A DNA stretch of 64,000 nt from Candidatus Leucobacter sulfamidivorax (lineage in GTDB: Bacteria; Actinomycetota; Actinomycetes; Actinomycetales; Microbacteriaceae): the NCBI GenBank assembly GCA_016771945.1, contig QZLF01000002.1:682001-746000 (forward strand), in the 5' to 3' direction. Below the pieces are notes generated by a model that worked only from the letters and a program-made list of their open reading frames with translations, was not told the DNA's origin and made no database searches. Positions 1 through 64,000 of the stretch are shown here, one piece after another (the stretch's first letter is position 1; every line of letters starts with the position of its first letter). A program made the translations under genes and the position numbers.

Positions 1-1
1 G

Positions 2-331
2 CGCATCGAGGGCTCGGGCGTCGACGCGGGATCCTCGCTCGAGGTCTCCTTCCAGAACGAGAACCTCATCGCCTGGCGCGACGGCGAGGTCGTCGCGACC
101 GTGCCGGACCTGGTCTGCATCGTCAATCAGGAGGACGCCACCCCGATCACGACCGAGATGCTGCGGTACGGCTACCGGGTGAGCGTGCTCGGTCTACGGG
201 CCAGCGAGCTGCTCGTCACCCCGGAGGCACTGGAGATCGTGGGACCGGAGTCGTTCGGGTATCCGGACATCGCATACGCGCCCCTGCAGGGGGCCGCCGC
301 AGTGGGCGATCTCGTGAAGGAGCTGGCATGA
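2..331 (+). CDS. DUF917 family protein, C-terminal part (cut by window edge)
   Basis: The reading frame is open from the left edge to a TGA at 329-331, so only the last ~109 residues are present. The tail has the DUF917 look: an NENLIAWRDGEVVATVPDL segment, then PITTEMLRYGYRVSVLG and an EALEIVGPESFGY stretch. DUF917 proteins are often encoded beside hydantoinase/oxoprolinase subunits. That is the case here, since the stop overlaps the next start codon (ATGA). The substrate is unknown. Family call is by recognition, not search. Confidence 0.8.
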   Translation, partial: RIEGSGVDAGSSLEVSFQNENLIAWRDGEVVATVPDLVCIVNQEDATPITTEMLRYGYRVSVLGLRASELLVTPEALEIVGPESFGYPDIAYAPLQGAAAVGDLVKELA

Positions 332-1893
332 TCCGGGTGGGCATCGACGTCGGGGGGACGAACACCGACGCCGTGGTGATGGACGGCGACCGCGTGCTCG
401 GGGCAGTGAAGAGCCCCACGAGCGAGGAGGTGCTGACCGGGGTCGTGAACGCCATCGGCTCGGTCATCGCCGACAGCGGCGTCTCGCCCGAGCAGGTGGA
501 GGCCGTGATGATCGGCACCACCCAGTTCACCAACGCCGTCATCGAGCGGCGGCGGCTCGCGCGGACCGCGGTGCTGCGGCTGGGCCTGCCCGCCACGGTC
601 TCGGTGCCGCCGTTCGAGGACTGGCCCGACGACCTCCGCTCGGCCATCGGCGCCGTCTCGGCCGTCGTGCACGGCGGGCGCGAGTTCGACGGCCGCACGA
701 TCTCCGAGGTGGACCCGGCGGAGATCGCGGATACGGTCTCGCGCTGGGTGGCGGAGGGCGTGGAGGCGGTCGCGGTGTCCGCGGTGTTCTCGCCGGCCTA
801 CCCCGAGCAGGAGCGCGAGGTGGTGGCCCTGATCGAGCGGGAGTTCCCGCAGCTCGACGTCGTCGCATCGGGCGACATCGGCGGGCTCGGCCTCCTGGAG
901 CGGGAGAACGCCGCGGCGCTGAACGCCTCGCTCCGCCCCTTCGCCCGCAAGGTCGTGGAGGCGTTCCGGAGCGGCGTGCGGCAGCACGCGCCGGGCGCGG
1001 TCATGTACATCACCCAGAACGACGGCACCCTCATCGGCGCCGAGCTCGCGGAGCGCTTCCCCGTGCTCACCTTCGCGAGCGGGCCGACGAACAGCATGCG
1101 CGGCGCGGCGTTCCTCTCCGGGGTGCAGGACGCGCTCGTGCTCGACGTGGGCGGCACGACCGCCGACATCGGCGCGATCGTCGGCGGATTCCCCCGGGCC
1201 TCCGCCGTGGCCGCGACCTTCGCCGACGTGCGCACCAACTTCCGCATGCCCGATCTGCTCTCCTTCGGGCTCGGCGGCGGCAGTCTCGTGCGCGGCGAGG
1301 AGCCCCGGATCGGCCCCGACAGCGTGGGGTACCGGATCACGGCGGAGGCACTCGTCTTCGGCGGCGGCACGCTCACGGCCACCGACCTCGCCGTCGCCGG
1401 CGGGATGTCCGCGATCGGCGACCCCGCGGCGGTCGCGGGGCTGGACCCGCAGCTGGTGTCCCGCGGTCTCGCCTCCATGCGGGCGATGGTCGAGGACGCC
1501 CTGGACCGCATGCGCACCTCGCGCGAGGATCAGCCGGTCATCGTGGTCGGCGGCGGGAGCATCCTCGTCCCCGGCGAGCTCGCCGGCGCGGCGCGGGTGA
1601 TCCGCCCGCCGCACTTCGAGATCGCGAACGCCGTCGGGGCCGCGATCGCCCAGGTCAGCGGCGAGTTCGACGCGGTTCAGCCGCTCGATCGCAGCCGCGA
1701 GGAACTGCTCGAGGACGCGGTGTGGATCGCGACGCGGGAGGCGGTGGCGCAGGGCGCCGAGCCCGAGAGCGTGCGCGTCGTCGAGCTCGAGGAGATCCCG
1801 GTCGCCTACGTCGACGGGGCGATGACGAGGATCCGCGCCAAGGTGGTCGGCGAGCTGCGCCGATCCGCGGATGCCCCGGCGCGGACGGTGTGA
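328..1893 (+). CDS. hydantoinase/oxoprolinase family protein (HyuA-like)
   Basis: 521 aa with an ASKHA-type ATP-binding fold. The N-terminal phosphate loop is GIDVGGTNTDAVV (residues 4-16), GTTQFTNAV follows in the N-terminal domain, and a second nucleotide motif LDVGGTTADIG lies near residue 272. GLGGGSLVRG and VVGGGSILVPGEL are also typical of the HyuA/oxoprolinase superfamily. These enzymes perform ATP-dependent opening of cyclic amides such as hydantoins or 5-oxoproline. The start overlaps the DUF917 stop by 4 nt and the class V aminotransferase follows, so the three genes are very probably one operon. The true substrate cannot be read from sequence. Confidence 0.85.
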   Translation: MIRVGIDVGGTNTDAVVMDGDRVLGAVKSPTSEEVLTGVVNAIGSVIADSGVSPEQVEAVMIGTTQFTNAVIERRRLARTAVLRLGLPATVSVPPFEDWPDDLRSAIGAVSAVVHGGREFDGRTISEVDPAEIADTVSRWVAEGVEAVAVSAVFSPAYPEQEREVVALIEREFPQLDVVASGDIGGLGLLERENAAALNASLRPFARKVVEAFRSGVRQHAPGAVMYITQNDGTLIGAELAERFPVLTFASGPTNSMRGAAFLSGVQDALVLDVGGTTADIGAIVGGFPRASAVAATFADVRTNFRMPDLLSFGLGGGSLVRGEEPRIGPDSVGYRITAEALVFGGGTLTATDLAVAGGMSAIGDPAAVAGLDPQLVSRGLASMRAMVEDALDRMRTSREDQPVIVVGGGSILVPGELAGAARVIRPPHFEIANAVGAAIAQVSGEFDAVQPLDRSREELLEDAVWIATREAVAQGAEPESVRVVELEEIPVAYVDGAMTRIRAKVVGELRRSADAPARTV

Positions 1894-1905
1894 GTGCGCA
1901 TGTCA

Positions 1906-1935
1906 ACGGAACAAGTGAATACGGAACAAGTGAAT
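1906..1935 (+). repeat. 15-bp perfect tandem duplication upstream of aminotransferase start
   Basis: ACGGAACAAGTGAAT occurs twice head to tail (1906-1920 and 1921-1935), followed by another ACG. It lies between the hydantoinase stop and the ribosome-binding site of the next gene. The unit length is a multiple of 3, so the longer upstream frame (GTG 1894 or ATG 1900) stays open. It may set spacing or simply be slippage. Confidence 0.85.
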
Positions 1936-1950
1936 ACGAGGAGTGCAGTG

Positions 1951-3126
1951 ATGAGCTCAGCAGGTGACGGTTTCGATGTCGAAGGGGTGAGGTCCCGTTT
2001 CACGGTGCTTCGCGAGGGGGACTTCGCCTTCCTCGACGCCCCGGGAGGCAGTCTGGTGCCCGACGAGGTGGCGGATGCGATCGCCGAGGCCACCCGCATC
2101 GCGAGTGCGAACATGGGCGGGTTCTACCCGACGTCGCAGCGCGTGACGAAGATCCAGTCGGACGCGCGCGTCGCGGGCGCGGCCTTCATGGGTGGGGAAC
2201 CCGAGAACATCGTCCTCGGGCCGAACATGACGACGATCAACTTCGCGCTGACCCGTGCGGCCGCACGGGACTTCGCGGAGGGGGACGAGATCATCGTGAC
2301 CGCGCTCGACCACGACGGCAACGTCGCGCCGTGGCGGGAGCTCGCGCGCGACCGGGGCCTCGTGCTGAAGACGGCGGGTCTCACCGACGACCTGCGGCTG
2401 GACCTCGACAGCGTGCGCGAGCTCGTGACCGACCGGACCCGCGTGATCGCCTTCCCCTGGGCCTCCAACGCCGTCGGCACGGTCACCCCGGCGAAGGAGC
2501 TGTGCGATCTCGCCCACTCCGTCGGAGCCCTCGCCTGGGTCGACGCGGTGCACTACGCCGCGCACCGGGCCATCAGCGCGCGCGAGATCGGGGCCGACGT
2601 GCTGCTGTGCTCGCCGTACAAGTTCGCCGGCCCGCACCTCGGGATGGCGCACGTGGACCCCGCGGTGGCCTCCGCCTGGCGGGCGTACAAGGTCGGGCCG
2701 CGCGAGGACTACCCGCTCGGCTCGCGGTTCGAGACCGGCACCCAGCCCTACGAGCTGCTCGCGGGCCTGCTCGTCACCTTCCGGTACCTCGAGTCCATCG
2801 GCGGCCTCTCCGCGATCCACGCGCACGAGGAGGCGCTGGCCGCGCGGATGCTCGCGCGACTCCCCGAGGAGGTCACGGTGTACGGGCCCGCGCTCGAGCA
2901 CCGCGTCCCCACCTTCCTCATCGACGTGCCGGGGACGCCGGCGATCGACGTCGCGCGCCGGCTCGCCGAGCGGGGCGTGGGCGTGTGGCACCACGACAGC
3001 TGGTACGCGATGTCGCTGCGCCCGTGGCTGACCGCGCCGCCGGAGACGGTGCGGGTCGGCATCGGCCACTACAACTCCGAGGCCGACGTGGACCGCCTCG
3101 CGGACGAGCTCGCCGCGATGGTCTGA
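1951..3126 (+). CDS. PLP-dependent class V aminotransferase (cysteine desulfurase-like)
   Basis: 391 aa from ATG 1951, chosen because GAGGAG (1938-1943) sits 7 nt upstream. In-frame GTG 1894 and ATG 1900 are possible but run through the 15-bp duplication. Family motifs are TALDHDGNVAPW (internal aldimine region), WVDAVHYAAH (Asp contacting the pyridine nitrogen) and CSPYKFAGPHLG with the PLP lysine. The pattern matches the cysteine desulfurase-like subfamily of class V enzymes that lack an obvious mobile catalytic Cys loop, so desulfurase activity is uncertain. It is last in the operon and its role may be breakdown of the amino acid released by the upstream cyclic amidase. Confidence 0.85.
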   Translation: MSSAGDGFDVEGVRSRFTVLREGDFAFLDAPGGSLVPDEVADAIAEATRIASANMGGFYPTSQRVTKIQSDARVAGAAFMGGEPENIVLGPNMTTINFALTRAAARDFAEGDEIIVTALDHDGNVAPWRELARDRGLVLKTAGLTDDLRLDLDSVRELVTDRTRVIAFPWASNAVGTVTPAKELCDLAHSVGALAWVDAVHYAAHRAISAREIGADVLLCSPYKFAGPHLGMAHVDPAVASAWRAYKVGPREDYPLGSRFETGTQPYELLAGLLVTFRYLESIGGLSAIHAHEEALAARMLARLPEEVTVYGPALEHRVPTFLIDVPGTPAIDVARRLAERGVGVWHHDSWYAMSLRPWLTAPPETVRVGIGHYNSEADVDRLADELAAMV

Positions 3127-3153
3127 GCCTCCTGCTCGGTTCTGCCGAGTACC

Positions 3154-3232
3154 GCGAGAGCACCCGCAGGGTGTGAAAGAACCCCCGGGGTGACGGCCCC
3201 CGGGGGTTCTTTCACACCCCGAGGGTGCTCTC
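3154..3232. repeat. Long imperfect palindrome, copy 1 of a three-member family; probable bidirectional terminator
   Basis: Arms ~36 nt, 34 of 36 paired, around a 6-nt loop (TGACGG). It lies between convergent genes, so it can terminate both. The arm motif (GAGAGCACCC, then GGGTGTGAAAG, then CCCCGGGG) recurs in the palindromes at 44761-44850 and 45948-46024. Shared sequence rather than shared structure alone suggests a REP-like repeat family. Confidence 0.8.
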
Positions 3233-3243
3233 GGCGTTCTCCG

Positions 3244-4077
3244 CTAGTTGCGGAAGATCGCGAGGATGCGCAGGATCTCGATGTACAGCCAGATCAGGGT
3301 GACCATGAGGCCGAAGGCCGCCGACCACGCCCACTTCTCGGGCACGCGGTTCTTCACGCCGTTCTGGATGCCCTCGAAGTCCATCACGAGGGAGTAGGCG
3401 GCGAGCAGCACGGCGAGCAGGCCGATGGCGATACCGAGCCAGCCGCTCCGCATGCCCCAGGGATCCTGGTTGATCCCGGTGACCATGAGGATGACGTTCA
3501 CGACGGAGAAGGCGAGGTAGCCGACGAGCGCGATCATGAAGATCTTGTTCATGCGCGGGCTTGTGCGGACCTTGCCGCTGCGGAAGAGCAGCAGCGTCGC
3601 GCCGAAGACGCACAGGGTGCCGATGACCGCCTGCATCACGATGCCCGACCACTGCGCCTCGAAGATCATCGAGATGCCGCCGAGGAACACGCCCTGGAAG
3701 ACGGCGTAGAGCAGGATGAGCGGGACGCTCGGCTGCTTCTTGAACGCGTTGACGAGGCCGAACACGAGGCCGAGCACCGCGGCGATGATGGGCAGCGCCG
3801 GGAACATCGGGGTCGCGATCCAGCCGACGGCGCCGAAGGCGAGCACGATGACGAAGAGCAGCACGGTCTTCGAGATCGTGTTCTCGTAGGTCATGGGGCG
3901 GGCGCTGCCGGCGTCGGGCGGGATCGGAGCGGCCGGCTGGGCCTGCTGCTGGGCGGGCTGATCCACTCCCGGGCGCTGCAGATCCGCCGCCGGCTGGTTG
4001 TAGATGCGGTTCAGCTCCTCGGCGGTGAGGGTCTTGCCGCTGAATGCGGGGTTGCTGCTGATGGCAGGATTGCTCAT
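3244..4077 (-). CDS. Bax inhibitor-1/YccA family membrane protein
   Basis: 277 aa from ATG 4077, chosen because GAAGGAG is well placed upstream; the frame stays open further 5' but into the divergent promoter. The first ~70 residues are a soluble Pro/Gln-rich tail. Then come about seven hydrophobic helices starting at TVLLFVIVLAFGAVGW and ending at LMVTLIWLYIEILRILAIF, as in the actinobacterial BI-1/YccA group. BI-1 proteins act as pH-sensitive cation leak channels or protease modulators; the bacterial role is poorly defined. The gene ends 12 nt from the long palindrome and diverges from the GDPD gene across a 61-bp gap. Confidence 0.9.
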   Translation of the reverse strand: MSNPAISSNPAFSGKTLTAEELNRIYNQPAADLQRPGVDQPAQQQAQPAAPIPPDAGSARPMTYENTISKTVLLFVIVLAFGAVGWIATPMFPALPIIAAVLGLVFGLVNAFKKQPSVPLILLYAVFQGVFLGGISMIFEAQWSGIVMQAVIGTLCVFGATLLLFRSGKVRTSPRMNKIFMIALVGYLAFSVVNVILMVTGINQDPWGMRSGWLGIAIGLLAVLLAAYSLVMDFEGIQNGVKNRVPEKWAWSAAFGLMVTLIWLYIEILRILAIFRN

Positions 4078-4126
4078 GCGTTCGGGCTCCTTCGCGGGGC
4101 GAGTACGTGACACCAGCCTAACGGGG

Positions 4127-4132
4127 TATCGT
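4127..4132 (+). promoter_or_regulatory. -10 box TATCGT, predicted leaderless start of the GDPD gene
   Basis: TATCGT ends 6 nt before ATG 4139, which would place transcription initiation at or next to the A of the start codon. No Shine-Dalgarno sequence is visible. The same TAnnnT-N6-start arrangement precedes several other genes in the window. Confidence 0.5.
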
Positions 4133-4138
4133 GCGCAT

Positions 4139-5185
4139 ATGCCGAGAATCGCATCAGCCGGTGGCGAACGAGGCGCCGGCGAACGGGGGGCGTGGATCAT
4201 CGGGCACCGTGGCGCCCCGGGGTATCGGCCGGAGCACACCGCATCCGCCTACCGGCTCGCCTTCGCGCAGGGGGCCTGCGCGGTCGAGCCCGATGTCGTC
4301 GTGAGCCGCGACGGCGCGCTCGTGCTGCGGCACGAGAACGAGATATCGGGGACGACGGACATCGCGGACCGCCCGGAGTTCGAGGATCGCCGCACGGTGA
4401 AGACGGTCGACGGGCAGCGGGTGGAGGGCTGGTTCGCCGAGGACCTCGACTGGGCCGAGCTGCGGACCCTGCGCTGCCGGGAACGGCTGCCCGAGCTGCG
4501 GCCCGCGAGCGCCGCGCACGACGGCGAGGAGCCGATCCTGCGCCTCTCCGACCTCCTCGCGCTCGTGGACGCCGAGCCTCGCGACATCGCCCTCGTGATC
4601 GAGGTGAAGCACGCGCACTTCCTGGGGGAGCGCGGGCACGACCTCGTCGCGCTGCTGCTCGCCGAGCTCGAGCGGTGCGGATGGGCGGATCGGCCCGGCC
4701 GCCTGGTCATCGAGAGCTTCGAGCTCGCACCGCTCGTCCGGCTGCGCGCCGCGAGGGTGACGGCGGAGCTGGTCTTCCTGATGGAGAGCGAGGGCGCCCC
4801 GGCCGACGAGGTCGCGCGTTCGGGCGCGGCGGCGAGACCCTACGCGTGGTACCGCAGCGACGAGGGACTGGATGCGCTCGCCGCGACGGGCGCGGTCGAC
4901 GGCATCAGCATCGCCAAGCGGGACCTGCTCGCCGACGCCGATCCCGAGACCGGCGTGGTGGCCCGGGCGGGGGAACGGGGCCTCCCGGTCTTCACCTGGA
5001 CGCTGCGCCCCGAGAACCGCTTCCTCGAGGCCGAGCACCGTTCGGGGCCGGATCCCCGGCAGTTCGGCGACTGGCGCGCCGAATGGACGCGCATCCTGGC
5101 GACCGGCGTGAGCGGGGTGTTCGTCGACCACCCGGACCTGATGGCGGAACTCAGCCGCTCCCGGCCCCGCCCCCGCGAGCGCTAA
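4139..5185 (+). CDS. glpQ: Glycerophosphodiester phosphodiesterase family protein
   Basis: 348 aa. GDPD motifs: IIGHRGAPGYRPEHTASAY (HRG...PENT-like catalytic loop with the first catalytic His), VEPDVVVSRDG (metal ligands) and LVLRHENEISGTTD (second catalytic His). VIEVKHAH, VIESFE and VFTWTLRPENRF follow in the usual order. It hydrolyses glycerophosphodiesters to sn-glycerol-3-phosphate and an alcohol. I see no clear signal peptide from ATG 4139, so a cytoplasmic location is favoured. The stop codon overlaps the asparaginase stop on the other strand. Confidence 0.9.
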   Translation: MPRIASAGGERGAGERGAWIIGHRGAPGYRPEHTASAYRLAFAQGACAVEPDVVVSRDGALVLRHENEISGTTDIADRPEFEDRRTVKTVDGQRVEGWFAEDLDWAELRTLRCRERLPELRPASAAHDGEEPILRLSDLLALVDAEPRDIALVIEVKHAHFLGERGHDLVALLLAELERCGWADRPGRLVIESFELAPLVRLRAARVTAELVFLMESEGAPADEVARSGAAARPYAWYRSDEGLDALAATGAVDGISIAKRDLLADADPETGVVARAGERGLPVFTWTLRPENRFLEAEHRSGPDPRQFGDWRAEWTRILATGVSGVFVDHPDLMAELSRSRPRPRER

Positions 5186-6174
5186 CCGCGCTCGCCCACC
5201 AGGTTGAGCCCCATCACCGCGCGCAGCGCGTCGCCCCGCGCCCCGCGGTCGAGCGCGAAGCCGAGCTTCGCGAGCGCCGCCTCGAGGGTCATGTCGCCGC
5301 CGTCGATCACGCCGCAGGCGGTGAGCGGATCCGCCGCCGCGTAGCGGGAGAAGTCGATGCCGCCCGTGTCGCACTGCGTCACCGCGACGACGGGCATCGC
5401 CGCGCACGCCTCGCGCAGCGCGTCGACCATGCCCGGGCGGGCCGTCGGAGCGGTGCCGGTGCCGTAGCACTCGAGCACGAGGCCGTCGGGCCGGCCGCCG
5501 ATGGCGGCGCGCAGGTCGTCGGCCGTGACGCCCGGCACGAAGCGGAACGAGATGACGCGCGCCGGGATGCGGCTCGCCTCGTCCGAGACCGCCTCCGCGA
5601 CCCGCACCGGATGCGCCTCGATCGGGCGCGAGGCGCGGAACGCCTCGAACTCGGCGGCCTGGTGCTTCGTCGCCCGCACCGCCGGCAGCAGCTCGCCGCC
5701 GAAGGCGATCGCCACGGGGGCGCTGCCGCTCGCGCGCAGCGCCGCGCGCACGGCGAGCCGCAGATTCGCCGCTGCGTCGCCGCCCGGCGCGCCGTGGGGC
5801 TCCATGCTGCCGGTGATCACGACCGGCGACCCGAGCCCGTCGAGCTCGAAGGCCAGGCGCGCGGCCGTGTAGGCGAGCGTGTCGGTGCCGTGCAGGATCA
5901 CGACGCCCCGCGGGCGGGCGGTGCGCACGCGCGCCCGCACCGCCGCGGCGATGCGGGGGGCGGTGTCGGCGTCGGCGTTCGCGCTGTCGATGGGCGGGGT
6001 GAGGTGGTTGATGCGGTAGTCGATCCCGAGCGGTTCGCAGATGCCGGACGTCATGATCTCGAGGGCCATGGGGAAGTCCGGATCCGGCGCGAGCCCGCGC
6101 TCGGTACGGCGCATCCCGATGGTGCCTCCGGTCGCGAACAGCAGCACGGTGGGTCGGTCGCTCGTCAGGGGCAT
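5182..6174 (-). CDS. ansA: Type I L-asparaginase
   Basis: 330 aa from ATG 6174, preceded by GGAAGAATAAGGGG. The frame is open far upstream, but those codons are antisense to the nitrilase and AraC genes. Catalytic elements: FATGGTIGM with the nucleophilic Thr, LHGTDTLAYTA with the Thr-Asp pair, ATKHQAAEF with the Lys, and VVITGSMEPHGAPGGDA. It hydrolyses L-asparagine to aspartate and ammonia. No signal peptide is seen, so it is probably cytoplasmic. It diverges from the nitrilase across ~100 bp; its 3' end overlaps that of the GDPD gene by 4 nt. Confidence 0.93.
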   Translation of the reverse strand: MPLTSDRPTVLLFATGGTIGMRRTERGLAPDPDFPMALEIMTSGICEPLGIDYRINHLTPPIDSANADADTAPRIAAAVRARVRTARPRGVVILHGTDTLAYTAARLAFELDGLGSPVVITGSMEPHGAPGGDAAANLRLAVRAALRASGSAPVAIAFGGELLPAVRATKHQAAEFEAFRASRPIEAHPVRVAEAVSDEASRIPARVISFRFVPGVTADDLRAAIGGRPDGLVLECYGTGTAPTARPGMVDALREACAAMPVVAVTQCDTGGIDFSRYAAADPLTACGVIDGGDMTLEAALAKLGFALDRGARGDALRAVMGLNLVGERG

Positions 6175-6264
6175 CCCCTTATTCTTCCGGATCGGGCGCC
6201 TCCCCGCTCGGAGGCTCCCGCGGGTGCGTGCACGGATGTCCAAACGCGCTCGCCGACCCCCGCC

Positions 6265-6270
6265 TAGGGT
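6265..6270 (+). promoter_or_regulatory. -10 box TAGGGT, predicted leaderless start of the nitrilase gene
   Basis: TAGGGT ends 6 nt before ATG 6277 and no convincing ribosome-binding site lies upstream. Confidence 0.5.
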
Positions 6271-6276
6271 GAGGCC

Positions 6277-7311
6277 ATGAACGCTCACACCACCGTCAAG
6301 ATCGCGGCGATCCACGACGCCGCGCCGTTCCTCGATCTCGCAGCCGGCGTCGACCGCGTGTGCGAGCTGATCCGCCGCGCCGGTGCCGAGGGCGCCGGCA
6401 TCGTCGTCTTCCCCGAGACCTACCTGCCCGGCTACCCCTACTGGATCTGGTCGCACACCGCGAAGTACGCGGCCCCCCTCTTCGCCGAGCTCTACGCCAA
6501 CAGCATCGAGCTGCCGAGCGCCGAATCGGACCGCATCGCCCGGGCGGCGGCCGAGGCCGGGGTCTGGGTCGTGCTCGGCATGGACGAGAAGGACGGCGGC
6601 ACCCTCTACAACACGCTCGCCTACTACTCGCCGCGCGGCGAGCTCGTGGCCCGTCATCGCAAACTGCAGCCGACCAACGCGGAGCGCACCGTGTGGGGCC
6701 GCGGGGACGGCAGCGACGTGTTCACACTCGAGACCGAGTTCGGCCGGCTCGGCGGATTGATCTGCTTCGAGCACACGATGGACCTGAGCGCCTACGCGCT
6801 CGCCTCGCTCGGCGAGCAGATCCACGTCTCGGTGTGGCCCGCGATCAACGCGACGCACGCCGATCCGAACGCGGGCAGCTTCGACCACTACTCGGTCACG
6901 CTCGCGAGCTCCTACGCGATCCGCAACCAGTGCTTCGTGGTCTTCGTGCAGGGCCGCAGCAGCGAGGAGATCGTCGAGCGGCTGGGCATCGCCGATCCCG
7001 AGAACGCCCCGACCGTGGGCGGCGGCGTCACGGGGGTGCTCGGCCCGGACGGCAAATGGGTGCAGCCGCCGCACCGCGACGACGAGGCGATCGTGTACGT
7101 CGACATCGACCTCTCCGCCATCGCCTTCGCCAAGTTCTTCGCCGACAGCGCCGGGCACTACGCGCGCCCCGACGTGTTCAGCTTCGGCATCAACCATGCG
7201 CCGCAGCGACCTCTCGGCGAGCGCTCGGAGGCGCGCGGGATCGGCATGTTCGCGGAATCCGACGACGACGGCGAGGCGCCGAGCCTCATGATCACCGCGG
7301 CGGCGGACTGA
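6277..7311 (+). CDS. Nitrilase / carbon-nitrogen hydrolase
   Basis: 344 aa, normal for true nitrilases. The catalytic triad is complete: Glu47 in VVFPETYLPGYPYW, Lys129 in HRKLQPT and Cys163 in GGLICFEH. The GYPYW segment after the Glu is characteristic of branch-1 nitrilases, which convert nitriles to acids plus ammonia without releasing the amide. It sits between a divergent asparaginase and a co-directional AraC regulator starting 43 nt downstream. This suggests a small ammonia-scavenging locus, and beta-cyanoalanine would be a sensible substrate (inference). Confidence 0.92.
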   Translation: MNAHTTVKIAAIHDAAPFLDLAAGVDRVCELIRRAGAEGAGIVVFPETYLPGYPYWIWSHTAKYAAPLFAELYANSIELPSAESDRIARAAAEAGVWVVLGMDEKDGGTLYNTLAYYSPRGELVARHRKLQPTNAERTVWGRGDGSDVFTLETEFGRLGGLICFEHTMDLSAYALASLGEQIHVSVWPAINATHADPNAGSFDHYSVTLASSYAIRNQCFVVFVQGRSSEEIVERLGIADPENAPTVGGGVTGVLGPDGKWVQPPHRDDEAIVYVDIDLSAIAFAKFFADSAGHYARPDVFSFGINHAPQRPLGERSEARGIGMFAESDDDGEAPSLMITAAAD

Positions 7312-7341
7312 GACGGCGGCCCGCGGCGAGCGGGGGAATGC

Positions 7342-7347
7342 CACAAT
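7342..7347 (+). promoter_or_regulatory. Weak -10 candidate CACAAT upstream of the AraC regulator
   Basis: CACAAT ends 6 nt before ATG 7354, the same spacing as other predicted leaderless starts here. The first base is not T, so the call is weak. Read-through from the nitrilase gene is the alternative. Confidence 0.3.
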
Positions 7348-7353
7348 AGGGCC

Positions 7354-8289
7354 ATGCCCGGGCAAGGCGAGCACGAGAGCGGCTGGAGGAGCTTCGACTC
7401 CTCCCGGGTGGGGGTGCCGCGACGCACGCCGCTGTGGGAGCGCGCGACCCGGGAGCTGTTCCTGCCACTCCGGATCGAGACGGCGAACGGTCACGTCTCG
7501 GGCAGGATCGCGGGCCGCCGCGCGGGGCCGATCCGCACCATCCGGCTCGACTCCACGGCGCACTACGGCGTGCGGACGCCGGACCTCGCCGAGGGCGCGG
7601 GATCCGGGCATCTCGCCGTCGCGTTCGCGGTCTCGGGGCGGCTGGAGGTGCGGCAGTACGGTCGCCGGGTCCTGCTGGCGCCGGGCGAGTTCGCGATCTA
7701 CGACACCTCGGACGCGTTCGCCGTGGGCAGCCGCCTGCCGTTCGGCGCCCGCATCACGAGCCTTCCGTCGGATGCGCTGCAGCTGCCCTCCGGCGCCCTT
7801 GCGGGGCTCGCGGCGACCCCCTTCGACGCCTCGGCGGGAGCGGGCGTGCGAGCGCTGCTGGCCGAGTGCGAGGCCGGCCGCGTCTCGGACCCTCTGGAGC
7901 GGATCGGGCGGATCCTCGCCGCCGGCGTCCGTCTCGGGAGGGGTGAGGGGGAGGCCCGTCGTCCCGGGGACGAGGAGCTCGTGGAGGCCGTGCGAGACCT
8001 GGTGGCCTCGCGTCTCGCCGACCGGAGGCTGAGCCCGGACTTCGCAGCGGGGGTGCTCGGCGTCTCCAGGCGCCGGCTCTACTACGCGTGCTCGCGGGAG
8101 CTGGGACCGCTCGCCGGGTACATCCGCCGATGCCGGCTCGAACGGGCCTCCGCGCTGCTGCGCGATCCGGCGTGGAGCGACGCGAGCATCGCCGAGATCT
8201 CGCGGTCGTGCGGGTTCGAGGATCAGGCCCACTTCAGCCGGCTGTTCAGGCGGGCCTACGGGATCCCGCCCGTGCGGGCCCGGCGCTAG
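7354..8289 (+). CDS. AraC family transcriptional regulator
   Basis: 311 aa. The N-terminal ~200 residues are a cupin-like AraC-binding-like domain, with YGVRTPDL and RQYGRRVLLAPGEFAIYDTSD. The C-terminal ~100 residues carry the double helix-turn-helix: LSPDFAAGVLGVSRRRLYY and the signature SIAEISRSCGFEDQAHFSR.LFRRAYG. It directly follows the nitrilase gene, so nitrilase, and perhaps the divergent asparaginase, are its likely targets. No operator can be assigned. Confidence 0.9.
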   Translation: MPGQGEHESGWRSFDSSRVGVPRRTPLWERATRELFLPLRIETANGHVSGRIAGRRAGPIRTIRLDSTAHYGVRTPDLAEGAGSGHLAVAFAVSGRLEVRQYGRRVLLAPGEFAIYDTSDAFAVGSRLPFGARITSLPSDALQLPSGALAGLAATPFDASAGAGVRALLAECEAGRVSDPLERIGRILAAGVRLGRGEGEARRPGDEELVEAVRDLVASRLADRRLSPDFAAGVLGVSRRRLYYACSRELGPLAGYIRRCRLERASALLRDPAWSDASIAEISRSCGFEDQAHFSRLFRRAYGIPPVRARR

Positions 8290-8336
8290 GAGCCGCGGCC
8301 GTGTCTGTCGGCGGTGGCTCGTAGACTGGGACGACG

Positions 8337-10955
8337 ATGAGCGACTTCGAACTGCTGCCCCCGGCCGACGCCCCCTTCGGCGGGACGGGCTCCGACGACG
8401 ACCCCCTGGTCGCGGGCCTCAACCCCGAGCAGCGGCGCGCGGTCGAGGCGCGGGGTCCCGCCCTGCTCATCGTCGCGGGGGCGGGGTCGGGCAAGACCCG
8501 CGTGCTCACCCACCGCATCGCCCAGCTGATCCGCAATCGCGAGGCGTGGCCGAGCCAGATCCTCGCCATCACCTTCACGAACAAGGCCGCGAGCGAGATG
8601 CGCGAGCGCGTCGAGGCGCTGCTCGGCTCGCAGGGCGAGGGCATGTGGATCTCGACGTTCCACTCGGCGTGCGTGCGCATCCTGCGCCGCGAGGCCGAGC
8701 GCTTCGGCTACGTCTCGGGCTTCACGATCTACGACAGCGCCGACTCGCGCGCGCTACTGAAGCGCATCATCAAGGAGACCGAGGCCGACAGCTACGGCTT
8801 CACCCCGGCGAACACGAGCGCGAAGATCTCGCGGCTGAAGAACGAGCTCTCCGACGCCGACTCCTACGCGGCGACGGCGAACGAGGCGGATCCGCGCGAG
8901 CGCATCTTCGTCGAGATCTTCCGCGACTACGAGCGCGAGCTGCGCCGGGCCAACGCCTTCGACTTCGACGATCTCATCGGGCAGACGGTGCACCTCTTCC
9001 GCTCCCACCCCGAGGTCGCCGCGATCTACCAGCGCCGCTTCCGGCACATCCTCGTCGACGAGTACCAGGACACGAACCACGCGCAGTACGCGCTGATCCG
9101 CGAGCTGACGCGCCCGGTCGAGCCCGAGGTCGCGGATCGGCTCACGCCGCCCCTGCGCGAGCGCGAGGTCGACGCGGCCGGCCGCATCCCCGGCGCGAGC
9201 CTCACCGTCGTCGGCGACTCCGACCAGTCGATCTACGCCTTCCGCGGCGCCGACATCCGCAACATCGTCGAGTTCGAGCGCGACTTCCCGGGCGCGGAGG
9301 TGGTGAAGCTCGAGCAGAACTACCGCTCGACGCAGAACATCCTCTCGGCCGCGAACGCGGTGATCGGCAACAACTTCGACCGTCAGGAGAAGAACCTCTG
9401 GACGGCCGAGGGCGACGGCGCGAAGATCACCGGGTACACCGGCTACTCGCAGCACGACGAGGCCCGCTTCGTGGCCGAGGAGATCGAGGATCTGCGCCGA
9501 TCCGGCCTCGCCTACGGCGACATCGCCGTGTTCTACCGCACCAACTCGCAGACGCGCGCGCTGGAGGAGCTGCTGATCCGCTCGGCCGTCCCGTACCGGG
9601 TGCTCGGCGGCACCAAGTTCTACGAGCGGGCCGAGATCAAGGACGCGATGGCGTACCTGACGAGCCTCGCGAACCCCTACGATCCGATCGCCTGGTCGCG
9701 GCTGCTCGGCGCGCCGAAGCGCGGCATCGGGCCCATGGCGGAGGCGCAGCTCGCGAACTTCCAGGAGGCGAACGGGCTGTCGTTCCACGAGGCCATGTTG
9801 CGGGCCGACGAGATCGGCTTCGGGCCGAAGGTGCGCGGCGCGATCCTCGAGCTCGGGGGGATGCTCACGCGCGCGGCCGTCATGGCTGCGGGCGTGGTCT
9901 TCCCGGAGCAGAACGCATCGCGTTCTGCTGAAGACCGCGCTGGCTCCACTGAGCCAGGGCCGAGCGACGTCGAGGGGGAGGAGCGGAGGCCGGCTCCCGT
10001 CGGCGACCTCCTGAAGCTCATCCTCGACGAGACCCAGATGATCGAGAAGCTGCGCGAGAAGCGCGACCCCCAGGACGAGGCGCGGGCCGAGAACCTCGAG
10101 GAGCTCGTGGCGGTCGCCCGAGAGTTCGACGTGCGCGCGCCGGGGGCTGGGCTGCTCGAGTTCCTCACCGAGGTCAGCCTCGTCGCCGCGGCCGACGAGC
10201 TCGACGATCAGAGCGGCACCGTGTCGCTCATGACCCTGCACACGGCGAAGGGGCTCGAGTTCCCCGCCGTGTTCATCACGGGCGTCGAGGAAGGACTGCT
10301 GCCCCACCAGATGTCGGTCGACGAGCCGGGCGGCGTGAACGAGGAGCGTCGGCTCATGTACGTCGGCATCACCCGGGCGCGCCAGCGGCTGTACATCACC
10401 CTGGCGAGCACGCGGGCGACCTTCGGCGACATCGGCGTCGCGATGCCCTCGCGGTTCCTGCAGGAGATCCCCGCGGAGCTCATCGATTGGCGGCAGTCGC
10501 CCGGCGAGGTCACCTCTCGGGGCGGCACCGAGTCGCGGGCGCTGAACTCAGCGCGAGGGAGCGGGTCCGGCTGGAGCTCACGCGGCTCCTCCGGGCGGTC
10601 GAGCGAGTCCTCCGTGTCCTTCGGGTCGGGCGGCGGGCGCGGATCCGCCGCGGTCAGCGAGCCGGCCAGCGGCAACATGCAGTCGGCGCTCGACAAGTGG
10701 CGCGAGCGCAAGAAGGCCGCGAAGGAGGCGCAGGCGGCCGGTCGCGGCTTCCCCAACATGGTCGGCGGCGCGGTTCGGGACAACGAGCACCTCGTGCTGG
10801 CGCCGGGCGATCGCATCCGCCACGACGACTACGGCGAGGGCAGGATCACGGGCATCACCGGCGAGGGGTCCAAGCGGGTCGCCCACGCGGTGTTCGACTC
10901 GGTGGGGGAGCGCAAGCTGCTGGTCAAGCTGTCGCCGATCGAGAAGGTCGAATAG
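8337..10955 (+). CDS. pcrA: ATP-dependent DNA helicase PcrA/UvrD
   Basis: 872 aa superfamily 1A 3'-5' helicase for nucleotide-excision and mismatch repair and replication-fork clearing. Motifs in order: Q-motif LNPEQRRAVE, Walker A IVAGAGSGKT (~residue 50), AITFTNKAASEM, Walker B VDEYQDTN, GDSDQSIYAFRGAD, LEQNYRST, VSLMTLHTAKGLEFP and EERRLMYVGITRAR. The C-terminus has a Gly/Ser-rich linker and the actinobacterial tail ending LVKLSPIEKVE. Odd point: residues ~520-555 form a charged low-complexity insertion whose DNA folds into two consecutive hairpins. A TAGACT box (8322-8327) lies 9 nt before ATG. Confidence 0.95.
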   Translation: MSDFELLPPADAPFGGTGSDDDPLVAGLNPEQRRAVEARGPALLIVAGAGSGKTRVLTHRIAQLIRNREAWPSQILAITFTNKAASEMRERVEALLGSQGEGMWISTFHSACVRILRREAERFGYVSGFTIYDSADSRALLKRIIKETEADSYGFTPANTSAKISRLKNELSDADSYAATANEADPRERIFVEIFRDYERELRRANAFDFDDLIGQTVHLFRSHPEVAAIYQRRFRHILVDEYQDTNHAQYALIRELTRPVEPEVADRLTPPLREREVDAAGRIPGASLTVVGDSDQSIYAFRGADIRNIVEFERDFPGAEVVKLEQNYRSTQNILSAANAVIGNNFDRQEKNLWTAEGDGAKITGYTGYSQHDEARFVAEEIEDLRRSGLAYGDIAVFYRTNSQTRALEELLIRSAVPYRVLGGTKFYERAEIKDAMAYLTSLANPYDPIAWSRLLGAPKRGIGPMAEAQLANFQEANGLSFHEAMLRADEIGFGPKVRGAILELGGMLTRAAVMAAGVVFPEQNASRSAEDRAGSTEPGPSDVEGEERRPAPVGDLLKLILDETQMIEKLREKRDPQDEARAENLEELVAVAREFDVRAPGAGLLEFLTEVSLVAAADELDDQSGTVSLMTLHTAKGLEFPAVFITGVEEGLLPHQMSVDEPGGVNEERRLMYVGITRARQRLYITLASTRATFGDIGVAMPSRFLQEIPAELIDWRQSPGEVTSRGGTESRALNSARGSGSGWSSRGSSGRSSESSVSFGSGGGRGSAAVSEPASGNMQSALDKWRERKKAAKEAQAAGRGFPNMVGGAVRDNEHLVLAPGDRIRHDDYGEGRITGITGEGSKRVAHAVFDSVGERKLLVKLSPIEKVE
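9896..9957 (+). repeat. Two consecutive hairpins inside pcrA coding sequence
   Basis: Hairpin 1 pairs GGTCTTC plus AGCAGAACGC (9896-9902, 9907-9916) with GCGTTCTGCT plus GAAGACC (9920-9936), giving 17 bp with a 4-nt bulge and 3-nt loop. Hairpin 2 pairs CTGGCTC (9940-9946) with GAGCCAG (9951-9957). They encode an insertion-like segment (ASRSAEDRAGSTEPGPSD). They look like a REP-type palindrome captured in frame. Confidence 0.6.
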
Positions 10956-10965
10956 GCGGAGAGCC

Positions 10966-12093
10966 TCAAGGGGAAGTGTTCAGCCATTTGCGGTCGGAGC
11001 CCTCCTCGTACAGGACGATCCGAATCCTGTCCCGGATCGAGCCTGCCTGAGCGGGAGCGCAGTCGGCGGCCGAGATGAACTGATCCCGCACATCTTCTTC
11101 GCTCAGCTCGGCTCCCTGCGAGCGTTGCCTGCGATAGATCATGAGCTCCGCGTCCGGGTTCGCGTCGAGCGCAGCGGCGATGCTCCGCCACCACCACCCG
11201 TCAGACTCTCCGAGAGAGCAGCCGAAGACGATGAACAGTTCGGTGTCCTCGAAGAAATGGCGATAGCGCACATCGTTCTGCGCCCAGTACGGCTTGACGA
11301 GCTTTCGATTCGGATCAGTGGCGTTGTCGAAGTCGGGCTCTGCATCGATTCCGATGAGCAGTGATCTCGGGATGTCCTGCACGCCATGGGGATGGATGAC
11401 TTCGGTCTGGATATTGCTCTGCCAGATCGTCTCCTTGTTGTACCGTCTGGTTGCTGCATGGTCTCTCGGGTTCGGAAGGAACTCGAAGTTCCGGTCGCTC
11501 GTCCTGTAGGGACGGGGGTCGAACTGGTTCTGATCGAGGTAGACGTAGCCGTCCAGCAGGCTCGTGTAGTTGAAGTTGACGAACAGGAAGTTGTACAGAT
11601 CGAAGTGGGCGGTTCTCCTGGGGAACTCGAACTTGGAGTACTCCTCCGGGTCCTCGATGTCGTAGATGAACTGCGAGAGAGATGCGAGGCTACGCTCTTC
11701 CTTCACCACCCTGGCGCCGAGATCATCGAGAAGTGTGGAGGGGACGGTCTGGTTCAGGAAGCTCGAGAACTCTCGTTGAATCGGGCGGAGCGCGTTGTAC
11801 ACGTCATCGGGAGCCGACCCTCCGTTGGTCAGGACCTCGCGGATCGCTCCTTCGAGATCGCTCCAGTTCTTCTTTCCCGCTTCGAGCAGCGCCTCCATCT
11901 GCTTGACGATGACGTTCTCCTCGTCGAAGCTGCGGAACTTCAGGTAGTGGTAGAAGGTCTCGTACCGGGTGTCGGAAGGCTGTGCGAAGTCGTGCATGAT
12001 CTGGATGTCGAAACCGTTGCCGACGAGCGCCATGATGTTGTGCTGCTTCTTGAGCCTCTCGTACTCGGTCTCGCCGTACTTTCGATATCCCAC
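10966..12093 (-). CDS. AbiH family abortive-infection protein
   Basis: 375 aa from GTG 12093, chosen for a perfect AGGAGG (12099-12104) 5 nt upstream. AbiH hallmarks: NIMALVGNGFDI near the N-terminus (nucleotide-binding Rossmann-like GNGFD), NFLFVNFNYTSLLDGYVY in the middle, VIHPHGV followed by SLLIGID, and LFIVFGCSLGESDGWWW near the C-terminus. AbiH confers abortive phage infection in lactococci; the biochemical mechanism is unclear. The gene is visibly less G+C rich than its neighbours, consistent with horizontal acquisition. It faces pcrA tail to tail and lies beside a FitAB toxin-antitoxin pair. Confidence in family is high, in function moderate. Confidence 0.85.
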   Translation of the reverse strand: MGYRKYGETEYERLKKQHNIMALVGNGFDIQIMHDFAQPSDTRYETFYHYLKFRSFDEENVIVKQMEALLEAGKKNWSDLEGAIREVLTNGGSAPDDVYNALRPIQREFSSFLNQTVPSTLLDDLGARVVKEERSLASLSQFIYDIEDPEEYSKFEFPRRTAHFDLYNFLFVNFNYTSLLDGYVYLDQNQFDPRPYRTSDRNFEFLPNPRDHAATRRYNKETIWQSNIQTEVIHPHGVQDIPRSLLIGIDAEPDFDNATDPNRKLVKPYWAQNDVRYRHFFEDTELFIVFGCSLGESDGWWWRSIAAALDANPDAELMIYRRQRSQGAELSEEDVRDQFISAADCAPAQAGSIRDRIRIVLYEEGSDRKWLNTSP

Positions 12094-12231
12094 GTGACCC
12101 TCCTGGGTTGCATGTTCTTCAGCCAGTATGCCTTCGTCGGCGGCGGCATCGAGGTGTCGCCGTGCCGAAACGGGAGACTTCGAGCGCAAGCCGGGTGCCG
12201 CATTTCCGCTGCCGGACGAGACGAGTGCTGC

Positions 12232-12245
12232 TAAAATGCATGCAT
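12232..12245 (+). promoter_or_regulatory. -10 box TAAAAT and ATGCATGCAT palindrome at the fitA start
   Basis: TAAAAT (12232-12237) ends 6 nt before ATG 12244, so a leaderless transcript is likely. A perfect 10-bp palindrome ATGCATGCAT (12236-12245) overlaps the -10 box and start codon. That is where a ribbon-helix-helix antitoxin would autoregulate. Operator function is inferred. Confidence 0.5.
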
Positions 12246-12477
12246 GGCCGTCTCGATCACTATTCGCAACGTTTCCGACCGCACCAGGGACATTCTGGCG
12301 GCGCGCGCGTCGAACTCCGGTCGTTCGTTGCAGGAGTATCTCTCGGCCGAGCTGCAGCGTCTCGCAGAGCATCCGAGCATTGACGACTGGCTCAGCAGAG
12401 CGAGTGATCTTGCTCGCTCGATGCCGACGGTCGACGCGAAGGAACTGCTCGCAGACATCGAAGCCGACCGCCGTTGA
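12244..12477 (+). CDS. FitA-like ribbon-helix-helix antitoxin
   Basis: 77 aa. The N-terminal beta strand MAVSITIRNVSDRTRDIL plus ARASNSGRSLQEYLSAEL helices match the FitA/Arc-type RHH fold. The C-terminal ~30 residues would wrap the toxin. It neutralises the PIN RNase encoded immediately downstream and probably represses the operon. The stop TGA lies inside the TTGA overlap with the toxin start, so the two are translationally coupled. Confidence 0.88.
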   Translation: MAVSITIRNVSDRTRDILAARASNSGRSLQEYLSAELQRLAEHPSIDDWLSRASDLARSMPTVDAKELLADIEADRR

Positions 12478-12863
12478 CCGTGGTCGTCGACGCCTCGGTC
12501 GTAGTCTCGCTATGGCTCGACCCGGTGGCATCGCCTTTGATCGCCGATCGGCTCGGCGGGGAGTCGTTGTATGCGCCGGAGCACTTGCTGGTCGAAGCGA
12601 CGAACGTGCTGCGGCGGCGACGGAATGCCGGATTGCTCGACTTGGCAAGCGCGGAGACGGCGTTCGCAGCACTCATGGAAATGCCCGTCCAGCTGTGGCC
12701 GTTCTCATCGATCGCACAGCGCGCTTGGCGACTCGGTGCGAACGCGAGCAGTTACGACGCTGCCTATCTTGCGCTCGCCGAGTGTCTCAGTGCTCCTCTG
12801 CTGACTCGCGACGCGCGACTGTCGAGAGCGCCGGGAGCGCGTTGCACGGTCGTGGTCGTCTGA
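12474..12863 (+). CDS. FitB/VapC family PIN-domain toxin
   Basis: 129 aa from TTG 12474 (TTGA overlap with the antitoxin stop); GTG 12480 is the alternative. PIN acidic residues are all present: Asp in VVVDASVVV, Glu in LLVEATNVL, Asp in SYDAAYLALAE and Asp in LLTRDARLS. PIN toxins are Mg-dependent RNases that cleave tRNA or other RNA when the antitoxin is lost. The pair sits directly beside the AbiH gene, forming a small defence or stability pocket. Confidence 0.9.
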   Translation: MTVVVDASVVVSLWLDPVASPLIADRLGGESLYAPEHLLVEATNVLRRRRNAGLLDLASAETAFAALMEMPVQLWPFSSIAQRAWRLGANASSYDAAYLALAECLSAPLLTRDARLSRAPGARCTVVVV

Positions 12864-12913
12864 CGGAGAGAGGGGCCCGCCGCGCGCATGCCGGAATCGT
12901 CGGACGTATTCCG

Positions 12914-12919
12914 TAGGCT
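12914..12919 (+). promoter_or_regulatory. -10 box TAGGCT, predicted leaderless start of the nitroreductase-like gene
   Basis: TAGGCT ends 6 nt before ATG 12926; no Shine-Dalgarno sequence is visible. Confidence 0.5.
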
Positions 12920-12925
12920 GCTGGC

Positions 12926-13999
12926 ATGAACGGTGCAACGCCGAACCCCGAGGCAGCGGTCGTCTGGTCCGAGATCGTCGGCGACGCGCGGCTCTACCCG
13001 AGCCCGCACAACTCGCAGCCGGTGAAGCTGCGCCCGACCACCGCGCGCACCGCCGAGCTGTTCTACGACCTCGACCTGGGCCTGCCGGCCGAGTCCTTCG
13101 GCATCCCCTTCGCGCACGTCTGCGCGGGCGTGTTCCTCGAGACGCTGCGCGTCGTCGCGCTCGCCGCGGGCTTCGAGGCCCGGGAGACCCTCGACCACGC
13201 CGAGATGGACTTCGAGGGGGAGGATCGCCTGCACCGCTTCGCCCGGGTGACGCTCGTGCCGGTCGAGCTCGATCCGGAGCAGAAGCTGGAGGCGGAGATC
13301 GCGCTCGAGCGCATCCGCACCCGCCGGACCTCGCGCCGCCCCTACCGCCGCGCCTCCGTGCCGGCCGAGGCCATCGCGGCGGCCGAGCGGATCTGCGCCG
13401 ACGCCGGCTACGAGTTCCGGCACACCGGCGACCGCGCGCTCGTGCGCCGCATCGTGCACGTCAACCAGGCGACCCTCTTCGACGACCTCGAGAACGACGC
13501 CGTCTACGACGAGATCATGACCTGGCTGCGCTTCTCGAAGCGCGAGGCCGCCGAGCGCGCCGACGGGCTCTCGGCCGAGGCGATGCTGCTGCCCGGGCGC
13601 ATCCTGCGCTTCGCCATGGCGCACCGCGGCATGTGGCGCGCGCCCGTGGTGGGTGCCGCGATCCGCGGGGTCTACCTGAACACGATGCGCGGCGTGCACG
13701 AGCTGGGCTGGATCGAGGGGCCGTTCGACGGGCCCCGCGACTACATCGAGGCCGGCCGCACCTTCATGCGGGTCTGGCTCGAGCTGCACCGCCGGGGCGT
13801 CGTGCTGCACCCCTTCGGCACGGTCATCACGAACCCGCGCTCGCACGTGCTCTTCGCCGAGGCCGTCGGCGCCCGCGAGGGCGAGGGGCGCATGGCGTGG
13901 ATGCTGTTCCGCCTCGGGTACAGCGCCTACCCGCCGCTCGCGCTCCGCAGGGCGGCCGAGGCCATGATCCTGGATGACCGGAAAGAGGAGACACGATGA
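12926..13999 (+). CDS. Nitroreductase-superfamily (Acg-like) FMN-binding protein
   Basis: 357 aa. ARLYPSPHNSQPVKLRP at the N-terminus matches the SPHNSQPW-type FMN-phosphate motif of the nitroreductase/Acg group, and RTRRTSRRPYRR fits the second phosphate-binding element. The substrate is unknown; in this subgroup some members only bind or sequester flavin. It is the first gene of a tightly packed run: its stop overlaps the next gene (ATGA), which encodes an adenylate-forming enzyme. That suggests a two-step conversion, but no pathway can be named. Confidence 0.75.
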   Translation: MNGATPNPEAAVVWSEIVGDARLYPSPHNSQPVKLRPTTARTAELFYDLDLGLPAESFGIPFAHVCAGVFLETLRVVALAAGFEARETLDHAEMDFEGEDRLHRFARVTLVPVELDPEQKLEAEIALERIRTRRTSRRPYRRASVPAEAIAAAERICADAGYEFRHTGDRALVRRIVHVNQATLFDDLENDAVYDEIMTWLRFSKREAAERADGLSAEAMLLPGRILRFAMAHRGMWRAPVVGAAIRGVYLNTMRGVHELGWIEGPFDGPRDYIEAGRTFMRVWLELHRRGVVLHPFGTVITNPRSHVLFAEAVGAREGEGRMAWMLFRLGYSAYPPLALRRAAEAMILDDRKEETR

Positions 14000-15570
14000 A
14001 ACGCCTGCTTGCCTTCGCCTTCCTCGCCGTGCTCGAACGCGTGGTGAGGCTGTTCATGCCGCGCGTGGGCACGCACCGCATCCTGCTCGCGCCCGGCATC
14101 GAGCCGCTGCGCTGGAAGCTCGGGCGCCTGCGCGCCTGGCGCACCTTCGAGCGGACGGCCCGCACGGTGCCGGCCTACCGGCAGTTCCTGGCCGAGCGCG
14201 GCTTCCCGCGCCGCCTCGACACCCGGGGCGGCGTCGAGGCGGCGCTCCTCACCATCCCCGAGATGGACAAGGACAGCTACATCAAGCGCTGGTCGATCCC
14301 CGAGCGCTGCGTGGGCGGCAGGATCCCTCGCCGAGGCGTCATCGTCGACGAGTCGAGCGGCAGCTCGGGCACGCCGACGAGCTGGATCCGCGGCCCGCGC
14401 GAACGACAGGCGACCCGGCAGATCCTGCAGCTCGGCTACTCGAACACGGCGAAGTCGATGAAGCACCCGCCGTTCGTGCTGAACGCCTTCTCGCTCGGCG
14501 CCTGGGCGACCGGCATGAACGTCACGACCTCGCTCACCGACGTCAGCATGATCAAGTCGATCGGCCCCGACAAGAACAAGATCATCCAGACGATGCAGGA
14601 GTTCGGGCCGAACTTCACCTACGTGATCCTGAGCTACCCGCCCTTCCTCAAGGCGCTCTTCGACGACGACCGCATCGACTGGTCGCAGTACGACATCGTC
14701 GCGGCCTTCGGCGGCGAGGGGATCAGCGAGGGGATGCGCGACCGGATCTTGCAGGTCGCCCACTCCGCCTACGGCAGCTACGGGGCGAGCGACCTCGAGA
14801 TCAACCTCGCGCTCGAGACCGACTTCACCGTCGAGCTGCGGCGGGCGATCGCCGAGAGCCCGGAGCTCGCGAAGCGGATCAGCAAGCGGGCCGAGTACGG
14901 CGTGCTGCCGATGGTCTTCCAGTTCAATCCCTTCAACTACCTCATCGAGACGAACGACAAGGGCGAGCTGCTCGTCACGATCGCCCGGGCCGAGAACCTC
15001 AACCCGCGGATCCGCTACAACATCCACGACCGCGGCCACGTGCTGCGCGTGAGCGAGCTCGAGCCGGTGCTGAAGGAGCTCGGCTACGGCAGGGTGATGA
15101 AGTCGAAGCTGCTCGACCTGCCGCTGCTCTTCCACTACGGGCGCAGCGACCTCTCGGTCGACTTCAACGGGGCGGTCATCGGGCCGGACTCCCTGCGCGA
15201 CGTGATCAACGCCCACGAGCTGCTGCTCGGGATCGTCGAGAACCACAGGCTCATCTCCTTCGAGGACGCGGGCGGGGATCGCCAGCTGCACCTCGCGATC
15301 CAGCTCGTCGAGGGCCGGGATCCCGTCGGGCTCGACGCGGGCGCACTCGCGGCGCACGTCTTCGCCGAGCTGCGGCGGGCCAACGGCGACTTCCACAACG
15401 CCGTGCTCACCTCGGACGATGCGATGCTGCCGACGCTCGCGTTCTACCGCTTCCGCGAGGGCCCGTTCGAGGGCGACGGCGCCAAGCTGAAGAACGAGTA
15501 CGTGGCCCACCTCGAGGCGGCGGAGGCCGAGGCGGCGGGGCTCGACCTGCGCATCGTCGCCGAGAAGTAG
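13996..15570 (+). CDS. PaaK-like adenylate-forming enzyme (phenylacetate-CoA ligase family)
   Basis: 524 aa. The adenylation phosphate-loop motif VDESSGSSGTPTSWIRG lies near residue 118, with FGGEGISEGMRDRI and SYGASDLEINLA downstream, as in phenylacetate-CoA ligase/coenzyme F390 synthetase-like enzymes. It probably activates a carboxylic acid with ATP, then forms a thioester or amide. The N-terminus (MKRLLAFAFLAVLERVVRLF) is hydrophobic-basic and may associate with the membrane. It overlaps the nitroreductase-like gene by 4 nt. The acid substrate is unknown. Confidence 0.75.
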   Translation: MKRLLAFAFLAVLERVVRLFMPRVGTHRILLAPGIEPLRWKLGRLRAWRTFERTARTVPAYRQFLAERGFPRRLDTRGGVEAALLTIPEMDKDSYIKRWSIPERCVGGRIPRRGVIVDESSGSSGTPTSWIRGPRERQATRQILQLGYSNTAKSMKHPPFVLNAFSLGAWATGMNVTTSLTDVSMIKSIGPDKNKIIQTMQEFGPNFTYVILSYPPFLKALFDDDRIDWSQYDIVAAFGGEGISEGMRDRILQVAHSAYGSYGASDLEINLALETDFTVELRRAIAESPELAKRISKRAEYGVLPMVFQFNPFNYLIETNDKGELLVTIARAENLNPRIRYNIHDRGHVLRVSELEPVLKELGYGRVMKSKLLDLPLLFHYGRSDLSVDFNGAVIGPDSLRDVINAHELLLGIVENHRLISFEDAGGDRQLHLAIQLVEGRDPVGLDAGALAAHVFAELRRANGDFHNAVLTSDDAMLPTLAFYRFREGPFEGDGAKLKNEYVAHLEAAEAEAAGLDLRIVAEK

Positions 15571-15678
15571 GCGCGCCGGGGCGCCGGACGGGCGGACGGG
15601 CGGGAGGGGCCGTGCGGCGGCGTGTTCACCCAGGCTCGATGCGATACGCTCGGGGCAGGTTTTCGAGGGGGGATCGGA

Positions 15679-16674
15679 ATGCCAGGTGCGCCATCGGCAA
15701 CCTCCTCTTCCGTGTTCCGCCATCGAGTCGTCCGCTTCCTCGCGCAGCAGGATCCGCATTCGCTCTACGTGGCCGCCGCGGGCACCCTGTTCGCCTGCAC
15801 GCTCGTCATCGACCTGCTGCTGCACCGGGACGACCTGCTCGCCTGGGTGCTCTGGCTGCTGCTGGCCTTCTGCCTCGCGCTCTCGGCGACCGCGCTGGCC
15901 ATGGGGCGTCGCTTCCCCGTCGGCGCGGGGCTCGGCTGCGTCGTCGTCTTCACCGCCGCGAGCATCTACTTCCTCAGCCCGGCGGGCGACGAGTCGTCGG
16001 CGGTCGCGAGCGCCCAGGAGCTGCCGATCCTGGCCCTCTATCTCGGCTGGTTCGTGCCGCGGCCGCTCGGCCGCGTGCTGATGTTCGCCATCACCGCGCT
16101 GCTCGTGGTCGCCATCGCGATCAACCCCCTGTTCTGGGCGACCGGGGTGTTCGGCGTCCCGACCGCCGTGCAGACCATCGTGATCGCGCTCCTGTGCTTC
16201 CAGATCGGCTCGATGCTCTGGCGCCAGTCCGAGCGGCGCATCACCACCGATCAGCTGACGGGCGCGCTCAACCGCTCGGCGTTCTTCGAGCGGCTCGACC
16301 ACGACCTCGCCCGCGCGGGCCGCACGGGCTCCCCGCTGTCACTGGTGGTCATCGACTTCGACGGCTTCAAGGAGCTGAACGACACGCGAGGGCACGTGGC
16401 CGGAGACTTCGTGCTCTCGGACACCGTGCTGCGGTGGCGCTCGGTCGTGCGCGCCGACGACGCCATCGGCCGCACCGGGGGCGACGAGTTCGCGCTGATC
16501 CTGGAGCGCAGCGACGCCGAGTACGCCGAACGGGTCGTGCGACGCCTGCTCGAGGCCTCTCAGCAGGCCTGGTCCTGGGGCCTCGCGCAGTTCGAGCCCG
16601 GCGACGATCGCGAGAGCCTGTTCAAGCGCGCCGACGAGGCGCTCTACGCCATGAAACGGGGGAGGACGCGATGA
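15679..16674 (+). CDS. Membrane-anchored GGDEF diguanylate cyclase (copy 1)
   Basis: 331 aa from ATG 15679, preceded by a G-rich GAGGGGGGA ribosome-binding site; in-frame GTG 15622 is less likely. About five to six transmembrane helices span residues ~28-180. The GGDEF domain follows (TDQLTGALNRSAF, VVIDFDGFKELND, GRTGGDEFALIL with GGDEF at 267-271). An allosteric I-site RADD (258-261) stands exactly 5 residues before GGDEF, so product inhibition by c-di-GMP is expected. It is coupled by an ATGA overlap to a second GGDEF gene. Confidence 0.88.
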   Translation: MPGAPSATSSSVFRHRVVRFLAQQDPHSLYVAAAGTLFACTLVIDLLLHRDDLLAWVLWLLLAFCLALSATALAMGRRFPVGAGLGCVVVFTAASIYFLSPAGDESSAVASAQELPILALYLGWFVPRPLGRVLMFAITALLVVAIAINPLFWATGVFGVPTAVQTIVIALLCFQIGSMLWRQSERRITTDQLTGALNRSAFFERLDHDLARAGRTGSPLSLVVIDFDGFKELNDTRGHVAGDFVLSDTVLRWRSVVRADDAIGRTGGDEFALILERSDAEYAERVVRRLLEASQQAWSWGLAQFEPGDDRESLFKRADEALYAMKRGRTR

Positions 16675-17693
16675 TCTTCCGCCGCAGGGCCTCGGACACG
16701 CACCTCACCGTCCTGGGGGCCCACCTGCGGGCCGCCTATACGCGGGACGCCGACCGGCAGGGCCAGTTTTCGATCGTGAGCGCCGTCTTCGCGGCGACGC
16801 TCGCCGTGATCCTGCTCGTCGACTACCTGGTGGGCCATCCGCACATCCAGCGCTCCGCGGTCGCGATCTGGGGCGGCGGCTATCTGGCCTTCGTGATCGT
16901 CCCGCTGTTGGCCGGACGCCGGTATCCCCGATGGGCGGGGCTGCTCTTCATCGCCTACCTGACGTTCTGGTCGGCCGTCTCGCTCGCGCTGACGAACCAT
17001 CCCCACATGGAGCTGAACGTGCTGCTCGAGGCGCCGATCGTCGCGGTCTACCTCGGCTGGTTCTTCAGCTCCTGGATCGCGCGCGGCGCCCTCGCGCTCT
17101 ACCTCGGGGTGATCACGGTATTCACGTTCACCATGCGCCCCGCGGGGGCCGTGCACGACTTCTCCTCGGAGCTCGCGCTGTTCTACGCGGTGCTCATCTC
17201 GGTGTTCTGCATCGAGACCGGCAGGCATCTGCGGCGGCGGGCCGAGCAGGAGGCGATCAGGGATCCGCTCACGGGCGCCCTGAACCGACGCGGGCTCGCC
17301 GTCCTCGGCGGGAGGATGATCGCGCGGGCCCGTCGCGCACGCGACGAGGTCACGCTCGTCGCGATCGACTTCGACGACTTCAAGGCCATCAACGACACCG
17401 GGGGGCACGCCGCGGGTGACGAGGCGCTGCGCGAATCGGTGACGCTGTGGTCCCACGGCCTCGGACGGGACGGGCTGGTCGCCCGCACCGGAGGGGACGA
17501 GTTCGCGCTGATGCTCCGCGCCGGCGAGCGGGAGAGCCGGGAGCGGCTCGAGGCGCTCCGGGCGGCGGCCGGATACTCCTGGTCGTGGGGGATGGCCCGG
17601 CGTCAGGCCGGGGAGCAGCTCGGCGATCTCATGCGGCGGGCCGATGTCGAGCTCTACCGCGCGAAGGAGCGGCGCGGGGGCCGAATGGCGTGA
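16671..17693 (+). CDS. Membrane-anchored GGDEF diguanylate cyclase (copy 2)
   Basis: 340 aa with the same plan as its upstream neighbour: ~6 hydrophobic helices over residues 33-180, then RDPLTGALNRRGL, VAIDFDDFKAIND and ARTGGDEFALML (GGDEF 274-278). The shared PLTGALNR, IDF(D)(D/G)FK and YSWSWGMA/AWSWGLA segments indicate tandem duplication. Unlike copy 1, the I-site position (265-268, GRDG) lacks the RxxD pattern. The two may therefore differ in feedback control. Confidence 0.88.
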   Translation: MIFRRRASDTHLTVLGAHLRAAYTRDADRQGQFSIVSAVFAATLAVILLVDYLVGHPHIQRSAVAIWGGGYLAFVIVPLLAGRRYPRWAGLLFIAYLTFWSAVSLALTNHPHMELNVLLEAPIVAVYLGWFFSSWIARGALALYLGVITVFTFTMRPAGAVHDFSSELALFYAVLISVFCIETGRHLRRRAEQEAIRDPLTGALNRRGLAVLGGRMIARARRARDEVTLVAIDFDDFKAINDTGGHAAGDEALRESVTLWSHGLGRDGLVARTGGDEFALMLRAGERESRERLEALRAAAGYSWSWGMARRQAGEQLGDLMRRADVELYRAKERRGGRMA

Positions 17694-17791
17694 TCGCCTG
17701 CGAGTGGTAGGCTTTTCAGTTGGTCGGTTATTTCGACATCGAGACAGTTTTCGCCTCGCAGCCACCTCTCTCTACCTCAAAGGAACAATAC

Positions 17792-18958
17792 GTGGATCTG
17801 TACGAGTACCAGGCACGAGATCTTTTCGAACGATACGGGGTGCCGGTGCTCGCCGGCATCGTCGCCGACACCCCCGAGGAGGTGCGCGCGGCGGCCGAGA
17901 AGCTCGGCGGAGTCGTCGTGGTGAAGGCCCAGGTCAAGACCGGCGGCCGCGGCAAGGCCGGCGGCGTGAAGGTCGCGAAGACCCCCGACGAGGCGTACGA
18001 GGCCGCGCAGGCGATCCTCGGCCTCGACATCAAGGGCCACGTCGTCAAGCGCGTCATGGTGGCGGCGGGCGCCGACATCAAGCAGGAGTTCTACTTCTCG
18101 GTGCTGCTCGACCGCGCCAACCGCTCGTACCTCTCGCTCTGCAGCGTCGAGGGCGGCATGGAGATCGAGCAGCTCGCGGTCGAGAAGCCCGAGGCGCTCG
18201 CGCGCATCGAGGTGGATCCCATCGCCGGCATCGACGCGGCCAAGGCCGAGGAGATCGCCCGTGCGGCGAAGTTCCCCGAGGAGCTCGTGGGCAAGGTCGT
18301 GCCGGTCTTCCAGAAGCTGTTCGAGGTCTACGTCGGCGAGGATGCGACCCTCGTCGAGGTGAACCCGCTGGTGCTCACCGGAGCCGGCGACATCATCGCG
18401 CTCGACGGCAAGGTCTCGCTCGACGAGAACGCCCTGTTCCGCCACCCCGAGCACGAGGAGCTCGAGGACAAGGCGGCGGAGGATCCGCTGGAGCTCAAGG
18501 CCAAGGCGCAGGACCTCAACTACGTGAAGCTCGACGGCGAGGTCGGCGTGATCGGCAACGGCGCGGGCCTCGTGATGTCGACGCTCGACGTCGTCGCCTA
18601 CGCCGGCGAGAACCACGGCGGCGTGAAGCCCGCCAACTTCCTCGACATCGGCGGCGGCGCCTCGGCCGAGGTCATGGCCGCCGGGCTCGACGTGATCCTC
18701 GGCGATCCGCAGGTCAAGTCGGTGTTCGTGAACGTCTTCGGCGGCATCACCGCCTGCGACGCGGTGGCCAACGGCATCGTGGGCGCGCTCGAGAAGCTCG
18801 GCGACCACGCGAACAAGCCGCTCGTCGTGCGCCTCGACGGCAACAACGTCGAGGAGGGCCACCGCATCCTCGCGGCGGCCGCCCACCCGCTCGTGACCGT
18901 GGCCGAGACCATGGACGAGGGCGCCGACAAGGCCGCCGAGCTGGCCAACGGCCGCTGA
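17792..18958 (+). CDS. sucC: Succinate--CoA ligase (ADP-forming) subunit beta
   Basis: 388 aa, exactly the usual length, from GTG 17792 with AAAGGA 7 nt upstream. An ATP-grasp N-terminus begins [37 protein letters not shown] and [18 protein letters not shown] are diagnostic, and the C-terminal CoA-ligase domain carries [13 protein letters not shown] and [15 protein letters not shown]. It forms the heterotetramer with SucD that interconverts succinyl-CoA and succinate in the TCA cycle. sucD follows after 47 bp in the same operon. Confidence 0.97.
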
Positions 18959-19005
18959 GCCGCGCCGACACCGAGACTTTCGAGACCTAGGAAAGAAGCA
19001 ACAGA

Positions 19006-19908
19006 ATGTCGATCTTCCTGAACAAGGATTCCAAGATCATCGTGCAGGGCATCACGGGCGCCGAGGGCACCAAGCACACGGCCCGCATGCTCGCCGCCGG
19101 ATCGCAGATCGTCGGCGGCGTGAACGCGCGCAAGGCCGGCACCACGGTGTCGCACACGGACGCCGACGGCAACGCGGTCGAGCTGCCCGTGTTCGCGACC
19201 GTGGCCGAGGCCATCGCCGCCACGGGCGCCGACACCTCGGTGGTCTTCGTGCCGCCGGCCTTCACGAAGGACGCCGCCATCGAGGCGCTCGACGCGGGCA
19301 TCGGCCTGCTCGTCATCATCACCGAGGGCGTGCCGGTCAAGGACTCGGCCGAGCTCTGGGCGCACGCGAAGGCCATCGGCGGGAAGACCCGCATCATCGG
19401 CCCGAACTGCCCGGGCATCATCACCCCCGACGAGTCGCTCGCTGGCATCACCCCTGCGACGATCACCGGCAAGGGCCCGATCGGCCTCGTGTCGAAGTCG
19501 GGCACCCTGACCTACCAGATGATGTACGAGCTGCGCGACCTGGGCTTCTCGACCGCCATCGGCATCGGCGGCGACCCCATCATCGGCACCACCCACATCG
19601 ACGCGCTGGCCGCGTTCGAGGCGGATCCCGAGACGAAGGCGATCGTGATGATCGGCGAGATCGGCGGCGACGCCGAGGAGCGCGCGGCCGACTTCATCAA
19701 GGCGAACGTGACGAAGCCCGTCGTGGGCTACGTCGCGGGCTTCACCGCCCCCGAGGGCAAGACCATGGGCCACGCCGGCGCGATCGTGTCCGGTTCGGCC
19801 GGCACCGCGCAGGCGAAGAAGGAGGCCCTCGAGGCCGCCGGCGTGCGCGTGGGCAAGACCCCGTCGGAGACCGCACGCCTGCTCCGCGAGGTGTACAGCG
19901 CGCTGTAG
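19006..19908 (+). CDS. sucD: Succinate--CoA ligase subunit alpha
   Basis: 300 aa. The N-terminal Rossmann CoA-binding domain has [18 protein letters not shown] and [24 protein letters not shown] contacts CoA, and the active-site phosphohistidine lies in [28 protein letters not shown]-like purines (AGGAAAGAAG) precede the ATG. It is co-transcribed with sucC and ends just before a strong terminator. Confidence 0.97.
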
Positions 19909-19923
19909 GTGCCGCCGCCCGCG

Positions 19924-19966
19924 TGAGGCCCCGCTCCCCGAGTTCGTCGAGGAGAGCGGGGCCTCA
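19924..19966. terminator. Bidirectional terminator between sucD and the PIN toxin gene
   Basis: Perfect 13-bp arms TGAGGCCCCGCTC (19924-19936) and GAGCGGGGCCTCA (19954-19966) with a 17-nt loop. The hairpin ends 3 nt before the toxin stop on the minus strand, so it serves both convergent units. Confidence 0.8.
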
Positions 19967-19968
19967 CG

Positions 19969-20397
19969 CTATTCCGCGACGAACTCCTGGCGGAAGCGCG
20001 CGTTCGTGAGCGCCCCGGCGATGTATCCGAAGTCGCGATCGCAGTTCACCAGCGTGAGGTCGTTCGCGATCGCGTAGGCGGCGATGTGCACATCGGTGTC
20101 TCCGGCGGCGCGCATGAGCCCGCTGTCCCAGAGCGACTGCTGGATGTCGAGCACGAGCTGCTGCGGCGGATGCGAGACCGCCGGCGTGAAGAGCTCCATG
20201 TCCTCGCGGAGCTCGGCGTATTCCGCGGGGTTGCGCGCCGACCAGCAGTACTCGAGCACCTGTGGCGGGCAGGTGTAGACGGGGAACGTCGAGACGAGCT
20301 CCGCGAACCTCCTGCGGACGGGCGCACTGCGCGAGAGCTTCTGCAGAATGCTGTTGTCGACGAGGTAGCCGCGTTCCTCGACGTATCCACGGCCCAT
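19969..20397 (-). CDS. PIN-domain (VapC-like) toxin
   Basis: 142 aa from ATG 20397. GTG 20475 is an alternative that would overlap the antitoxin stop as GTGA, but it adds 26 residues ahead of the PIN fold. PIN acidic positions are present: Asp in GYLVDNSIL, Glu in PQVLEYCW, Asp in AAGDTDVHIAAYA and Asp in LVNCDRDFGYIA. It is a predicted endoribonuclease. Its cognate antitoxin lies directly upstream but lacks the N-terminal segment, so either the toxin is inactive or weakly expressed, or the truncated antitoxin still binds it. Confidence 0.8.
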   Translation of the reverse strand: MGRGYVEERGYLVDNSILQKLSRSAPVRRRFAELVSTFPVYTCPPQVLEYCWSARNPAEYAELREDMELFTPAVSHPPQQLVLDIQQSLWDSGLMRAAGDTDVHIAAYAIANDLTLVNCDRDFGYIAGALTNARFRQEFVAE

Positions 20398-20471
20398 TCC
20401 GGTCCATACCCTGGCCTTCGGCAGACCGGGTCGCTCTCCGGCTGCCCGGGATTCGGGATCACGCCGGGCGT

Positions 20472-20642
20472 TCACGATCCGTAGTCGACCTTCGGCGCGT
20501 TCAGCTGCTCCTCGGTGAACTCGCGTCGAGAGATCCGCTCGAAGGCGAGGATCTGGCGCTCCTTGCTGACGGTGTACCGCAGCGCACGTTCGACGGTCTC
20601 CTTGTTGCTCGCGGAGCCCAGAAGGGCTTTGGCGGCGCAGAC
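20472..20642 (-). pseudogene. VapB-type antitoxin lacking its N-terminal DNA-binding segment
   Basis: An open frame of 56 codons reads VCAAKALLGSASNKETV then ERALRYTVSKERQILAF, the helical part of VapB antitoxins (family pattern AAKALLGTxTKxxTVNxALR). The first ~12-15 residues that form the ribbon strand are missing. The frame is preceded without a gap by the TAG stop of the lipoprotein gene in the same frame, and no ATG, GTG or TTG occurs in frame. It therefore cannot be made as a normal antitoxin. The stop overlaps a possible GTG start of the toxin (GTGA), the usual VapBC arrangement. Confidence 0.65.
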
Positions 20643-21158
20643 CTACTCGGCGCGGTACATCTGGCCGATGTGCGCCTCGTCGCCGTCGTAGGCCTGCAGA
20701 TAGTCGTCGGCGTCGACTGTGACGAACTCCACGGCGCGCAGCCAATCGTCGATCCCGGGGCAGGCGATGAGCGTCGAGGGGGCGCGGTCGAGCGGGATCA
20801 GCTCGGCGCCGGGCTCGATCTCGTAGGTGCCGCCGACGCCGTTGCACCCGTCGCTGCCGCTGAAGGTGCCGTCCGGGTGGAACTCGAGGAACGGGTCGCC
20901 CGGATCCGCGGAGGTCCAGCTGCCGAGGATCAGCTCCTCGAGGGGCGGCTGCTCGGGGGCGGGGTCCTCGGCCGGCGGTGACGTCGGCCGGGTCGTCGTG
21001 GGAGCCGTCGTCGGGGGATCCGAGGGCTCGGGGGTCTCGGCGGGACCGCTGGAGCAGGCCGTCACGAGGACCAGGAGGGCGCTCGCGCCGAAGCTCGCGA
21101 TCGCGGCGGATCGCATTCGGGTGGATCGGGTCGTCCGGGTGATTCGTGGTGCGCTCAT
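20643..21158 (-). CDS. META/HslJ-like domain lipoprotein
   Basis: 171 aa from ATG 21158; ATG 21170 and ATG 21116 are also possible. A signal peptide ends in lipobox LVTAC, so the mature protein would be membrane-anchored. A Pro/Thr-rich linker follows, then a domain with LGSWTSADPGDPFLEFHPDG, SGSDGCNGVGGTYEI and TLIACPGIDDWLRAVE. The conserved DGCN...C.G...WL pattern matches the META/HslJ fold and the paralogue at 36465-36875. Function unknown. Its stop is fused in frame to the antitoxin remnant. Confidence 0.75.
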   Translation of the reverse strand: MSAPRITRTTRSTRMRSAAIASFGASALLVLVTACSSGPAETPEPSDPPTTAPTTTRPTSPPAEDPAPEQPPLEELILGSWTSADPGDPFLEFHPDGTFSGSDGCNGVGGTYEIEPGAELIPLDRAPSTLIACPGIDDWLRAVEFVTVDADDYLQAYDGDEAHIGQMYRAE

Positions 21159-21279
21159 GCCGCCAGCCAAGCAGGGCGGCGGCGGATCGCTCCACCCCCT
21201 TGCGCGCGACCGTTCGGATCGGGTATTTCGCGCGCGGCCGCGCCATCGCGGCTGTGCCGTCGCGGCCGTGCCGGTGCGG

Positions 21280-22245
21280 TTACGCGAGCGCCTCGCGCAG
21301 CGCCGGCTCGAGCTCGGGGTAGGCGAACTCGAAGCCCGCCTCGAGCAGCCGCTCGGGCAGCACCCACCGGCTCTTCAGCACGAGCTCGGTCTCGGTGCGC
21401 ATGCCGATCGCCCCGAGCTCGAGCGCCCAGCGGGGCACGGGCGGCCCGAAGGGGGCTCCGAGCACCCGGCGCACCGCCGCCATCAGCGTGCGGTTGTCCA
21501 CGGGGTTCGGCGCGCTCGCGTTGACGGGCCCCTCGATCCCCGGGTGCCGCTCCAGGAAGTCGACGATCCGCGCGGCGTCCTCGATGTGGATCCAGCTGAA
21601 GCGCTGTCGGCCGCCTCCCGAGCCGCGGCGGTGCAGGGTGCCGGCCCTCAGCCGGGCGTGCGTCACCGGCCACCAGCCGTCGCACTGCGCGCCGCCGAGC
21701 CCCAGCCGGGCGAGGCCGCGGACCGGGCCGAGCACTCCGCCGTGGCCGAGCACGATCGCGCTGCGCAGGGCCACGCGGCGCGTCCCGGGCAGCTCGGCGT
21801 CGAAGAGCGCGCGCTCCCAGGCCTTCGCGACCTCGACGGAGAACCCCCGGCCGAGCTCGCCGCCCGACTCCGTCATGGGCCGATCCTCGGCGTGCCGGTA
21901 GATCGTCGCGGTGGAGGCGTTCACCCACAGCGGCGGCGGGGCGGCGGCGGCCGCGATCGCGCGCGAGAGCTCCGCGGTCGTCTCGAGCCGGGAGCGGAAG
22001 ATCTCGGCGCGATTCGCCGGCCCGTAGCGGCAGTTCACGCTCTTGCCCGCGAGGCCGACGACGAGGGCGGCGCCGTCGACGGCTCCGGCGATCCCGGATC
22101 CGTCGCCCCAGCGCAGCTCGGATCCCGAGCGCCCGATCGTCACCACCTCGCGCCCGGCGTCGCGATAGCGCCGCGTCAGGTACGCGCCCATGAAGCCGCC
22201 GGCACCGCCGATGACGACGCGTCCGCCGGGCTCAGTCCCGGTCAT
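21280..22245 (-). CDS. Epimerase family protein (SDR39U1/DUF1731 type)
   Basis: 321 aa extended short-chain dehydrogenase-like protein. The NAD(P) Rossmann motif is VVIGGAGGFMGAYL at residues 10-23; LVVGLAGKSVNCRYG and WVNASTATIYRH are typical of the TIGR01777 family. The C-terminal DUF1731 segment is GPPVPRWALELGAIGMRTE then LVLKSRWVLPERLLEAGF. It overlaps the upstream DUF4166 gene by 14 nt; the two domains are often encoded together or fused, so a joint role is likely. Substrate unknown. Confidence 0.88.
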   Translation of the reverse strand: MTGTEPGGRVVIGGAGGFMGAYLTRRYRDAGREVVTIGRSGSELRWGDGSGIAGAVDGAALVVGLAGKSVNCRYGPANRAEIFRSRLETTAELSRAIAAAAAPPPLWVNASTATIYRHAEDRPMTESGGELGRGFSVEVAKAWERALFDAELPGTRRVALRSAIVLGHGGVLGPVRGLARLGLGGAQCDGWWPVTHARLRAGTLHRRGSGGGRQRFSWIHIEDAARIVDFLERHPGIEGPVNASAPNPVDNRTLMAAVRRVLGAPFGPPVPRWALELGAIGMRTETELVLKSRWVLPERLLEAGFEFAYPELEPALREALA

Positions 22246-22915
22246 CGCGGGCCTCCTCGATCCGGTACGAGAAGCCGCCGCGGTAGCCGTAGATGCGGCC
22301 GATGAACGGGAGGTCCATCGTCACCTCGACCCGCTGCATGCCGCTCGCCTCGTCGTAGCCCTCGCGCAGCCGCACGACGGGCGCGATGAAGCGCGGGATC
22401 CGCACCCGGAGCCGGCCGATCACGAGACCGACGCGGCGGCTCACGAGGGTCAGCGCACCGTCGCCGTCGCCGTCCGCATCGGCGCTGCCGTCGATGCCGA
22501 CCTCGAAGAGCGTGGATACCGTCCAGGGCGCGCCGAGCCGCTCGAGCACCCCGCCGCCCGAGGCGATCACCGAGTCCCGCGTCTCCCACGGACCCGTGGG
22601 AAGGTCGATCGTGCGGCGCGCCACCGCCGCGCCGACGGTCCCGACGCCGGATCCGCCTCCCTCCGGAACCGCCACGGTGCGGTTCTCGATGCGGAACGGC
22701 ACGTCGCGCACGTAGCCGGCCACGAGCACTCCGCGCCTCTCGAGGGGGCGCAGCAGCGGCCGGAGCCAGCGGCGCGGGGTGCCGAACTCCTCGAACACGC
22801 CCTCCCCGACGCCGACGCATCCGGCGGGGATCGCCGAGAAGTAGCGCTGCGCGACGGGGTGCAGCCGGTGTATCCGTTCGCCGAGAGCACTCTCGTAGGG
22901 GGAGAGGAGCGTCAC
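22232..22915 (-). CDS. DUF4166 domain-containing protein
   Basis: 227 aa. MTLLSPYESALGERIHRLHPVAQRYF at the start and LPFIGRIYGYRGGFSYRIEE near the end are typical of DUF4166, which usually accompanies SDR39U1-type epimerases. No catalytic residues can be assigned and no membrane helix is evident. It contains a short Asp/Gly run (DGSADADGDGDGA). Translation is probably coupled to the epimerase gene through their overlap. Confidence 0.8.
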   Translation of the reverse strand: MTLLSPYESALGERIHRLHPVAQRYFSAIPAGCVGVGEGVFEEFGTPRRWLRPLLRPLERRGVLVAGYVRDVPFRIENRTVAVPEGGGSGVGTVGAAVARRTIDLPTGPWETRDSVIASGGGVLERLGAPWTVSTLFEVGIDGSADADGDGDGALTLVSRRVGLVIGRLRVRIPRFIAPVVRLREGYDEASGMQRVEVTMDLPFIGRIYGYRGGFSYRIEEARDDRD

Positions 22916-22936
22916 ACCGACCAGCCTACGCCCACC

Positions 22937-23695
22937 CTACGATCCGAAGAACGGCAGTCCGAGCTGCATCCAGGCGGCCCGGGCGAGGAGGAAGCCGACG
23001 ATGCCGAAGATCCACGAGGTGCTCTCGGCTCCGGTGCGGCGCATCCAATCCGTGAAGCGCTGCAGGGGCCGCTCCACCGCGTGCGCCGCGACCATGCGCG
23101 CCCCGAGCAGCAGCAGGGCGGGCACGATCATCACCACGCAGTACGCCGCGAGCATGCCGAGACGGGCCGGTGCCGAGAGCGGCGCATCCGCGAGCATCGT
23201 CATGTCGATCAGGTACGGCAGCATGCCCGCGATCTCGACGAGCCCGGCTGCGAGGGCGACCGCCATGACCGCCGTGCGGCCGGTGCCGTCGGCGAGCAGG
23301 CGCTCCCGCCAGCGCAGCAGCCTTCCACCGCCCTCCGGCGCCGCGGGATCGCCGGCCTTCGCGCGCTTCTTCCGCCGCGAATCGACGACGCCCATCCAGA
23401 CACCCGCCCCGAGCAGCGCCAGGCCCGCGGCGAGCAGCACGATGTGCCCGGGGGTCGAGGCGAGGAACTCCCGCCCCACGTCGATGACGCTCACGATGCC
23501 CAGCATGAAGAGCACTCCGACCGCGAGGTAGAAGCCGGTGATGGTGCCGAGGTAGAGCAGGATCCTGCGCACGCGCGGCCGCCCGGGCGCGATGATGAGG
23601 AAGAGGGGGATGACCAGGGTGCCGACGCTGAGCCCGTCGACGAGCGCGAGGACGGCGAGGCCCAGGGGCAGCGGAAGCGAGGTCAGGAGGTCCAT
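22937..23695 (-). CDS. GAP family (Sap/LysE-like) integral membrane protein
   Basis: 252 aa from ATG 23695. Six hydrophobic helices: the first is LGLAVLALVDGLSVGTLVIPLFLI, then ILLYLGTITGFYLAVGVLFM, and the last is SWIFGIVGFLLARAAWMQLG. A basic Arg/Lys cytoplasmic loop (SRRKKRAKAG) lies in the middle. The pattern matches the GAP/SfLAP family related to Sap, involved in lipid or small-molecule export in mycobacteria. It is divergent from the sensor kinase across 108 bp and is a candidate target of that two-component system. Confidence 0.75.
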   Translation of the reverse strand: MDLLTSLPLPLGLAVLALVDGLSVGTLVIPLFLIIAPGRPRVRRILLYLGTITGFYLAVGVLFMLGIVSVIDVGREFLASTPGHIVLLAAGLALLGAGVWMGVVDSRRKKRAKAGDPAAPEGGGRLLRWRERLLADGTGRTAVMAVALAAGLVEIAGMLPYLIDMTMLADAPLSAPARLGMLAAYCVVMIVPALLLLGARMVAAHAVERPLQRFTDWMRRTGAESTSWIFGIVGFLLARAAWMQLGLPFFGS

Positions 23696-23803
23696 GCCTC
23701 GACTCTCGCGACCGGGGGCCGGGAGGGGATCGGCGGAAAGCCTGAGAAGCGACTCATCCTTTGGTCTGAGGGCGAACCGCGAGGATCCTGCTTGGATAGG
23801 GGC

Positions 23804-25126
23804 ATGGTCGAGCGAGAGCGGACGGCGGGGCGGATGGAGCCGCCCTCCGAGCCGCGGTCCGCGACCCGGGGCCCGCTCATGTCGCCGCCCCTGCTCGCCG
23901 TCGTCTACGCGCTGCTCGCCGTCGTCTTCGCCGCGCTCGGGCTCTCGGGGCTGTGGGATGTGTTCTCGCTGCTGCCCGATCCCGTCTCGCCCTGGTGGAC
24001 CCTCGCCACGGCGATTCCCGCAGCCGCGCTCGTGCTGCTGAAGCAGCGGGCCCCGGGCGCTGGCCTGATCGCGGTGGTCGTGCTCTTCGCGGCGGATCTG
24101 CTCACCACCGGGGGCATCGTGCCACTGCTGGTCGTGCTCGAGCTGATGCAGGCGCTGATCCTCGTCCTCTCGGCGGAGCATCGCAGGCGCGCGCTCGTCG
24201 GGGTCGTCGCGGCATGCGCGCTGGTCGCGGTCGCCGCGCTGCTGCGCTCCGGGGACATCCGCGTCGCGCTGATGATCGCGCTGCCGTTCGGGGCGCTGCT
24301 CGGCTTCTCGTACTGGTACGCGAACTCCACTGCGCAGTCGCGGGAGCTCGTGGAGCTGTACCGGCAGCGCGCGGAGGACGCCACGCGTCTCGCCGAGTTC
24401 GACCGCAGCGGCGCGGTGCGCGACGAGCGCGAGCGGATGGCCAGGGAGCTGCACGACATCGTCGCCGGGCACGTCACCGCGGTGGCGATCCGCAGCGAGG
24501 CCGCGCTGATGAGCGGTGGATCGGCCCCGCCGGTGGACGGCGCGGCACCCGCCAGCCGCGAGCGGGAGGCGCTCCGGGCGGTGCGCGACTCCAGCCTCGA
24601 GGCGCACGGCGCCCTGCGATCGATGATCGCCGTGCTGCGCGAGGGCTCGGACGGCTTCTCCGCCCCGATCGGAAGGGAGATGGTGCCGCGGCTGGTGGAG
24701 GAGGCCGAGCGCTCGGGGGTTCGGGTGACGCTGCACGACGGGATCGAGGGCAGCCTCTGCCAGCCCTCCGATCACGCGCTCGGCAGAGTGGTGCAGGAGG
24801 CGCTCGCGAACAGCGTCCGGCACGCCTCCGGCGGCGAGGTCGAGGTGCGACTGCGCGAGGCGGACCGGGTCGACGGGGCCGACAGCGTCGATGGAGCCGG
24901 TGACGTCGTGGTTGTCGAGGTCTCGTCGCGCGGGGGAGGCTCCCTCGTCGTGCCCGAGCTGCGGGGGAGCGGTCTGGGGCTGGGGCTGCTCGCCGAGCGG
25001 GTGCGGATCGTGGGCGGCGAGTTCTCCGCCGGCCGTGAGGGGGAGGCCTGGGTCGTCCGCGCGAGGCTGCCGAGGGGGACGGCGTTCCCGGAGGGGGCCG
25101 AGTTCCCGAGGGAGGTCGAGCGATGA
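23804..25126 (+). CDS. NarL/DesK-type sensor histidine kinase
   Basis: 440 aa from ATG 23804. Five to six N-terminal transmembrane helices span residues ~28-172. A HisKA_3 dimerisation box follows, with phospho-acceptor His217 in RERMARELHDIVAGHVTAV, and a degenerate HATPase domain with QEALANSVRHASGGEVEV (N-box) and RGSGLGLGLLAERV (G-box). It should phosphorylate the response regulator whose gene overlaps its stop (ATGA). The signal is unknown. Confidence 0.93.
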   Translation: MVERERTAGRMEPPSEPRSATRGPLMSPPLLAVVYALLAVVFAALGLSGLWDVFSLLPDPVSPWWTLATAIPAAALVLLKQRAPGAGLIAVVVLFAADLLTTGGIVPLLVVLELMQALILVLSAEHRRRALVGVVAACALVAVAALLRSGDIRVALMIALPFGALLGFSYWYANSTAQSRELVELYRQRAEDATRLAEFDRSGAVRDERERMARELHDIVAGHVTAVAIRSEAALMSGGSAPPVDGAAPASREREALRAVRDSSLEAHGALRSMIAVLREGSDGFSAPIGREMVPRLVEEAERSGVRVTLHDGIEGSLCQPSDHALGRVVQEALANSVRHASGGEVEVRLREADRVDGADSVDGAGDVVVVEVSSRGGGSLVVPELRGSGLGLGLLAERVRIVGGEFSAGREGEAWVVRARLPRGTAFPEGAEFPREVER

Positions 25127-25773
25127 CCGTGCCCCGCGTCCTGATCGCCGACGACCACGGCATGATCCGCGACGGCCTGCGCATGATCCTGGAGGGCCAG
25201 GGCATCGAGGTCGTCGGCGAGGCCGCCGACGGGGAGACGGCGATCCGCAGCGCGAGGCTGCTGAGACCCGACGTGGTGCTCATGGATCTGCGCATGCCCG
25301 GGACGGACGGCATCGCCGCCACGCGAGCGATCGTGGCGGAGGGGAGCGCCGAGGTGCTCGTGCTGACGAGCTTCGACGAGGAGGAGCTCGTGGTCGGGGC
25401 CATCCGGGCGGGCGCCGCCGGGTTCCTGCTCAAGACGACCGAGTCGGCTCCGCTCGCGGATGCGGTGCGTCGCGTCGCGGCGGGCGAGGGCCAGCTCGAC
25501 CCCCGGGTGACGCGGATCGCGTTCGCCGCCCTGGCCGAGGCCTCCGCGGAGCCACGGAGCGGCGTCTCCGCCGACGCTCTCGCGCAGCTGACGATGCGGG
25601 AGCGCGAGGTGCTCGCCGCGCTGCGCGAGGGCCGCTCCAACGCCGAGATCGGCGCGCGGCTCGGCATCTCCATGCCGACCGTGAAAACGCACGTGTCGAG
25701 CATCCTCGTGAAGCTCGGCGCCGAGAGCCGCACGCACGCCGTCGCGCTGCTGGGAGACGCTCCGCTCGCCTGA
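25123..25773 (+). CDS. NarL/LuxR family response regulator
   Basis: 216 aa. Receiver domain: VLIADDHGMIRDGLRMIL, phospho-acceptor Asp55 in PDVVLMDLRMPG and the conserved Lys in GFLLKTT. A C-terminal LuxR helix-turn-helix has LTMREREVLAALREGRSNAE, then IGARLGISMPTVKTHVSSIL. It pairs with the overlapping kinase gene. The divergent GAP-family gene is the nearest likely target. Confidence 0.95.
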   Translation: MTVPRVLIADDHGMIRDGLRMILEGQGIEVVGEAADGETAIRSARLLRPDVVLMDLRMPGTDGIAATRAIVAEGSAEVLVLTSFDEEELVVGAIRAGAAGFLLKTTESAPLADAVRRVAAGEGQLDPRVTRIAFAALAEASAEPRSGVSADALAQLTMREREVLAALREGRSNAEIGARLGISMPTVKTHVSSILVKLGAESRTHAVALLGDAPLA

Positions 25774-25830
25774 GCGCGGCCGCTCCGAGGCCCGATGGCG
25801 CGGTGTCAGCCGATGCCGCCCTCGACTGAG

Positions 25831-25836
25831 TAGCCT
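25831..25836 (+). promoter_or_regulatory. -10 box TAGCCT, predicted leaderless start of DUF6350 gene
   Basis: TAGCCT ends 7 nt before ATG 25844 and no Shine-Dalgarno sequence is seen. Confidence 0.45.
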
Positions 25837-25843
25837 TGAGGCG

Positions 25844-27592
25844 ATGAGAGCAGTGCTGACGGCGGTCATCGCCGCGATCGAGGCGTGCGCCGTGGCGCTC
25901 GCCGGCATCGTGCTCGTCGCCGTGCCCGCCCTGCTGCTGTGGTGGCTCGCCTTCGGCCTGTCGGCCGAGCCCGGGGCGATCGCGGCGGTGGTGGCGGGGG
26001 TGTGGCTGCTCGCGCACTTCGTGCCGCTCGGCGTGGAGCTCGGCCCGGAGGCGGCGCTCGGCCTCGGCCTGCCGCCCGAGGCGATCGCCTTCACCATCTC
26101 CCTGGCCCCGCTCGGCCTCACCCTGCTCACCGTGCTGCTCGCGCTGCGCGCCGGGCTGCGCTGCGCGGGCCGCGGGGGCGGCGGATCGGCCGGCGTGCTG
26201 GGCGGCGCGCTCGGCTTCGCGGTCGCGACACTGGCGGTGGTGCTCCTCGCGCGCCCGGCGGAGGTCTGGCCCGTCTGGGCGGCCGTGCTGGTGCCGGCGC
26301 TCTGCTACGGGATCGGCTCGCTCGCGGGCTACCTCTGGGGGTCCTGGCGCGACGGAGCCGAGTGGTGGGCGGCCGCGGTGCGCGGGGTGCAGAGAGGGCT
26401 GCAGCCGCTCGGCGCCGAGGCCGCGGCGGCGCTGCCCGGCCGCGCGCTCGACGTGCTGCGCCTCGCGGGCGCGGCGATCGCCGGGGTGCTCGGCCTCGGC
26501 GCGCTCGGCTTCGCCGTCTCCCTGATCGCCGGCTACGTCGAGGTCGTCACGCTCAGCCAGGCGCTGCAGCTCGATCCGCTCGGCGCCGTGCTGCTCTTCG
26601 TGCTCGAGCTCGCACTGCTGCCGGTGGCGCTCGTCTGGTCGGTCGCCTGGTTCAGCGGCGCGGGCTTCGCGATCGGCACCGGCACCTCCGTATCACCGTT
26701 CGAGACCCTGCTCGGCCCCGTGCCCGCGCTGCCCGTCCTGGGGGCGGTGCCGCAGGGCTGGGGGTGGGCGGCGCTGCTCGCGCCGCTGCTCGTCGTGATC
26801 CTCGGCGTGACGATCGGGGCGCTCGCCGGGGGAACCGCATCGCTGCGTCGCGGTGGCAGGTTGCGGGCGGTGCTCGTGCCCATCGGCGCCGCGGTCGTCG
26901 CGGGGCTCGTCTTCGCGGGGCTCGCGGTGCTCGCGAGCGGCGGGATCGGCCCCGGGCGCCTGGCCGAGATCGGGCCGCCGCCCTGGACGACGGGCGGGCT
27001 CCTCGCGGCTGAGCTCGGGGCGGGCATGATCCTGGGCGTCGTCGCGCGCCGGATCGACGCCGGCCGGTTGCGGGAACGCCTGCCGGGCCTGGCGGGGGAG
27101 GCCGGGCCGGACGGGTCGCGGCCGGATGGCCTGACGGGACCGGGGGAGCCCGGGGCGCCCGTGATACCCGTGGCGCCTGTGATGCCCTCGCGGGTGGCCG
27201 CGGCGCCGGCGGAAACCGCCTCCGAGGCAGAAGCGGAAGCGGAAGCGGAAGCGGAGGCGGTGCGCGGTGCGCCGGGCGCCGAGGCCGAGACCGTGCCGAT
27301 CGATCCGCTGCCGTCCGCCGAACGCTCACCGGCGGATGCCGAGGGCCCTCCCGCGAGCGCCGAGCACCCGTCGCGAGCCCCCGAGGAGACCGCCGCCGGC
27401 TCGGACGCCGAGGCGATCCTGCGCGCCTATGCCTGGGACGAGGGTGCGCTCGACGGCTCGCTCGACGGCTCGCTCGGCACGCAGGGCGATGCGATCGACG
27501 GCGCGCTCGGCCGTGCGCTCGGCGAGCCGGGGACGGGCGCCCGCAAGGAGGGCAAGCGGCGGCGTTGGCGTCTGCCCCGTCGTTCGGACTAG
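25844..27592 (+). CDS. DUF6350 family polytopic membrane protein
   Basis: 582 aa. Residues ~1-410 form about ten hydrophobic segments rich in Ala/Leu/Val. The C-terminal ~170 residues are acidic and of low complexity, with an (EA)n run encoded by GCGGAA hexamer repeats (27223-27260) and LDGSLDGSLG repeats. DUF6350 proteins usually lie directly upstream of purN in actinobacteria. Here a thiamine-transport cassette separates them. The cellular role is not established. Confidence 0.8.
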   Translation: MRAVLTAVIAAIEACAVALAGIVLVAVPALLLWWLAFGLSAEPGAIAAVVAGVWLLAHFVPLGVELGPEAALGLGLPPEAIAFTISLAPLGLTLLTVLLALRAGLRCAGRGGGGSAGVLGGALGFAVATLAVVLLARPAEVWPVWAAVLVPALCYGIGSLAGYLWGSWRDGAEWWAAAVRGVQRGLQPLGAEAAAALPGRALDVLRLAGAAIAGVLGLGALGFAVSLIAGYVEVVTLSQALQLDPLGAVLLFVLELALLPVALVWSVAWFSGAGFAIGTGTSVSPFETLLGPVPALPVLGAVPQGWGWAALLAPLLVVILGVTIGALAGGTASLRRGGRLRAVLVPIGAAVVAGLVFAGLAVLASGGIGPGRLAEIGPPPWTTGGLLAAELGAGMILGVVARRIDAGRLRERLPGLAGEAGPDGSRPDGLTGPGEPGAPVIPVAPVMPSRVAAAPAETASEAEAEAEAEAEAVRGAPGAEAETVPIDPLPSAERSPADAEGPPASAEHPSRAPEETAAGSDAEAILRAYAWDEGALDGSLDGSLGTQGDAIDGALGRALGEPGTGARKEGKRRRWRLPRRSD

Positions 27593-27595
27593 ACT
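27565..27595 (+). promoter_or_regulatory. Candidate promoter for the TPP riboswitch transcript
   Basis: A TTGGCG -35 (27565-27570) and TAGACT -10 (27590-27595) with a 19-bp spacer lie just before the riboswitch. The -10 box overlaps the DUF6350 stop codon. Confidence 0.5.
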
Positions 27596-27605
27596 GTCTT
27601 CTGCA

Positions 27606-27697
27606 TCCACGGGGGTCCGCACGCGGCGGGCTGAGAGTGAACCACGCGGGTTCTCACCGTTCAACCTGATCTGGGTCATGCCAGCGGAGGAAGGAAT
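27606..27697 (+). ncRNA. TPP riboswitch (THI element)
   Basis: The conserved blocks are in order: ACGGGGGTC at the 5' arm, GGGCTGAGAG (pyrimidine-sensing CUGAGA loop), ACCTGATCTGGGTCATGCC (pyrophosphate-sensing region) and CAGCGGAGGAAGG at the 3' end. The last block contains the ribosome-binding site 7-8 nt before ATG 27701. Thiamine pyrophosphate binding would hide this GGAGG, so control at translation initiation is likely. It sits directly ahead of a thiamine-type ABC transporter, which confirms the identity. Confidence 0.96.
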
Positions 27698-27700
27698 CGT

Positions 27701-28837
27701 ATGAACACGTCTATTCGCGCGTCTCGAATCGCCCGGGGGTCCCGCCCCGCAGGGTCCGGGCCGAAGGCCGGAACCGGCACCGGAACCAGGGTCGGCGCGG
27801 GGATCGCCCTCGCCGCAGTGGTCGCGCTCGGTCTCGCCGGCTGCGCCACCGGTGGCGCGGGCGACAGCGGCTCGGGCGGCGATGCCGAGAAGGTCACGCT
27901 CGTCGTGCACGACTCGTTCCCGAACGACGAGTTCGCGGCGGCCGCGAGCGCGGCGACCGGCTACGACGTCGAGGTCATCACCGCCGGCGACGGCGGCGAG
28001 CTCACGAACCAGCTCGTCCTCACGAAGGGCGCCCCGATCGCCGACGCCTTCTTCGGCGTGGACAACTCCTTCGCCTCCCGCCTCGTCGAGCACGACGTGG
28101 TCGAGCCCTACCTGCCCGCCGGCCTGCCGGAGCGCGCGGAGCAGCATGCGTACGACACCGAGGGATCCCTCACCGCGGTGACCATCGGCGCCACCTGCAT
28201 CAACATCGACCCGGCCTGGTTCGCCGAGTACGGCCTCGCCGAGCCCGAGGACTACGACGATCTGATCGATCCGCGCTACGAGGGCCTCACCGTGGTGCTC
28301 GACGCCACCTCCTCGTCGACGGGCGCCTCGTTCCTCGTCGGCACGGTCGCGGCGTTCGGCGAGGACGGCTTCGCCGACTACTGGAGCGCTCTCGCCGACA
28401 ACGGCGCCCGCGTCGAGCAGGGCTGGACCGAGGCCTACAACGGCCAGTTCACCCAGGGCGGCGGCGACGGCACCTTCCCGATCGTGGTCTCGTACGGCAC
28501 CTCGCCCGCGTGGACGCTGACCGAGGACGGCTCGGCCTCGACGACGAAGGCCCTGCTCGACACCTGCTCCTCGCAGGTGGAATACGCGGGCGTGCTGAAG
28601 GGCGCCGAGAACCCCGACGGCGCCCGGGCGGTCGTCGACTTCATGCTCTCGCGCGAGTTCCAGGACACCATCGCCGACACCATGTACATGTACCCGATCG
28701 ACGCCGAGGCCTACGTGCCGGCCGAGTGGCAGGAGTTCGCGCCCGAGCCGACCGCCCCGCACGACCTCACGGCGGCCGAGATCGGCGCCGGCCGCGAGGA
28801 CTGGTTGAAGGCGTGGGCGGCCGCGACCGGCTGGTGA
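27701..28837 (+). CDS. thiB: Thiamine ABC transporter substrate-binding lipoprotein
   Basis: 378 aa. An Arg-rich, rather long N-terminus leads to lipobox LGLAGCATGG, so the protein is predicted to be anchored outside the membrane. The body is an iron/thiamine-type solute-binding protein (KVTLVVHDSFPNDEF, TKGAPIADAFFGVDNSF, GATCINIDPAWFAEYGL, VVSYGTSPAWTL). It begins 3-4 nt after the TPP riboswitch and is followed by permease and ATPase genes with overlapping start and stop codons. Thiamine or a related pyrimidine is the likely ligand. Confidence 0.93.
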   Translation: MNTSIRASRIARGSRPAGSGPKAGTGTGTRVGAGIALAAVVALGLAGCATGGAGDSGSGGDAEKVTLVVHDSFPNDEFAAAASAATGYDVEVITAGDGGELTNQLVLTKGAPIADAFFGVDNSFASRLVEHDVVEPYLPAGLPERAEQHAYDTEGSLTAVTIGATCINIDPAWFAEYGLAEPEDYDDLIDPRYEGLTVVLDATSSSTGASFLVGTVAAFGEDGFADYWSALADNGARVEQGWTEAYNGQFTQGGGDGTFPIVVSYGTSPAWTLTEDGSASTTKALLDTCSSQVEYAGVLKGAENPDGARAVVDFMLSREFQDTIADTMYMYPIDAEAYVPAEWQEFAPEPTAPHDLTAAEIGAGREDWLKAWAAATGW

Positions 28838-30543
28838 CCGCCCCCGGGCAGCGCGCGTCGACCGCGCGGAGCGACGGCCTCCGCTGGTTCTGGGCGCTCG
28901 CCGCCCTGCTGCCGCTCGCGTTCCTCGCGCTGTTCTTCGTCTGGCCGGTGCTCGCGCTGCTGGCCACGGGCTTCACCGAGGGGGGCTCCTTCAGCCTCGC
29001 AGGGCTGCCCGAGGTGTTCGGCGATCCGCGCACCTGGAACGTCATCGGGCAGACCCTCGCGCAGGCGACGCTCGGCACGGTGCTGTCGGTGCTGCTCGGC
29101 ATCCCGGCGGCCTTCGTGCTGTACCGGCTCGAGTTCCGGGGCCGGAGCCTGCTGCGGGGGCTCGCCACCGTGCCCTTCGTGCTGCCGACGGTCGTCGTGG
29201 GCGTCGCCTTCATGTCGCTCATCGGCCCCGGGGCCCCGCTCGCGTGGCTGGGCCTCGACCGCAGCCTCGCCGCGATCGTCCTCGCCCTCGCCTTCTTCAA
29301 CGTGACGGTCGTCGCGCGCACGGTGGGCGGCTTCTGGGCGCAGCTCGATCCGCGCCCGGAGCAGGCCGCGCGCATGCTCGGCGCCTCGCCCGCGCGGGCG
29401 TGGCGCACGGTGACGCTGCCGGCGCTCGCACCCGCGATCGCCTCCGCGGCCTCGCTCGTGTTCCTCTTCTGCGCCACCGCCTTCGGGGTCGTGCTGGTGC
29501 TCGGCGGGCGGACCTTCTCGAACATCGAGACCGAGATCTACCGCCTCGCCGTGGACTTCCTCGACCTGCGCGCGGCGGCGGTGCTCTCGCTCGCCCAGTT
29601 CGCGATCGTCGCGGCGGTGCTCGTGGTCTCGGCGCGGCTGCGACGGGGCCGCGAGCGCGCGGTCGGCATGCGCTTCGAGCGGCACGGGCGGCAGTCGTCG
29701 CGCCCGATCCGCGCGACGCGGGAGCACCTGCCCGCGATCCTCGTCTTCGCCGCCACCTCGCTGCTGCTGCACGCCCTGCCGATCCTGACGCTCGTCGCGC
29801 GCTCGCTGCGCGGCCCCGACGGCTCGTTCAGCCTCGTGAACTACGCCCACCTGCTGGTGCCGCCCGAGCGCTCGCCGCTCAAGGGCAGCGTCTTCGACGC
29901 GATCCTGCTCTCGCTCGGCACCGCCCTCATCGCGACCGCGATCGCCCTGCCGCTCGGGATGCTCGTCGCCCTCGTCGCGTCGCGGCGACCACGGGGCCGG
30001 GCGCTCCGGCGCGGCGCCCGCCTCTTCGACTCCCTCGTCATGCTGCCGCTCGGTGTCTCGGCCGTGACCCTGGGCTTCGGCCTGCTGCTCACGATGAACC
30101 GGCCGCTCGGCATCGGCTTCGACCTGCGCACCTCGATCGTGCTGATCCCGATCGCGCAGGCGCTCGTGGCGCTGCCGCTCGTGGTGCGCACGCTGCTGCC
30201 GCCGCTGCAGGGGGTCGACCCGCGGCTGCGCGACGCCGCGGCCCTGCTGGGCGCCTCGCCCGGGCGGGTGCTCGCCACGATCGACCTGCCGATGCTCGGT
30301 CGCAGCGCGGGCCTCGCGCTCGGCTTCGCCTTCGCCACCTCGCTCGGCGAGTTCGGCGCGACGGCGTTCCTCGTGCGTCCGGGCGCGCAGACGCTGCCGG
30401 TGGCGATCGCGGCGCTGATCGGGAGGCAGGGCGCGGAGAACTACGGGATGGCGCTGGCGGCCGCGGTCGTGCTCGGCGCGCTGACCGCCGGAGTGATGCT
30501 GCTGGCCGAGCGCTGGCGGGGAGAGGTGTCTGGCGAATGGTGA
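28834..30543 (+). CDS. thiP: Thiamine ABC transporter permease (fused two-domain)
   Basis: 569 aa from GTG 28834, which overlaps the thiB stop (GTGA). Two binding-protein-dependent permease domains lie in one chain. The first has an EAA-like loop EQAARMLGASPARAWRTVTLP; the second has LRDAAALLGASPGRVLATIDLP, with about twelve helices overall. This is the ThiP arrangement. The frame is open upstream but only antisense or out of frame with thiB. It partners ThiB and the ATPase overlapping by 7 nt downstream. Confidence 0.93.
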   Translation: MTAPGQRASTARSDGLRWFWALAALLPLAFLALFFVWPVLALLATGFTEGGSFSLAGLPEVFGDPRTWNVIGQTLAQATLGTVLSVLLGIPAAFVLYRLEFRGRSLLRGLATVPFVLPTVVVGVAFMSLIGPGAPLAWLGLDRSLAAIVLALAFFNVTVVARTVGGFWAQLDPRPEQAARMLGASPARAWRTVTLPALAPAIASAASLVFLFCATAFGVVLVLGGRTFSNIETEIYRLAVDFLDLRAAAVLSLAQFAIVAAVLVVSARLRRGRERAVGMRFERHGRQSSRPIRATREHLPAILVFAATSLLLHALPILTLVARSLRGPDGSFSLVNYAHLLVPPERSPLKGSVFDAILLSLGTALIATAIALPLGMLVALVASRRPRGRALRRGARLFDSLVMLPLGVSAVTLGFGLLLTMNRPLGIGFDLRTSIVLIPIAQALVALPLVVRTLLPPLQGVDPRLRDAAALLGASPGRVLATIDLPMLGRSAGLALGFAFATSLGEFGATAFLVRPGAQTLPVAIAALIGRQGAENYGMALAAAVVLGALTAGVMLLAERWRGEVSGEW

Positions 30544-31253
30544 ACGGACCGGACGGGCGGCAGGAGGGGCCCGAGCAGGTGCCCGAGCAGGCGCCCGCGC
30601 AGCCGCGCGCGCTCGAGGTGCGCGAGGCGACGGTGAGGTATGAGGGGGCGGATCGCCCGGCCGTTGCGGGCGCCTCGTTCGCGGTGTCCCGCGGAGAGAT
30701 CGTGGCGCTGACCGGGCCGAGCGGCTGCGGCAAGTCGACGCTGCTGCGGGCGATCGCCGGGCTCGAGCCGCTGGAGGCCGGCGCGGTGCTCTGGGAGGGG
30801 GAGGATCTCGTGCGCGTGCCCCCGCATCGGCGCGGCTTCGGCCTCATGTTCCAGGACGGCCAGCTCTTCGGCCACCTCTCGGTCGCGGGCAACGTCGCCT
30901 ACGGCCTGCGCGCGCAGCGCGTGCCGCGACCCGAGCGCGAGACCCGGGTCGGCGAGCTGCTCGCCCTCGTGGGGCTGCCCGACTACGGCGCCCGCTCGGT
31001 GACCGAGCTGTCGGGCGGCGAGCGGCAGCGCGTGGCGCTCGCGCGATCCCTCGCCCCGCGGCCCCGGCTGCTGCTGCTCGACGAGCCGCTGTCGGCGCTC
31101 GATCGCGGGCTGCGGGAGCGCCTCGCGTCCGAGCTCGCCGTGCTGCTGCGGCGGGCGGGCACGACCGCGATCCTCGTCACCCACGACGAGGAGGAGGCGC
31201 GGGTCATCGCCGACCGCCGCATCGCCATGCGGGACGGGAGGCTCGAGGGCTGA
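30537..31253 (+). CDS. thiQ: Thiamine ABC transporter ATP-binding protein
   Basis: 238 aa from ATG 30537. Walker A GPSGCGKST, Q-loop GLMFQDGQLF, signature LSGGERQRVALARSL, Walker B LLLLDEPLSALD and H-loop LVTHDEEEA are all intact. The N-terminal ~25 residues are Pro/Gln-rich (EQVPEQAPAQPR). It energises the ThiBP importer and is under the same TPP riboswitch. The stop shares one base with the start of the next gene. Confidence 0.94.
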   Translation: MVNGPDGRQEGPEQVPEQAPAQPRALEVREATVRYEGADRPAVAGASFAVSRGEIVALTGPSGCGKSTLLRAIAGLEPLEAGAVLWEGEDLVRVPPHRRGFGLMFQDGQLFGHLSVAGNVAYGLRAQRVPRPERETRVGELLALVGLPDYGARSVTELSGGERQRVALARSLAPRPRLLLLDEPLSALDRGLRERLASELAVLLRRAGTTAILVTHDEEEARVIADRRIAMRDGRLEG

Positions 31254-31747
31254 TGGCGTTCGTGACGCTGATCGACGGGCGAAGCGGATCGGGCAAGACC
31301 ACGCTCGCCGCCCGGATCGCCGAGGCCTCCGGTGCGCGGCTGCTGCACCTCGACGATCTCTATCCGGGATGGGACGGTCTCGCGGAGGGATCCCGGGCGG
31401 TGGCCGGCGCGCTCGCGACGGGAAGGTACCGCCGCTACGACTGGGAGGCCGAGGCCTTCGCCGAGACCGTCGCCCTCGACCCCCTGCGCCCGCTCGTCGT
31501 CGAGGGATGCGGGGCGCTGACGAGGCGCAACCTCGCGGCCGCCCGGGCCTGGGCGGCGCACTTCGGGCGGTCCGGGTCGGTGCACGCGATCTGGATGGAG
31601 TGCCCGGAGGGTCTGCGGCGCGAGCGCGCACTCGGCCGCGACGGCGAGATGTTCCGCCCCCACTGGGAGCGCTGGTGCGATCAGGAGGATGCCCACTTCG
31701 GGGCCGCGAATCCGATCGCCCTCGCCGCCGAGATCGTGCACACCTGA
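31253..31747 (+). CDS. P-loop NTPase, uridine kinase-like
   Basis: 164 aa. Walker A is IDGRSGSGKTTLA (residues 8-20), followed by LLHLDDLYPGWDGL, the DxxY-type loop of uridine kinase/AAA-like small kinases, then VVEGCGAL and the Arg-rich lid region LRRERALGRDGEMF. Its start overlaps the thiQ stop by 1 nt, so it is probably co-regulated by the TPP riboswitch. Phosphorylation of an imported thiamine precursor is an attractive guess, but the family is promiscuous and no specificity residues can be assigned. Confidence 0.75.
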   Translation: MAFVTLIDGRSGSGKTTLAARIAEASGARLLHLDDLYPGWDGLAEGSRAVAGALATGRYRRYDWEAEAFAETVALDPLRPLVVEGCGALTRRNLAAARAWAAHFGRSGSVHAIWMECPEGLRRERALGRDGEMFRPHWERWCDQEDAHFGAANPIALAAEIVHT

Positions 31748-31802
31748 GCGGGCCGATCCGCCTCCGTCCGCTCCCTCCCCGTTCTTTCTCCACCCTCTCG
31801 CG

Positions 31803-31862
31803 GAACAGTTGTCACGTTGATGCTCCAAATCGCGAAATAGGGCGCCAAAGTGACAACTGTTC
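31803..31862. repeat. REP-like 60-bp inverted repeat upstream of purN
   Basis: Perfect 13-bp outer arms GAACAGTTGTCAC (31803-31815) and GTGACAACTGTTC (31850-31862) enclose a 34-nt interior that can partly extend the stem (TTGATGCTCC against GGGCGCCAA). It lies in the only longer gap between the thiamine cassette (ends 31747) and purN (starts 31917). It may terminate the thi operon or be an extragenic repeat. No other copy was noticed in the window. Confidence 0.7.
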
Positions 31863-31904
31863 AGGGGGTGAGGGGAGTAGGAGGTCGGCACTCATTCGCC
31901 CGGG

Positions 31905-31910
31905 TAGACT
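31905..31910 (+). promoter_or_regulatory. -10 box TAGACT, predicted leaderless start of purN
   Basis: TAGACT ends exactly 6 nt before GTG 31917 and no Shine-Dalgarno sequence precedes the GTG. Confidence 0.5.
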
Positions 31911-31916
31911 GTTCTG

Positions 31917-32537
31917 GTGCTGAAGGTCGCGGTGCTCATCTCCGGGGGAGGGAGCAACCTGAAGGCGCTGCTCGCGGCGGCGGCGGATCCCGCCTACCCG
32001 GCTCGCATCGTCGCCGTCGGCAGCGACACCGACGCCGCCGGGCTCGCCCACGCGGAGGCCGCCGGGGTTCCGAGCTTCGTGGTGCGACCCCGGGACCACG
32101 ACGGCCGCGAGGCGTGGGGCGCCGCGCTGGCGGCCGCGATCCGCGACCACGGCGTGGGCCCCGGGGCGGACCCGGACGGCGATCCCTGGCTCGTCGTGAG
32201 CGCCGGGCTCATGCGCATCCTGCCGGCGGGCTTCGTGCGCGAGTTCTCGCCGCGCCTCATCAACACCCACCCCGCGCTGCTGCCGCTCTTCCCGGGTGCG
32301 CACGCGGTGCACGACGCGCTCGCCGCCGGGGCCGTCGAGACCGGTGTCACCGTGCACGTCATCGACGAGGGCGTCGACACGGGTCCGACCCTGCGCCAGG
32401 CGCGCGTCGCTATCCGCCCCGGCGAGGCCGAGGACGAGCTGCACGAGCGCATCAAGCAGCTCGAGCGTCCGCTGCTCGTCGAGACCGTGCGCGAGATCGC
32501 GTGCGGTGAATTGATTCTTCCCGATCCACCCCGCTGA
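31917..32537 (+). CDS. purN: Phosphoribosylglycinamide formyltransferase
   Basis: 206 aa from GTG 31917. The nucleotide-binding start [16 protein letters not shown] matches GART. The folate and catalytic region shows [22 protein letters not shown] with the conserved Asn-His pair, then [15 protein letters not shown] with the catalytic Asp. It transfers a formyl group from 10-formyl-THF to GAR, step 3 of purine synthesis. purH follows 88 bp downstream, the normal actinobacterial pairing. Confidence 0.96.
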
Positions 32538-32586
32538 TCGAGCCTGTCGAGATCGCGGGAGCCCGGCATCTCGACAAGCTCGATGA
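32535..32586. repeat. Extragenic palindrome of the GAGCCTGTCGAGA type
   Basis: Arms TGATCGAGCCTGTCGAGATC (32535-32554) and CATCTCGACAAGCTCGATGA (32567-32586) pair at 17 of 20 positions around a 12-nt loop. Sequences of this type (GATCGAGCCTGTCGAGA) are recurrent extragenic repeats in Microbacteriaceae and related genomes. It begins within the purN stop codon and sits between purN and purH. Confidence 0.75.
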
Positions 32587-32625
32587 CCGGCCCATACTCC
32601 TCCCACTCCGACCAGAAGGAAACAC

Positions 32626-34284
32626 ATGGCAGTCCAGAGCCACGACCCCAGCCTCTACGAGCACCGCGACCTCATCCCCGTGCGGCGCGCGCTCATCTCG
32701 GTGAGCGACAAGACCCGTCTGCTGGAACTCGCGGAGGCGCTCGCCGAGGCCGGCGTCGAGATCGTCTCGACGGGCTCGACGGCCGCGACGATCCGCGATG
32801 CCGGGCATGCCGTGACCGACGTCTCCGAGGTCACCGGCTTCGCCGAGGCGCTCGACGGCCGGGTGAAGACCCTGCACCCCGCCGTGCACTCGGGCCTGCT
32901 CGCCGACCTGCGCCTCGCCTCGCACCGGGAGCAGCTCGCCGAGCTCGGCTTCGCCCCCTTCGAGCTCGTGGTCGTGAACCTCTACCCCTTCGAGCAGACC
33001 GTCGCCGCGGGCAAGCCGGCCGCCGACGTGGTCGAGAACGTCGACATCGGCGGCCCCGCGATGGTGCGCGCCACGGCGAAGAACCACGCCAACGCGGCCA
33101 TCGTCGTCTCGCCCGAGCGCTACGACGACGTGATCGAGGCCGTGCGCGAGGGCGGCACGACCCTCGAGCTGCGCCGCTCGCTCGCGACCGAGGCCTTCGT
33201 GCACACCGCCCAGTACGACGCGGCGGTCGCCAACTGGTTCCTCGAGCAGGAGGATCTCGGCTGGAGCGAGACCGCGGCCGAGGACCCGTCGGCCGACGAC
33301 GAGTCCCTCGACGGCCTCTTCGAGAACGCGGACGCCTACGTGGGCTACGAGCTGTTCGGGCTGCGCGAGGCGGTGCTGCGCTACGGCGAGAACAGCCACC
33401 AGCGCGCCGCGCTCTTCACCGAGAACGACGGATCGGGCATCGCCCAGGCGACCCAGCTGCACGGCAAGGAGATGTCGTACAACAACTACGTCGACGCCGA
33501 CGCCGCGCTGCGCGCCGCCTACGACCACGAGCGCCCGGCGGTCGCCATCATCAAGCACGCGAACCCCTGCGGCATCGCCGTCGCCCCCGAGGACGCCGCG
33601 GACCCGATCGCCGCGGCGCACGAGCTCGCCCACGCCTGCGACCCCGTCTCGGCCTTCGGCGGCGTGATCGCCGCGAACCGCACGGTCACGAAGGGCATGG
33701 CCGAGACCGTCTCGGGCATCTTCACCGAGGTGATCGTGGCCCCCGGCTTCGAGCCCGAGGCGCTCGCGATCCTCACCCAGAAGAAGAACGTGCGCCTGCT
33801 CGTGCTGCCCGAGGGCTTCACCCAGAACCCGGTCGAGCTGCGCCAGGTCTCGGGCGGGTTCCTGCTGCAGGACGCCGACCGCTCCTTCAAGCCGGCCACC
33901 GAGTGGGAGCTCGCCACGGGCGAGCCCGCGGACGCCGAGACGCTCGCCGAGCTCGAGTTCGCCTGGCGCGCCTGCCGCGCCGTGAAGTCGAACGCGATCC
34001 TGCTGACCGCGGGCGGCGCCTCGGTCGGCGTCGGCATGGGGCAGGTCAACCGCGTCGACTCGTGCCGGCTCGCCGTCGAGCGCGCGGGGGAGCGCGCCGC
34101 GGGATCCGTCGCCGCCTCGGACGCCTTCTTCCCCTTCGCCGACGGCCTGCAGGTGCTGCTCGACGCGGGTGTGCGCGCGATCGTGCAGCCCGGCGGCTCC
34201 GTGCGCGACCCCGAGGTGGTCGAGGCCGCGAAGGCCGCGGGCGCGACGATGTACTTCACGCACGAGCGGCACTTCTTCCACTGA
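32626..34284 (+). CDS. purH: Bifunctional AICAR transformylase / IMP cyclohydrolase
   Basis: 552 aa. An N-terminal MGS-like cyclohydrolase domain has [50 protein letters not shown] and NLYPFEQTV. The C-terminal AICAR transformylase has [47 protein letters not shown] and [17 protein letters not shown] precedes the ATG. It completes IMP synthesis. Downstream lies an IS3-family insertion, starting within 20-75 nt of the stop. Confidence 0.97.
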
Positions 34285-34315
34285 CGGCTGTCTGCCGCGC
34301 GGCGCGATAGTGCGC

Positions 34316-34350
34316 GTATTGCTGCCTGCTCTCGAGGCAGGCAGCAATAC
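34316..34350. repeat. Perfect 14-bp hairpin left of the IS element
   Basis: GTATTGCTGCCTGC, a 7-nt TCTCGAG loop, then GCAGGCAGCAATAC. Together with its upstream GCGCGATAGTGCGC it is repeated in inverted orientation on the right side of the IS (to 35907). It may also terminate purH. Confidence 0.8.
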
Positions 34351-34404
34351 CCCTCAATGTCAGGCTGGTTGTGAGTCGTTTGGGCTTGAGAGAGGGAGGA
34401 GCCT

Positions 34405-34830
34405 GTGATGACGGGCACGCCGGGGTATACGAGTGCGGAGATCCGCGAGTTGGTGCATGAGTACCAGATGCAGCCGCATGGGACGAAGCGGGCATGGGTT
34501 GCGCGGCAGCCCTGCAGCCGGTATCAGCTCCAGCGGTGGCGGAAGAGCTTGTACGAGGGCGACCTCGACCGGAACCTGATTCCGCGAGAGCATGGGGGTA
34601 TGACTCGCACTCCCGGGGAATGGTCAGCGTTCGAGAAAGCGCGCGCTCAGGAGCTCATGGAGCACGCCGCCGAGGTCGCGAGGTTGCAGGCGCGCGTTGA
34701 TCAGCTGGAACAGTCGAACGAGGCGTGGGGAAAAGCTATCGGGCTCTTGCACCAGTTGAACGTGCAAGAGCCCGACACTGCGGTGACGAGCGAGCCGCAG
34801 GATTCATTCGGGAGGAAAACGAGCTCGTGA
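34405..34830 (+). CDS. IS3-family transposase OrfA
   Basis: 141 aa. An N-terminal helix-turn-helix (SAEIRELVHEYQMQ... WVARQPCSRYQLQRWRK) would bind the terminal repeats. A C-terminal coiled coil (EHAAEVARLQARVDQLEQS) resembles the leucine-zipper dimerisation region of IS3 OrfA proteins. GAGGGAGGAG lies upstream; GTG at 34405 and ATG 34408 are adjacent start options. A slippery heptamer within its last third allows fusion to OrfB. Confidence 0.88.
   Translation: MMTGTPGYTSAEIRELVHEYQMQPHGTKRAWVARQPCSRYQLQRWRKSLYEGDLDRNLIPREHGGMTRTPGEWSAFEKARAQELMEHAAEVARLQARVDQLEQSNEAWGKAIGLLHQLNVQEPDTAVTSEPQDSFGRKTSS
34728..34773 (+). promoter_or_regulatory. Programmed -1 ribosomal frameshift signal
   Basis: The heptamer G GGA AAA (34728-34734) is in the orfA zero frame, matching X XXY YYZ. 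A 6-nt spacer follows, then a perfect 11-bp stem GGGCTCTTGCA (34741-34751) / TGCAAGAGCCC (34763-34773) with an 11-nt loop. Slippage joins OrfA to the OrfB frame (AAG then SYRALAPVERARARHCG). All three canonical components are present at standard spacing. Confidence 0.92.
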
Positions 34831-35834
34831 AGACTCTCGCTCCGGTGCTGGGGTCGCAGCGGCAGGCGCTGGCGATGGTCGGAGTCTCGCGGGGGACGTG
34901 GCAGTACCGGCAGCAGCAGCGCCTCCGGGTGCAGGACCCGGTTCGGCAGGCGGATCGCGCGTACGAGTCCCGGATCAGTACGGCTGACACCGAACGGATC
35001 GAGGAACGCATCAAACTGGCATGGGCCGAGGGCGAGTCTGTGGACTGGGCGTATGCGACGGCGTTGGACGCGGGAGTGATGCTGGCATCCCGAAGGACGT
35101 GGTGGCGGATCGCGAGACGCATCGAGAATCAGATGCTTCGCCCGGTCAGGCCCCGCAAGTCCGGGAAACGCGTCAAGCGTGACGCCCCGGTGGTGATCGC
35201 TCACGCGCCGGGCGAGGTGTGGTCCTGGGACATCACCGATGTGTATTCTCCGTGGCGCGGTGTGACGTACAAAGCGTACAAGATCATCGATATCAGCTCC
35301 CGTGAGATCAAGGGATACCGGGTCGAGGATTGTGAGGGTGACCAGCTCGCGGTCGAGATGTTCCGCGATGCCCTCGCGAAGCATGACGCGCCGCGGGTCG
35401 TGCATGCGGATAATGGTGCCTCGATGACGTCGACGCTGCTGCGTGAGTTCCTCGCCGGGCACAGGATCGAGATGACGCACAACCGGCCATACGTCTCGAA
35501 CGACAACCCGTTCAGCGAGGCCGCGTTCAAGACGATGAAGTACCGGCCGGGCTATCCGAGGATCTTCACCAGTCTCGACGCGGCTCGTGCCTATATCGAC
35601 GAGTACGTGCTCTGGTACAACACGAGACACAAGCATTCCGGGATCGCGTTGTTCTCCCCGTCCGAGGTGAGTGACGGGTCTTGGAAACAGAAGTGGGAGA
35701 TCCGGAACCAGGCGCTCCAGGCGTACTACGAGCAGCATCCCGGGCGCTTCACGTGCCGGCCCGTGATGCCCTCGCCAATTATTACCGTTGGTATCAACTA
35801 CACGCGCAAAACCATAAGAACAACGACCCAGTGA
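34827..35834 (+). CDS. IS3-family transposase OrfB (DDE integrase core)
   Basis: 335 aa if begun at GTG 34827, which overlaps the orfA stop (GTGA) and has GGGAGGAAAA upstream. As the OrfAB fusion the frame is open from the slippery site at 34734. Catalytic triad: Asp in VWSWDITDVYSP, Asp in VVHADNGASMTS and Glu in NPFSEAAFKTMKYRPGYP, followed by YIDEYVLWYNTRHKHSGI. Nothing is broken, so the element may be active. Subgroup within IS3 not assigned. Confidence 0.9.
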   Translation: MKTLAPVLGSQRQALAMVGVSRGTWQYRQQQRLRVQDPVRQADRAYESRISTADTERIEERIKLAWAEGESVDWAYATALDAGVMLASRRTWWRIARRIENQMLRPVRPRKSGKRVKRDAPVVIAHAPGEVWSWDITDVYSPWRGVTYKAYKIIDISSREIKGYRVEDCEGDQLAVEMFRDALAKHDAPRVVHADNGASMTSTLLREFLAGHRIEMTHNRPYVSNDNPFSEAAFKTMKYRPGYPRIFTSLDAARAYIDEYVLWYNTRHKHSGIALFSPSEVSDGSWKQKWEIRNQALQAYYEQHPGRFTCRPVMPSPIITVGINYTRKTIRTTTQ

Positions 35835-35858
35835 CTCAACACAGCTTGACACCGAGCG

Positions 35859-35893
35859 GTATTGCTCCCTGTCTCGAGAGCAGGCAGCAATAC
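35859..35893. repeat. Imperfect hairpin right of the IS element
   Basis: GTATTGCTCCCTGT, TCTCGAG-type loop, then GCAGGCAGCAATAC. It is the inverted counterpart of the left hairpin with two to three changed positions in one arm. Its outer side continues as GCGCACTATCGCGC to 35907. Confidence 0.75.
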
Positions 35894-36004
35894 GCGCACT
35901 ATCGCGCGCTCGAAGCAGCGGTCGGAGCAAGGCTCGGAGCAGGGCGCTTCGTCTGAGGTGGGTGAGTGCACCCTTCTTTGATTTCGCCGGGCCGGGCCGG
36001 GAGG

Positions 36005-36364
36005 ATGGAGGATATGGAGATCCTCAGGAACATTCTGCTCATCCTGCACATCATCGGCTTCGCCGGCATCATCGCCGGGGTGCTCATGCAGCTGCCGGCG
36101 CTGAAGCAGGGCGCGGGGAAGATCAACGGCGCGATCCTGCACAGCTCGATCCTGATGCTCATCACGGGGCTCGGCCTCGTCGGCACGCTCTACGCGCGCG
36201 GCCTCGAGCCGGACAACATGAAGATCGGTGTCAAGAGCGCGGTGCTCATCGTGATCCTGGTGCTCGCGATCGTCGGCAAGGCGAGGAAGCGCGCGGGCGC
36301 CGGACTGATCGCCGCCATCGGCATCCTCGCGGTGCTGAACGTCGTGCTCGCGGTGGTCTGGTGA
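36005..36364 (+). CDS. Small four-helix membrane protein of unknown function
   Basis: 119 aa from ATG 36005; ATG 36014 or GTG 35966 are also possible because ribosome-binding site spacing is unusual for each. Four hydrophobic helices: ILLILHIIGFAGIIAGVLM, SSILMLITGLGLVGTLYA, SAVLIVILVLAIVG and LIAAIGILAVLNVVLAVVW, with a His in the first helix. I do not recognise a family. It lies between the IS and a bidirectional terminator, so it is probably a monocistronic unit. Confidence 0.7.
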   Translation: MEDMEILRNILLILHIIGFAGIIAGVLMQLPALKQGAGKINGAILHSSILMLITGLGLVGTLYARGLEPDNMKIGVKSAVLIVILVLAIVGKARKRAGAGLIAAIGILAVLNVVLAVVW

Positions 36365-36419
36365 CCACCTGCTGAGACTCACCGTCTGCTGAGCCGCTCG
36401 GCTGCTCAAGACGACAGAA

Positions 36420-36456
36420 CGAAGGGGTGGATCGTGTCGCGCGATCCGCCCCTTCG
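36420..36456. terminator. Bidirectional terminator between convergent genes
   Basis: Arms CGAAGGGGTGGATCG (36420-36434) and CGATCCGCCCCTTCG (36442-36456) pair at 14 of 15 positions with a 7-nt loop. It serves the small membrane protein and the META lipoprotein. Confidence 0.8.
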
Positions 36457-36464
36457 TCGCGCGT

Positions 36465-36875
36465 CTACTCCTTGCGGTCGAGCGTGCCGATCTCCTTGCC
36501 GTCCTCGTCGCTGACGACGAGCGCGTCGCCCTGCACCACCGCCGTGGTGCCCTGGGTGAGCCAGGTGTCCACCCCTTCGCAGTACATCATGGTCGAGCCC
36601 ATCGCGCCCAGGTCGATCGCGTCGCCGTCGACCGTCCACGCGCCGAAGAGGCGGTTGCAGCCGTCGGTGCCGGCGTACTTGCCGTCGTCGGTGAACTCGA
36701 TCGAGGGCTCGCCGTCGGCATCGGGCTCGCCCCAGACCCCGAGCACCGCCGTGGCGGGATCCTGGGAGGCGTCGCCCGAATCGGACGAGGAGCCGCCCGA
36801 GCAGGCGGTGAGACCGGCGAGGCCGGCGAGCGCGACCGCGGCGACGGCCACCAGGGGGAACGAGAGCTTCTTCAT
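36465..36875 (-). CDS. META/HslJ-like domain lipoprotein (second copy)
   Basis: 136 aa. A clean lipoprotein signal peptide ends at lipobox GLTACSGG with a Ser/Gly/Asp linker. The domain has LGVWGEPDADGEPSIEFTDDG, AGTDGCNRLFGAWTVDGD and MMYCEGVDTWL. It is paralogous to the protein at 20643-21158 (shared DGCN, C.G...WL and length). It is probably a surface-anchored stress or envelope protein; function not known. It ends 8 nt from the bidirectional terminator. Confidence 0.78.
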   Translation of the reverse strand: MKKLSFPLVAVAAVALAGLAGLTACSGGSSSDSGDASQDPATAVLGVWGEPDADGEPSIEFTDDGKYAGTDGCNRLFGAWTVDGDAIDLGAMGSTMMYCEGVDTWLTQGTTAVVQGDALVVSDEDGKEIGTLDRKE

Positions 36876-36913
36876 GGCTTCAGGCTACCGGGCGCGCCGC
36901 GACCGCAGACGGA

Positions 36914-36955
36914 GGCGGCCGGGAATCCCCTGGAAATGGGGGATTCCCGGCCGCC
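36914..36955. terminator. Strong terminator downstream of kgd
   Basis: Perfect 17-bp arms GGCGGCCGGGAATCCCC (36914-36930) and GGGGATTCCCGGCCGCC (36939-36955) with an 8-nt TGGAAATG loop, 11 nt beyond the kgd stop. Confidence 0.88.
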
Positions 36956-36966
36956 CGGTCGTTGCG

Positions 36967-39900
36967 TCAGGAGTCGAAGCGGAGCGCCTCCGCGATGAGC
37001 GCCTCCTGCTCGTCCGCGTGCACCTTCGCGGAGCCCGTGGAGGGCGCCGCCGAGGCCGGGCGCGAGACGACGCGGATCTTGTCGTTCGCGAGGTGCTTCG
37101 CCAGCACGAGCGAGATGAAGGGCCAGGCGCCCTGGTTCTCGGGCTCGTCCTGCACCCACAGCAGCTCGACGTCCTTCGGGTAGTCGGCGAGCACGCGGCC
37201 CAGCTCGACCGTGGGCAGCGGATAGTACTGCTCCACCCGCACGATCGCGATGCGCGGGTCGGGGTTCTTCTCGAGCGAGCCGACCAGGTCGTAGTAGACC
37301 TTGCCCGAGGTGAGGATGATCCGCTTGGTCGCGTCGTGATCGGTGCCGCGCGTGTCGTCGATCACGGGCTGGAACGTGCCGGTCGTGAAGTCCTCGACGG
37401 GCGAAGCGGCGCCGCGCAGGCGCAGCATCGACTTCGGGGTGAACACGATGAGCGGCTTGCGGGGCCGGGTGTAGGCCTGGCGCCGCAGCAGGTGGAAGTA
37501 GTTCGCCGGGGTCGAGGGGCGGGCGACGATCATGTTGTCCTCGGCGCACAACTGCAGGTAGCGCTCGATGCGGGCCGAGGAGTGATCCGGGCCCTGGCCC
37601 TCGTAGCCGTGCGGCAGCAGCATCACGACAGAGGACTCCTGGCCCCACTTCTGCTCGGCCGCGCTGATGTACTCGTCGATGACGCTCTGCGCCCCGTTCG
37701 CGAAGTCGCCGAACTGCGCCTCCCACAGCACGAGGGCGTCCTCGCGCTGCAGCGAGTAGCCGTACTCGAAGGCGAGCGCGGCGTACTCGGAGAGGAACGA
37801 GTCGTAGATCCAGAGGCGGGCCTGATCCTCCGAGAGGTTGAGCAGCGGCAGCCACTCCTGGCCGTTCTCCCGGTCGTGGAACACGGCGTGGCGCTGCGCG
37901 AAGGTGCCGCGGCGGGCGTCCTGCCCCACGAAGCGGACCGCGGTGCCCTCCATGAGCAGCGAGCCCAGGGCGAGCAGCTCGCCGAAGCCCCAGTCGATGC
38001 CGCCGTTCTGGCTCATCTCGACGCGCTTGTTGAGCAGCTGCTGCAGCTTCTGGTGCACCGTGAAGCCGGTCGGCGGGTTGGCGTGCGCCTCGCCGATGCG
38101 CGCCACCACGGCCGCGTCCACCGCGGTCGGGTGCAGGAGCTCGGGCTCCTCGGGCTTCGAGGTCTCCTCGTCGGCGATGCCGCTCTGGTCGATCACGGGG
38201 ATCGTGCCGGTCTGGGCCGCGTGCGTCTCCATGAACGCCTGCTCGAGGCGGCTCTGGAAGTCCTGCTTCGCCCGGTCGAACTCCTCCTCGGTGATGTCGC
38301 CGCGGCCGACGAGCGATTCGGAGTAGAGGCGGCGGGTGCCGCGCTTCGCCTCGATGAGGTCGTACATGAGCGGCTGGGTCATCGAGGGGTCGTCGCCCTC
38401 GTTGTGCCCGCGGCGGCGGTAGCACACGAGGTCGATGATGACGTCCTTGTGGAACTTCTGACGGTACTCGTAGGCGAGCTGCGCCACGCGCACGACCGAC
38501 TCGGGGTCGTCGCCGTTCACGTGGAAGATGGGCGTCTGCACGACCTTGCCCACGTCGCTCGAGTACACCGCTGAGCGGGAGTCGGAGGGCAGGGTGGTGA
38601 AGCCGACCTGGTTGTTGATGATGATGTGGATCGTGCCGCCCGTGCGGAAGCCGCGCAGCTGCGACATCTGCAGGGTCTCGTAGACCACGCCCTGGCCGGC
38701 CATCGCGGCGTCGCCGTGGATGAGGATCGGCAGGGTGGTGAAGGAGCCGATCGGCTTCAGATCCTGCTTGGCGCGGACGATGCCCTCGAGCACGCCGTTC
38801 ACCGTCTCGAGGTGCGAGGGGTTCGCCGCGAGGTGGATCGGCACCTGGGTGCCGTTCGGCGCGGTGAACACGCCGGAGGTGCCGAGGTGGTACTTCACGT
38901 CGCCCGAGCCGGTCTTCTTCGCCGTGCCCTCGAACTCGCGGAAGATCTGGCCGTAGGTCTTGCCCGCGATGTTCGACAGCACGTTGAGGCGACCGCGGTG
39001 GGCCATGCCGATGTCGACGCTGTCGACCCCGTCCTCCGCCGCGTCGATGAGCATCGCGTCGAGCAGCGGGATGACCGACTCGCCGCCCTCGAGGCTGAAG
39101 CGCTTCTGGCCCACATACTTCGTCTGCAGGAAGGTCTCGAAGGCCTCGGCCTCGTTGAGCTTCTCGAGGATGCGCATCTGCTCGTCGTGCCCGGGCTTGG
39201 CGTAGGGGATCTCGACCTGCTCGCGGATCCAGAGCCGCTCGTCGGGGTTCTGGATGTGCATGTACTCGATGCCGATCTTGCGGCAGTACGAATCGCGCAG
39301 CACGCCGAGGATGTCGCGCAGCTTCATCGTGCGCTTGCCGCCGATGCCGCCCGTGACGAACTCGCGGTCGAGATCCCAGAAGGTGAGGCCGTGGTTCTCG
39401 ATCTCGAGGTCGGGGTGGGTGCGCTGCACGTACTCGAGCGGATCGATGTCGGCCATGAGATGGCCGCGCACGCGGAAGGAGTTGATGAGCTCCTGCACCC
39501 GGGCGGACTTGTCGACCTGGCCGCTGATGTCGACGTGGATGTCGTTCGCCCACTGCACCGGCTTGTACGGGATGCGCAGCGCCGCGAAGATCGCCTCGTA
39601 GAAGCCGTGCTCGCCGGTGAGGCGCTCGTGGACCTTCTTCAGGAACTCGCCGGATCCGGCGCCCTGGATCACGCGGTGGTCGTAGGTGCTCGTGAGCGTG
39701 ATGGTCTTCGAGATGCCGAGCTGGATCAGCACCTCCTCCGAGGCGCCCTGGAACTCGGCCGGGTACTCGAGCGCGCCCGCGCCGATGATCGAGCCCTGGC
39801 CCTGCATCAGGCGGGGCACCGAGTGCACCGTGCCGATGCCGCCGGGGTTCGTCAGCGAGATCGTCGTGCCCTGGAAGTCGGCCGGCGCGAGCTTGCCCTC

Positions 39901-40734
39901 GCGGGTGCGTCGCACGAGATCCTCATAGGCGACGAGGTACTCGTTGAAGTCGAGGGTCTCCGCCCGCTTGATCGAGGGCACGAGCAGCGAGCGGGTGCCG
40001 TCGGGCTTCGGGACGTCGATCGCGATGCCGAGGCCGATGTGCGCCGGCACGACGATCGAGGGCTTGCCGTCGACCTCGGCGTAGGCCACGTTCTGGCTCG
40101 GGAACTCCTTCAGCGCCTGGACGATCGCCCAGCCGATGAGATGCGTGAACGACACCTTGCCGCCGCGGCTGCGCCGCAGGTGGTTGTTGATGACGATGCG
40201 GTTGTCGATGAGCAGCTTCGCCGGCACCGTGCGCACGCTCGTCGCGGTGGGCACGGCGATGCTCTCGTCCATGTTCTTCGAGAGCGTGCGGGCCATGCCC
40301 TTGAGCGGGGTGACCTGGTTCTCCGCCTCGACCTCGATGGTGCCCGTCACCGGTGCGGTGCGGGGGGCGTCGGCGGGGATCGGCGCCTCGCGCGGGGCGA
40401 CGTTGGTCGTGCGCGCCTGCTGGATCGGCGTGGTCGGAGGCGAAGCGGACTCGGCCGCGGCCGGCGCCGTCGGAGTCGGCGCGATCACCGCGGGCTCGGG
40501 CTGCGCATGCGCGGGAGCGGTGCGGGCGGTCGTCGCAGTCGCCGCCTGCGCAGCCGGGGCGCTCGCCTCGGCCTCGCCGGATCCGGCGTATCGTTCGAGG
40601 ACGGGCCACCAGGATCGATCGACCGAATCGGGATCGGCGGTGTACTGCTTGTACATCTCGTCGACCAGCCACGCATTCGCGCCGAAATCTTCCGCGGTGC
40701 CTCCGATGCCGGCGACATTCGTCCGCTCAGCCAA
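36967..40734 (-). CDS. kgd: Multifunctional 2-oxoglutarate decarboxylase/dehydrogenase (fused E2-E1)
   Basis: 1255 aa from TTG 40734, supported by GAGGAGAGG (40742-40751) at correct spacing. The N-terminal segment FGANAWLVDEMYKQYTADP is the E1o docking motif. Residues ~55-130 are an Ala/Pro/Thr linker. Residues ~140-380 form the succinyltransferase (E2) core with TSTYDHRVIQGAGSGEF and catalytic His ~353. The rest is thiamine-dependent E1 (MAHRGRLNVLSNIAGK; GDAAMAGQG ~674; NNQVGFTT). It provides the TCA step feeding sucCD, encoded elsewhere in this window. This fusion is an actinobacterial hallmark. Confidence 0.96.
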   Translation of the reverse strand: MAERTNVAGIGGTAEDFGANAWLVDEMYKQYTADPDSVDRSWWPVLERYAGSGEAEASAPAAQAATATTARTAPAHAQPEPAVIAPTPTAPAAAESASPPTTPIQQARTTNVAPREAPIPADAPRTAPVTGTIEVEAENQVTPLKGMARTLSKNMDESIAVPTATSVRTVPAKLLIDNRIVINNHLRRSRGGKVSFTHLIGWAIVQALKEFPSQNVAYAEVDGKPSIVVPAHIGLGIAIDVPKPDGTRSLLVPSIKRAETLDFNEYLVAYEDLVRRTREGKLAPADFQGTTISLTNPGGIGTVHSVPRLMQGQGSIIGAGALEYPAEFQGASEEVLIQLGISKTITLTSTYDHRVIQGAGSGEFLKKVHERLTGEHGFYEAIFAALRIPYKPVQWANDIHVDISGQVDKSARVQELINSFRVRGHLMADIDPLEYVQRTHPDLEIENHGLTFWDLDREFVTGGIGGKRTMKLRDILGVLRDSYCRKIGIEYMHIQNPDERLWIREQVEIPYAKPGHDEQMRILEKLNEAEAFETFLQTKYVGQKRFSLEGGESVIPLLDAMLIDAAEDGVDSVDIGMAHRGRLNVLSNIAGKTYGQIFREFEGTAKKTGSGDVKYHLGTSGVFTAPNGTQVPIHLAANPSHLETVNGVLEGIVRAKQDLKPIGSFTTLPILIHGDAAMAGQGVVYETLQMSQLRGFRTGGTIHIIINNQVGFTTLPSDSRSAVYSSDVGKVVQTPIFHVNGDDPESVVRVAQLAYEYRQKFHKDVIIDLVCYRRRGHNEGDDPSMTQPLMYDLIEAKRGTRRLYSESLVGRGDITEEEFDRAKQDFQSRLEQAFMETHAAQTGTIPVIDQSGIADEETSKPEEPELLHPTAVDAAVVARIGEAHANPPTGFTVHQKLQQLLNKRVEMSQNGGIDWGFGELLALGSLLMEGTAVRFVGQDARRGTFAQRHAVFHDRENGQEWLPLLNLSEDQARLWIYDSFLSEYAALAFEYGYSLQREDALVLWEAQFGDFANGAQSVIDEYISAAEQKWGQESSVVMLLPHGYEGQGPDHSSARIERYLQLCAEDNMIVARPSTPANYFHLLRRQAYTRPRKPLIVFTPKSMLRLRGAASPVEDFTTGTFQPVIDDTRGTDHDATKRIILTSGKVYYDLVGSLEKNPDPRIAIVRVEQYYPLPTVELGRVLADYPKDVELLWVQDEPENQGAWPFISLVLAKHLANDKIRVVSRPASAAPSTGSAKVHADEQEALIAEALRFDS

Positions 40735-40914
40735 AGCGATGTCCTCTCCTCGTGTAGACGCGCGGGCACGCCCGCGTGCAGCCCTTGCAGCCGTTGCGGG
40801 CGCACACTGTCAAGCTTACGCCTTTTCGCATGATGAATGTGCGATGCATCCGGATACCGCGGCCCTGATTCCCGCCCAATCCACAGGGGCCCCGATGGTA
40901 GGGTGTATCCGATC

Positions 40915-40998
40915 ATGGACGCACCCTCCCGAAGACCCTCGGACCCCCCGAGTACCGGCCGCGCTGAGGCGCGGCATCCGCTCCGGGAGCGCCTGTGA
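40915..40998 (+). CDS. Putative 27-aa upstream ORF coupled to the CNNM gene
   Basis: ATG 40915 opens a 27-codon frame (starting MDAPSRRPSDPPSTG) whose TGA overlaps the GTG start at 40995 (GTGA). A TAGGGT box (40899-40904) lies 10 nt upstream, so a very short-leader transcript would place this ORF first. Arg/Pro-rich content could slow ribosomes. It may be only a chance ORF that supplies translational coupling. Confidence 0.4.
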   Translation: MDAPSRRPSDPPSTGRAEARHPLRERL

Positions 40999-42344
40999 AC
41001 GAGTGGTGGCTGCTCGTCATCGGCGTGATCCTGACCTTCGGCACCGGCGTCTTCGTCGCCGCCGAGTTCTCGCTCGTGGCACTCGACCGTCAGGAGCTCG
41101 AGCGCCGTCGCGCCGGCGGAGAGCGCGGCCTCGACATCGTGATCCGCGGCCTGCGCCGCACCTCCACGCACCTCTCGAGCGCGCAGCTCGGCATCACCCT
41201 CACGACGCTGCTCGCCGGCTACACGCTCGAACCCGCAATCAGCACGATGCTCGACGGCCCCCTCGCGGCCATCGGCGTGCCGGAGGGCTTCCGGCGCGGC
41301 ATCGGCGCGACGGTCGCCCTCGTGCTCGCGACCTTCGTCTCGATGATCGTCGGCGAGCTCGTGCCCAAGAACTTCGCCATCACCAAGCCGCTCGCGACGG
41401 CCCGGGTGGTCATGCCGCTGCAGGCCGCCTTCACGACGGTGTTCAAGCCGGCGATCCTCGTGCTCAACGGCAGCGCGAACGGCCTGCTCCGGGCGATCGG
41501 GATCGAGCCGAAGGAGGAGCTCTCGGGCGCCCGGAGCGCCGAGGAGCTCTCCTCGCTCGTGCGGCACTCGGCGAGCGCCGGACTGCTCGAGCAGGACACG
41601 GCGACGCTGCTCGACCGCACCCTCCGCTTCGCCGAGCTCACCGCCGCCGACGTGATGACGCCGCGCACCCGGGTCGAGAGCATCCACCGGCTCGAGCCCG
41701 CGCAGGCGGTGCTCGAGCTCGCCGGGCGCACCGGCTACTCCCGCTTCCCGGTCATTGACGAGGACCGCGACGACGTCGTCGGCGTCGTGCACGTCAAGCA
41801 GGCGGTCTCGGTGCCGCGCGCGAAGCGGGACGAGGTGCCGGTGGCGGCGCTCGCGGAGGAGGCCGTGCGGGTCCCCGAGACCATGCGCCTCGACCAGCTG
41901 CTCGAGGAGCTGCGCACGCGGGGCTTCCAGCTCGCCGTCGTCGTCGACGAGTACGGCGGCACGGCGGGGATCGTGACGCTCGAGGACATCGTGGAGGAGA
42001 TCGTCGGCGAGGTGGCCGACGAGCACGACCGGGCCAAGGCGGGGGTGATCGGGAGCGGCGACGAGCTGATCCTGCCCGCCGATCTCCGGCCGGACGAGGT
42101 CCGGGCTCAGACGGGCATCGCGATCCCGGACGGCGACGACTACGACACCATCGCGGGCTTCGTGCTCTCCGAGCTCGGCCGCATCCCCGAACGGGGCGCC
42201 GAGGTGCTGCTGCCCGACGGCGCCACGCTGCGCGTCGAGCGTATGGAGGGGCGCAGGATCGCCCGCCTGCGCTACCGGGCGGCGGATCCGGGCGGCGGGG
42301 ACACCGGCCCGGTTCCGGCGCTGCCCGAGGGGGGTGCGTCATGA
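40995..42344 (+). CDS. Hemolysin family/CNNM-type transporter with CBS and CorC domains (copy 1)
   Basis: 449 aa from GTG 40995. An N-terminal DUF21 region has three to four membrane helices (NEWWLLVIGVILTFGTGVFVAAEFSL, and SMIVGELVPKNFAI with the conserved PKN-like turn). A CBS pair follows (ELTAADVMTPRTRVESI, GYSRFPVIDEDRDDVVGVVHVK, VVDEYGGTAGIVTLEDI), then a C-terminal CorC_HlyC domain. The family mediates Mg2+/Co2+ efflux or homeostasis. It overlaps a second DUF21-CBS gene by ATGA. Confidence 0.92.
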   Translation: MNEWWLLVIGVILTFGTGVFVAAEFSLVALDRQELERRRAGGERGLDIVIRGLRRTSTHLSSAQLGITLTTLLAGYTLEPAISTMLDGPLAAIGVPEGFRRGIGATVALVLATFVSMIVGELVPKNFAITKPLATARVVMPLQAAFTTVFKPAILVLNGSANGLLRAIGIEPKEELSGARSAEELSSLVRHSASAGLLEQDTATLLDRTLRFAELTAADVMTPRTRVESIHRLEPAQAVLELAGRTGYSRFPVIDEDRDDVVGVVHVKQAVSVPRAKRDEVPVAALAEEAVRVPETMRLDQLLEELRTRGFQLAVVVDEYGGTAGIVTLEDIVEEIVGEVADEHDRAKAGVIGSGDELILPADLRPDEVRAQTGIAIPDGDDYDTIAGFVLSELGRIPERGAEVLLPDGATLRVERMEGRRIARLRYRAADPGGGDTGPVPALPEGGAS

Positions 42345-43393
42345 GCGACTGGTGGGGCATCGTCTGGCTCGTCGTGCTGCTGATCGCCAACGCCTTCTTC
42401 GTCGGCGCCGAGTTCGCCGTGATCTCGGCGCGGCGCTCGCAGATCGAGCCGCGCGCCGAGGCCGGATCGAAGCGCGCGCGCACGGCGCTCTACGCGATGG
42501 AGCACGCGACGCTCATGCTCGCCACGAGCCAGCTCGGCATCACGGTGTGCTCGCTGCTCATCCTGAACGTGTCGGAGCCCGCGATCCACCACCTGCTCGA
42601 GGGTCCGCTCGCCTGGACCGGGCTGTCGGCCGAGCTCGTGTCCGTGGTGGCGTTCGTCATCACCCTCCTGCTCGTCTCGTACCTGCACGTGGTGTTCGGC
42701 GAGATGGTGCCGAAGAACGCCGCGTTCTCGATGCCCGACCAGGCCGTGCTGCTGCTCGCGCCGCCGCTCGTCTGGATCTCACGGCTGCTGCGCCACGTCA
42801 TCGCGGGGCTCAACGCCATCGCGAACGGCGTGCTGCGGCTGTTCCGGGTCGAGCCGAAGGCCGAGGCCAACGCCACCTACACGCTGGAGGAGGTCGCGAG
42901 CATCGTCAGCCACTCCACGCGCGAGGGCGTGCTCGAGGACCGCAGCGGGGCGCTGACTGCGGCCTTCGAGTTCACGACCAAGCGGGCGATCGACCTGCTC
43001 GTGCCCTCGGACCGGCTCGTGGCGCTGCCGCCGGGCGCGACGCCCGCCGACGTCGAGGCCGAGGTGACCAAGCACGGCTTCTCCCGCTACCCGATCCGCG
43101 ATGCCTCCGGCGAGCTCGCGGGCTACGTGCACATCAAGGATCTGTTGCGGGTGGCGGAGGACCGGGTGCACGAGCCGATCCGCTCGAAGCGCATCCGGGA
43201 GATGCTCACCGTGCCCGGCGATGCGGAGGTGGAGGACGTGCTCGCGCGCATGCAGGCGCGCGGGGTGCACCTCGCGCGGGTCGTGGATCGCGGCGGCGCC
43301 GAGCTCGGCGTGGCCTTCCTCGAGGACATCATCGAGGAGCTCGTGGGCGAGATCCACGACGCCACCATGCGCCAGCGATACGACGAGGGGTAG
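42341..43393 (+). CDS. Hemolysin family/CNNM-type transporter (copy 2, without CorC tail)
   Basis: 350 aa. DUF21 helices begin WWGIVWLVVLLIANAFFVGAEFAV and include VVFGEMVPKNAAFSMP. The CBS pair follows (KHGFSRYPIRDASGELAGYVHIKDLL, ARVVDRGGAELGVAFLEDIIEELVGEI). It stops soon after the second CBS domain, so the CorC domain of its partner is absent. Adjacent pairs of this kind are common in actinobacteria and probably form a heteromeric complex. Confidence 0.9.
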   Translation: MSDWWGIVWLVVLLIANAFFVGAEFAVISARRSQIEPRAEAGSKRARTALYAMEHATLMLATSQLGITVCSLLILNVSEPAIHHLLEGPLAWTGLSAELVSVVAFVITLLLVSYLHVVFGEMVPKNAAFSMPDQAVLLLAPPLVWISRLLRHVIAGLNAIANGVLRLFRVEPKAEANATYTLEEVASIVSHSTREGVLEDRSGALTAAFEFTTKRAIDLLVPSDRLVALPPGATPADVEAEVTKHGFSRYPIRDASGELAGYVHIKDLLRVAEDRVHEPIRSKRIREMLTVPGDAEVEDVLARMQARGVHLARVVDRGGAELGVAFLEDIIEELVGEIHDATMRQRYDEG

Positions 43394-43413
43394 CCCGTCA
43401 CCCCGCGGCGGGA

Positions 43414-43435
43414 CCGAGGCCGAGGGCGGCCTCGG
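43414..43435. terminator. Hairpin between convergent CNNM copy 2 and metX
   Basis: CCGAGGCC (43414-43421) and GGCCTCGG (43428-43435) pair perfectly. A second small hairpin GCAAAGC-GGT-GCTTTGC follows at 43448-43464. No T-tract is present, so termination is likely but not certain. Confidence 0.55.
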
Positions 43436-43484
43436 GACATACGGCGCGCAAAGCGGTGCTTTGCATCGAACGCCTGGATCCGGC

Positions 43485-44696
43485 TCACACCGCGATGCTC
43501 AGCAGCCGCTCGAGCTGCGCCCCCACGAGGTCGTGCTCGATGAGGAACGAGTCGTGCCCGAAGGGGCTGTCGAGCCGCGTCGCGAGGGGTCCGTCGAGGC
43601 TGCCGGGGGAGTGCTGCGCGATCTGATCCTGCCCGTCGATCGTGAAGAGCCGGTCGCTCGGGATGCCGAGCACGAGCGTCGGCAGGGTGAGCGCCTGGAG
43701 CGCCTCCTCGACGCCTCCGCGGCCGCGGCCCACGTCGTGGGAGTTCATGGCCTGCACGAGGGTCAGGTAGCTGTTCGCGTCGAAGCGGCGGGTGAACTTG
43801 TTGCCGTGGAAGTCGAGGTAGCTCTCGACGGCGAAGCGGCCCCCGCCGCCCAGCGGGCTCACCGCCGACTGCCACGCGCGGCCGAAGCGCTCGTCGAGCT
43901 CGGTGTTGCTGCGGTAGTTGAGGAGCGCCAGGCGCCGCGCTGTCGCGAGCCCGTGATGCGGGCCCACTCCGTCGGGCGCGTCGTAGTAGTCGCCGCCGCG
44001 CCAGGCGGGGTCGGTGCGGATGGCCTCGAGCTGCACGAGGTTCAGGCCGATCTGATCCGCCGTCGTCACCGGTGGCGCGGCGATGACCGCGAGGCGTTCG
44101 GCGCGTCCCGGATGCATGAGCCCCCACTCGAGGGCGTGCATGCCGCCGACGGATCCGCCGATGGCGGCGACGAAGCGCTCGATGCCGAGCGCGTCGGCGA
44201 ACGCCGCGGCCGCCGTGACCTGGTCGCGGATGGTCAGGTATGGGAAGCGGCCGCCCCATTCGGTGTGGTCGGGCGCGAGGCTCGCGGGCCCCGTCGAGCC
44301 CTGGCAGCCGCCGAGCACGTTCGGCGCGACGATGCAGTACCGCTCGGTGTCGAGGGCCCGGCCGGGGCCGACGACGTCGCTCCACCAGCCGTCGGTAGGA
44401 TGACCGGGGCCGGCGTCGCCCACGAGGTGGCTGTCGCCGGTGAGCGCGTGGAAGACGAGGATCGCGTTGTCCTTCTGCTCGTTCAGCTCGCCGAAGGTCT
44501 CGTAGGCGATGCGGACGTGGGGGATCTCCGCGCCGCCCTCGGTGCGCACCGTGCCGATGCTCGCGAAGCGGCGGTCGCCCACGGGATCTCCGTCGCGCCA
44601 GCCGCCGCTGATGGGCGGGCGGCCGATGATGGCCCGCAGCTGGGCGTCGGTGATGAAGTCCGTCGGGGACGAGTCCTCGGGAGTCTGCCAATCCAT
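43485..44696 (-). CDS. metX: Homoserine O-acetyltransferase
   Basis: 403 aa. Alpha/beta-hydrolase of the MetX family: IAYETFGELNEQKDNAILVFHALTG, NVLGGCQGSTGP, the nucleophile Ser in IGGSVGGMHALEW, and C-terminal Asp/His elements (LGIPSDRLF, FGHDSFLIE). It acetylates homoserine for direct sulfhydrylation by MetY, whose gene lies upstream on the same strand at 46095-47420. The two are separated by a gene on the opposite strand. GGGGAG precedes ATG 44696, suggesting its own translation start and probably its own promoter. Confidence 0.95.
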   Translation of the reverse strand: MDWQTPEDSSPTDFITDAQLRAIIGRPPISGGWRDGDPVGDRRFASIGTVRTEGGAEIPHVRIAYETFGELNEQKDNAILVFHALTGDSHLVGDAGPGHPTDGWWSDVVGPGRALDTERYCIVAPNVLGGCQGSTGPASLAPDHTEWGGRFPYLTIRDQVTAAAAFADALGIERFVAAIGGSVGGMHALEWGLMHPGRAERLAVIAAPPVTTADQIGLNLVQLEAIRTDPAWRGGDYYDAPDGVGPHHGLATARRLALLNYRSNTELDERFGRAWQSAVSPLGGGGRFAVESYLDFHGNKFTRRFDANSYLTLVQAMNSHDVGRGRGGVEEALQALTLPTLVLGIPSDRLFTIDGQDQIAQHSPGSLDGPLATRLDSPFGHDSFLIEHDLVGAQLERLLSIAV

Positions 44697-44760
44697 AGCT
44701 CCCCATTCTCCCCTGTTCTCGGGCCGCGGTGGGCCATGTTACGCGGACGCCCCTCCTCGA

Positions 44761-44850
44761 CCCGGTGAGAGCATGCGCAGGGGGTGAGAGAACGCCTGGG
44801 GTGACTTGCCCAGTGCATGCTTTCACCCCCGACCGATGCTTTCACCCGGG
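44761..44850. repeat. Long imperfect palindrome, copy 2 of the family
   Basis: The left arm has GTGAGAGCATGCGCAGGGG then GTGAGAGAACGCCTGGGG; the right arm reads TTGCCCAGTGCATGCTTTC, ACCCCCGACCGATGCTTTC and ACCCGGG. Arms of ~42 nt pair imperfectly. The repeated unit GTGAAAGCAT...GGGGGTGAAAG is shared with copies at 3154-3232 and 45948-46024. It lies between the starts of metX and the AbiEi/nuclease-like gene, which transcribe away from each other. Confidence 0.75.
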
Positions 44851-44970
44851 TCGGCGCGGGACGGGAAGAAGCAGGGCCATTCGGCGTGCACAGGGCAGAC
44901 CCCGCGTGGGCTCTCCACAGATCGCGGTTCTCAGGCGTCGCGGGGGTCATGAGTGGCCGATGATCGACGC

Positions 44971-45942
44971 ATGGACATCGCCACGCGCATCGCCGGGTTC
45001 GAGGAGTCGCTCGCCTTCACGAGCCGAAGTGAGCGTCTCGACCCGCGGTCGGCGACACGACTGCACCGTGGAATCTATCTGCCGGTCGAGATCTCGGCAT
45101 CCCTTCGTCCCGAAGACCGCCATCTCGCACGCGTGCTGGCCGTCCAGGAGCGCGCAGTCGGCGGACCGGTCTTCTCGCACGTCTCGGCGGCGGTGCTGCT
45201 CGGGCTGCCGCTGCACTCGGGCGCGGATGGGCCGGTCCACCTCACCACCCGCGTCGCGGGACCGAATCGGCGGAGTCCCGGGATCGTGCGGCACCGGGCG
45301 CCGCTGGCGGAGCACGAGGTGGTCGAGGTCTGCGGGCTGCTCTGCACGAGCCCCGACCGGACGCTGCTCGATCTGGCCCGCTTCGAGCCTGCCGAGACGG
45401 CGATCTCCTGCGCGGACGCCTTCCTCCGCCGGGAGTTCCGGGTGGATCGCCGGATCGACCACCTGCGACTCGAGTGCTGGCGCGGCGGCATGCTCGAGAC
45501 GCTGGCCCGCATGCCGGGGGAGCGGGGTGTTCTCCGGGCGCAGGAGGTTCTGGAGCTGGCCGATCCGCGCACCGACTCGGTGCTCGAGAGCGTGAGCCAC
45601 CTCTACCTGCGCCGGCTCGGCTTCGACGTCGAGCTGCAGGTGCCCGTGCCCTCGCCGACCGGCGGGACGTACTTCGTGGACTTCGAGTTCCTCGGCCTGG
45701 GCCTCTTCGGCGAGTGCGACGGCAAGGCGAAGTACCTCGACGAGCGCCTGCGCGGCGGGAACTCGGCCGACGAGCTTGTGTACCGGGAGAAGCGGCGCGA
45801 GAACTGGATCACGGGCACCACGCGGAACGACATGATCCGCTGGGGCTGGCCCGAGACCGCCACGATCCACCGCTTCGCAAGGCATCTGTCGGCGTGCAGG
45901 GTGCGGATACCGCGCCGGCCCGGTCCGCCGCGTCCGAGATGA
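44971..45942 (+). CDS. AbiEi-like / PD-(D/E)XK nuclease-like protein of unknown function
   Basis: 323 aa from ATG 44971; GTG 44953 is in frame. The N-terminal ~70 residues (RLDPRSATRLHRGIYLPVE) recall the winged-helix AbiEi antitoxin module. The middle (FSHVSAAVLLGLPL, SPDRTLLDLARFE) is typical of actinobacterial AbiEi/DUF559-like proteins. The C-terminal part shows TYFVDFEFLGLGLFGECDGKAKY, a D...ExDGK arrangement fitting a PD-(D/E)XK nuclease core. It is bracketed by two related palindromes and sits inverted between metY and metX, as an inserted cassette would. Function could be nuclease, regulator or TA component. Confidence 0.6.
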   Translation: MDIATRIAGFEESLAFTSRSERLDPRSATRLHRGIYLPVEISASLRPEDRHLARVLAVQERAVGGPVFSHVSAAVLLGLPLHSGADGPVHLTTRVAGPNRRSPGIVRHRAPLAEHEVVEVCGLLCTSPDRTLLDLARFEPAETAISCADAFLRREFRVDRRIDHLRLECWRGGMLETLARMPGERGVLRAQEVLELADPRTDSVLESVSHLYLRRLGFDVELQVPVPSPTGGTYFVDFEFLGLGLFGECDGKAKYLDERLRGGNSADELVYREKRRENWITGTTRNDMIRWGWPETATIHRFARHLSACRVRIPRRPGPPRPR

Positions 45943-45947
45943 GACGC

Positions 45948-46024
45948 GAAAGCACCCCTCGGGGGTGAGAGCATGCCCGGGGAATGGTTCCCGGCAGATG
46001 CTTTCACCCCCGAGGGGTGCTTTC
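45948..46024. repeat. Long imperfect palindrome, copy 3 of the family
   Basis: Arms of 37 nt (45948-45984 and 45988-46024) around a 3-nt TGG loop pair at 32 of 37 positions. The left arm begins GAAAGCACCCCTCGGGGGTG and continues AGAGCATGCCCGGGGAA. It starts 6 nt after the nuclease-like gene stop and faces the metY 3' end, so it can terminate both. Confidence 0.85.
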
Positions 46025-46094
46025 AGCGGAGTGGGGCGAGGCGCGTTACGCGTCGCCTGGCGCGGTGGCGCCAGTGCAGCGAGGGAGGAGGGGG

Positions 46095-47420
46095 CTACGC
46101 GTTGCGCGCAGCCGCCACCACCTCGCGAGCGGCGGCGAAACCGCGCTCGAGGTCCGCCCGGATGTCGTCGATGTGCTCGAGGCCGACCGAGAGGCGCACG
46201 AGGCCCGGGGTCACGCCGGCCGTGAGCTGCTGCTCGGGGGTGAGCTGCGAATGGGTGGTCGACGCGGGGTGGATCACGAGCGAGCGCACGTCGCCTATGT
46301 TCGCGACATGGCTGAAGAGCTCGAGCGAGTTCACGAAGGCCTTGCCGGCGTCGACGCCGCCCTTCAGCTCGAAGGAGAGCACCGCGCCGACGCCCTTCGG
46401 GGCGTAGGCGTTGGCGGCCGCGTACCACTGCGAGGTCGGCAGGCCCGAGTACCAGACCGTGGCGACGTCGTCGTGGGAGTCGAGCCACTCGGCGACGGCC
46501 TGCGCGTTCTGCACGTGACGCTCCATGCGCAGCGACAGCGTCTCGATGCCCTGCAGCAGCAGCCAGGCGCTGTTCGGCGCGATGGCGGAGCCGAGATCGC
46601 GCAGCAGCTGCACGCGGGCCTTGATGATGTAGGCGATCGCGTCGCCCACGGCACCCGTGTAGCTGACGCCGTTGTACGAGGGGTCGGGCTCGGTGAGGCC
46701 GGGGAAGCGGTCGACGTGCTGCGACCAGGGGAAGGTGCCGCCGTCGACGATGACGCCGCCGAGGGTCGTGCCGTGGCCGCCCAGGAACTTCGTGGCCGAG
46801 TGCAGCACGATATCGGCGCCGTGCTCGAAGGGGCGCACGAGGTAGGGGCTCGCGACCGTGTTGTCGACGATGAGCGGCAGGCCGTTCTCGTGGGCGACGT
46901 CGGCTACGGCGCGGATGTCGAGCACGTTCGAGCGCGGGTTCGCGATCGACTCGGCGAAGAAGAGCTTCGTGTTCGGGCGCACCGCGCGCTGCCAGGCGGC
47001 CGGATCGTCCTGATCCTCGACGAAGGTGACCTCGATGCCGAGCTTCGCGAGCGAGTACTTGAACAGGTTGTAGGTGCCGCCGTAGATCGAGGAGGACGAG
47101 ACGATGTGGTCGCCGGCGTTCGCGATGTTCAGCACGGCGAAGGTCGAGGCGGCCTGGCCGCTCGCGAGCAGCAGAGCCGCAGTGCCGCCCTCGAGCGCGG
47201 CGATGCGCTGCTCGGCGACGTCCTGCGTCGGGTTCGTGATGCGCGTGTAGATCGGGCCCAGCTCGGCGAGCGCGAAGCGATTGGCCGCCTGCTCGGTGCT
47301 CTCGAAGACGAACGCGGTGGTCTGGTGGATCGGCAGCGCGCGGGCTCCGGTCGCGGGGTCGGGCTGCTGCCCGGCGTGGATCTGCTTGGTCTCGAAGTTC
47401 CAGGCTGCCTGGTCGGTCAT
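46095..47420 (-). CDS. metY: O-acetylhomoserine aminocarboxypropyltransferase (sulfhydrylase)
   Basis: 441 aa from ATG 47420 with AGGAGC upstream. Cys/Met-metabolism PLP family: [61 protein letters not shown] and the Schiff-base Lys in [14 protein letters not shown]. Length and motifs match MetY rather than MetB/MetC. It converts O-acetylhomoserine plus sulfide to homocysteine, using the MetX product. Four phased 10-bp repeats lie just upstream. Confidence 0.95.
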
Positions 47421-47434
47421 GGGGGCTCCTCGGG

Positions 47435-47474
47435 GTGGATCGGGATGGATCGTGGTTGATCGTGGTGGGTCGAT
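47435..47474 (-). repeat. Four imperfect 10-bp tandem repeats upstream of metY
   Basis: Units GTGGATCGGG, ATGGATCGTG, GTTGATCGTG and GTGGGTCGAT run head to tail, starting 15 bp before the metY start codon. A one-helical-turn period suggests possible regulator binding on one face of the DNA. Slippage is the alternative. The rest of the 47475-47700 gap shows no feature I can name. Confidence 0.6.
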
Positions 47475-47712
47475 GCTCGGCTCCAGAACGAGGGTACGAG
47501 GTCGCCCCGCGCTGCACAAACCCTGCGACACGCGAAGTCACACGGATCACCGCTCCCGGGGCCGTGACGAGCGGGCCGGTTCTCGCCCTCCGAGGGCGAT
47601 ACGGTGGTGCTCCGACGACGACGCGCCGATAGACTTGCGGAGCGGCCATGGTGGCCGTCTCTCGGCCTGGGGGACCGGTTCGGGGGACTTTCGACGCTAG
47701 GAGAACGCGACG

Positions 47713-48096
47713 ATGTCGTTCCTGTCAAACCTGTGGGATTTCCTCTGGATGTTCCTCACCATCTTCATCTTCATCGCGTACCTGATGGCGCTGTTCTCGA
47801 TCATCGCCGATCTCTTCCGCGACCAGAAGCTCAACGGCTGGTTCAAGGCCATCTGGTTCATCTTCCTGATCTTCGTGCCGCTCATCACCGCGCTGATCTA
47901 CCTGATCGCCCGCGGGCGCGGCATGGCCGAGCGCAACGCCGCGGCGGCCAAGCAGGTGCAGGACGCGCAGGACCAGTACATTCGCCAGGTGGCCGGCGGA
48001 TCCGCCGCCGAGATCGCCGAGGCGAAGAAGCTGCTCGACTCGGGTGCGATCACCCAGGCCGAGTTCGACACGCTGAAGGCGAAGGCGCTCGCCTGA
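47713..48096 (+). CDS. SHOCT / PLDc_N domain membrane protein
   Basis: 127 aa. Two hydrophobic helices (WDFLWMFLTIFIFIAYLMALF; WFKAIWFIFLIFVPLITALIYL) with the DLFRDQKLNGWFKAIW motif of the phospholipase D N-terminal (PLDc_N) domain. A charged linker and a C-terminal SHOCT motif (EIAEAKKLLDSGAITQAEF... LKAKALA) follow. TAGGAGAAC provides the ribosome-binding site. Such proteins are small membrane-associated oligomers of unknown role. Confidence 0.85.
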   Translation: MSFLSNLWDFLWMFLTIFIFIAYLMALFSIIADLFRDQKLNGWFKAIWFIFLIFVPLITALIYLIARGRGMAERNAAAAKQVQDAQDQYIRQVAGGSAAEIAEAKKLLDSGAITQAEFDTLKAKALA

Positions 48097-48116
48097 GCCC
48101 TGCGCTCGCGCAGACG

Positions 48117-48150
48117 GAAGCGGGTCGTCCCCTCGGGGGCGGCCCGCTTC
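48117..48150 (+). terminator. Hairpin terminator after the SHOCT gene
   Basis: GAAGCGGGTCGTCCCC and GGGGCGGCCCGCTTC pair nearly perfectly around a short TC loop, 20 nt after the stop codon. Confidence 0.7.
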
Positions 48151-48244
48151 GCGCGTGCGGTGCGTTTCGGCTCGCGAGGGCGGGGGAGTAGGCTGCCGGT
48201 GGACCGAAGAGGGGCCGGGTGAGAGGCCGAGTGGAAGGAACCGG

Positions 48245-49015
48245 ATGTTGCAGCGGGCTGTCGTGACGGGGGCCAGTTCGGGGATCGGGGCCGCGACGGT
48301 GCGGCTCCTCGCGGAGCTCGGCTGGAGCACCGTCGCCGTCGCCCGGCGGGCGGATCGGCTCGCGGCGCTCGCCGCCGAGACCGGCGCCCACGCGATCGTC
48401 TGCGACGTGACCGACGAGGCGCAGGTCGCCGCGATGGCGCGCGAGGTGGCGGAGACCGGTGGAGCCGACGTGCTCTTCAACAACGCGGGCGGCGCGCTCG
48501 GCACCGAGTCGGTGGAGCGGGCGTCGAACGACGACTGGCGCTGGATGTTCGAGGTCAACGTGATCGGTCTGCGCACCGTCACGGCGGCGCTGCTGCCGGT
48601 CCTGCGCGACGCGGCCCGCGCTCACGGCTGGGCATCGATCGTGAACCTCACCTCGACGGCCGGACACGGCTCCTACCCCGGCGGGGGCGGCTACAACGCC
48701 GCGAAGTTCGCCGCACGGGCCGTGACCGAGGTGCTGCGGCTCGAGCTCGCGGGCGAGCCGATCCGCGTCATGGAGGTCGCGCCGGGGCTCGTGCACACCG
48801 AGGAGTTCACGCTGAACCGGCTGCGCGGCGACGCGGAGAGCGCGGCGAAGCCCTACGCCGATGTCGTACCGCTGACCGCGGAGGACGTGGCGCGCGTCGT
48901 CGTCTCCGCCCTCGAACAGCCTCCGCACGTCAACCAGGACCTCATCGTGCTGCGGCCGGTCGCGCAGTCGAGCGTCTTCCACACCCATCGCGGCCCGCTC
49001 ACTCCGAAAGCGTAG
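48245..49015 (+). CDS. Short-chain dehydrogenase/reductase
   Basis: 256 aa from ATG 48245 with AAGGAA upstream. Classical SDR: cofactor loop [17 protein letters not shown] near residue 83, and the active site with Ser in [12 protein letters not shown] and YNAAKFA (Tyr-x-x-x-Lys). Arg residues after the first strand (VARRADR) favour NADPH. The substrate is unknown; the sequence resembles the YdfG/serine-dehydrogenase-like group. ung starts 4 nt downstream, so the two are probably co-transcribed. Confidence 0.88.
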
Positions 49016-49019
49016 CGGC

Positions 49020-49712
49020 ATGGGGATGAATCTCTCCGAGCTCGCGGCGGCCGGGCACATCGCCCCCGACTGGGCCGAGGCGCTCGCGCCGGTCGAGGAT
49101 CGCCTCGCCGAGCTCGGCCGCTTCCTGAACTCCGAGCGTGCGGCGGGGCAGCGCGTGCTGCCGGCCGGCGACCGCATCCTCGCGGCGTTCCAGCGGCCCC
49201 TCAAGGACGTGCGCGTGCTGATCGTCGGTCAGGATCCCTACCCGACGATCGGGCACCCCATCGGGCTCTCCTTCGCGACCGCCCCCGACGTGCGGCCGAT
49301 CCCGCGCAGCCTGCAGAACATCTACCGCGAGCTGAACGACGACCTCGGCATCCCGCCGGCCCCGCACGGCGACCTCACGGCCTGGGCGGATCACGGGGTC
49401 ATGCTGCTCAACCGCGTGCTCACCGTGCGCGCCGGCGCCCCGGCCTCGCACCGCGGCAAGGGGTGGGAGGCCTTCACCGAGTGCGCGATCCGCGCCCTCG
49501 TGGATCGCGGGGGCCCGCTCGTCGCGATCCTCTGGGGCAGCGACGCCCGCTCCCTCGGCCCGATGCTCGGCGGGGTGCCGCGCATCGAGAGCCCGCACCC
49601 CTCGCCGCTGTCGGCGTCGCGCGGCTTCTTCGGCTCGCGTCCCTTCAGCCGCGCGAACGCGGCGCTCGAGGCGCAGGGCGCACCCGGTGTGAATTGGGAG
49701 CTTGCCCGCTAG
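49020..49712 (+). CDS. ung: Uracil-DNA glycosylase
   Basis: 230 aa. Family 1 UDG motifs: water-activating loop [17 protein letters not shown] with the catalytic Asp, [14 protein letters not shown] with the uracil-binding Asn, and [19 protein letters not shown] with the DNA-intercalating and catalytic His loop. It removes uracil from DNA to start base-excision repair. ATG 49020 is followed by a second ATG at 49026, either of which may be used. A strong hairpin follows the stop. Confidence 0.95.
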
Positions 49713-49735
49713 GAGCGAGGCGGCCTGACGCGAAA

Positions 49736-49760
49736 GCGCCCCCGCCGAGGGCGGGGGCGC
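49736..49760. terminator. Bidirectional terminator between ung and the aminotransferase-like gene
   Basis: Perfect 11-bp arms GCGCCCCCGCC (49736-49746) and GGCGGGGGCGC (49750-49760) with a GAG loop. Confidence 0.8.
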
Positions 49761-49784
49761 CGGGTCTTCGTCGCGGGGGTGCGC

Positions 49785-51086
49785 TCAGGCGTCGAGCCCG
49801 CGGATCACCTTCGTCAGCTTGTCGATGAGCAGATCGATGTCCTTCCGCTCCACGGCGAGGGGCGGGCGCACCTTCAGCACGTTGTCGTCGCGGCCGATGC
49901 GGCTGATGAGCACGTGGTCCTTGTACATGGCCTCGACGACCTGCTTCGTGGTGGCGGCATCGGGCTTGCCCGTCTCGGGATCCACGAAGCGCATGCCCGC
50001 GAAGAGCCCGTCGCCGCGCGCACCGCCGTCGATGCGGGGGTTGCCCTCGAGCTCGCGCGTGAGCTCGGTCTGCAGGTGGGCGCCGAGCTCGGTGGCCCGG
50101 GCCCGCAGGCCCTCCTCCTCCATCACCTGCAGCACGGCGTGGCCGGCGGCCGAGGACACCGGGTTGCCGGCGAAGGTGTTGAAGTACATGTTCGCGGCGC
50201 CGAAGGGCTCGAGCAGATCGGCGCGCATGACCGCGGCGCCGATGGGGTGGCCATTGCCCATGGGCTTGCCCATCGTGACGATGTCGGGCACCGCGTCGAA
50301 GAGCTCGTGGCCCCACATGAGACGGCCGATCCGCCCGAAGCCCGACTGCACCTCGTCGGCGACGTAGAGGCCGCCCGCCTTGTGGACGCGCTTCACGAGC
50401 CCCTCGATGTAGCCGGCCGGGGGCACGACGAGGCCCTCGGTCGAGAAGAGCGGGTCGAGGATCGTCGCGGCGACGCCGAAGCCCGCCTTCTGCAGCGAGG
50501 CGATGGCCGCGTCGACCTCGGCGAGCGAGTCCTTCAGCAGCTGCTTCGCCTGGGTCTTGTTCAACCCGGTCGCGTCGGGGATGCGGATCGTGCGGATGTT
50601 GCGCCCGCGCTTCTCGCTGGTGGTGAGGCCGGTGGTGAGCTGGGCCAGGGTGAGCGTCGTGCCGTGGTAGCTGAAGTCGCTCATGATGATGCCGGTGTTG
50701 CCGCTGTGGAAGCGGGCGACGCGGATCGCGAGCTCGTTCGCCTCGGAGCCGCTGTTGACGAAGGCGACGCGGTCGAGCGAGGCATGGAACTCGGCGAGCA
50801 GCGCCTCCGCGTAGTCGACCACGCGGTTGTTCAGGTAGCGGGTGTTGATGGCGAGCTTGCGCATCTGCTGGGCGATCGCCGTCGCGACCTTGGGGTGGCC
50901 GTGGCCGACGTGGGGCACGTTGTTGTAGGCGTCGAGATAGCGCTCGCCCGCCGCCGACTTGAGCCACACGCCCTTGCCGCTGACGAGCTCGAGCGGCTCG
51001 TCGTAGAAGAGGGGGGAGTGCGGTCCGAGCACCGCCTTGCGGCGTTCGAGCAGCGTGGGGGTCTCGGTGGCGCGCTTGGCGGGCAT
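49785..51086 (-). CDS. Class III PLP enzyme, predicted phospho-lyase (ethanolamine-phosphate/phosphohydroxylysine lyase-like)
   Basis: 433 aa from ATG 51086, which has GAAGGAG upstream; ATG 51101 would place the SD inside the gene. Fold-type I class III motifs: FVNSGSEANELAIRVAR, DFSYHGTT, YVADEVQSGFGRIG and PLP Lys in IVTMGKPMGNGHP. The segment YLDAYNNVPHVGHGHP followed by INTRYLNNRVVDYAEAL resembles eukaryotic ETNPPL/PHYKPL phospho-lyases more than ordinary transaminases. It is divergent from an APH-like kinase, the expected partner that would phosphorylate the amino alcohol. Confidence 0.8.
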   Translation of the reverse strand: MPAKRATETPTLLERRKAVLGPHSPLFYDEPLELVSGKGVWLKSAAGERYLDAYNNVPHVGHGHPKVATAIAQQMRKLAINTRYLNNRVVDYAEALLAEFHASLDRVAFVNSGSEANELAIRVARFHSGNTGIIMSDFSYHGTTLTLAQLTTGLTTSEKRGRNIRTIRIPDATGLNKTQAKQLLKDSLAEVDAAIASLQKAGFGVAATILDPLFSTEGLVVPPAGYIEGLVKRVHKAGGLYVADEVQSGFGRIGRLMWGHELFDAVPDIVTMGKPMGNGHPIGAAVMRADLLEPFGAANMYFNTFAGNPVSSAAGHAVLQVMEEEGLRARATELGAHLQTELTRELEGNPRIDGGARGDGLFAGMRFVDPETGKPDAATTKQVVEAMYKDHVLISRIGRDDNVLKVRPPLAVERKDIDLLIDKLTKVIRGLDA

Positions 51087-51149
51087 CTGTGGCTCCTTCA
51101 AGGGTCGTTCTGGAGTAGACTGGATAGAATAATCGTACCCGGTGACTAA

Positions 51150-51172
51150 TTTTTAGACAAGCTGTTTACAAA
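51150..51172. promoter_or_regulatory. Candidate operator in the divergent kinase/phospho-lyase promoter
   Basis: TTTTTAGACA (51150-51159) and TGTTTACAAA (51163-51172) form an imperfect palindrome (8 of 10) around AGC. It lies in an A+T-rich patch between the divergent genes, strikingly unlike the surrounding ~70% G+C. The TetR regulator at 52331-52936 is a plausible ligand. Confidence 0.5.
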
Positions 51173-51196
51173 TTTTTCCCGGGAGGCTACTCTCAG

Positions 51197-52231
51197 ATGC
51201 AGCGTACCGCGGCAACACGAAAGGCGACCATGGCTCTCAACGAAGCGAACTCGCTGGTCCTCGCGAAACTCGCCCTCCCGCAGTTCGGCTTCGACCCCGA
51301 AACCGCGCCGCTCACCTTCATCAAGATGCGCGAGAACACGGTGTTCCGCGCCGACACCCCCGAGGGCCCCATCGCTCTGCGCCTGCACCGTCCCGGCTAC
51401 CGCTCGCAGGAGGAGATCGCGGCGGAGTCGGGCTTCATCGAGGTGCTCGCCGAGCGCGGCTTCCCGGTCGTGCGCCTGGTGCCGACCGTCTCGGGCGACT
51501 ACACCGCCGTCGTCAGCGACGGGGAGACCGAGGTCGTGGTCGACGCCCAGCGCTGGCTGGAGGGATCGCGCCAGCTCGGCGACATCGAGGCCGAGGGCGG
51601 GATCGCGCAGCTCGAGGAGGCGCACTTCGCCACGGTGGGGACGATCGCGGCGCGCATGCACCACGTCGCCGAGGAGCTCGCGGGCGAGCGCAGCTTCCCG
51701 CGCGAGCCGTGGGACGCGGAGGGCATGATCGGCGAGCGGGCGCTCTGGGGCGATGCCCTCACGGTGCCCGGGCTCGACGACGACTCGCGCGGGCAGCTCG
51801 CCCGCACCCGCGCGCACATCATGGCCACTCTCGCCGAGTTCGGCACCGCTCCCGCGGTCTACGGCACGATCCACGCCGACTTCACCGTCGAGAACGTGCT
51901 CGTCAGCGGCGACGACCTCGTGGTGATCGACTTCGACGACTTCGGCGACGGCTGGTACCTCTTCGACCTCGCGACCGTGCTGTTCTGGTTCCTGGAGCAC
52001 CCGGAGTACGAGTCGTTCCGCACGGCGCTGCTGCGGGGCTACCGGTCCGAGCGCGCGCTCAGCACGGAGGAGGAGCGGCTGCTCGACCACTTCCTCGTGG
52101 CGCGCGGCTACACCTACCTCGGCTGGGCCGCGACCCGCACCGAGACCGAGACCGCGCAGTTCGTCATCGACGAGATCGTGCCGCTCGTGGTGAAGCTGGC
52201 GAGGGAGCTCGAGGCGGCCACGGCGGAGTAG
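51197..52231 (+). CDS. APH/choline-kinase-like phosphotransferase
   Basis: 344 aa from ATG 51197; ATG 51230 with AAAGG upstream is an equally good start. Protein-kinase-like fold: the catalytic loop is TIHADFTVENVLV with Asp and Asn, and the metal loop is VVIDFDDFGDGWYLFDLA. LRLHRPGYRSQEEIAAES contributes the N-lobe. This matches the aminoglycoside phosphotransferase/hydroxylysine-kinase superfamily. Because it is divergent from a phospho-lyase-like PLP enzyme, I infer phosphorylation of a hydroxyl-amine compound for later elimination, not antibiotic resistance. Confidence 0.82.
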   Translation: MQRTAATRKATMALNEANSLVLAKLALPQFGFDPETAPLTFIKMRENTVFRADTPEGPIALRLHRPGYRSQEEIAAESGFIEVLAERGFPVVRLVPTVSGDYTAVVSDGETEVVVDAQRWLEGSRQLGDIEAEGGIAQLEEAHFATVGTIAARMHHVAEELAGERSFPREPWDAEGMIGERALWGDALTVPGLDDDSRGQLARTRAHIMATLAEFGTAPAVYGTIHADFTVENVLVSGDDLVVIDFDDFGDGWYLFDLATVLFWFLEHPEYESFRTALLRGYRSERALSTEEERLLDHFLVARGYTYLGWAATRTETETAQFVIDEIVPLVVKLARELEAATAE

Positions 52232-52271
52232 CGCCGCTCGAGTCCGCAGAGCGGGCACCGCGCCTCGGCTT

Positions 52272-52355
52272 CGCGGCGCGAGCGTCGCGGAACCGATTCA
52301 GGTCCGCGGTGCGAGCATCGCGGCTCCGATTCAGCTCCGCGGTGCGAGCATCGCG
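52272..52355. repeat. 33-bp tandem repeats covering the TetR gene 3' end
   Basis: Unit CGCGGTGCGAGCATCGCGG plus CTCCGATTCAGCTC is present as 52272-52304 (diverged), 52305-52337 and a partial 52338-52355. The partial copy encodes the last residues of the regulator (AMLAPRS). The other two copies lie beyond its stop codon. Each unit also contains a small GCGATGCTCGCACCGC hairpin. Confidence 0.8.
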
Positions 52356-52936
52356 TCGGCGGCGATCCGCAGCGCCCGCAGCAGCTGCGCGGCCCGCTCC
52401 GGGTCCCGCGCCACCGTCGCGCCGATCTCGCGCAGCGCGCCCGCGAGCAGCACCGCGATCTCGGCCGCGGGGGCGTCCGGTGCGAGCAGGCCAGCGGCCT
52501 TCGCCCGCTCCAGATCCTCCGTCAGCATGATCGCGAAGGTGCGGGAGCCCGTGCCGGCGACGCTGCTCACCGGGCCGAGGGTGCCGGGGCCCATGATGCC
52601 GTAGAAGCGCCCCTCCGGTGTCGAGACGATGTCCGAGAAGGCCGTGGCGAGGGCGACGACGCGGTCGGTGAAGCCCTCGTGCTGCTCCCGCCGCGCGATG
52701 GCATCGGCGGTCAGGGCATCGGCGATGCGCGTGTAGGCGTCGCGCACGAGCTGGTCGCGACCGTCGGGGAAGTAGGTGTAGATCGTGCCGCGGGACACCC
52801 CGGCCCGCTGCGCCACGTCGTCGATCGTGATGCTCTCGAAGGGATTCTCGCCGAGCAGCACGGACATGGCGGCGAGGATCTCGTCGCGGGTGCGGATGCG
52901 GTTGCGCTCGCGCAATCCCAGGGGTTTCTTCGACAC
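52331..52936 (-). CDS. TetR/AcrR family transcriptional regulator
   Basis: 201 aa. The N-terminal DNA-binding domain shows RTRDEILAAMSVLLGENPFE, SITIDDVAQRAGVSRGTIYTYFPDGRDQL. The C-terminal ligand domain has a typical helical pattern. It lies between the kinase and amidohydrolase genes and is a candidate repressor of either the divergent kinase/lyase promoter or the amidohydrolase-ABC operon. The gene ends inside a set of 33-bp tandem repeats, which may have altered its C-terminus. Confidence 0.92.
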   Translation of the reverse strand: MSKKPLGLRERNRIRTRDEILAAMSVLLGENPFESITIDDVAQRAGVSRGTIYTYFPDGRDQLVRDAYTRIADALTADAIARREQHEGFTDRVVALATAFSDIVSTPEGRFYGIMGPGTLGPVSSVAGTGSRTFAIMLTEDLERAKAAGLLAPDAPAAEIAVLLAGALREIGATVARDPERAAQLLRALRIAADAMLAPRS

Positions 52937-53005
52937 GGACCGGACCTTCGGAATCTGATGGAGAGGGTGGGCGGTTTGCTCTCAGTCAACCACACGGTGC
53001 GGGAA

Positions 53006-53046
53006 CGGGGCGGGAGCCCGCGCGAGGCGCGCGGACTCCCGCCCCG
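53006..53046. terminator. Terminator after the amidohydrolase operon
   Basis: 19-nt arms (53006-53024 and 53028-53046; CGGGGCGGGAGCCCGCGCG against its near complement) with one mismatch and an AGG loop, 13 nt beyond the amidohydrolase stop and upstream of the TetR gene. Confidence 0.82.
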
Positions 53047-53058
53047 TCGGAGTCCCGG

Positions 53059-54717
53059 CTACGCGGCCTCGTGCACGAGCCGGCCCTCGAACCAGGTCTG
53101 CTCCACGCGGGTGCGGTGCACCTCGGGAGGATCGACCTCGAAGAGGTTGCGGTCGAGCACGATGAAGTCGGCCGACTTGCCGACCTCGATCGACCCGGTG
53201 CGCTCGCCGAGGCCCATCGCCTCGGCCGGGCTCTGCGTGTACGCCCGCAGCACCTCCTCGAGGCGCAGTGCCTGCTCGATGCCCAGGGTGCCCGGGAACG
53301 AGGGATCCGGGTTCGCCCGCGTCACCATGGTCTCGATGCCGATCCAGGGATCCGGGGTGGGCATCGCGCAGGGCCAGTCCGTGCCGGCCGAGAGCAGTGC
53401 GCCGGCGTCGACGAGTTCGCGCAGCGGCCACATGCGCTTCGCGAGGTCGTCGTTGAGCACGGCGCAGACCGCGATCGACATGTTGCTCGGGAACCACATC
53501 GCGGGGGAGATGTCGGGCACCACGTTCAGCTCCTTGAAGCGGGCCACGTCCTCCTTCGTGACGAACTCGACGTGGGCGATGTGGAAGATCGGGCCGGGAC
53601 CGCGCAGCTTCCGCACGATCTCGACGGCGTCGAGGATCTCGTGCACGCTGCCGTCGCCGGTCGCGTGCATCTTGCAGCCGAGGCCGCGCGAGGCGCAGAG
53701 GTCGAGCAGCTCAACGAGCTCGGGCATGGTGAAGTAGGAGACGCCGCGGTAGCACTCGCCGTGGTTGTGCCCCGGCTTGTAGGGCTCGAGGAACGTCGCC
53801 GTGTACGACATCGGGATGCCGTCGACGACGGCCTTCACGAAGTCCGGGCGCACGTGCTCGGTGCGGTACTGCTCGGACTTGTCGAGCAGGGTCACGCCGA
53901 CGTCGCCGACGCCGACGACGAAGTCGCGAGCGGGCATCGAGGCCACGACCCAGGAGTTCAGCTCGCCGGCCTGGTCGAGGTCGCTGAAGGCCTTCAGTGC
54001 CGATTCGAAGGTCGCGGCCTCCTGGGTGGCCGTGTAGCCGTAGGAGTTCATGATGCGGATCGACTCGGCGGCCGAGACCTGGTTGCGGTGGTCCTGGTCC
54101 GGGATCGCGTTCACCGCGGTCTCCTCGGCATGCCGCGAGGCGAGCTCCCACATGACGCCGGTGAGGCGGCCCTGGGCGTCGCGCACGTACTCGCCGCCCT
54201 CGAGGTTCGGGGTGTCCTCCCCGACGCCCATGAGGCCGAGCGTCACGGAGTTCACCCAGCGGTTGTGCTGCGTGTCGTCGCGCAGCAGCACCGGGTGGCC
54301 GGCCGCGGCCTCGTCGAGGCGCGCGAGATAGGAGGCGTCGGTGATCTCGTTCATTGCGAGGCTGCCGACGATGCCGCCGACGATCCACGCGCCTTCGGGC
54401 AGCTCGCCCGCAGCACTCGCCACGGTCTCGATGACGCGGTCGATCGACCAGGTGGGTTCGATGGGCAGCTCCCAGGCGGCCTGCTGACCGCCGAGCATCA
54501 GGTGCGAGTGGACGTCGACGAGGCCGGGCATGATCATGCGCCCGTCCGCGTCGATCCGCTGCGTCGAGTCGCCCGCGAGCGCCTCGATCTCGGCGGTCGT
54601 GCCGGTCGCGGTGATGACGCCGTCCGCGATCGCGAAGGCCTCGGTCCAGGAGTCCTCCGCGTCGACGGTGAAGACGCGCGCGTTCACGACGATGGTGTCC
54701 GGTGTCTGGGTGGTCAT
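53059..54717 (-). CDS. Amidohydrolase family protein (Amidohydro_3, YtcJ-like)
   Basis: 552 aa. Metal-dependent hydrolase of the Amidohydro_3 type: IVVNARVFTVD start, PGLVDVHSHLMLGG with two metal His, GCKMHATGDGSVHEILD and IFHIAHVEFV with further His ligands, LSAGTDWPCAMPTPD with the catalytic Asp, and C-terminal IEVGKSADFIVLDRNLFEV. The likely reaction is hydrolysis of an amide, carbamate or cyclic imide. It is the last gene of a run with a permease, ATPase and binding protein, so its substrate is probably the imported compound. Confidence 0.9.
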   Translation of the reverse strand: MTTQTPDTIVVNARVFTVDAEDSWTEAFAIADGVITATGTTAEIEALAGDSTQRIDADGRMIMPGLVDVHSHLMLGGQQAAWELPIEPTWSIDRVIETVASAAGELPEGAWIVGGIVGSLAMNEITDASYLARLDEAAAGHPVLLRDDTQHNRWVNSVTLGLMGVGEDTPNLEGGEYVRDAQGRLTGVMWELASRHAEETAVNAIPDQDHRNQVSAAESIRIMNSYGYTATQEAATFESALKAFSDLDQAGELNSWVVASMPARDFVVGVGDVGVTLLDKSEQYRTEHVRPDFVKAVVDGIPMSYTATFLEPYKPGHNHGECYRGVSYFTMPELVELLDLCASRGLGCKMHATGDGSVHEILDAVEIVRKLRGPGPIFHIAHVEFVTKEDVARFKELNVVPDISPAMWFPSNMSIAVCAVLNDDLAKRMWPLRELVDAGALLSAGTDWPCAMPTPDPWIGIETMVTRANPDPSFPGTLGIEQALRLEEVLRAYTQSPAEAMGLGERTGSIEVGKSADFIVLDRNLFEVDPPEVHRTRVEQTWFEGRLVHEAA

Positions 54718-54738
54718 GGTGGTGCCTTTCGTGTGCGG

Positions 54739-55776
54739 TCAGCGCCTGGAGGTGCGCCGTTTCTCGTTGAGGTAGTTCAGGCCGGCGGCGAGTATCAGCA
54801 CGGTGCCGGTGGCGATGCTCTGCCAGAAGCTCGGGATGCCGATGAGGGTGAGCCCGTTCTGCAGGGTGCCGAGGAAGAGCACGCCGATCACGACGCCGAC
54901 GACGCTGCCGGATCCGCCGGTGAAGCTGATCCCGCCCAGCAGCAGCGCGGTGAGCACCGTGATCTCGAAGCCCACGCCGAGCGAGCCGGAGGAGGCCGAG
55001 CCGAGGCGGCTCGCGCTGATGATGCCGCCGAAGCCGGCGAAGATCGCGACGATGATGTACAGGGTCATCGGGACGAGTCTGACGCGCAGGCCGGACAGGT
55101 AGGACGCGGCCGGGTTCGATCCGATGGCGTAGACGTGCCGGCCCGCGGCGACCTTCGCGGCGAAGATCCACCCGATGATCGCGACGACCGCGGAGATGAT
55201 GATCGGGATCGGGATGCCCGCCACAGCGCCACCGCCGATCATGCGGAAGTCGGACGGGAAGTCCGACAGCGGCAGGGAGCTCACCCCCCGGGTGATGCCG
55301 TAGGCGAGGGAGAGGGTGCCGAGGGTGACGATCAGCGGGGAGAGTTTCGTGACGCTGATCAGGGTCGCGTTCAGGAGGCCGATGATCGCGCAGGCGAGGA
55401 GGGCGACGAGGATCGCCACCACGGTGGGCACCCCCTGGGTGAGGAGCATCGCGGTGGTGATGCCGCCCAGGCCCACGACGGAGCCGATCGAGAGGTCGAC
55501 GTAGCCGGAGATCAGCAGCAGTGCGGCGGGGATCGACACGATCAGCAGCACCGCGGAATCCAGCAGGATGCCGCGGAGGTTCGCCGGGTTCAGGAACACT
55601 CCGGTGGCGAGCTGGAAGATGAGGCCGAGGGCGATCAGGCCCAGCAGCAGGATGTTCTGCATCGCCCCGGCGCGCAGGCGGCGGGCGATGGTCGGGCGCT
55701 CGGTGTCCGGCTCCGGCGCGGTGGCGGGACCGGTGACGGCGTCGGTGGCGGGAGTGGGTTCGCTGGGAGCGGTCAT
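54739..55776 (-). CDS. ABC transporter permease, ribose/RbsC type
   Basis: 345 aa from ATG 55776, overlapping the ATPase stop (ATGA). A hydrophilic N-terminal ~35 residues precede about nine to ten helices, with PAALLLISGYVDLSIGSVVGL, VTLGTLSLAYGITRG and GRHVYAIGSNPAASYLSGL, all characteristic of BPD_transp_2 permeases. It should form a homodimeric channel with the downstream-named ATPase and binding protein. The solute is not necessarily a sugar; context suggests an amide- or nucleoside-like compound. Confidence 0.92.
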   Translation of the reverse strand: MTAPSEPTPATDAVTGPATAPEPDTERPTIARRLRAGAMQNILLLGLIALGLIFQLATGVFLNPANLRGILLDSAVLLIVSIPAALLLISGYVDLSIGSVVGLGGITTAMLLTQGVPTVVAILVALLACAIIGLLNATLISVTKLSPLIVTLGTLSLAYGITRGVSSLPLSDFPSDFRMIGGGAVAGIPIPIIISAVVAIIGWIFAAKVAAGRHVYAIGSNPAASYLSGLRVRLVPMTLYIIVAIFAGFGGIISASRLGSASSGSLGVGFEITVLTALLLGGISFTGGSGSVVGVVIGVLFLGTLQNGLTLIGIPSFWQSIATGTVLILAAGLNYLNEKRRTSRR

Positions 55777-57380
55777 GATTCGGCAACCTCGGGTGCGGTG
55801 GGGTCGGGATCGGGGGCCGCGTCCGCGGCCGTGGCCTCTGCGGTGTCGGCGCCGTGGGAGGCGAGGGAGATGAGCCGGGTATCGGTCGCGGTGCGGGCGT
55901 TCAGCTCGGCGACGACCTCGCCGCCGCGCACGACCAGGATCCGGTCGGCGAGATCGAGCATCTCCTCCGGGTCGCTCGAGGAGAACAGCACGGCGACGCC
56001 GCGCCGGTCCGCGAGGGTGCGCAGGCTGCGGTAGATGTCCGCGCGCGCGCCGACATCGACGCCCTGGGTGGGTCCGTCCAGCAGCAGCACGCGGGGCTCT
56101 TCGGAGGCGTAGGCGGCACGGCCGAGCATGACCTTCTGCTGGTTCCCGCCCGAGAGCGTCCCGATCATCGACCGCGCGGTCGCGCGCAGGTCGAAGGCTC
56201 GCACCGTCTCGTCGTACAGGCCCCGCTCGGCCCGGCTGTCGCGCCACCCGCCCCGGCTGAGCCGGGGGAACGCAGAGATGAGCATGTTGTCGAAGACGGA
56301 CATGCCGTGCAGCACACCGCTGCGGGCGCGGTCCGCGCCGACGAGGTGCACGCCGGAGCGTGAGGCCTGGGCGGGGGAGGAGAACGCGGTGCTCTGCCCC
56401 GAGAAGCGCACGATGCCCGAGCTCGCCCGGCGGGCTCCGGCGAGGGTCTCGAGGAACTCGCCGCGGCCCGAGCCGAGCATGCCGAACAGGCCCACGATCT
56501 CACCGGGGGCGAGCGTGAGGTCCATCGGCCCGAAGCCGTCTCCGTGCAGGCCGGTCGTCTCGATCGCCGGGGCGTCGTCCGCTCGCGCGGTGACGCGCAG
56601 CAACGCGGTCTCGGAGGGCACGGGGTGGGCGGCCCGGTCGCCCGAGATCAGACGCACGAGATCGGCGCGGGTGAGCTCGCGCGCGGATCCGGAGAACGAG
56701 ACCCGCCCGTCTTCGAGCACCGTGACCTCGTCCGCGAGCCGCTCGACCTCCTGCAGCAGGTGGGTGACGTAGATGATGCCGAGCCCCTCGCCCCGCAACT
56801 GCAGGATCAGAGACCCGAGTCGCTGCGACTCGGTGTCCGACAGTGCCGCGGTGGGTTCGTCGAGGATCAGCAGCCGGGTGTCCCGGCGCAGCGCCTTCGC
56901 GATCTCCACGAGCTGCCGCTGCGCGGCGGGCAGCTGCGACACGAGATCCCCGGGCCGGCAGGACGCGCCGACGCGCTCGAGCAGGCGGCGGGTCTCGGCG
57001 ACCTGCTCGCGACGGCGGAGGAACCCGCCGCCGGTGATCTCGTCGCCCAGGAACACGTTGTCGGCGACGCTGAGCGAATCGACCAGGCTGAGGTGCTGGT
57101 GGATGACCGAGATGCCGTGCTGGTTCGCCTCGCGGGGCCCGGTGAACTGCCGTGGCTCGCCCTCGAGCACGATCGTGCCCTCGGTGAGCGGGTTCGCGCC
57201 GCCGATGATCTCGATGAGCGTGGACTTGCCGGCGCCGTTGTGGCCGAGCAGCGCGTGGATCGTACCCGGGTGCACGGTGAGGTCCACACCGCGGAGGGCC
57301 GCGAACACGCCATAGCGCTTCACGGCCCCCCGCACGGCGAGGATCTCCGGTGCCGCGGGGGCGGAGGAGACGGTCGTCAT
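55773..57380 (-). CDS. ABC transporter ATP-binding protein, RbsA type (two ATPase domains)
   Basis: 535 aa with duplicated ATPase domains. Domain 1 has Walker A GHNGAGKSTLIE and signature VSQLPAAQRQLVEIAKAL with LLILDEPTAAL. Domain 2 has a degenerate Walker A (GMLGSGRGEFLE) and signature LSGGNQQKVMLGRAA with LLLDGPTQGVDVGA. This asymmetry is normal for RbsA-like proteins. It starts 4 nt after the binding-protein stop and overlaps the permease, so the order is binding protein, ATPase, permease, amidohydrolase. Confidence 0.94.
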   Translation of the reverse strand: MTTVSSAPAAPEILAVRGAVKRYGVFAALRGVDLTVHPGTIHALLGHNGAGKSTLIEIIGGANPLTEGTIVLEGEPRQFTGPREANQHGISVIHQHLSLVDSLSVADNVFLGDEITGGGFLRRREQVAETRRLLERVGASCRPGDLVSQLPAAQRQLVEIAKALRRDTRLLILDEPTAALSDTESQRLGSLILQLRGEGLGIIYVTHLLQEVERLADEVTVLEDGRVSFSGSARELTRADLVRLISGDRAAHPVPSETALLRVTARADDAPAIETTGLHGDGFGPMDLTLAPGEIVGLFGMLGSGRGEFLETLAGARRASSGIVRFSGQSTAFSSPAQASRSGVHLVGADRARSGVLHGMSVFDNMLISAFPRLSRGGWRDSRAERGLYDETVRAFDLRATARSMIGTLSGGNQQKVMLGRAAYASEEPRVLLLDGPTQGVDVGARADIYRSLRTLADRRGVAVLFSSSDPEEMLDLADRILVVRGGEVVAELNARTATDTRLISLASHGADTAEATAADAAPDPDPTAPEVAES

Positions 57381-57384
57381 GGGA

Positions 57385-58386
57385 TCAGTCGAACTGGGCG
57401 ATCAGCTCGTCGAGCTCGGGCGCGTCCTTGGTCGCCATGACCGGCACCGCCGACCAGGTGGTGCTGCCGGTGCCCTCGATCGCGGCAATGGAGGTCTGCA
57501 CGAGCGCACGGCCGACCTCGGAGAGGTTCAGCGCGATGGTGGCCTTCACGTAGCCGTTGCCGTCGCGGATGTCCTTCAGCACGTTCGGGGCGCCGTCGTT
57601 GCCGGCGATGAAGCTGGTCGCGACGTCCTTGCCGGCCTCCTGGAAGGCGTTCGCGGCGCCGATCGCCGTGTCGTCGTTCACGGCGAGCACGTAGTCGATC
57701 GAGGGATCGGCGACGAGCTTGGCCTGGGTGACCGAGGAGCCCTCATCGGAGCCGAGCGCCAGCTCCTGGACGACCGTGAGGCCCGGAGCGTACTTCTTCA
57801 GGCCCTCGATCATGCCGTCGGTGCGCTGGCGGCCGAGCTCGACGGTGTCGTTGCCGAGCACGAGCACGGTGCCGCTCGTGATGCCCTGCGCGTCGAGCCA
57901 CTCGCCCAGCGCCTTGGCGGTGAGCTCGCCGGACTCGGTGTTGGCGAGGTCGAGCGAGCCGTCCTCGCCCTCCATGTTGCCGCCGTAGGTGATCCACTTG
58001 GTCCCGGCGGCCTGGGCCTGCTGCAGCGTCGGGGCGAGCGCGCTCGTCTCGATCGGGAAGGAGACGATGGCGCCGACGCCGCGGGAGATCATCGTGCCGA
58101 GGTTCGCGACCTGCTTGTCGAGCGAGGCCTCGTCCTCCGTGGTGAGCAGCTCGTAGCCCTGCGCGTCGGCCTCCTCCTGAGCCGCGGAGAGCACGATCGG
58201 GTAGACCGGCAGCATCGTGTAGGGGTAGTCGAAGACGATGCTGCGGTTCACCTCGCCCGAGCCCTCCGTGCCGGAGGAGTCGTTCGTGGCGGAATCGGGG
58301 CCCGTGCAGGCGGCGAGGGAGACGGCTGCGGCCAGGGCGACGGCGCCTGCGGCGAGGCGCTTCCCGGTGCGTCGGTTGAAGAGCAT
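57385..58386 (-). CDS. Sugar-type periplasmic-binding lipoprotein (Peripla_BP_4)
   Basis: 333 aa. The signal peptide runs to lipobox VSLAACTGP. The mature domain shows SIVFDYPYTMLPVYPIVLSAA, SFPIETSALAPTLQQA, YVLAVNDDTAIGAANAFQEAG and GYVKATIALNLSEVGRAL, the pattern of RbsB-like solute-binding proteins. It is first in the transporter/amidohydrolase operon, so the A+T-rich segment 58440-58524 upstream probably holds the regulated promoter. Confidence 0.92.
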   Translation of the reverse strand: MLFNRRTGKRLAAGAVALAAAVSLAACTGPDSATNDSSGTEGSGEVNRSIVFDYPYTMLPVYPIVLSAAQEEADAQGYELLTTEDEASLDKQVANLGTMISRGVGAIVSFPIETSALAPTLQQAQAAGTKWITYGGNMEGEDGSLDLANTESGELTAKALGEWLDAQGITSGTVLVLGNDTVELGRQRTDGMIEGLKKYAPGLTVVQELALGSDEGSSVTQAKLVADPSIDYVLAVNDDTAIGAANAFQEAGKDVATSFIAGNDGAPNVLKDIRDGNGYVKATIALNLSEVGRALVQTSIAAIEGTGSTTWSAVPVMATKDAPELDELIAQFD

Positions 58387-58439
58387 GAGGGTTTCCTTTC
58401 GGCGGTGAACGGATCGCCACGGGGGCGAGTCACCGAAAG

Positions 58440-58524
58440 TGAACCATACTCGGGGTTCTCTGTCTATACGGAGAGTCTAGAAATAACACCGACGAAACAA
58501 TTTTGTTACCTTACGGTCAGTAAT
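58440..58524 (-). promoter_or_regulatory. A+T-rich promoter region of the ABC/amidohydrolase operon
   Basis: The gap between the P1 peptidase stop and the binding-protein start holds A+T-rich DNA with an AACAATTTTGTT near-palindrome and TATAGA / TATTTC boxes reading toward the binding-protein gene. Which -10 is used cannot be decided. The region also follows the peptidase gene without an obvious terminator, so read-through is possible. Confidence 0.45.
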
Positions 58525-59685
58525 TCATTCGCCGAAGGCGGCGCGCACCTCCGCGTGGGGCAGGGCGAAGCTCGCGTGGCCGTCGCGCCCGACCATGTCC
58601 TCGGCCGCCACGAGGGTGTTCAGCACGGCCTCCTCCGTCGCCTCCACGACCGCGGCGTAGAGCGGATCGATGCGCCCCCATGCCACATGGGCCAGCTGCT
58701 CGATGGGGTCGGCGCCGAGTGCCATCCGCGAGGCGAGCGCGCCCTCGTTGGCCGTCGACAGGGCGAGGAAGATGTCGCCCGAGAAATGACTGCCCGTGGT
58801 GCCGGTGCGTGCGAGACCGAGCGGCACGCGGCGGGCGAGCGCTTCGCACTGCCCGGGCAGCAGCGGTGCGTCGGTGACGACGATGCCGATGACGCTGCCG
58901 GCGCCCGCCCGTATCCGGGCGCCCGCGCCGGCCTCGCGCTCGAACCAGCCGCTCGTCTCCATCGGGTTCGGCGCCTGGGACTCGCGGCCCAGACGCCGGC
59001 CCGCGACCCGCAGCTCGGCCCGCGATCCGAAGTTCGCCTGCAGCAGCACGCCCACCGTCCAGTGTTCGTCCCCGATCCGGACGCGCCGGGACGCGGTGCC
59101 GGTGCCGCCCTTGAAGCCGTAGCAGTTCATGCCGGTGCCGCCGCCCACATTGCCCTCGGCGACGACCCCTCCTCTCGCGGCGTCGAGCGCGGCCATCGCG
59201 TGCTCGGGGCGCACGAGCTCGGCGTTGATCGAGTTCAGGTAGCCGTCCCAGGTCTCGCCCACCACCGGCAGCATCCAGGCCGCGGCGCTCGCCGGGTGAT
59301 GGATCGCCATCCATCGATCGACCCCCGTGTGCACGGCGCCGACCGCGTGCGAGTTCGTGATGCAGATCGGCGCCTGCAGCTGCCCCGCCTCCTCGATCCA
59401 GCTGCGCCCGGTGAGCTCGCCGTTCCCGTTCAGCACGGCGACGCCGGCGGCGCAGGGGGAGCCCGCCCGCGCGCGTCCCCGGGGCAGGATCGCGGTGACT
59501 CCCGTGCGCGCGACCGCCGGCTCGTCGGCGACGAGCGTGGTGAAGCCGACCTCGAGGCCGGGCACATCGGTGATGGCGTTCAACGGGCCCGGCTCGCCGT
59601 CGAAGACGATGCCCAGATCGCGGGCGCGGGGACGCCGGTGTCCGTCGGCCGCAGCCGGATCCGAATCCGTCGAAATATTGAACAT
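58525..59685 (-). CDS. P1 family peptidase (DmpA/BapA-like aminopeptidase)
   Basis: 386 aa. N-terminal-nucleophile enzyme of family S58. The self-cleavage site is at Gly263-Ser264 in IRAGAGSVIGIVVTDAPLLP, with Ser264 becoming the catalytic N-terminus of the beta subunit. LNAITDVPGLEVGFTTL, GNVGGGTGMNCYGFKGG and GTTGSHFSGDIFLALSTAN are conserved. Such enzymes release N-terminal D- or beta-amino acids from peptides or amides. It diverges from an APC permease and precedes the ABC operon, which suggests import plus hydrolysis of small peptides or amides. Confidence 0.92.
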   Translation of the reverse strand: MFNISTDSDPAAADGHRRPRARDLGIVFDGEPGPLNAITDVPGLEVGFTTLVADEPAVARTGVTAILPRGRARAGSPCAAGVAVLNGNGELTGRSWIEEAGQLQAPICITNSHAVGAVHTGVDRWMAIHHPASAAAWMLPVVGETWDGYLNSINAELVRPEHAMAALDAARGGVVAEGNVGGGTGMNCYGFKGGTGTASRRVRIGDEHWTVGVLLQANFGSRAELRVAGRRLGRESQAPNPMETSGWFEREAGAGARIRAGAGSVIGIVVTDAPLLPGQCEALARRVPLGLARTGTTGSHFSGDIFLALSTANEGALASRMALGADPIEQLAHVAWGRIDPLYAAVVEATEEAVLNTLVAAEDMVGRDGHASFALPHAEVRAAFGE

Positions 59686-59756
59686 TGTTCGATCCTCTCT
59701 TTATGATTACACTACCCGCAAGAACCGTTGCTGTCATCGATTCCGATCAATGTTCA
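59679..59756. promoter_or_regulatory. Inverted repeat TGAACATTG ... CAATGTTCA in the divergent peptidase/permease promoter
   Basis: TGAACATTG (59679-59687) overlaps the peptidase start codon, and its exact complement CAATGTTCA (59748-59756) lies 60 bp away on the permease side. Paired half-sites flanking a divergent promoter suggest a shared operator, perhaps bound by the TetR protein at 61343. Confidence 0.5.
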
Positions 59757-59824
59757 GTTTCAACTCGGTTCCGGGACTCGGGACCTCGCTCCCGAGCACC
59801 ACGCTCACAGACAAAGGAGTCACC

Positions 59825-61333
59825 ATGACCACCGCCTCCGCGCCCCCGGAAGAAACCCGGCAGTCCGCTCGGCAAGGCTCGCTCGCCTCGGGGCGCCTCG
59901 GCACCTGGGACATCGTCTTCTTCGTGATCTCGGCCGCGGCGCCGCTCACCGTCATCCTCAGCGGCGCCGTCACCTCGTTCCGCATGGGCGGCATCGGCGC
60001 CCCCGGGGCGATCCTCTTCTGCGCCGTCGTGCTGATCTTCTTCGCGCTCGGCTTCACCGCCATGTCGAAGAGCGTACGCAACGCGGGCGCCTTCTACGCC
60101 TACGTCTCGCGGGGCATCGGCAAGCCCTTCGGCCTCGGCGTCTCGTCGGTGACCGTCTTCGCCTACATCTCGCTCGTGATCTCCTTCTACGGCTTCATCG
60201 GGTTCTTCGCCCAGTTCACCTTCCTCGAACTCTTCGGCCTCGATCTGCCCTGGGGCGTCTGGTCGCTCCTCGCGGTGGCGATCGTCGCCTTCCTCGGGTA
60301 CCGCAAGGTGGACGTGGGGGCGAAGGTGCTCGCCGTGCTGCTCACCCTCGAGGTCGCGATCCTGCTCGTCCTCGCCGTGGCCGCGCTCGCCGACGGCGGT
60401 CCGGAGCCCTGGAGCCTCGCCTCCTTCTCGATCGACAACGTCTTCCTGGCCCCGGCGGCCGGCACGCTGTTCATCATCGGCTTCGGGGCCTACCTCGGCT
60501 TCGAGAGCACGGCCATCTACACCGAGGAGGCGAAGCGACCCGAGCGCACGATCCCGCGCGCGACCATCATCGCGATCGCCTTCCTCGGCCTCTTCTACGC
60601 CTTCACCTTCTGGATCCTCACGGTCGCGTTCGGCGTCGACGGCGTGATCGAGATGGCCCGCAGCGACGCCTTCGAGACCATGGTGATCGAGGGCACCGGC
60701 CGGCTCGCCGGCGCCTGGGCGGCCTTCGCGATGAAGATCCTCATCGTCACGAGCTTCTTCGCCTGCGTGCTCGCCTTCCACAACGCCTGCACCCGCTACC
60801 TCTTCTCGCTCGGCCGCGAGGGCCTGCTGCCGCGCGTGCTCGGCCGTTCGAGCGCCCGCTCGCAGTCGCCCGCGGTGGCGAGCCTCACCCTCAGCGCGAT
60901 CTGCGCAGTGGTCGTGGTCATCGCCATCCTCGTGCAGGCGGATCCCTTCCTCGGACTCGCCCTCTGGACCTACGCGACCGGCGTGCAGGGGCTCGTCTTC
61001 GCGCAGGCCTTCACCGCGATCGCCGTGGTCTGGTACTTCGCGCGCGACCGCCGCGGCTTCAGCGTCTGGCGGGTGATCGTCGCACCGGCCCTCGGCGCGC
61101 TCGGGCTCATCGCGGGGTACATCCTCATCGTCACGAACTTCGAAGTCGTGACCGGGCTCGAGGGGCCGATCAACCAGCTGCTGCTCCTGCCGACGCCGGG
61201 CCTCTTCATCGGCGGCCTCGTCGTCGGGCTCGTGCTCAAGGCGCGCAAGCCCGAGTACTACGCGGGCCTCACGCAGACCATTCCCGTGCAGGATGCGGAG
61301 GAGGAGCCCGCGCGGCTCGGCTCGGGCAACTAG
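59825..61333 (+). CDS. APC family amino acid/amine permease
   Basis: 502 aa with about twelve helices. ATG 59825 is preceded by AAAGGAG. GTWDIVFFVISAAAPLTVILSG at helix 1 with the broken-helix pattern, FRMGGIGAPGA, and FIIGFGAYLGFESTAIYTEEAKRPERTIPRA (the conserved GFE...EEA.P.RT segment) identify the APC superfamily. It probably imports amino acids or amines released by, or feeding, the divergent P1 peptidase. A TetR gene follows 9 nt downstream. Confidence 0.92.
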   Translation: MTTASAPPEETRQSARQGSLASGRLGTWDIVFFVISAAAPLTVILSGAVTSFRMGGIGAPGAILFCAVVLIFFALGFTAMSKSVRNAGAFYAYVSRGIGKPFGLGVSSVTVFAYISLVISFYGFIGFFAQFTFLELFGLDLPWGVWSLLAVAIVAFLGYRKVDVGAKVLAVLLTLEVAILLVLAVAALADGGPEPWSLASFSIDNVFLAPAAGTLFIIGFGAYLGFESTAIYTEEAKRPERTIPRATIIAIAFLGLFYAFTFWILTVAFGVDGVIEMARSDAFETMVIEGTGRLAGAWAAFAMKILIVTSFFACVLAFHNACTRYLFSLGREGLLPRVLGRSSARSQSPAVASLTLSAICAVVVVIAILVQADPFLGLALWTYATGVQGLVFAQAFTAIAVVWYFARDRRGFSVWRVIVAPALGALGLIAGYILIVTNFEVVTGLEGPINQLLLLPTPGLFIGGLVVGLVLKARKPEYYAGLTQTIPVQDAEEEPARLGSGN

Positions 61334-61336
61334 GCT
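61331..61336 (+). promoter_or_regulatory. -10 box TAGGCT, predicted leaderless start of the TetR-like gene
   Basis: TAGGCT overlaps the permease stop codon and ends 6 nt before ATG 61343. It could give the regulator expression independent of the permease. Confidence 0.45.
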
Positions 61337-61342
61337 TGGGCC

Positions 61343-62008
61343 ATGAACGCGACCGCGCGCAAGCGCCTGGAACGCCGGGATGAGATCATCCGGGCGTTCT
61401 GGCGCGTCGCGCGGTCGCGGCCGAGCCGGGCCGTCAACGTGCGCGCGGTCGCGGCCGAGGCCGAGATGAGCGCGGCCAATGTGCTGCACTACTTCTCGAG
61501 CCTCGACGAGCTGCAGATGACGGCCCTCGCGGGGGCGATGGAGCAGTTCGACACTCAGCGGCGGCGCATCCTCGACCGACCCGAGAGCGCGACATCGCGG
61601 CTGTTCGCCATGATCGACGCGGGGGTGCCCGACGAGATCAGCGACGAGCTGCGGTACGTCTACGAGAGCGTCGCGATCATCGCCGAGCGCCCGGAGTACG
61701 TGCCCGCGCACCGGGAGCTCACCGAGCGCCAGGTGATGCTCTACCGCACGATCATCGAGATCGGGGCCGGCACCGGGGAGTTCGCGCTGGCCTCGCCCCC
61801 GGGGATGATCGCGCGCAACCTGGTCGCGCTCGAGGACGCCTACGACCTCTACCCGCTCATCGGGCACACGACGCCGCGGGAGGAGTGCCGAGCCGCGGTG
61901 CGCGGCTACGCCGAGATCGCGCTCGGCATCGGGGACGGCCGCGGCGAGAGCCGCAGCGCCGGTGCGGCGCCCCTCGCGGCGCGGCGCACGCCGGGGGAGC
62001 GCCCGTGA
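61343..62008 (+). CDS. TetR family transcriptional regulator
   Basis: 221 aa. DNA-binding domain: RRDEIIRAFWRVARSRPSRAV followed by VRAVAAEAEMSAANVLHYFSS, where NVLHYF replaces the common TIYYHF, as in BetI-like regulators. The C-terminal domain is all-helical. It is placed 9 nt after the APC permease and 1.6 kb from the divergent peptidase, the likely targets. Its stop overlaps the next GTG start. Confidence 0.88.
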   Translation: MNATARKRLERRDEIIRAFWRVARSRPSRAVNVRAVAAEAEMSAANVLHYFSSLDELQMTALAGAMEQFDTQRRRILDRPESATSRLFAMIDAGVPDEISDELRYVYESVAIIAERPEYVPAHRELTERQVMLYRTIIEIGAGTGEFALASPPGMIARNLVALEDAYDLYPLIGHTTPREECRAAVRGYAEIALGIGDGRGESRSAGAAPLAARRTPGERP

Positions 62009-62586
62009 TCGCCGGGGCGATCATGCTGGCCTCGGGGGCCCTCTGCCTCGGCGGGGCCGTCGTCTCGCGCAGTCGCATCGGCATCGCGGCCTCGGCGGCC
62101 ATGGTGCTCGCGATGGTCGACCTCGTGCTCGTCGGCCTCGTGCCCCCGGTCGTCTGGGCGGCGCTGCTCCTCGCCGCGGGGATCGTGCTCGTCGTCGGCT
62201 CGCGGCAGGGCGCGCGGCTCGAGCCGCAGACCGTGCCCGGCGCGATTCCGGTGGATCCCGTGGCGGGAGCCCCCGCCCCGCCGGCGCCGGCCGGCGCCGA
62301 CCCCCTCTCCCGCGCCGTCCTAATCGCCTCGGCGCTCGCCTATCCGGCGATGGCGTGGCTCGTGCTCGCGCACGGTCACGGCGCGGGTGGCGCGGCGACC
62401 GGGATCGATGCGCACGCGGGCCACGGCTCCTTCGGGGCGCTGCTGCCGATCCTCGTCATCGCGCCGCTCGTGGCGACGCTGCTCGGGCTCTGCGCGACCG
62501 CGGCGCTCCGCCGGCGGGCCGGGCTCGCGGTGGAGTCGGGGGCCATGGCGGCGATGCTGCTCGCCATGCTGATCCCCGCGGTCTGA
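62005..62586 (+). CDS. Membrane protein with His-rich loop, function unknown
   Basis: 193 aa from GTG 62005, overlapping the TetR stop (GTGA). Five to six hydrophobic helices (MIAGAIMLASGALCLGGAVV, ASAAMVLAMVDLVLVGLV, VVWAALLLAAGIVLVVG, then AVLIASALAYPAMAWLVLA, LLPILVIAPLVATLLGL and a last SGAMAAMLLAMLIP). The loop between helices 4 and 5 is His/Gly-rich (HGHGAGG, DAHAGHG), suggestive of metal binding. I recognise no family. Co-expression with the regulator is implied by the overlap. Confidence 0.65.
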   Translation: MIAGAIMLASGALCLGGAVVSRSRIGIAASAAMVLAMVDLVLVGLVPPVVWAALLLAAGIVLVVGSRQGARLEPQTVPGAIPVDPVAGAPAPPAPAGADPLSRAVLIASALAYPAMAWLVLAHGHGAGGAATGIDAHAGHGSFGALLPILVIAPLVATLLGLCATAALRRRAGLAVESGAMAAMLLAMLIPAV

Positions 62587-62682
62587 GCGGGTCGGGTTCG
62601 GGCGGCTCGGGTTCCGATGGATCGGGCTTCGGCGGCTCGGGTTCCGCGGATCACTCCGAGCGGATCCGCCCCGGATCGCAAG

Positions 62683-62712
62683 GGGGCCGGAGCGCTTTCG
62701 CGCCCCGGCCCC
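62683..62712. terminator. Bidirectional terminator between the membrane protein gene and hpaD
   Basis: GGGGCCGGAGCGC (62683-62695) and GCGCCCCGGCCCC (62700-62712) pair with one mismatch around TTTC. The stretch before it (62587-62660) is a run of imperfect GGCGGCTCGGGTTC repeats with no gene. Confidence 0.75.
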
Positions 62713-62749
62713 GATCCCGAACCTGCTCACCAGGCCCCGAGATGTGCGC

Positions 62750-63892
62750 CTACAGCGTGTTGCCGAGCTTGAAGCCCTGCTCGCCGTCGCCCTGGCGGGT
62801 GTACGAGAAGCCGTCGGCGCCGATGGTCACCTCGAGCTCCGAGTCGTCGGTGCGCTTGATGACCGGCTGCGGGTTGCCGTCGAGGTCGAGCACGAGCGAG
62901 GCCTCGGTGTACCACGAGGGCACGACCGGGTTGCCCCACCAGTCGCGGCGCTGGTTGTCGTGCACGTCCCAGGTGACGACCGGGTTGTCGGGGTCGCCCG
63001 TGTAGTAGTCCTGGGTGTAGATCTCGACGCGGTGGCCGTCGGGATCGAGGATGTAGAGGTAGAACGCGTTCGAGACGCCGTGGCGGCCGGGGCCGCGCTC
63101 GATGCGGTCCGACATGCGCAGCGACCCCATCTTGTCGCAGATCGCGAGGATGTTGTGCTTCTCGTGCGTCGAGAACGCGACGTGGTGCATGCGGGGGCCG
63201 TCGCCGCCCGTCGCCGCGGTGTCGTGCACGGTCGGCTTGCGGCGGATCCATGCGGCGTAGACGGTGCCGTGCTCGTCCTGGATGTCCTCGGTGACGCGGA
63301 AGCCGAGATCCTGGTAGTGGCGCACGGCGCGCGGCACGTCGGGGGTGACCTGGTTGAAGTGGTCGAGGCGCACGAGCGCACCCGGGGTGTAGAGGTCGTA
63401 GCGCCAGGCGAGACGCTCGACGTGCTCGACGTCGTGGAAGAACTCGTAGGGGAAGCCGAGCGGATCGACGACGCGCACCGAATCGCCGATGCCCTTCACG
63501 AAGCCGTCCGGGTTGCGGCGCACGTCGCAGCCGAGCTCGGTGTAGAAGGCGACCGCCTTGTCGAGGTCCTCCGGGGTGCGCACGCGGTACGAGAACGCGG
63601 CGACCGCGGCGACGGGGCCCTTGCGCAGCACGAGGTTGTGGTGGATGAACTCCTCCATCGAGCGCAGGTAGATCGCGTTCTCGTCCTCGGCGGTCACGAT
63701 GAGGCCGAGCACGTCGACGTAGAACTCGCGCGATGCGGCGAGGTCGGTGACGACGAGCTCCATGTAGGCGCAGCGGAGGATGTCGGGTGCCGGAGCCGAC
63801 GGGGTCGGGACCGGGTTGTCGGTCTTGATCGGGGCCTCTTTCGTGACCCAGAAGCCCGAGGAGGTCTTATCGGCGGGATTCAGTACAGACAT
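62750..63892 (-). CDS. hpaD: 3,4-Dihydroxyphenylacetate (homoprotocatechuate) 2,3-dioxygenase
   Basis: 380 aa extradiol dioxygenase with two vicinal-oxygen-chelate modules. Metal ligands are His178 (RLDHFNQVTPD), His237 (RMHHVAFS) and Glu290 (DPDGHRVEIY). These correspond, with a constant offset of 23, to His155, His214 and Glu267 of the Brevibacterium fuscum enzyme, and the C-terminus (SYTRQGDGEQGFKLGNTL) also matches. The N-terminus is ~23 residues longer than that homologue. It performs meta ring cleavage of homoprotocatechuate. AAGGAAG precedes ATG 63892. The next upstream gene is a probable hpaE. Confidence 0.95.
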   Translation of the reverse strand: MSVLNPADKTSSGFWVTKEAPIKTDNPVPTPSAPAPDILRCAYMELVVTDLAASREFYVDVLGLIVTAEDENAIYLRSMEEFIHHNLVLRKGPVAAVAAFSYRVRTPEDLDKAVAFYTELGCDVRRNPDGFVKGIGDSVRVVDPLGFPYEFFHDVEHVERLAWRYDLYTPGALVRLDHFNQVTPDVPRAVRHYQDLGFRVTEDIQDEHGTVYAAWIRRKPTVHDTAATGGDGPRMHHVAFSTHEKHNILAICDKMGSLRMSDRIERGPGRHGVSNAFYLYILDPDGHRVEIYTQDYYTGDPDNPVVTWDVHDNQRRDWWGNPVVPSWYTEASLVLDLDGNPQPVIKRTDDSELEVTIGADGFSYTRQGDGEQGFKLGNTL

Positions 63893-63931
63893 GATTGTGC
63901 TTCCTTGCGTTTTCAGGTGGTCGGGGAGTGG

Positions 63932-64000
63932 TTACTTGCCGGTCGCGCCGAAGCGGGGGAAGTGCGCCGTGCCGAGGGTGATGTGGACGGCCTGCTGATC
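63932..64000 (-). CDS. Probable hpaE C-terminus (aldehyde dehydrogenase), cut by window edge
   Basis: Only the last 22 codons are present, ending TAA at 63932-63934. DQQAVHITLGTAHFPRFGA fits the tail of 5-carboxymethyl-2-hydroxymuconate-semialdehyde dehydrogenases, the enzyme that follows HpaD in homoprotocatechuate degradation. It lies 39 bp upstream of hpaD on the same strand. The fragment is too short for certainty. Confidence 0.5.
   Translation of the reverse strand, partial: DQQAVHITLGTAHFPRFGATGK

Follow-up and report, generated by a model that had tools for sequence, protein, structure and literature searches.

In the window, a stretch of 64,000 nucleotides from the Candidatus Leucobacter sulfamidivorax genome (G000, 3.84 Mb in 11 contigs), metX and metY are separated by a single gene on the opposite strand, and this gene is bracketed by two related repeats. 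Which kind of protein the gene encodes and how the repeats belong to it is the question that we address here. The initial annotation had noted palindromes of one family on both sides of this lone plus-strand gene, and this was borne out: the upstream and the downstream element belong to one family and share 70% identity over 88 nt. The coordinates of the features are listed in Table 1; for the gene, an alternative GTG start is possible at 44953.

Table 1. Features of the metYX locus and a solitary array of the same family; positions are those of the window.
Feature	Position	Strand	Remarks
metX	43485-44696	-	left neighbour of the inserted unit; named by eye from the translation
upstream four-site array, 81 bp	44765-44845	.	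direct pair GTGAGAGCA and GTGAGAGAA with 19-bp spacing, followed by an inverted pair of GTGAAAGCA with 19-bp spacing
nuclease-like gene, 323 codons	44971-45942 (ATG to stop)	+	sole gene separating metX and metY
downstream four-site array, 81 bp	45946-46026	.	starts 3 nt past the stop codon; 37-nt arms, 86% complementary
metY	46095 to about 47531	-	right neighbour of the inserted unit; named by eye from the translation
solitary 81-bp array, window family	3154-3234	.	between two convergent genes; without an adjoining nuclease-like gene

Both flanking elements are better described as four-site arrays than as palindromes. The site is about 10 bp long (roughly YGARAGCAYSC), and an array consists of two direct sites 19 bp apart, the centre and two inverted sites, again 19 bp apart. 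The long, more or less perfect palindrome noticed earlier results from this four-site layout as a whole; the upstream element, an imperfect palindrome, was not reported by the palindrome scan. A motif scan of 464 kb of G000 around the window revealed exactly five window-type arrays, and 20 column-permuted motifs gave on average 0.05 arrays at thresholds 16 and 18 and none from 20 up. Together with the controls of the period-19 scan described below, this control rules out a chance origin of the arrays. Genes for TnsB/TnsC, a reverse transcriptase or a methyltransferase were not seen by eye among the open reading frames between 40.5 and 49.5 kb of the window.

To place the unit in its genomic surroundings, we compared the metX loci of related Leucobacter genomes (the best 30 of 53 matching genomes, 54 searched). 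In 20 of the 30 loci the end of metY is 75-251 bp away from the start of metX; outside the arrays, the window has 68 bp of intergenic DNA on each side, 136 bp in total. This agreement supports the earlier proposal that the array-gene-array unit is an insertion between metY and metX. In five loci the two genes are separated by 0.8-1.4 kb of other sequence (L202, L206, L215, L221, L223), and in two metY is absent from the retrieved stretch. If most relatives carried the gene at this place without palindromes, the unit would hardly be an insertion; the nuclease-like gene was found between metY and metX in only three of the 30 loci, G000, its sister species G046 and G026. A target-site duplication at the inserted unit was not seen by eye. 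In a tree of the Leucobacter homologues, from which 6 of 81 proteins were left out, the metYX genes of these three genomes form one clade (support 100/95). Because they form one clade and occupy the same place, we regard them as orthologues, and their presence at the same site in three species suggests that the mobility of the gene is low. Judged by position and tree, the window copy is inherited at the metYX site and is not a recent hop. Of the mobile palindrome-gene-palindrome unit suggested by the initial annotation, the insertion thus stands; the simple palindromes have to be replaced by four-site arrays, and the orthologues in two further species argue against a recent move. Four further Leucobacter genomes have a homologue at the opposite side of metX, in convergent orientation to it (L105/L210, L098/L211, L218, L101). 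The metX neighbourhood may be a favoured site.

Three further features of the window were recorded. A TPP riboswitch (27599-27709, plus strand) is the only match of the window at the Rfam gathering level. An inverted repeat of CCGCTGATCGAGCCTGTCGAGATCGCGGG and its complement lies at 32531-32590; a similar string is present in the metY-metX gap of L210, and it is perhaps a separate repeat family. A long imperfect inverted repeat at 31783-31882 has arms of 50 nt (70%), one of which contains TGACAACTGTTC.

The window gene is, according to profile searches, a member of a very large family. At E<=0.001, 48 of the 54 Leucobacter genomes have homologues, with up to seven matches per genome, and in the taxonomic family, the Microbacteriaceae, at least 180 of 249 genomes and at least 66 of 84 genera contain them (E<=1e-10). 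Among genomes sampled across the phylum 53 of 198 have matches, many of which cover only part of the profile. We rejected a reading of the gene as plasmid or phage cargo: plasmids gave only three distant records with at most 35% identity, phages had no match at E<=1e-5, and viral contigs had none either. For the analyses of the flanks we used a Leucobacter set of 81 genes, which comprises the window gene and 80 of the 92 non-own matches at E<1e-30.

The protein was proposed to start with an AbiEi-like part and to end with a PD-(D/E)XK-like part, and conserved residues, weak Pfam and Foldseek matches and a structural model all agree with this division. The limits, read from model and alignment, are about residues 1-200 for the AbiEi-like and about 201-310 for the PD-(D/E)XK-like part. 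The latter contains D237, E248-C-D250-G-K-A-K254-Y255, E273 and R276. D237 and E248 are each conserved in 80 of the 81 homologues, and D250, G251, K254, R276, E206 and Q223 are invariant in all 81. An AlphaFold2 model computed with the window protein and 22 homologues of named records had a mean pLDDT of 91.4 and a pTM of 0.88. In a Foldseek search of the PDB with this model, the top match was Rv2827c (1zel, E 1.2e-3), followed by an R2 retrotransposon protein and, lower down, by PvuRts1I/AbaSI, TnsA and Vsr, all with weak E-values; no entry reached E<=0.001, and unrelated ones such as mitoribosomal proteins were intermixed. Pfam AbiEi_4 gave a weak match in 9 of 34 homologues. The window protein itself had no match in Pfam and NCBIfam, and a sequence search of the PDB with the family profile returned four chance-level matches only. 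We read the protein, as modelled, as an AbiEi-like DNA-binding half fused to a PD-(D/E)XK-like nuclease half.

Repeats next to the gene are common in the Leucobacter set. Close to the 81 genes (within 500 bp), the density of palindromes of at least 55 nt is 0.465 per kb, compared to 0.0084 per kb in the remainder of these loci (37 versus 7). Low-threshold scans for arrays are noise (3512 far matches at score 27), and only high scores were used. At a score of at least 35 of 40, a four-site array of period 19 is present on one or both sides of 48 of the 81 genes, compared to 5 of 81 at period 18 and at most 4 at any other period between 14 and 25; at period 19, shuffled flanks and flanks at a distance of 3.5 kb gave none. 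With the looser cut of 34 the number rises to 61, and both controls remain at 0. A period-19 array was not found for 33 of the 81 genes at the stricter and for 20 at the looser cut. The enrichment of period 19 together with the empty controls indicates that the layout is a trait of the family, with a fixed step of 19 bp, which is about two helical turns. The sites themselves vary from gene to gene (GAGAGGCCAT in L084, CAGTACGAA in L076, GAGCTGCCA in L137), and by inspection many of them open with a common YGA.

The two flanks of a gene tend to agree with each other. For 35 of 80 genes, the agreement between upstream and downstream motif exceeds the 95th percentile of mismatched gene pairs (4 expected), and in 28 of 80 the partner from the own flank ranks first (1 expected). 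Flank-to-flank blastn matches at E<=1e-6 were found for 32 of 80 genes and in 1 of 304 shifted controls; at E<=1e-3 the numbers are 46 of 80 and 16 of 304, and 34 genes have no match at this cut. The layout recurs in other genera of the Microbacteriaceae: among 26 loci, a near array of period 19 was found in 19 and a flank match at E<=1e-6 in 16 (no control set). Beyond this family the 19-bp layout is rare, with one near period-19 array in 29 loci. Flank-to-flank matches at E<=1e-6 are nevertheless present there in 15 of 18 loci and in 0 of 66 controls, the 18 being 17 loci from other families, taken non-randomly from among the strongest profile matches, and one distant paralogue of G000. Eight of these 18 have a long palindrome on both sides and four on one side, and the remaining matched repeats are below the palindrome cut. 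The distant paralogue of G000 (L286; G000:C1:1055001-1072000, gene match at 8180-8506) is bracketed by matched palindromes, CTCAAGGGGACGCGAATTG, and a solitary copy of this palindrome lies at G000:C2:836079-836140.

The array of the window gene is also scattered over the genome. G000 contains at least 18 window-type arrays, of which two flank the gene and at least 16 are solitary. Blastn at E<=1 identified 17 window-array loci and missed the array at 3154, and the candidate lists are incomplete, so that the counts of solitary arrays are lower bounds. Seventeen of the 18 arrays are exactly 81 bp long; one degenerate copy was found at C4:27881. The information content is 1.21 bits per column inside the arrays and 0.16 outside, and even the columns inside the array that do not belong to the motif reach 0.86 bits, compared to 0.16 in the flanks. 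Of the 16 solitary arrays, one is inside a predicted gene and two were left unclassified; among the 13 classifiable ones, eight lie between convergent and five between co-directional genes and none between divergent genes, according to gene calls made with a crude GC-position rule, two applications of which disagree on the neighbour of C2:532418. The background is 32 convergent, 88 co-directional and 41 divergent. These comparisons, made on sequence level, showed that the same 81-bp array is scattered as a sharply bounded unit, mostly at the 3′ ends of genes. In place of the array at 3154, a different hairpin and no array is present in the sister genome G046; the flanking gene chosen for this comparison was found in just one further genome. 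A third family of array-like palindromes, GCTCAGCCGG, with a period of about 18, was observed at G000:C2:836174 and 850909 and, in L091 (G016), about 4.4 kb downstream of the gene of that locus.

These positions bear on a reading in which the arrays are operators or insulators. An autoregulated AbiEi-type DNA-binding protein would control its own gene, the scattered arrays would be its regulon or bidirectional terminators, and the nuclease half would have another role, for instance in defence. According to PMC7319586, antitoxins of the AbiEi family bind several inverted repeats in the promoters of their own genes; many of the genes studied here have an array upstream, and the arrays would be expected to form strong hairpins. 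Against this reading, the gene has arrays at both ends, the classifiable solitary arrays are absent from divergent promoters and lie at the 3′ ends of genes, the whole 81-bp unit is copied and not only the sites, and the array families are not common to the species of the genus. The copying of the whole unit and the positions of the solitary arrays led us to reject the simple operator reading as first choice, and we consider it unlikely.

Apart from weak matches, array families were not found in genomes without the matching gene. The array of L084 in G051 occupies at least 17 loci, at least 15 of them solitary; elsewhere it gave only five weak matches (E>1e-4), spread over 4 of the 53 other genomes. 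Four motifs are resident in G026, of which 400 kb were scanned: the metYX gene has two solitary arrays in this stretch and L143 one, the L096 motif is present at its own gene only and the L141 motif is absent; none of eight non-resident motifs was found there at a score of at least 26. Eleven foreign motifs searched in 464 kb of G000 gave nothing at a score of at least 34, and three had one weak match each (L067 at 30-34, L084 and L133 at 26-30). The initial annotation had named palindromes found genome-wide with no association to the gene family as the observation that would contradict it; the palindromes are indeed found genome-wide, but they track the resident gene.

This association extends to the sequence of the protein. 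The metYX arrays of G000, G046 and G026 have the same flanks and different sequences. Between G000 and its sister species G046, metX is 94% and the nuclease part (residues 201-310) 86% identical, whereas residues 28-66 are only 49% identical; for G026 the contrast is smaller (65% in the nuclease part, 56% in residues 28-66). We scored the motifs of 20 protein pairs with a nuclease identity of at least 0.70. The identity of residues 28-66 is 0.62-0.92 in the eight pairs with the same motif and 0.33-0.59 in the 12 with different motifs, without overlap; the split (same at 7.4 or more, different at 5.5 or less) was chosen after viewing the list, the pairs share proteins, and some calls of a different motif may be failed motif detections, for instance L110 and L089. 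The AUC for the distinction between same and different motif is 1.0 for residues 28-66, 0.88 for the middle part and 0.79 for the nuclease. A global Mantel test on all pairs did not favour the N-terminal part (r 0.19, compared to 0.23 for the nuclease), and it does not discriminate between the domains since every domain was above all 2000 permutations. Within these data sets, the comparisons showed that the array sequence is specific to the resident gene and apparently turns over with it. That gene and array co-diversify is nearly certain.

A change of both flanking arrays between orthologous loci, accompanied by the dispersed copies in G026, would also be expected from a gene-conversion driver, in which the nuclease cuts the arrays and these are homogenised by repair, with another array copy or the gene locus as template. 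Similar to a homing endonuclease, such a driver can carry the gene into a solitary array, and recombination with a solitary array could yield the array-gene-array order. Against it, only 3 of 30 metX loci carry the gene at the metYX site. In addition, a classical homing endonuclease gene interrupts its site upon insertion, whereas complete arrays are present on both flanks of the window gene and the presumed site would not be destroyed. We regard this explanation as improbable, slightly more so than the operators.

Solitary arrays outnumber the gene-linked ones, and bacteria commonly have small repeats that are mobilised in trans. The arrays could therefore be miniature elements moved by an unrelated transposase, with the nuclease gene as mere cargo or neighbour. 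The arrays are, however, gene-specific on both flanks, and the array sequence goes with the resident gene and the N-terminal part of its protein. The window array has no match at E<=1e-4 in any of the 53 other Leucobacter genomes, and was thus not found in a genome without the cognate gene. A search for the Y1 transposase family, the only transposase family searched for, found PF01797 in neither of the two genomes G000 and G051, while 5 of 14 control genomes were positive. We give the miniature elements hardly any weight. The absence of PF01797 from both genomes also rules out that a RAYT spread the arrays and agrees with the REP-like organisation without a RAYT that had been suggested initially.

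The explanation that we prefer, with somewhat better than even confidence, is that of a REP-like cassette whose enzyme is unrelated to RAYT, an analogue of REP-RAYT in which the array is read by the N-terminal part and spread or maintained by the nuclease. AbiEi and Rv2827c bind several inverted repeats (PMC7319586), and the N-terminal part is expected to act on the sites in an analogous way; it is very likely that the predicted protein binds its own array. The AbiEi-like part would recognise the sites of about 10 bp, probably with two monomers on each pair spaced by 19 bp, and the two pairs of monomers would face each other across the palindrome centre and gather the nuclease domains there. 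The C-terminal nuclease might then nick or cut at the array, perhaps at a replication fork, when the array is extruded or single-stranded; copies at new places would result from repair. With an array on each flank, the gene would stay together with its own sites, and these arrays may also repress it. A change in N-terminal specificity would leave the old arrays to decay, and new ones would be made or converted. The arrays are dispersed as whole units, were found only with the cognate gene and differ where the orthologue differs, which is the pattern of RAYT and REP (PMC2817692, PMC8266576), and spread by cutting and repair is taken as the most likely route. Whether the putative nuclease activity is needed for this spread is an evenly balanced question.

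The chances appear about equal that these genes are a second, independent invention of a REP-type genome parasite or domesticated element: a group of actinobacterial AbiEi-nuclease fusions, each reading, cutting and spreading its own multi-site palindromic array, in which the DNA-binding part and the arrays change together and the nuclease is conserved. We found no description of AbiEi-nuclease genes with flanking palindromes in the open-licence literature of PubMed Central, the scope of this search. If this reading is true, a non-homologous enzyme has the organisation of a REPtron, the arrangement evolved more than once, and its purpose can be asked. One genus contains dozens of natural pairs of protein and site, which makes the DNA-recognition code and its change between sister species directly testable.

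Dispersed palindromes are common in bacteria, and to our knowledge RAYT is the only enzyme family that has been tied to them gene by gene. Two other known systems resemble parts of the window protein. The first half may have the same fold as the antitoxins of AbiE type IV toxin-antitoxin systems and Rv2827c (1zel is the best PDB match, Pfam AbiEi_4 is weak); PMC7319586 describes Rv2827c as an AbiEi-type antitoxin and AbiEi-type proteins as binders of multiple inverted repeats. In contrast to AbiE, no AbiEii nucleotidyltransferase adjoins the window gene, whose neighbours are metX and metY, the window protein has a fused nuclease-like domain, and arrays are present on both sides of the gene and dispersed. 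The genuine AbiEi-AbiEii operon of G000 (L285 7987-9716; G000:C2:145987-147716) has no matched flanks, the best flank match being 13 nt (E 0.013). As a separate observation, a solitary window-type array is located on either side of this operon (C2:141720 and 152315). Vsr, PvuRts1I/AbaSI, TnsA and R2 probably share a PD-(D/E)XK-type fold with the second half, as suggested by the weak Foldseek matches and the D..ExDGxxK residues; their N-terminal domain is different.

The closest likeness is to REP-RAYT. In PMC2817692 and PMC8266576, a REPtron is described as a gene between two palindromic repeats; the repeat is also dispersed over the genome, each gene has its own repeat sequence, and both co-evolve. 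Like a RAYT gene, the window gene is flanked on both sides by cognate repeats that are dispersed in the genome. The enzyme and its predicted fold differ, since RAYT is an HUH Y1 transposase and the window protein is AbiEi-like and PD-(D/E)XK-like. The repeat is an 81-bp four-site array with a 19-bp period, compared to 20-40 bp for REPs in PMC3733652, and occupies about 17 loci per genome (a lower bound), whereas REPs usually have more than 100 copies according to PMC2817692. The GT(A/G)G head beside the hairpin described there (PMC2817692) is absent at both edges of the consensus of 17 arrays, and the flanks are unconserved. Having neither the enzyme of a REPtron nor the partner of AbiE, the system is not a REPtron, but it probably works like one.
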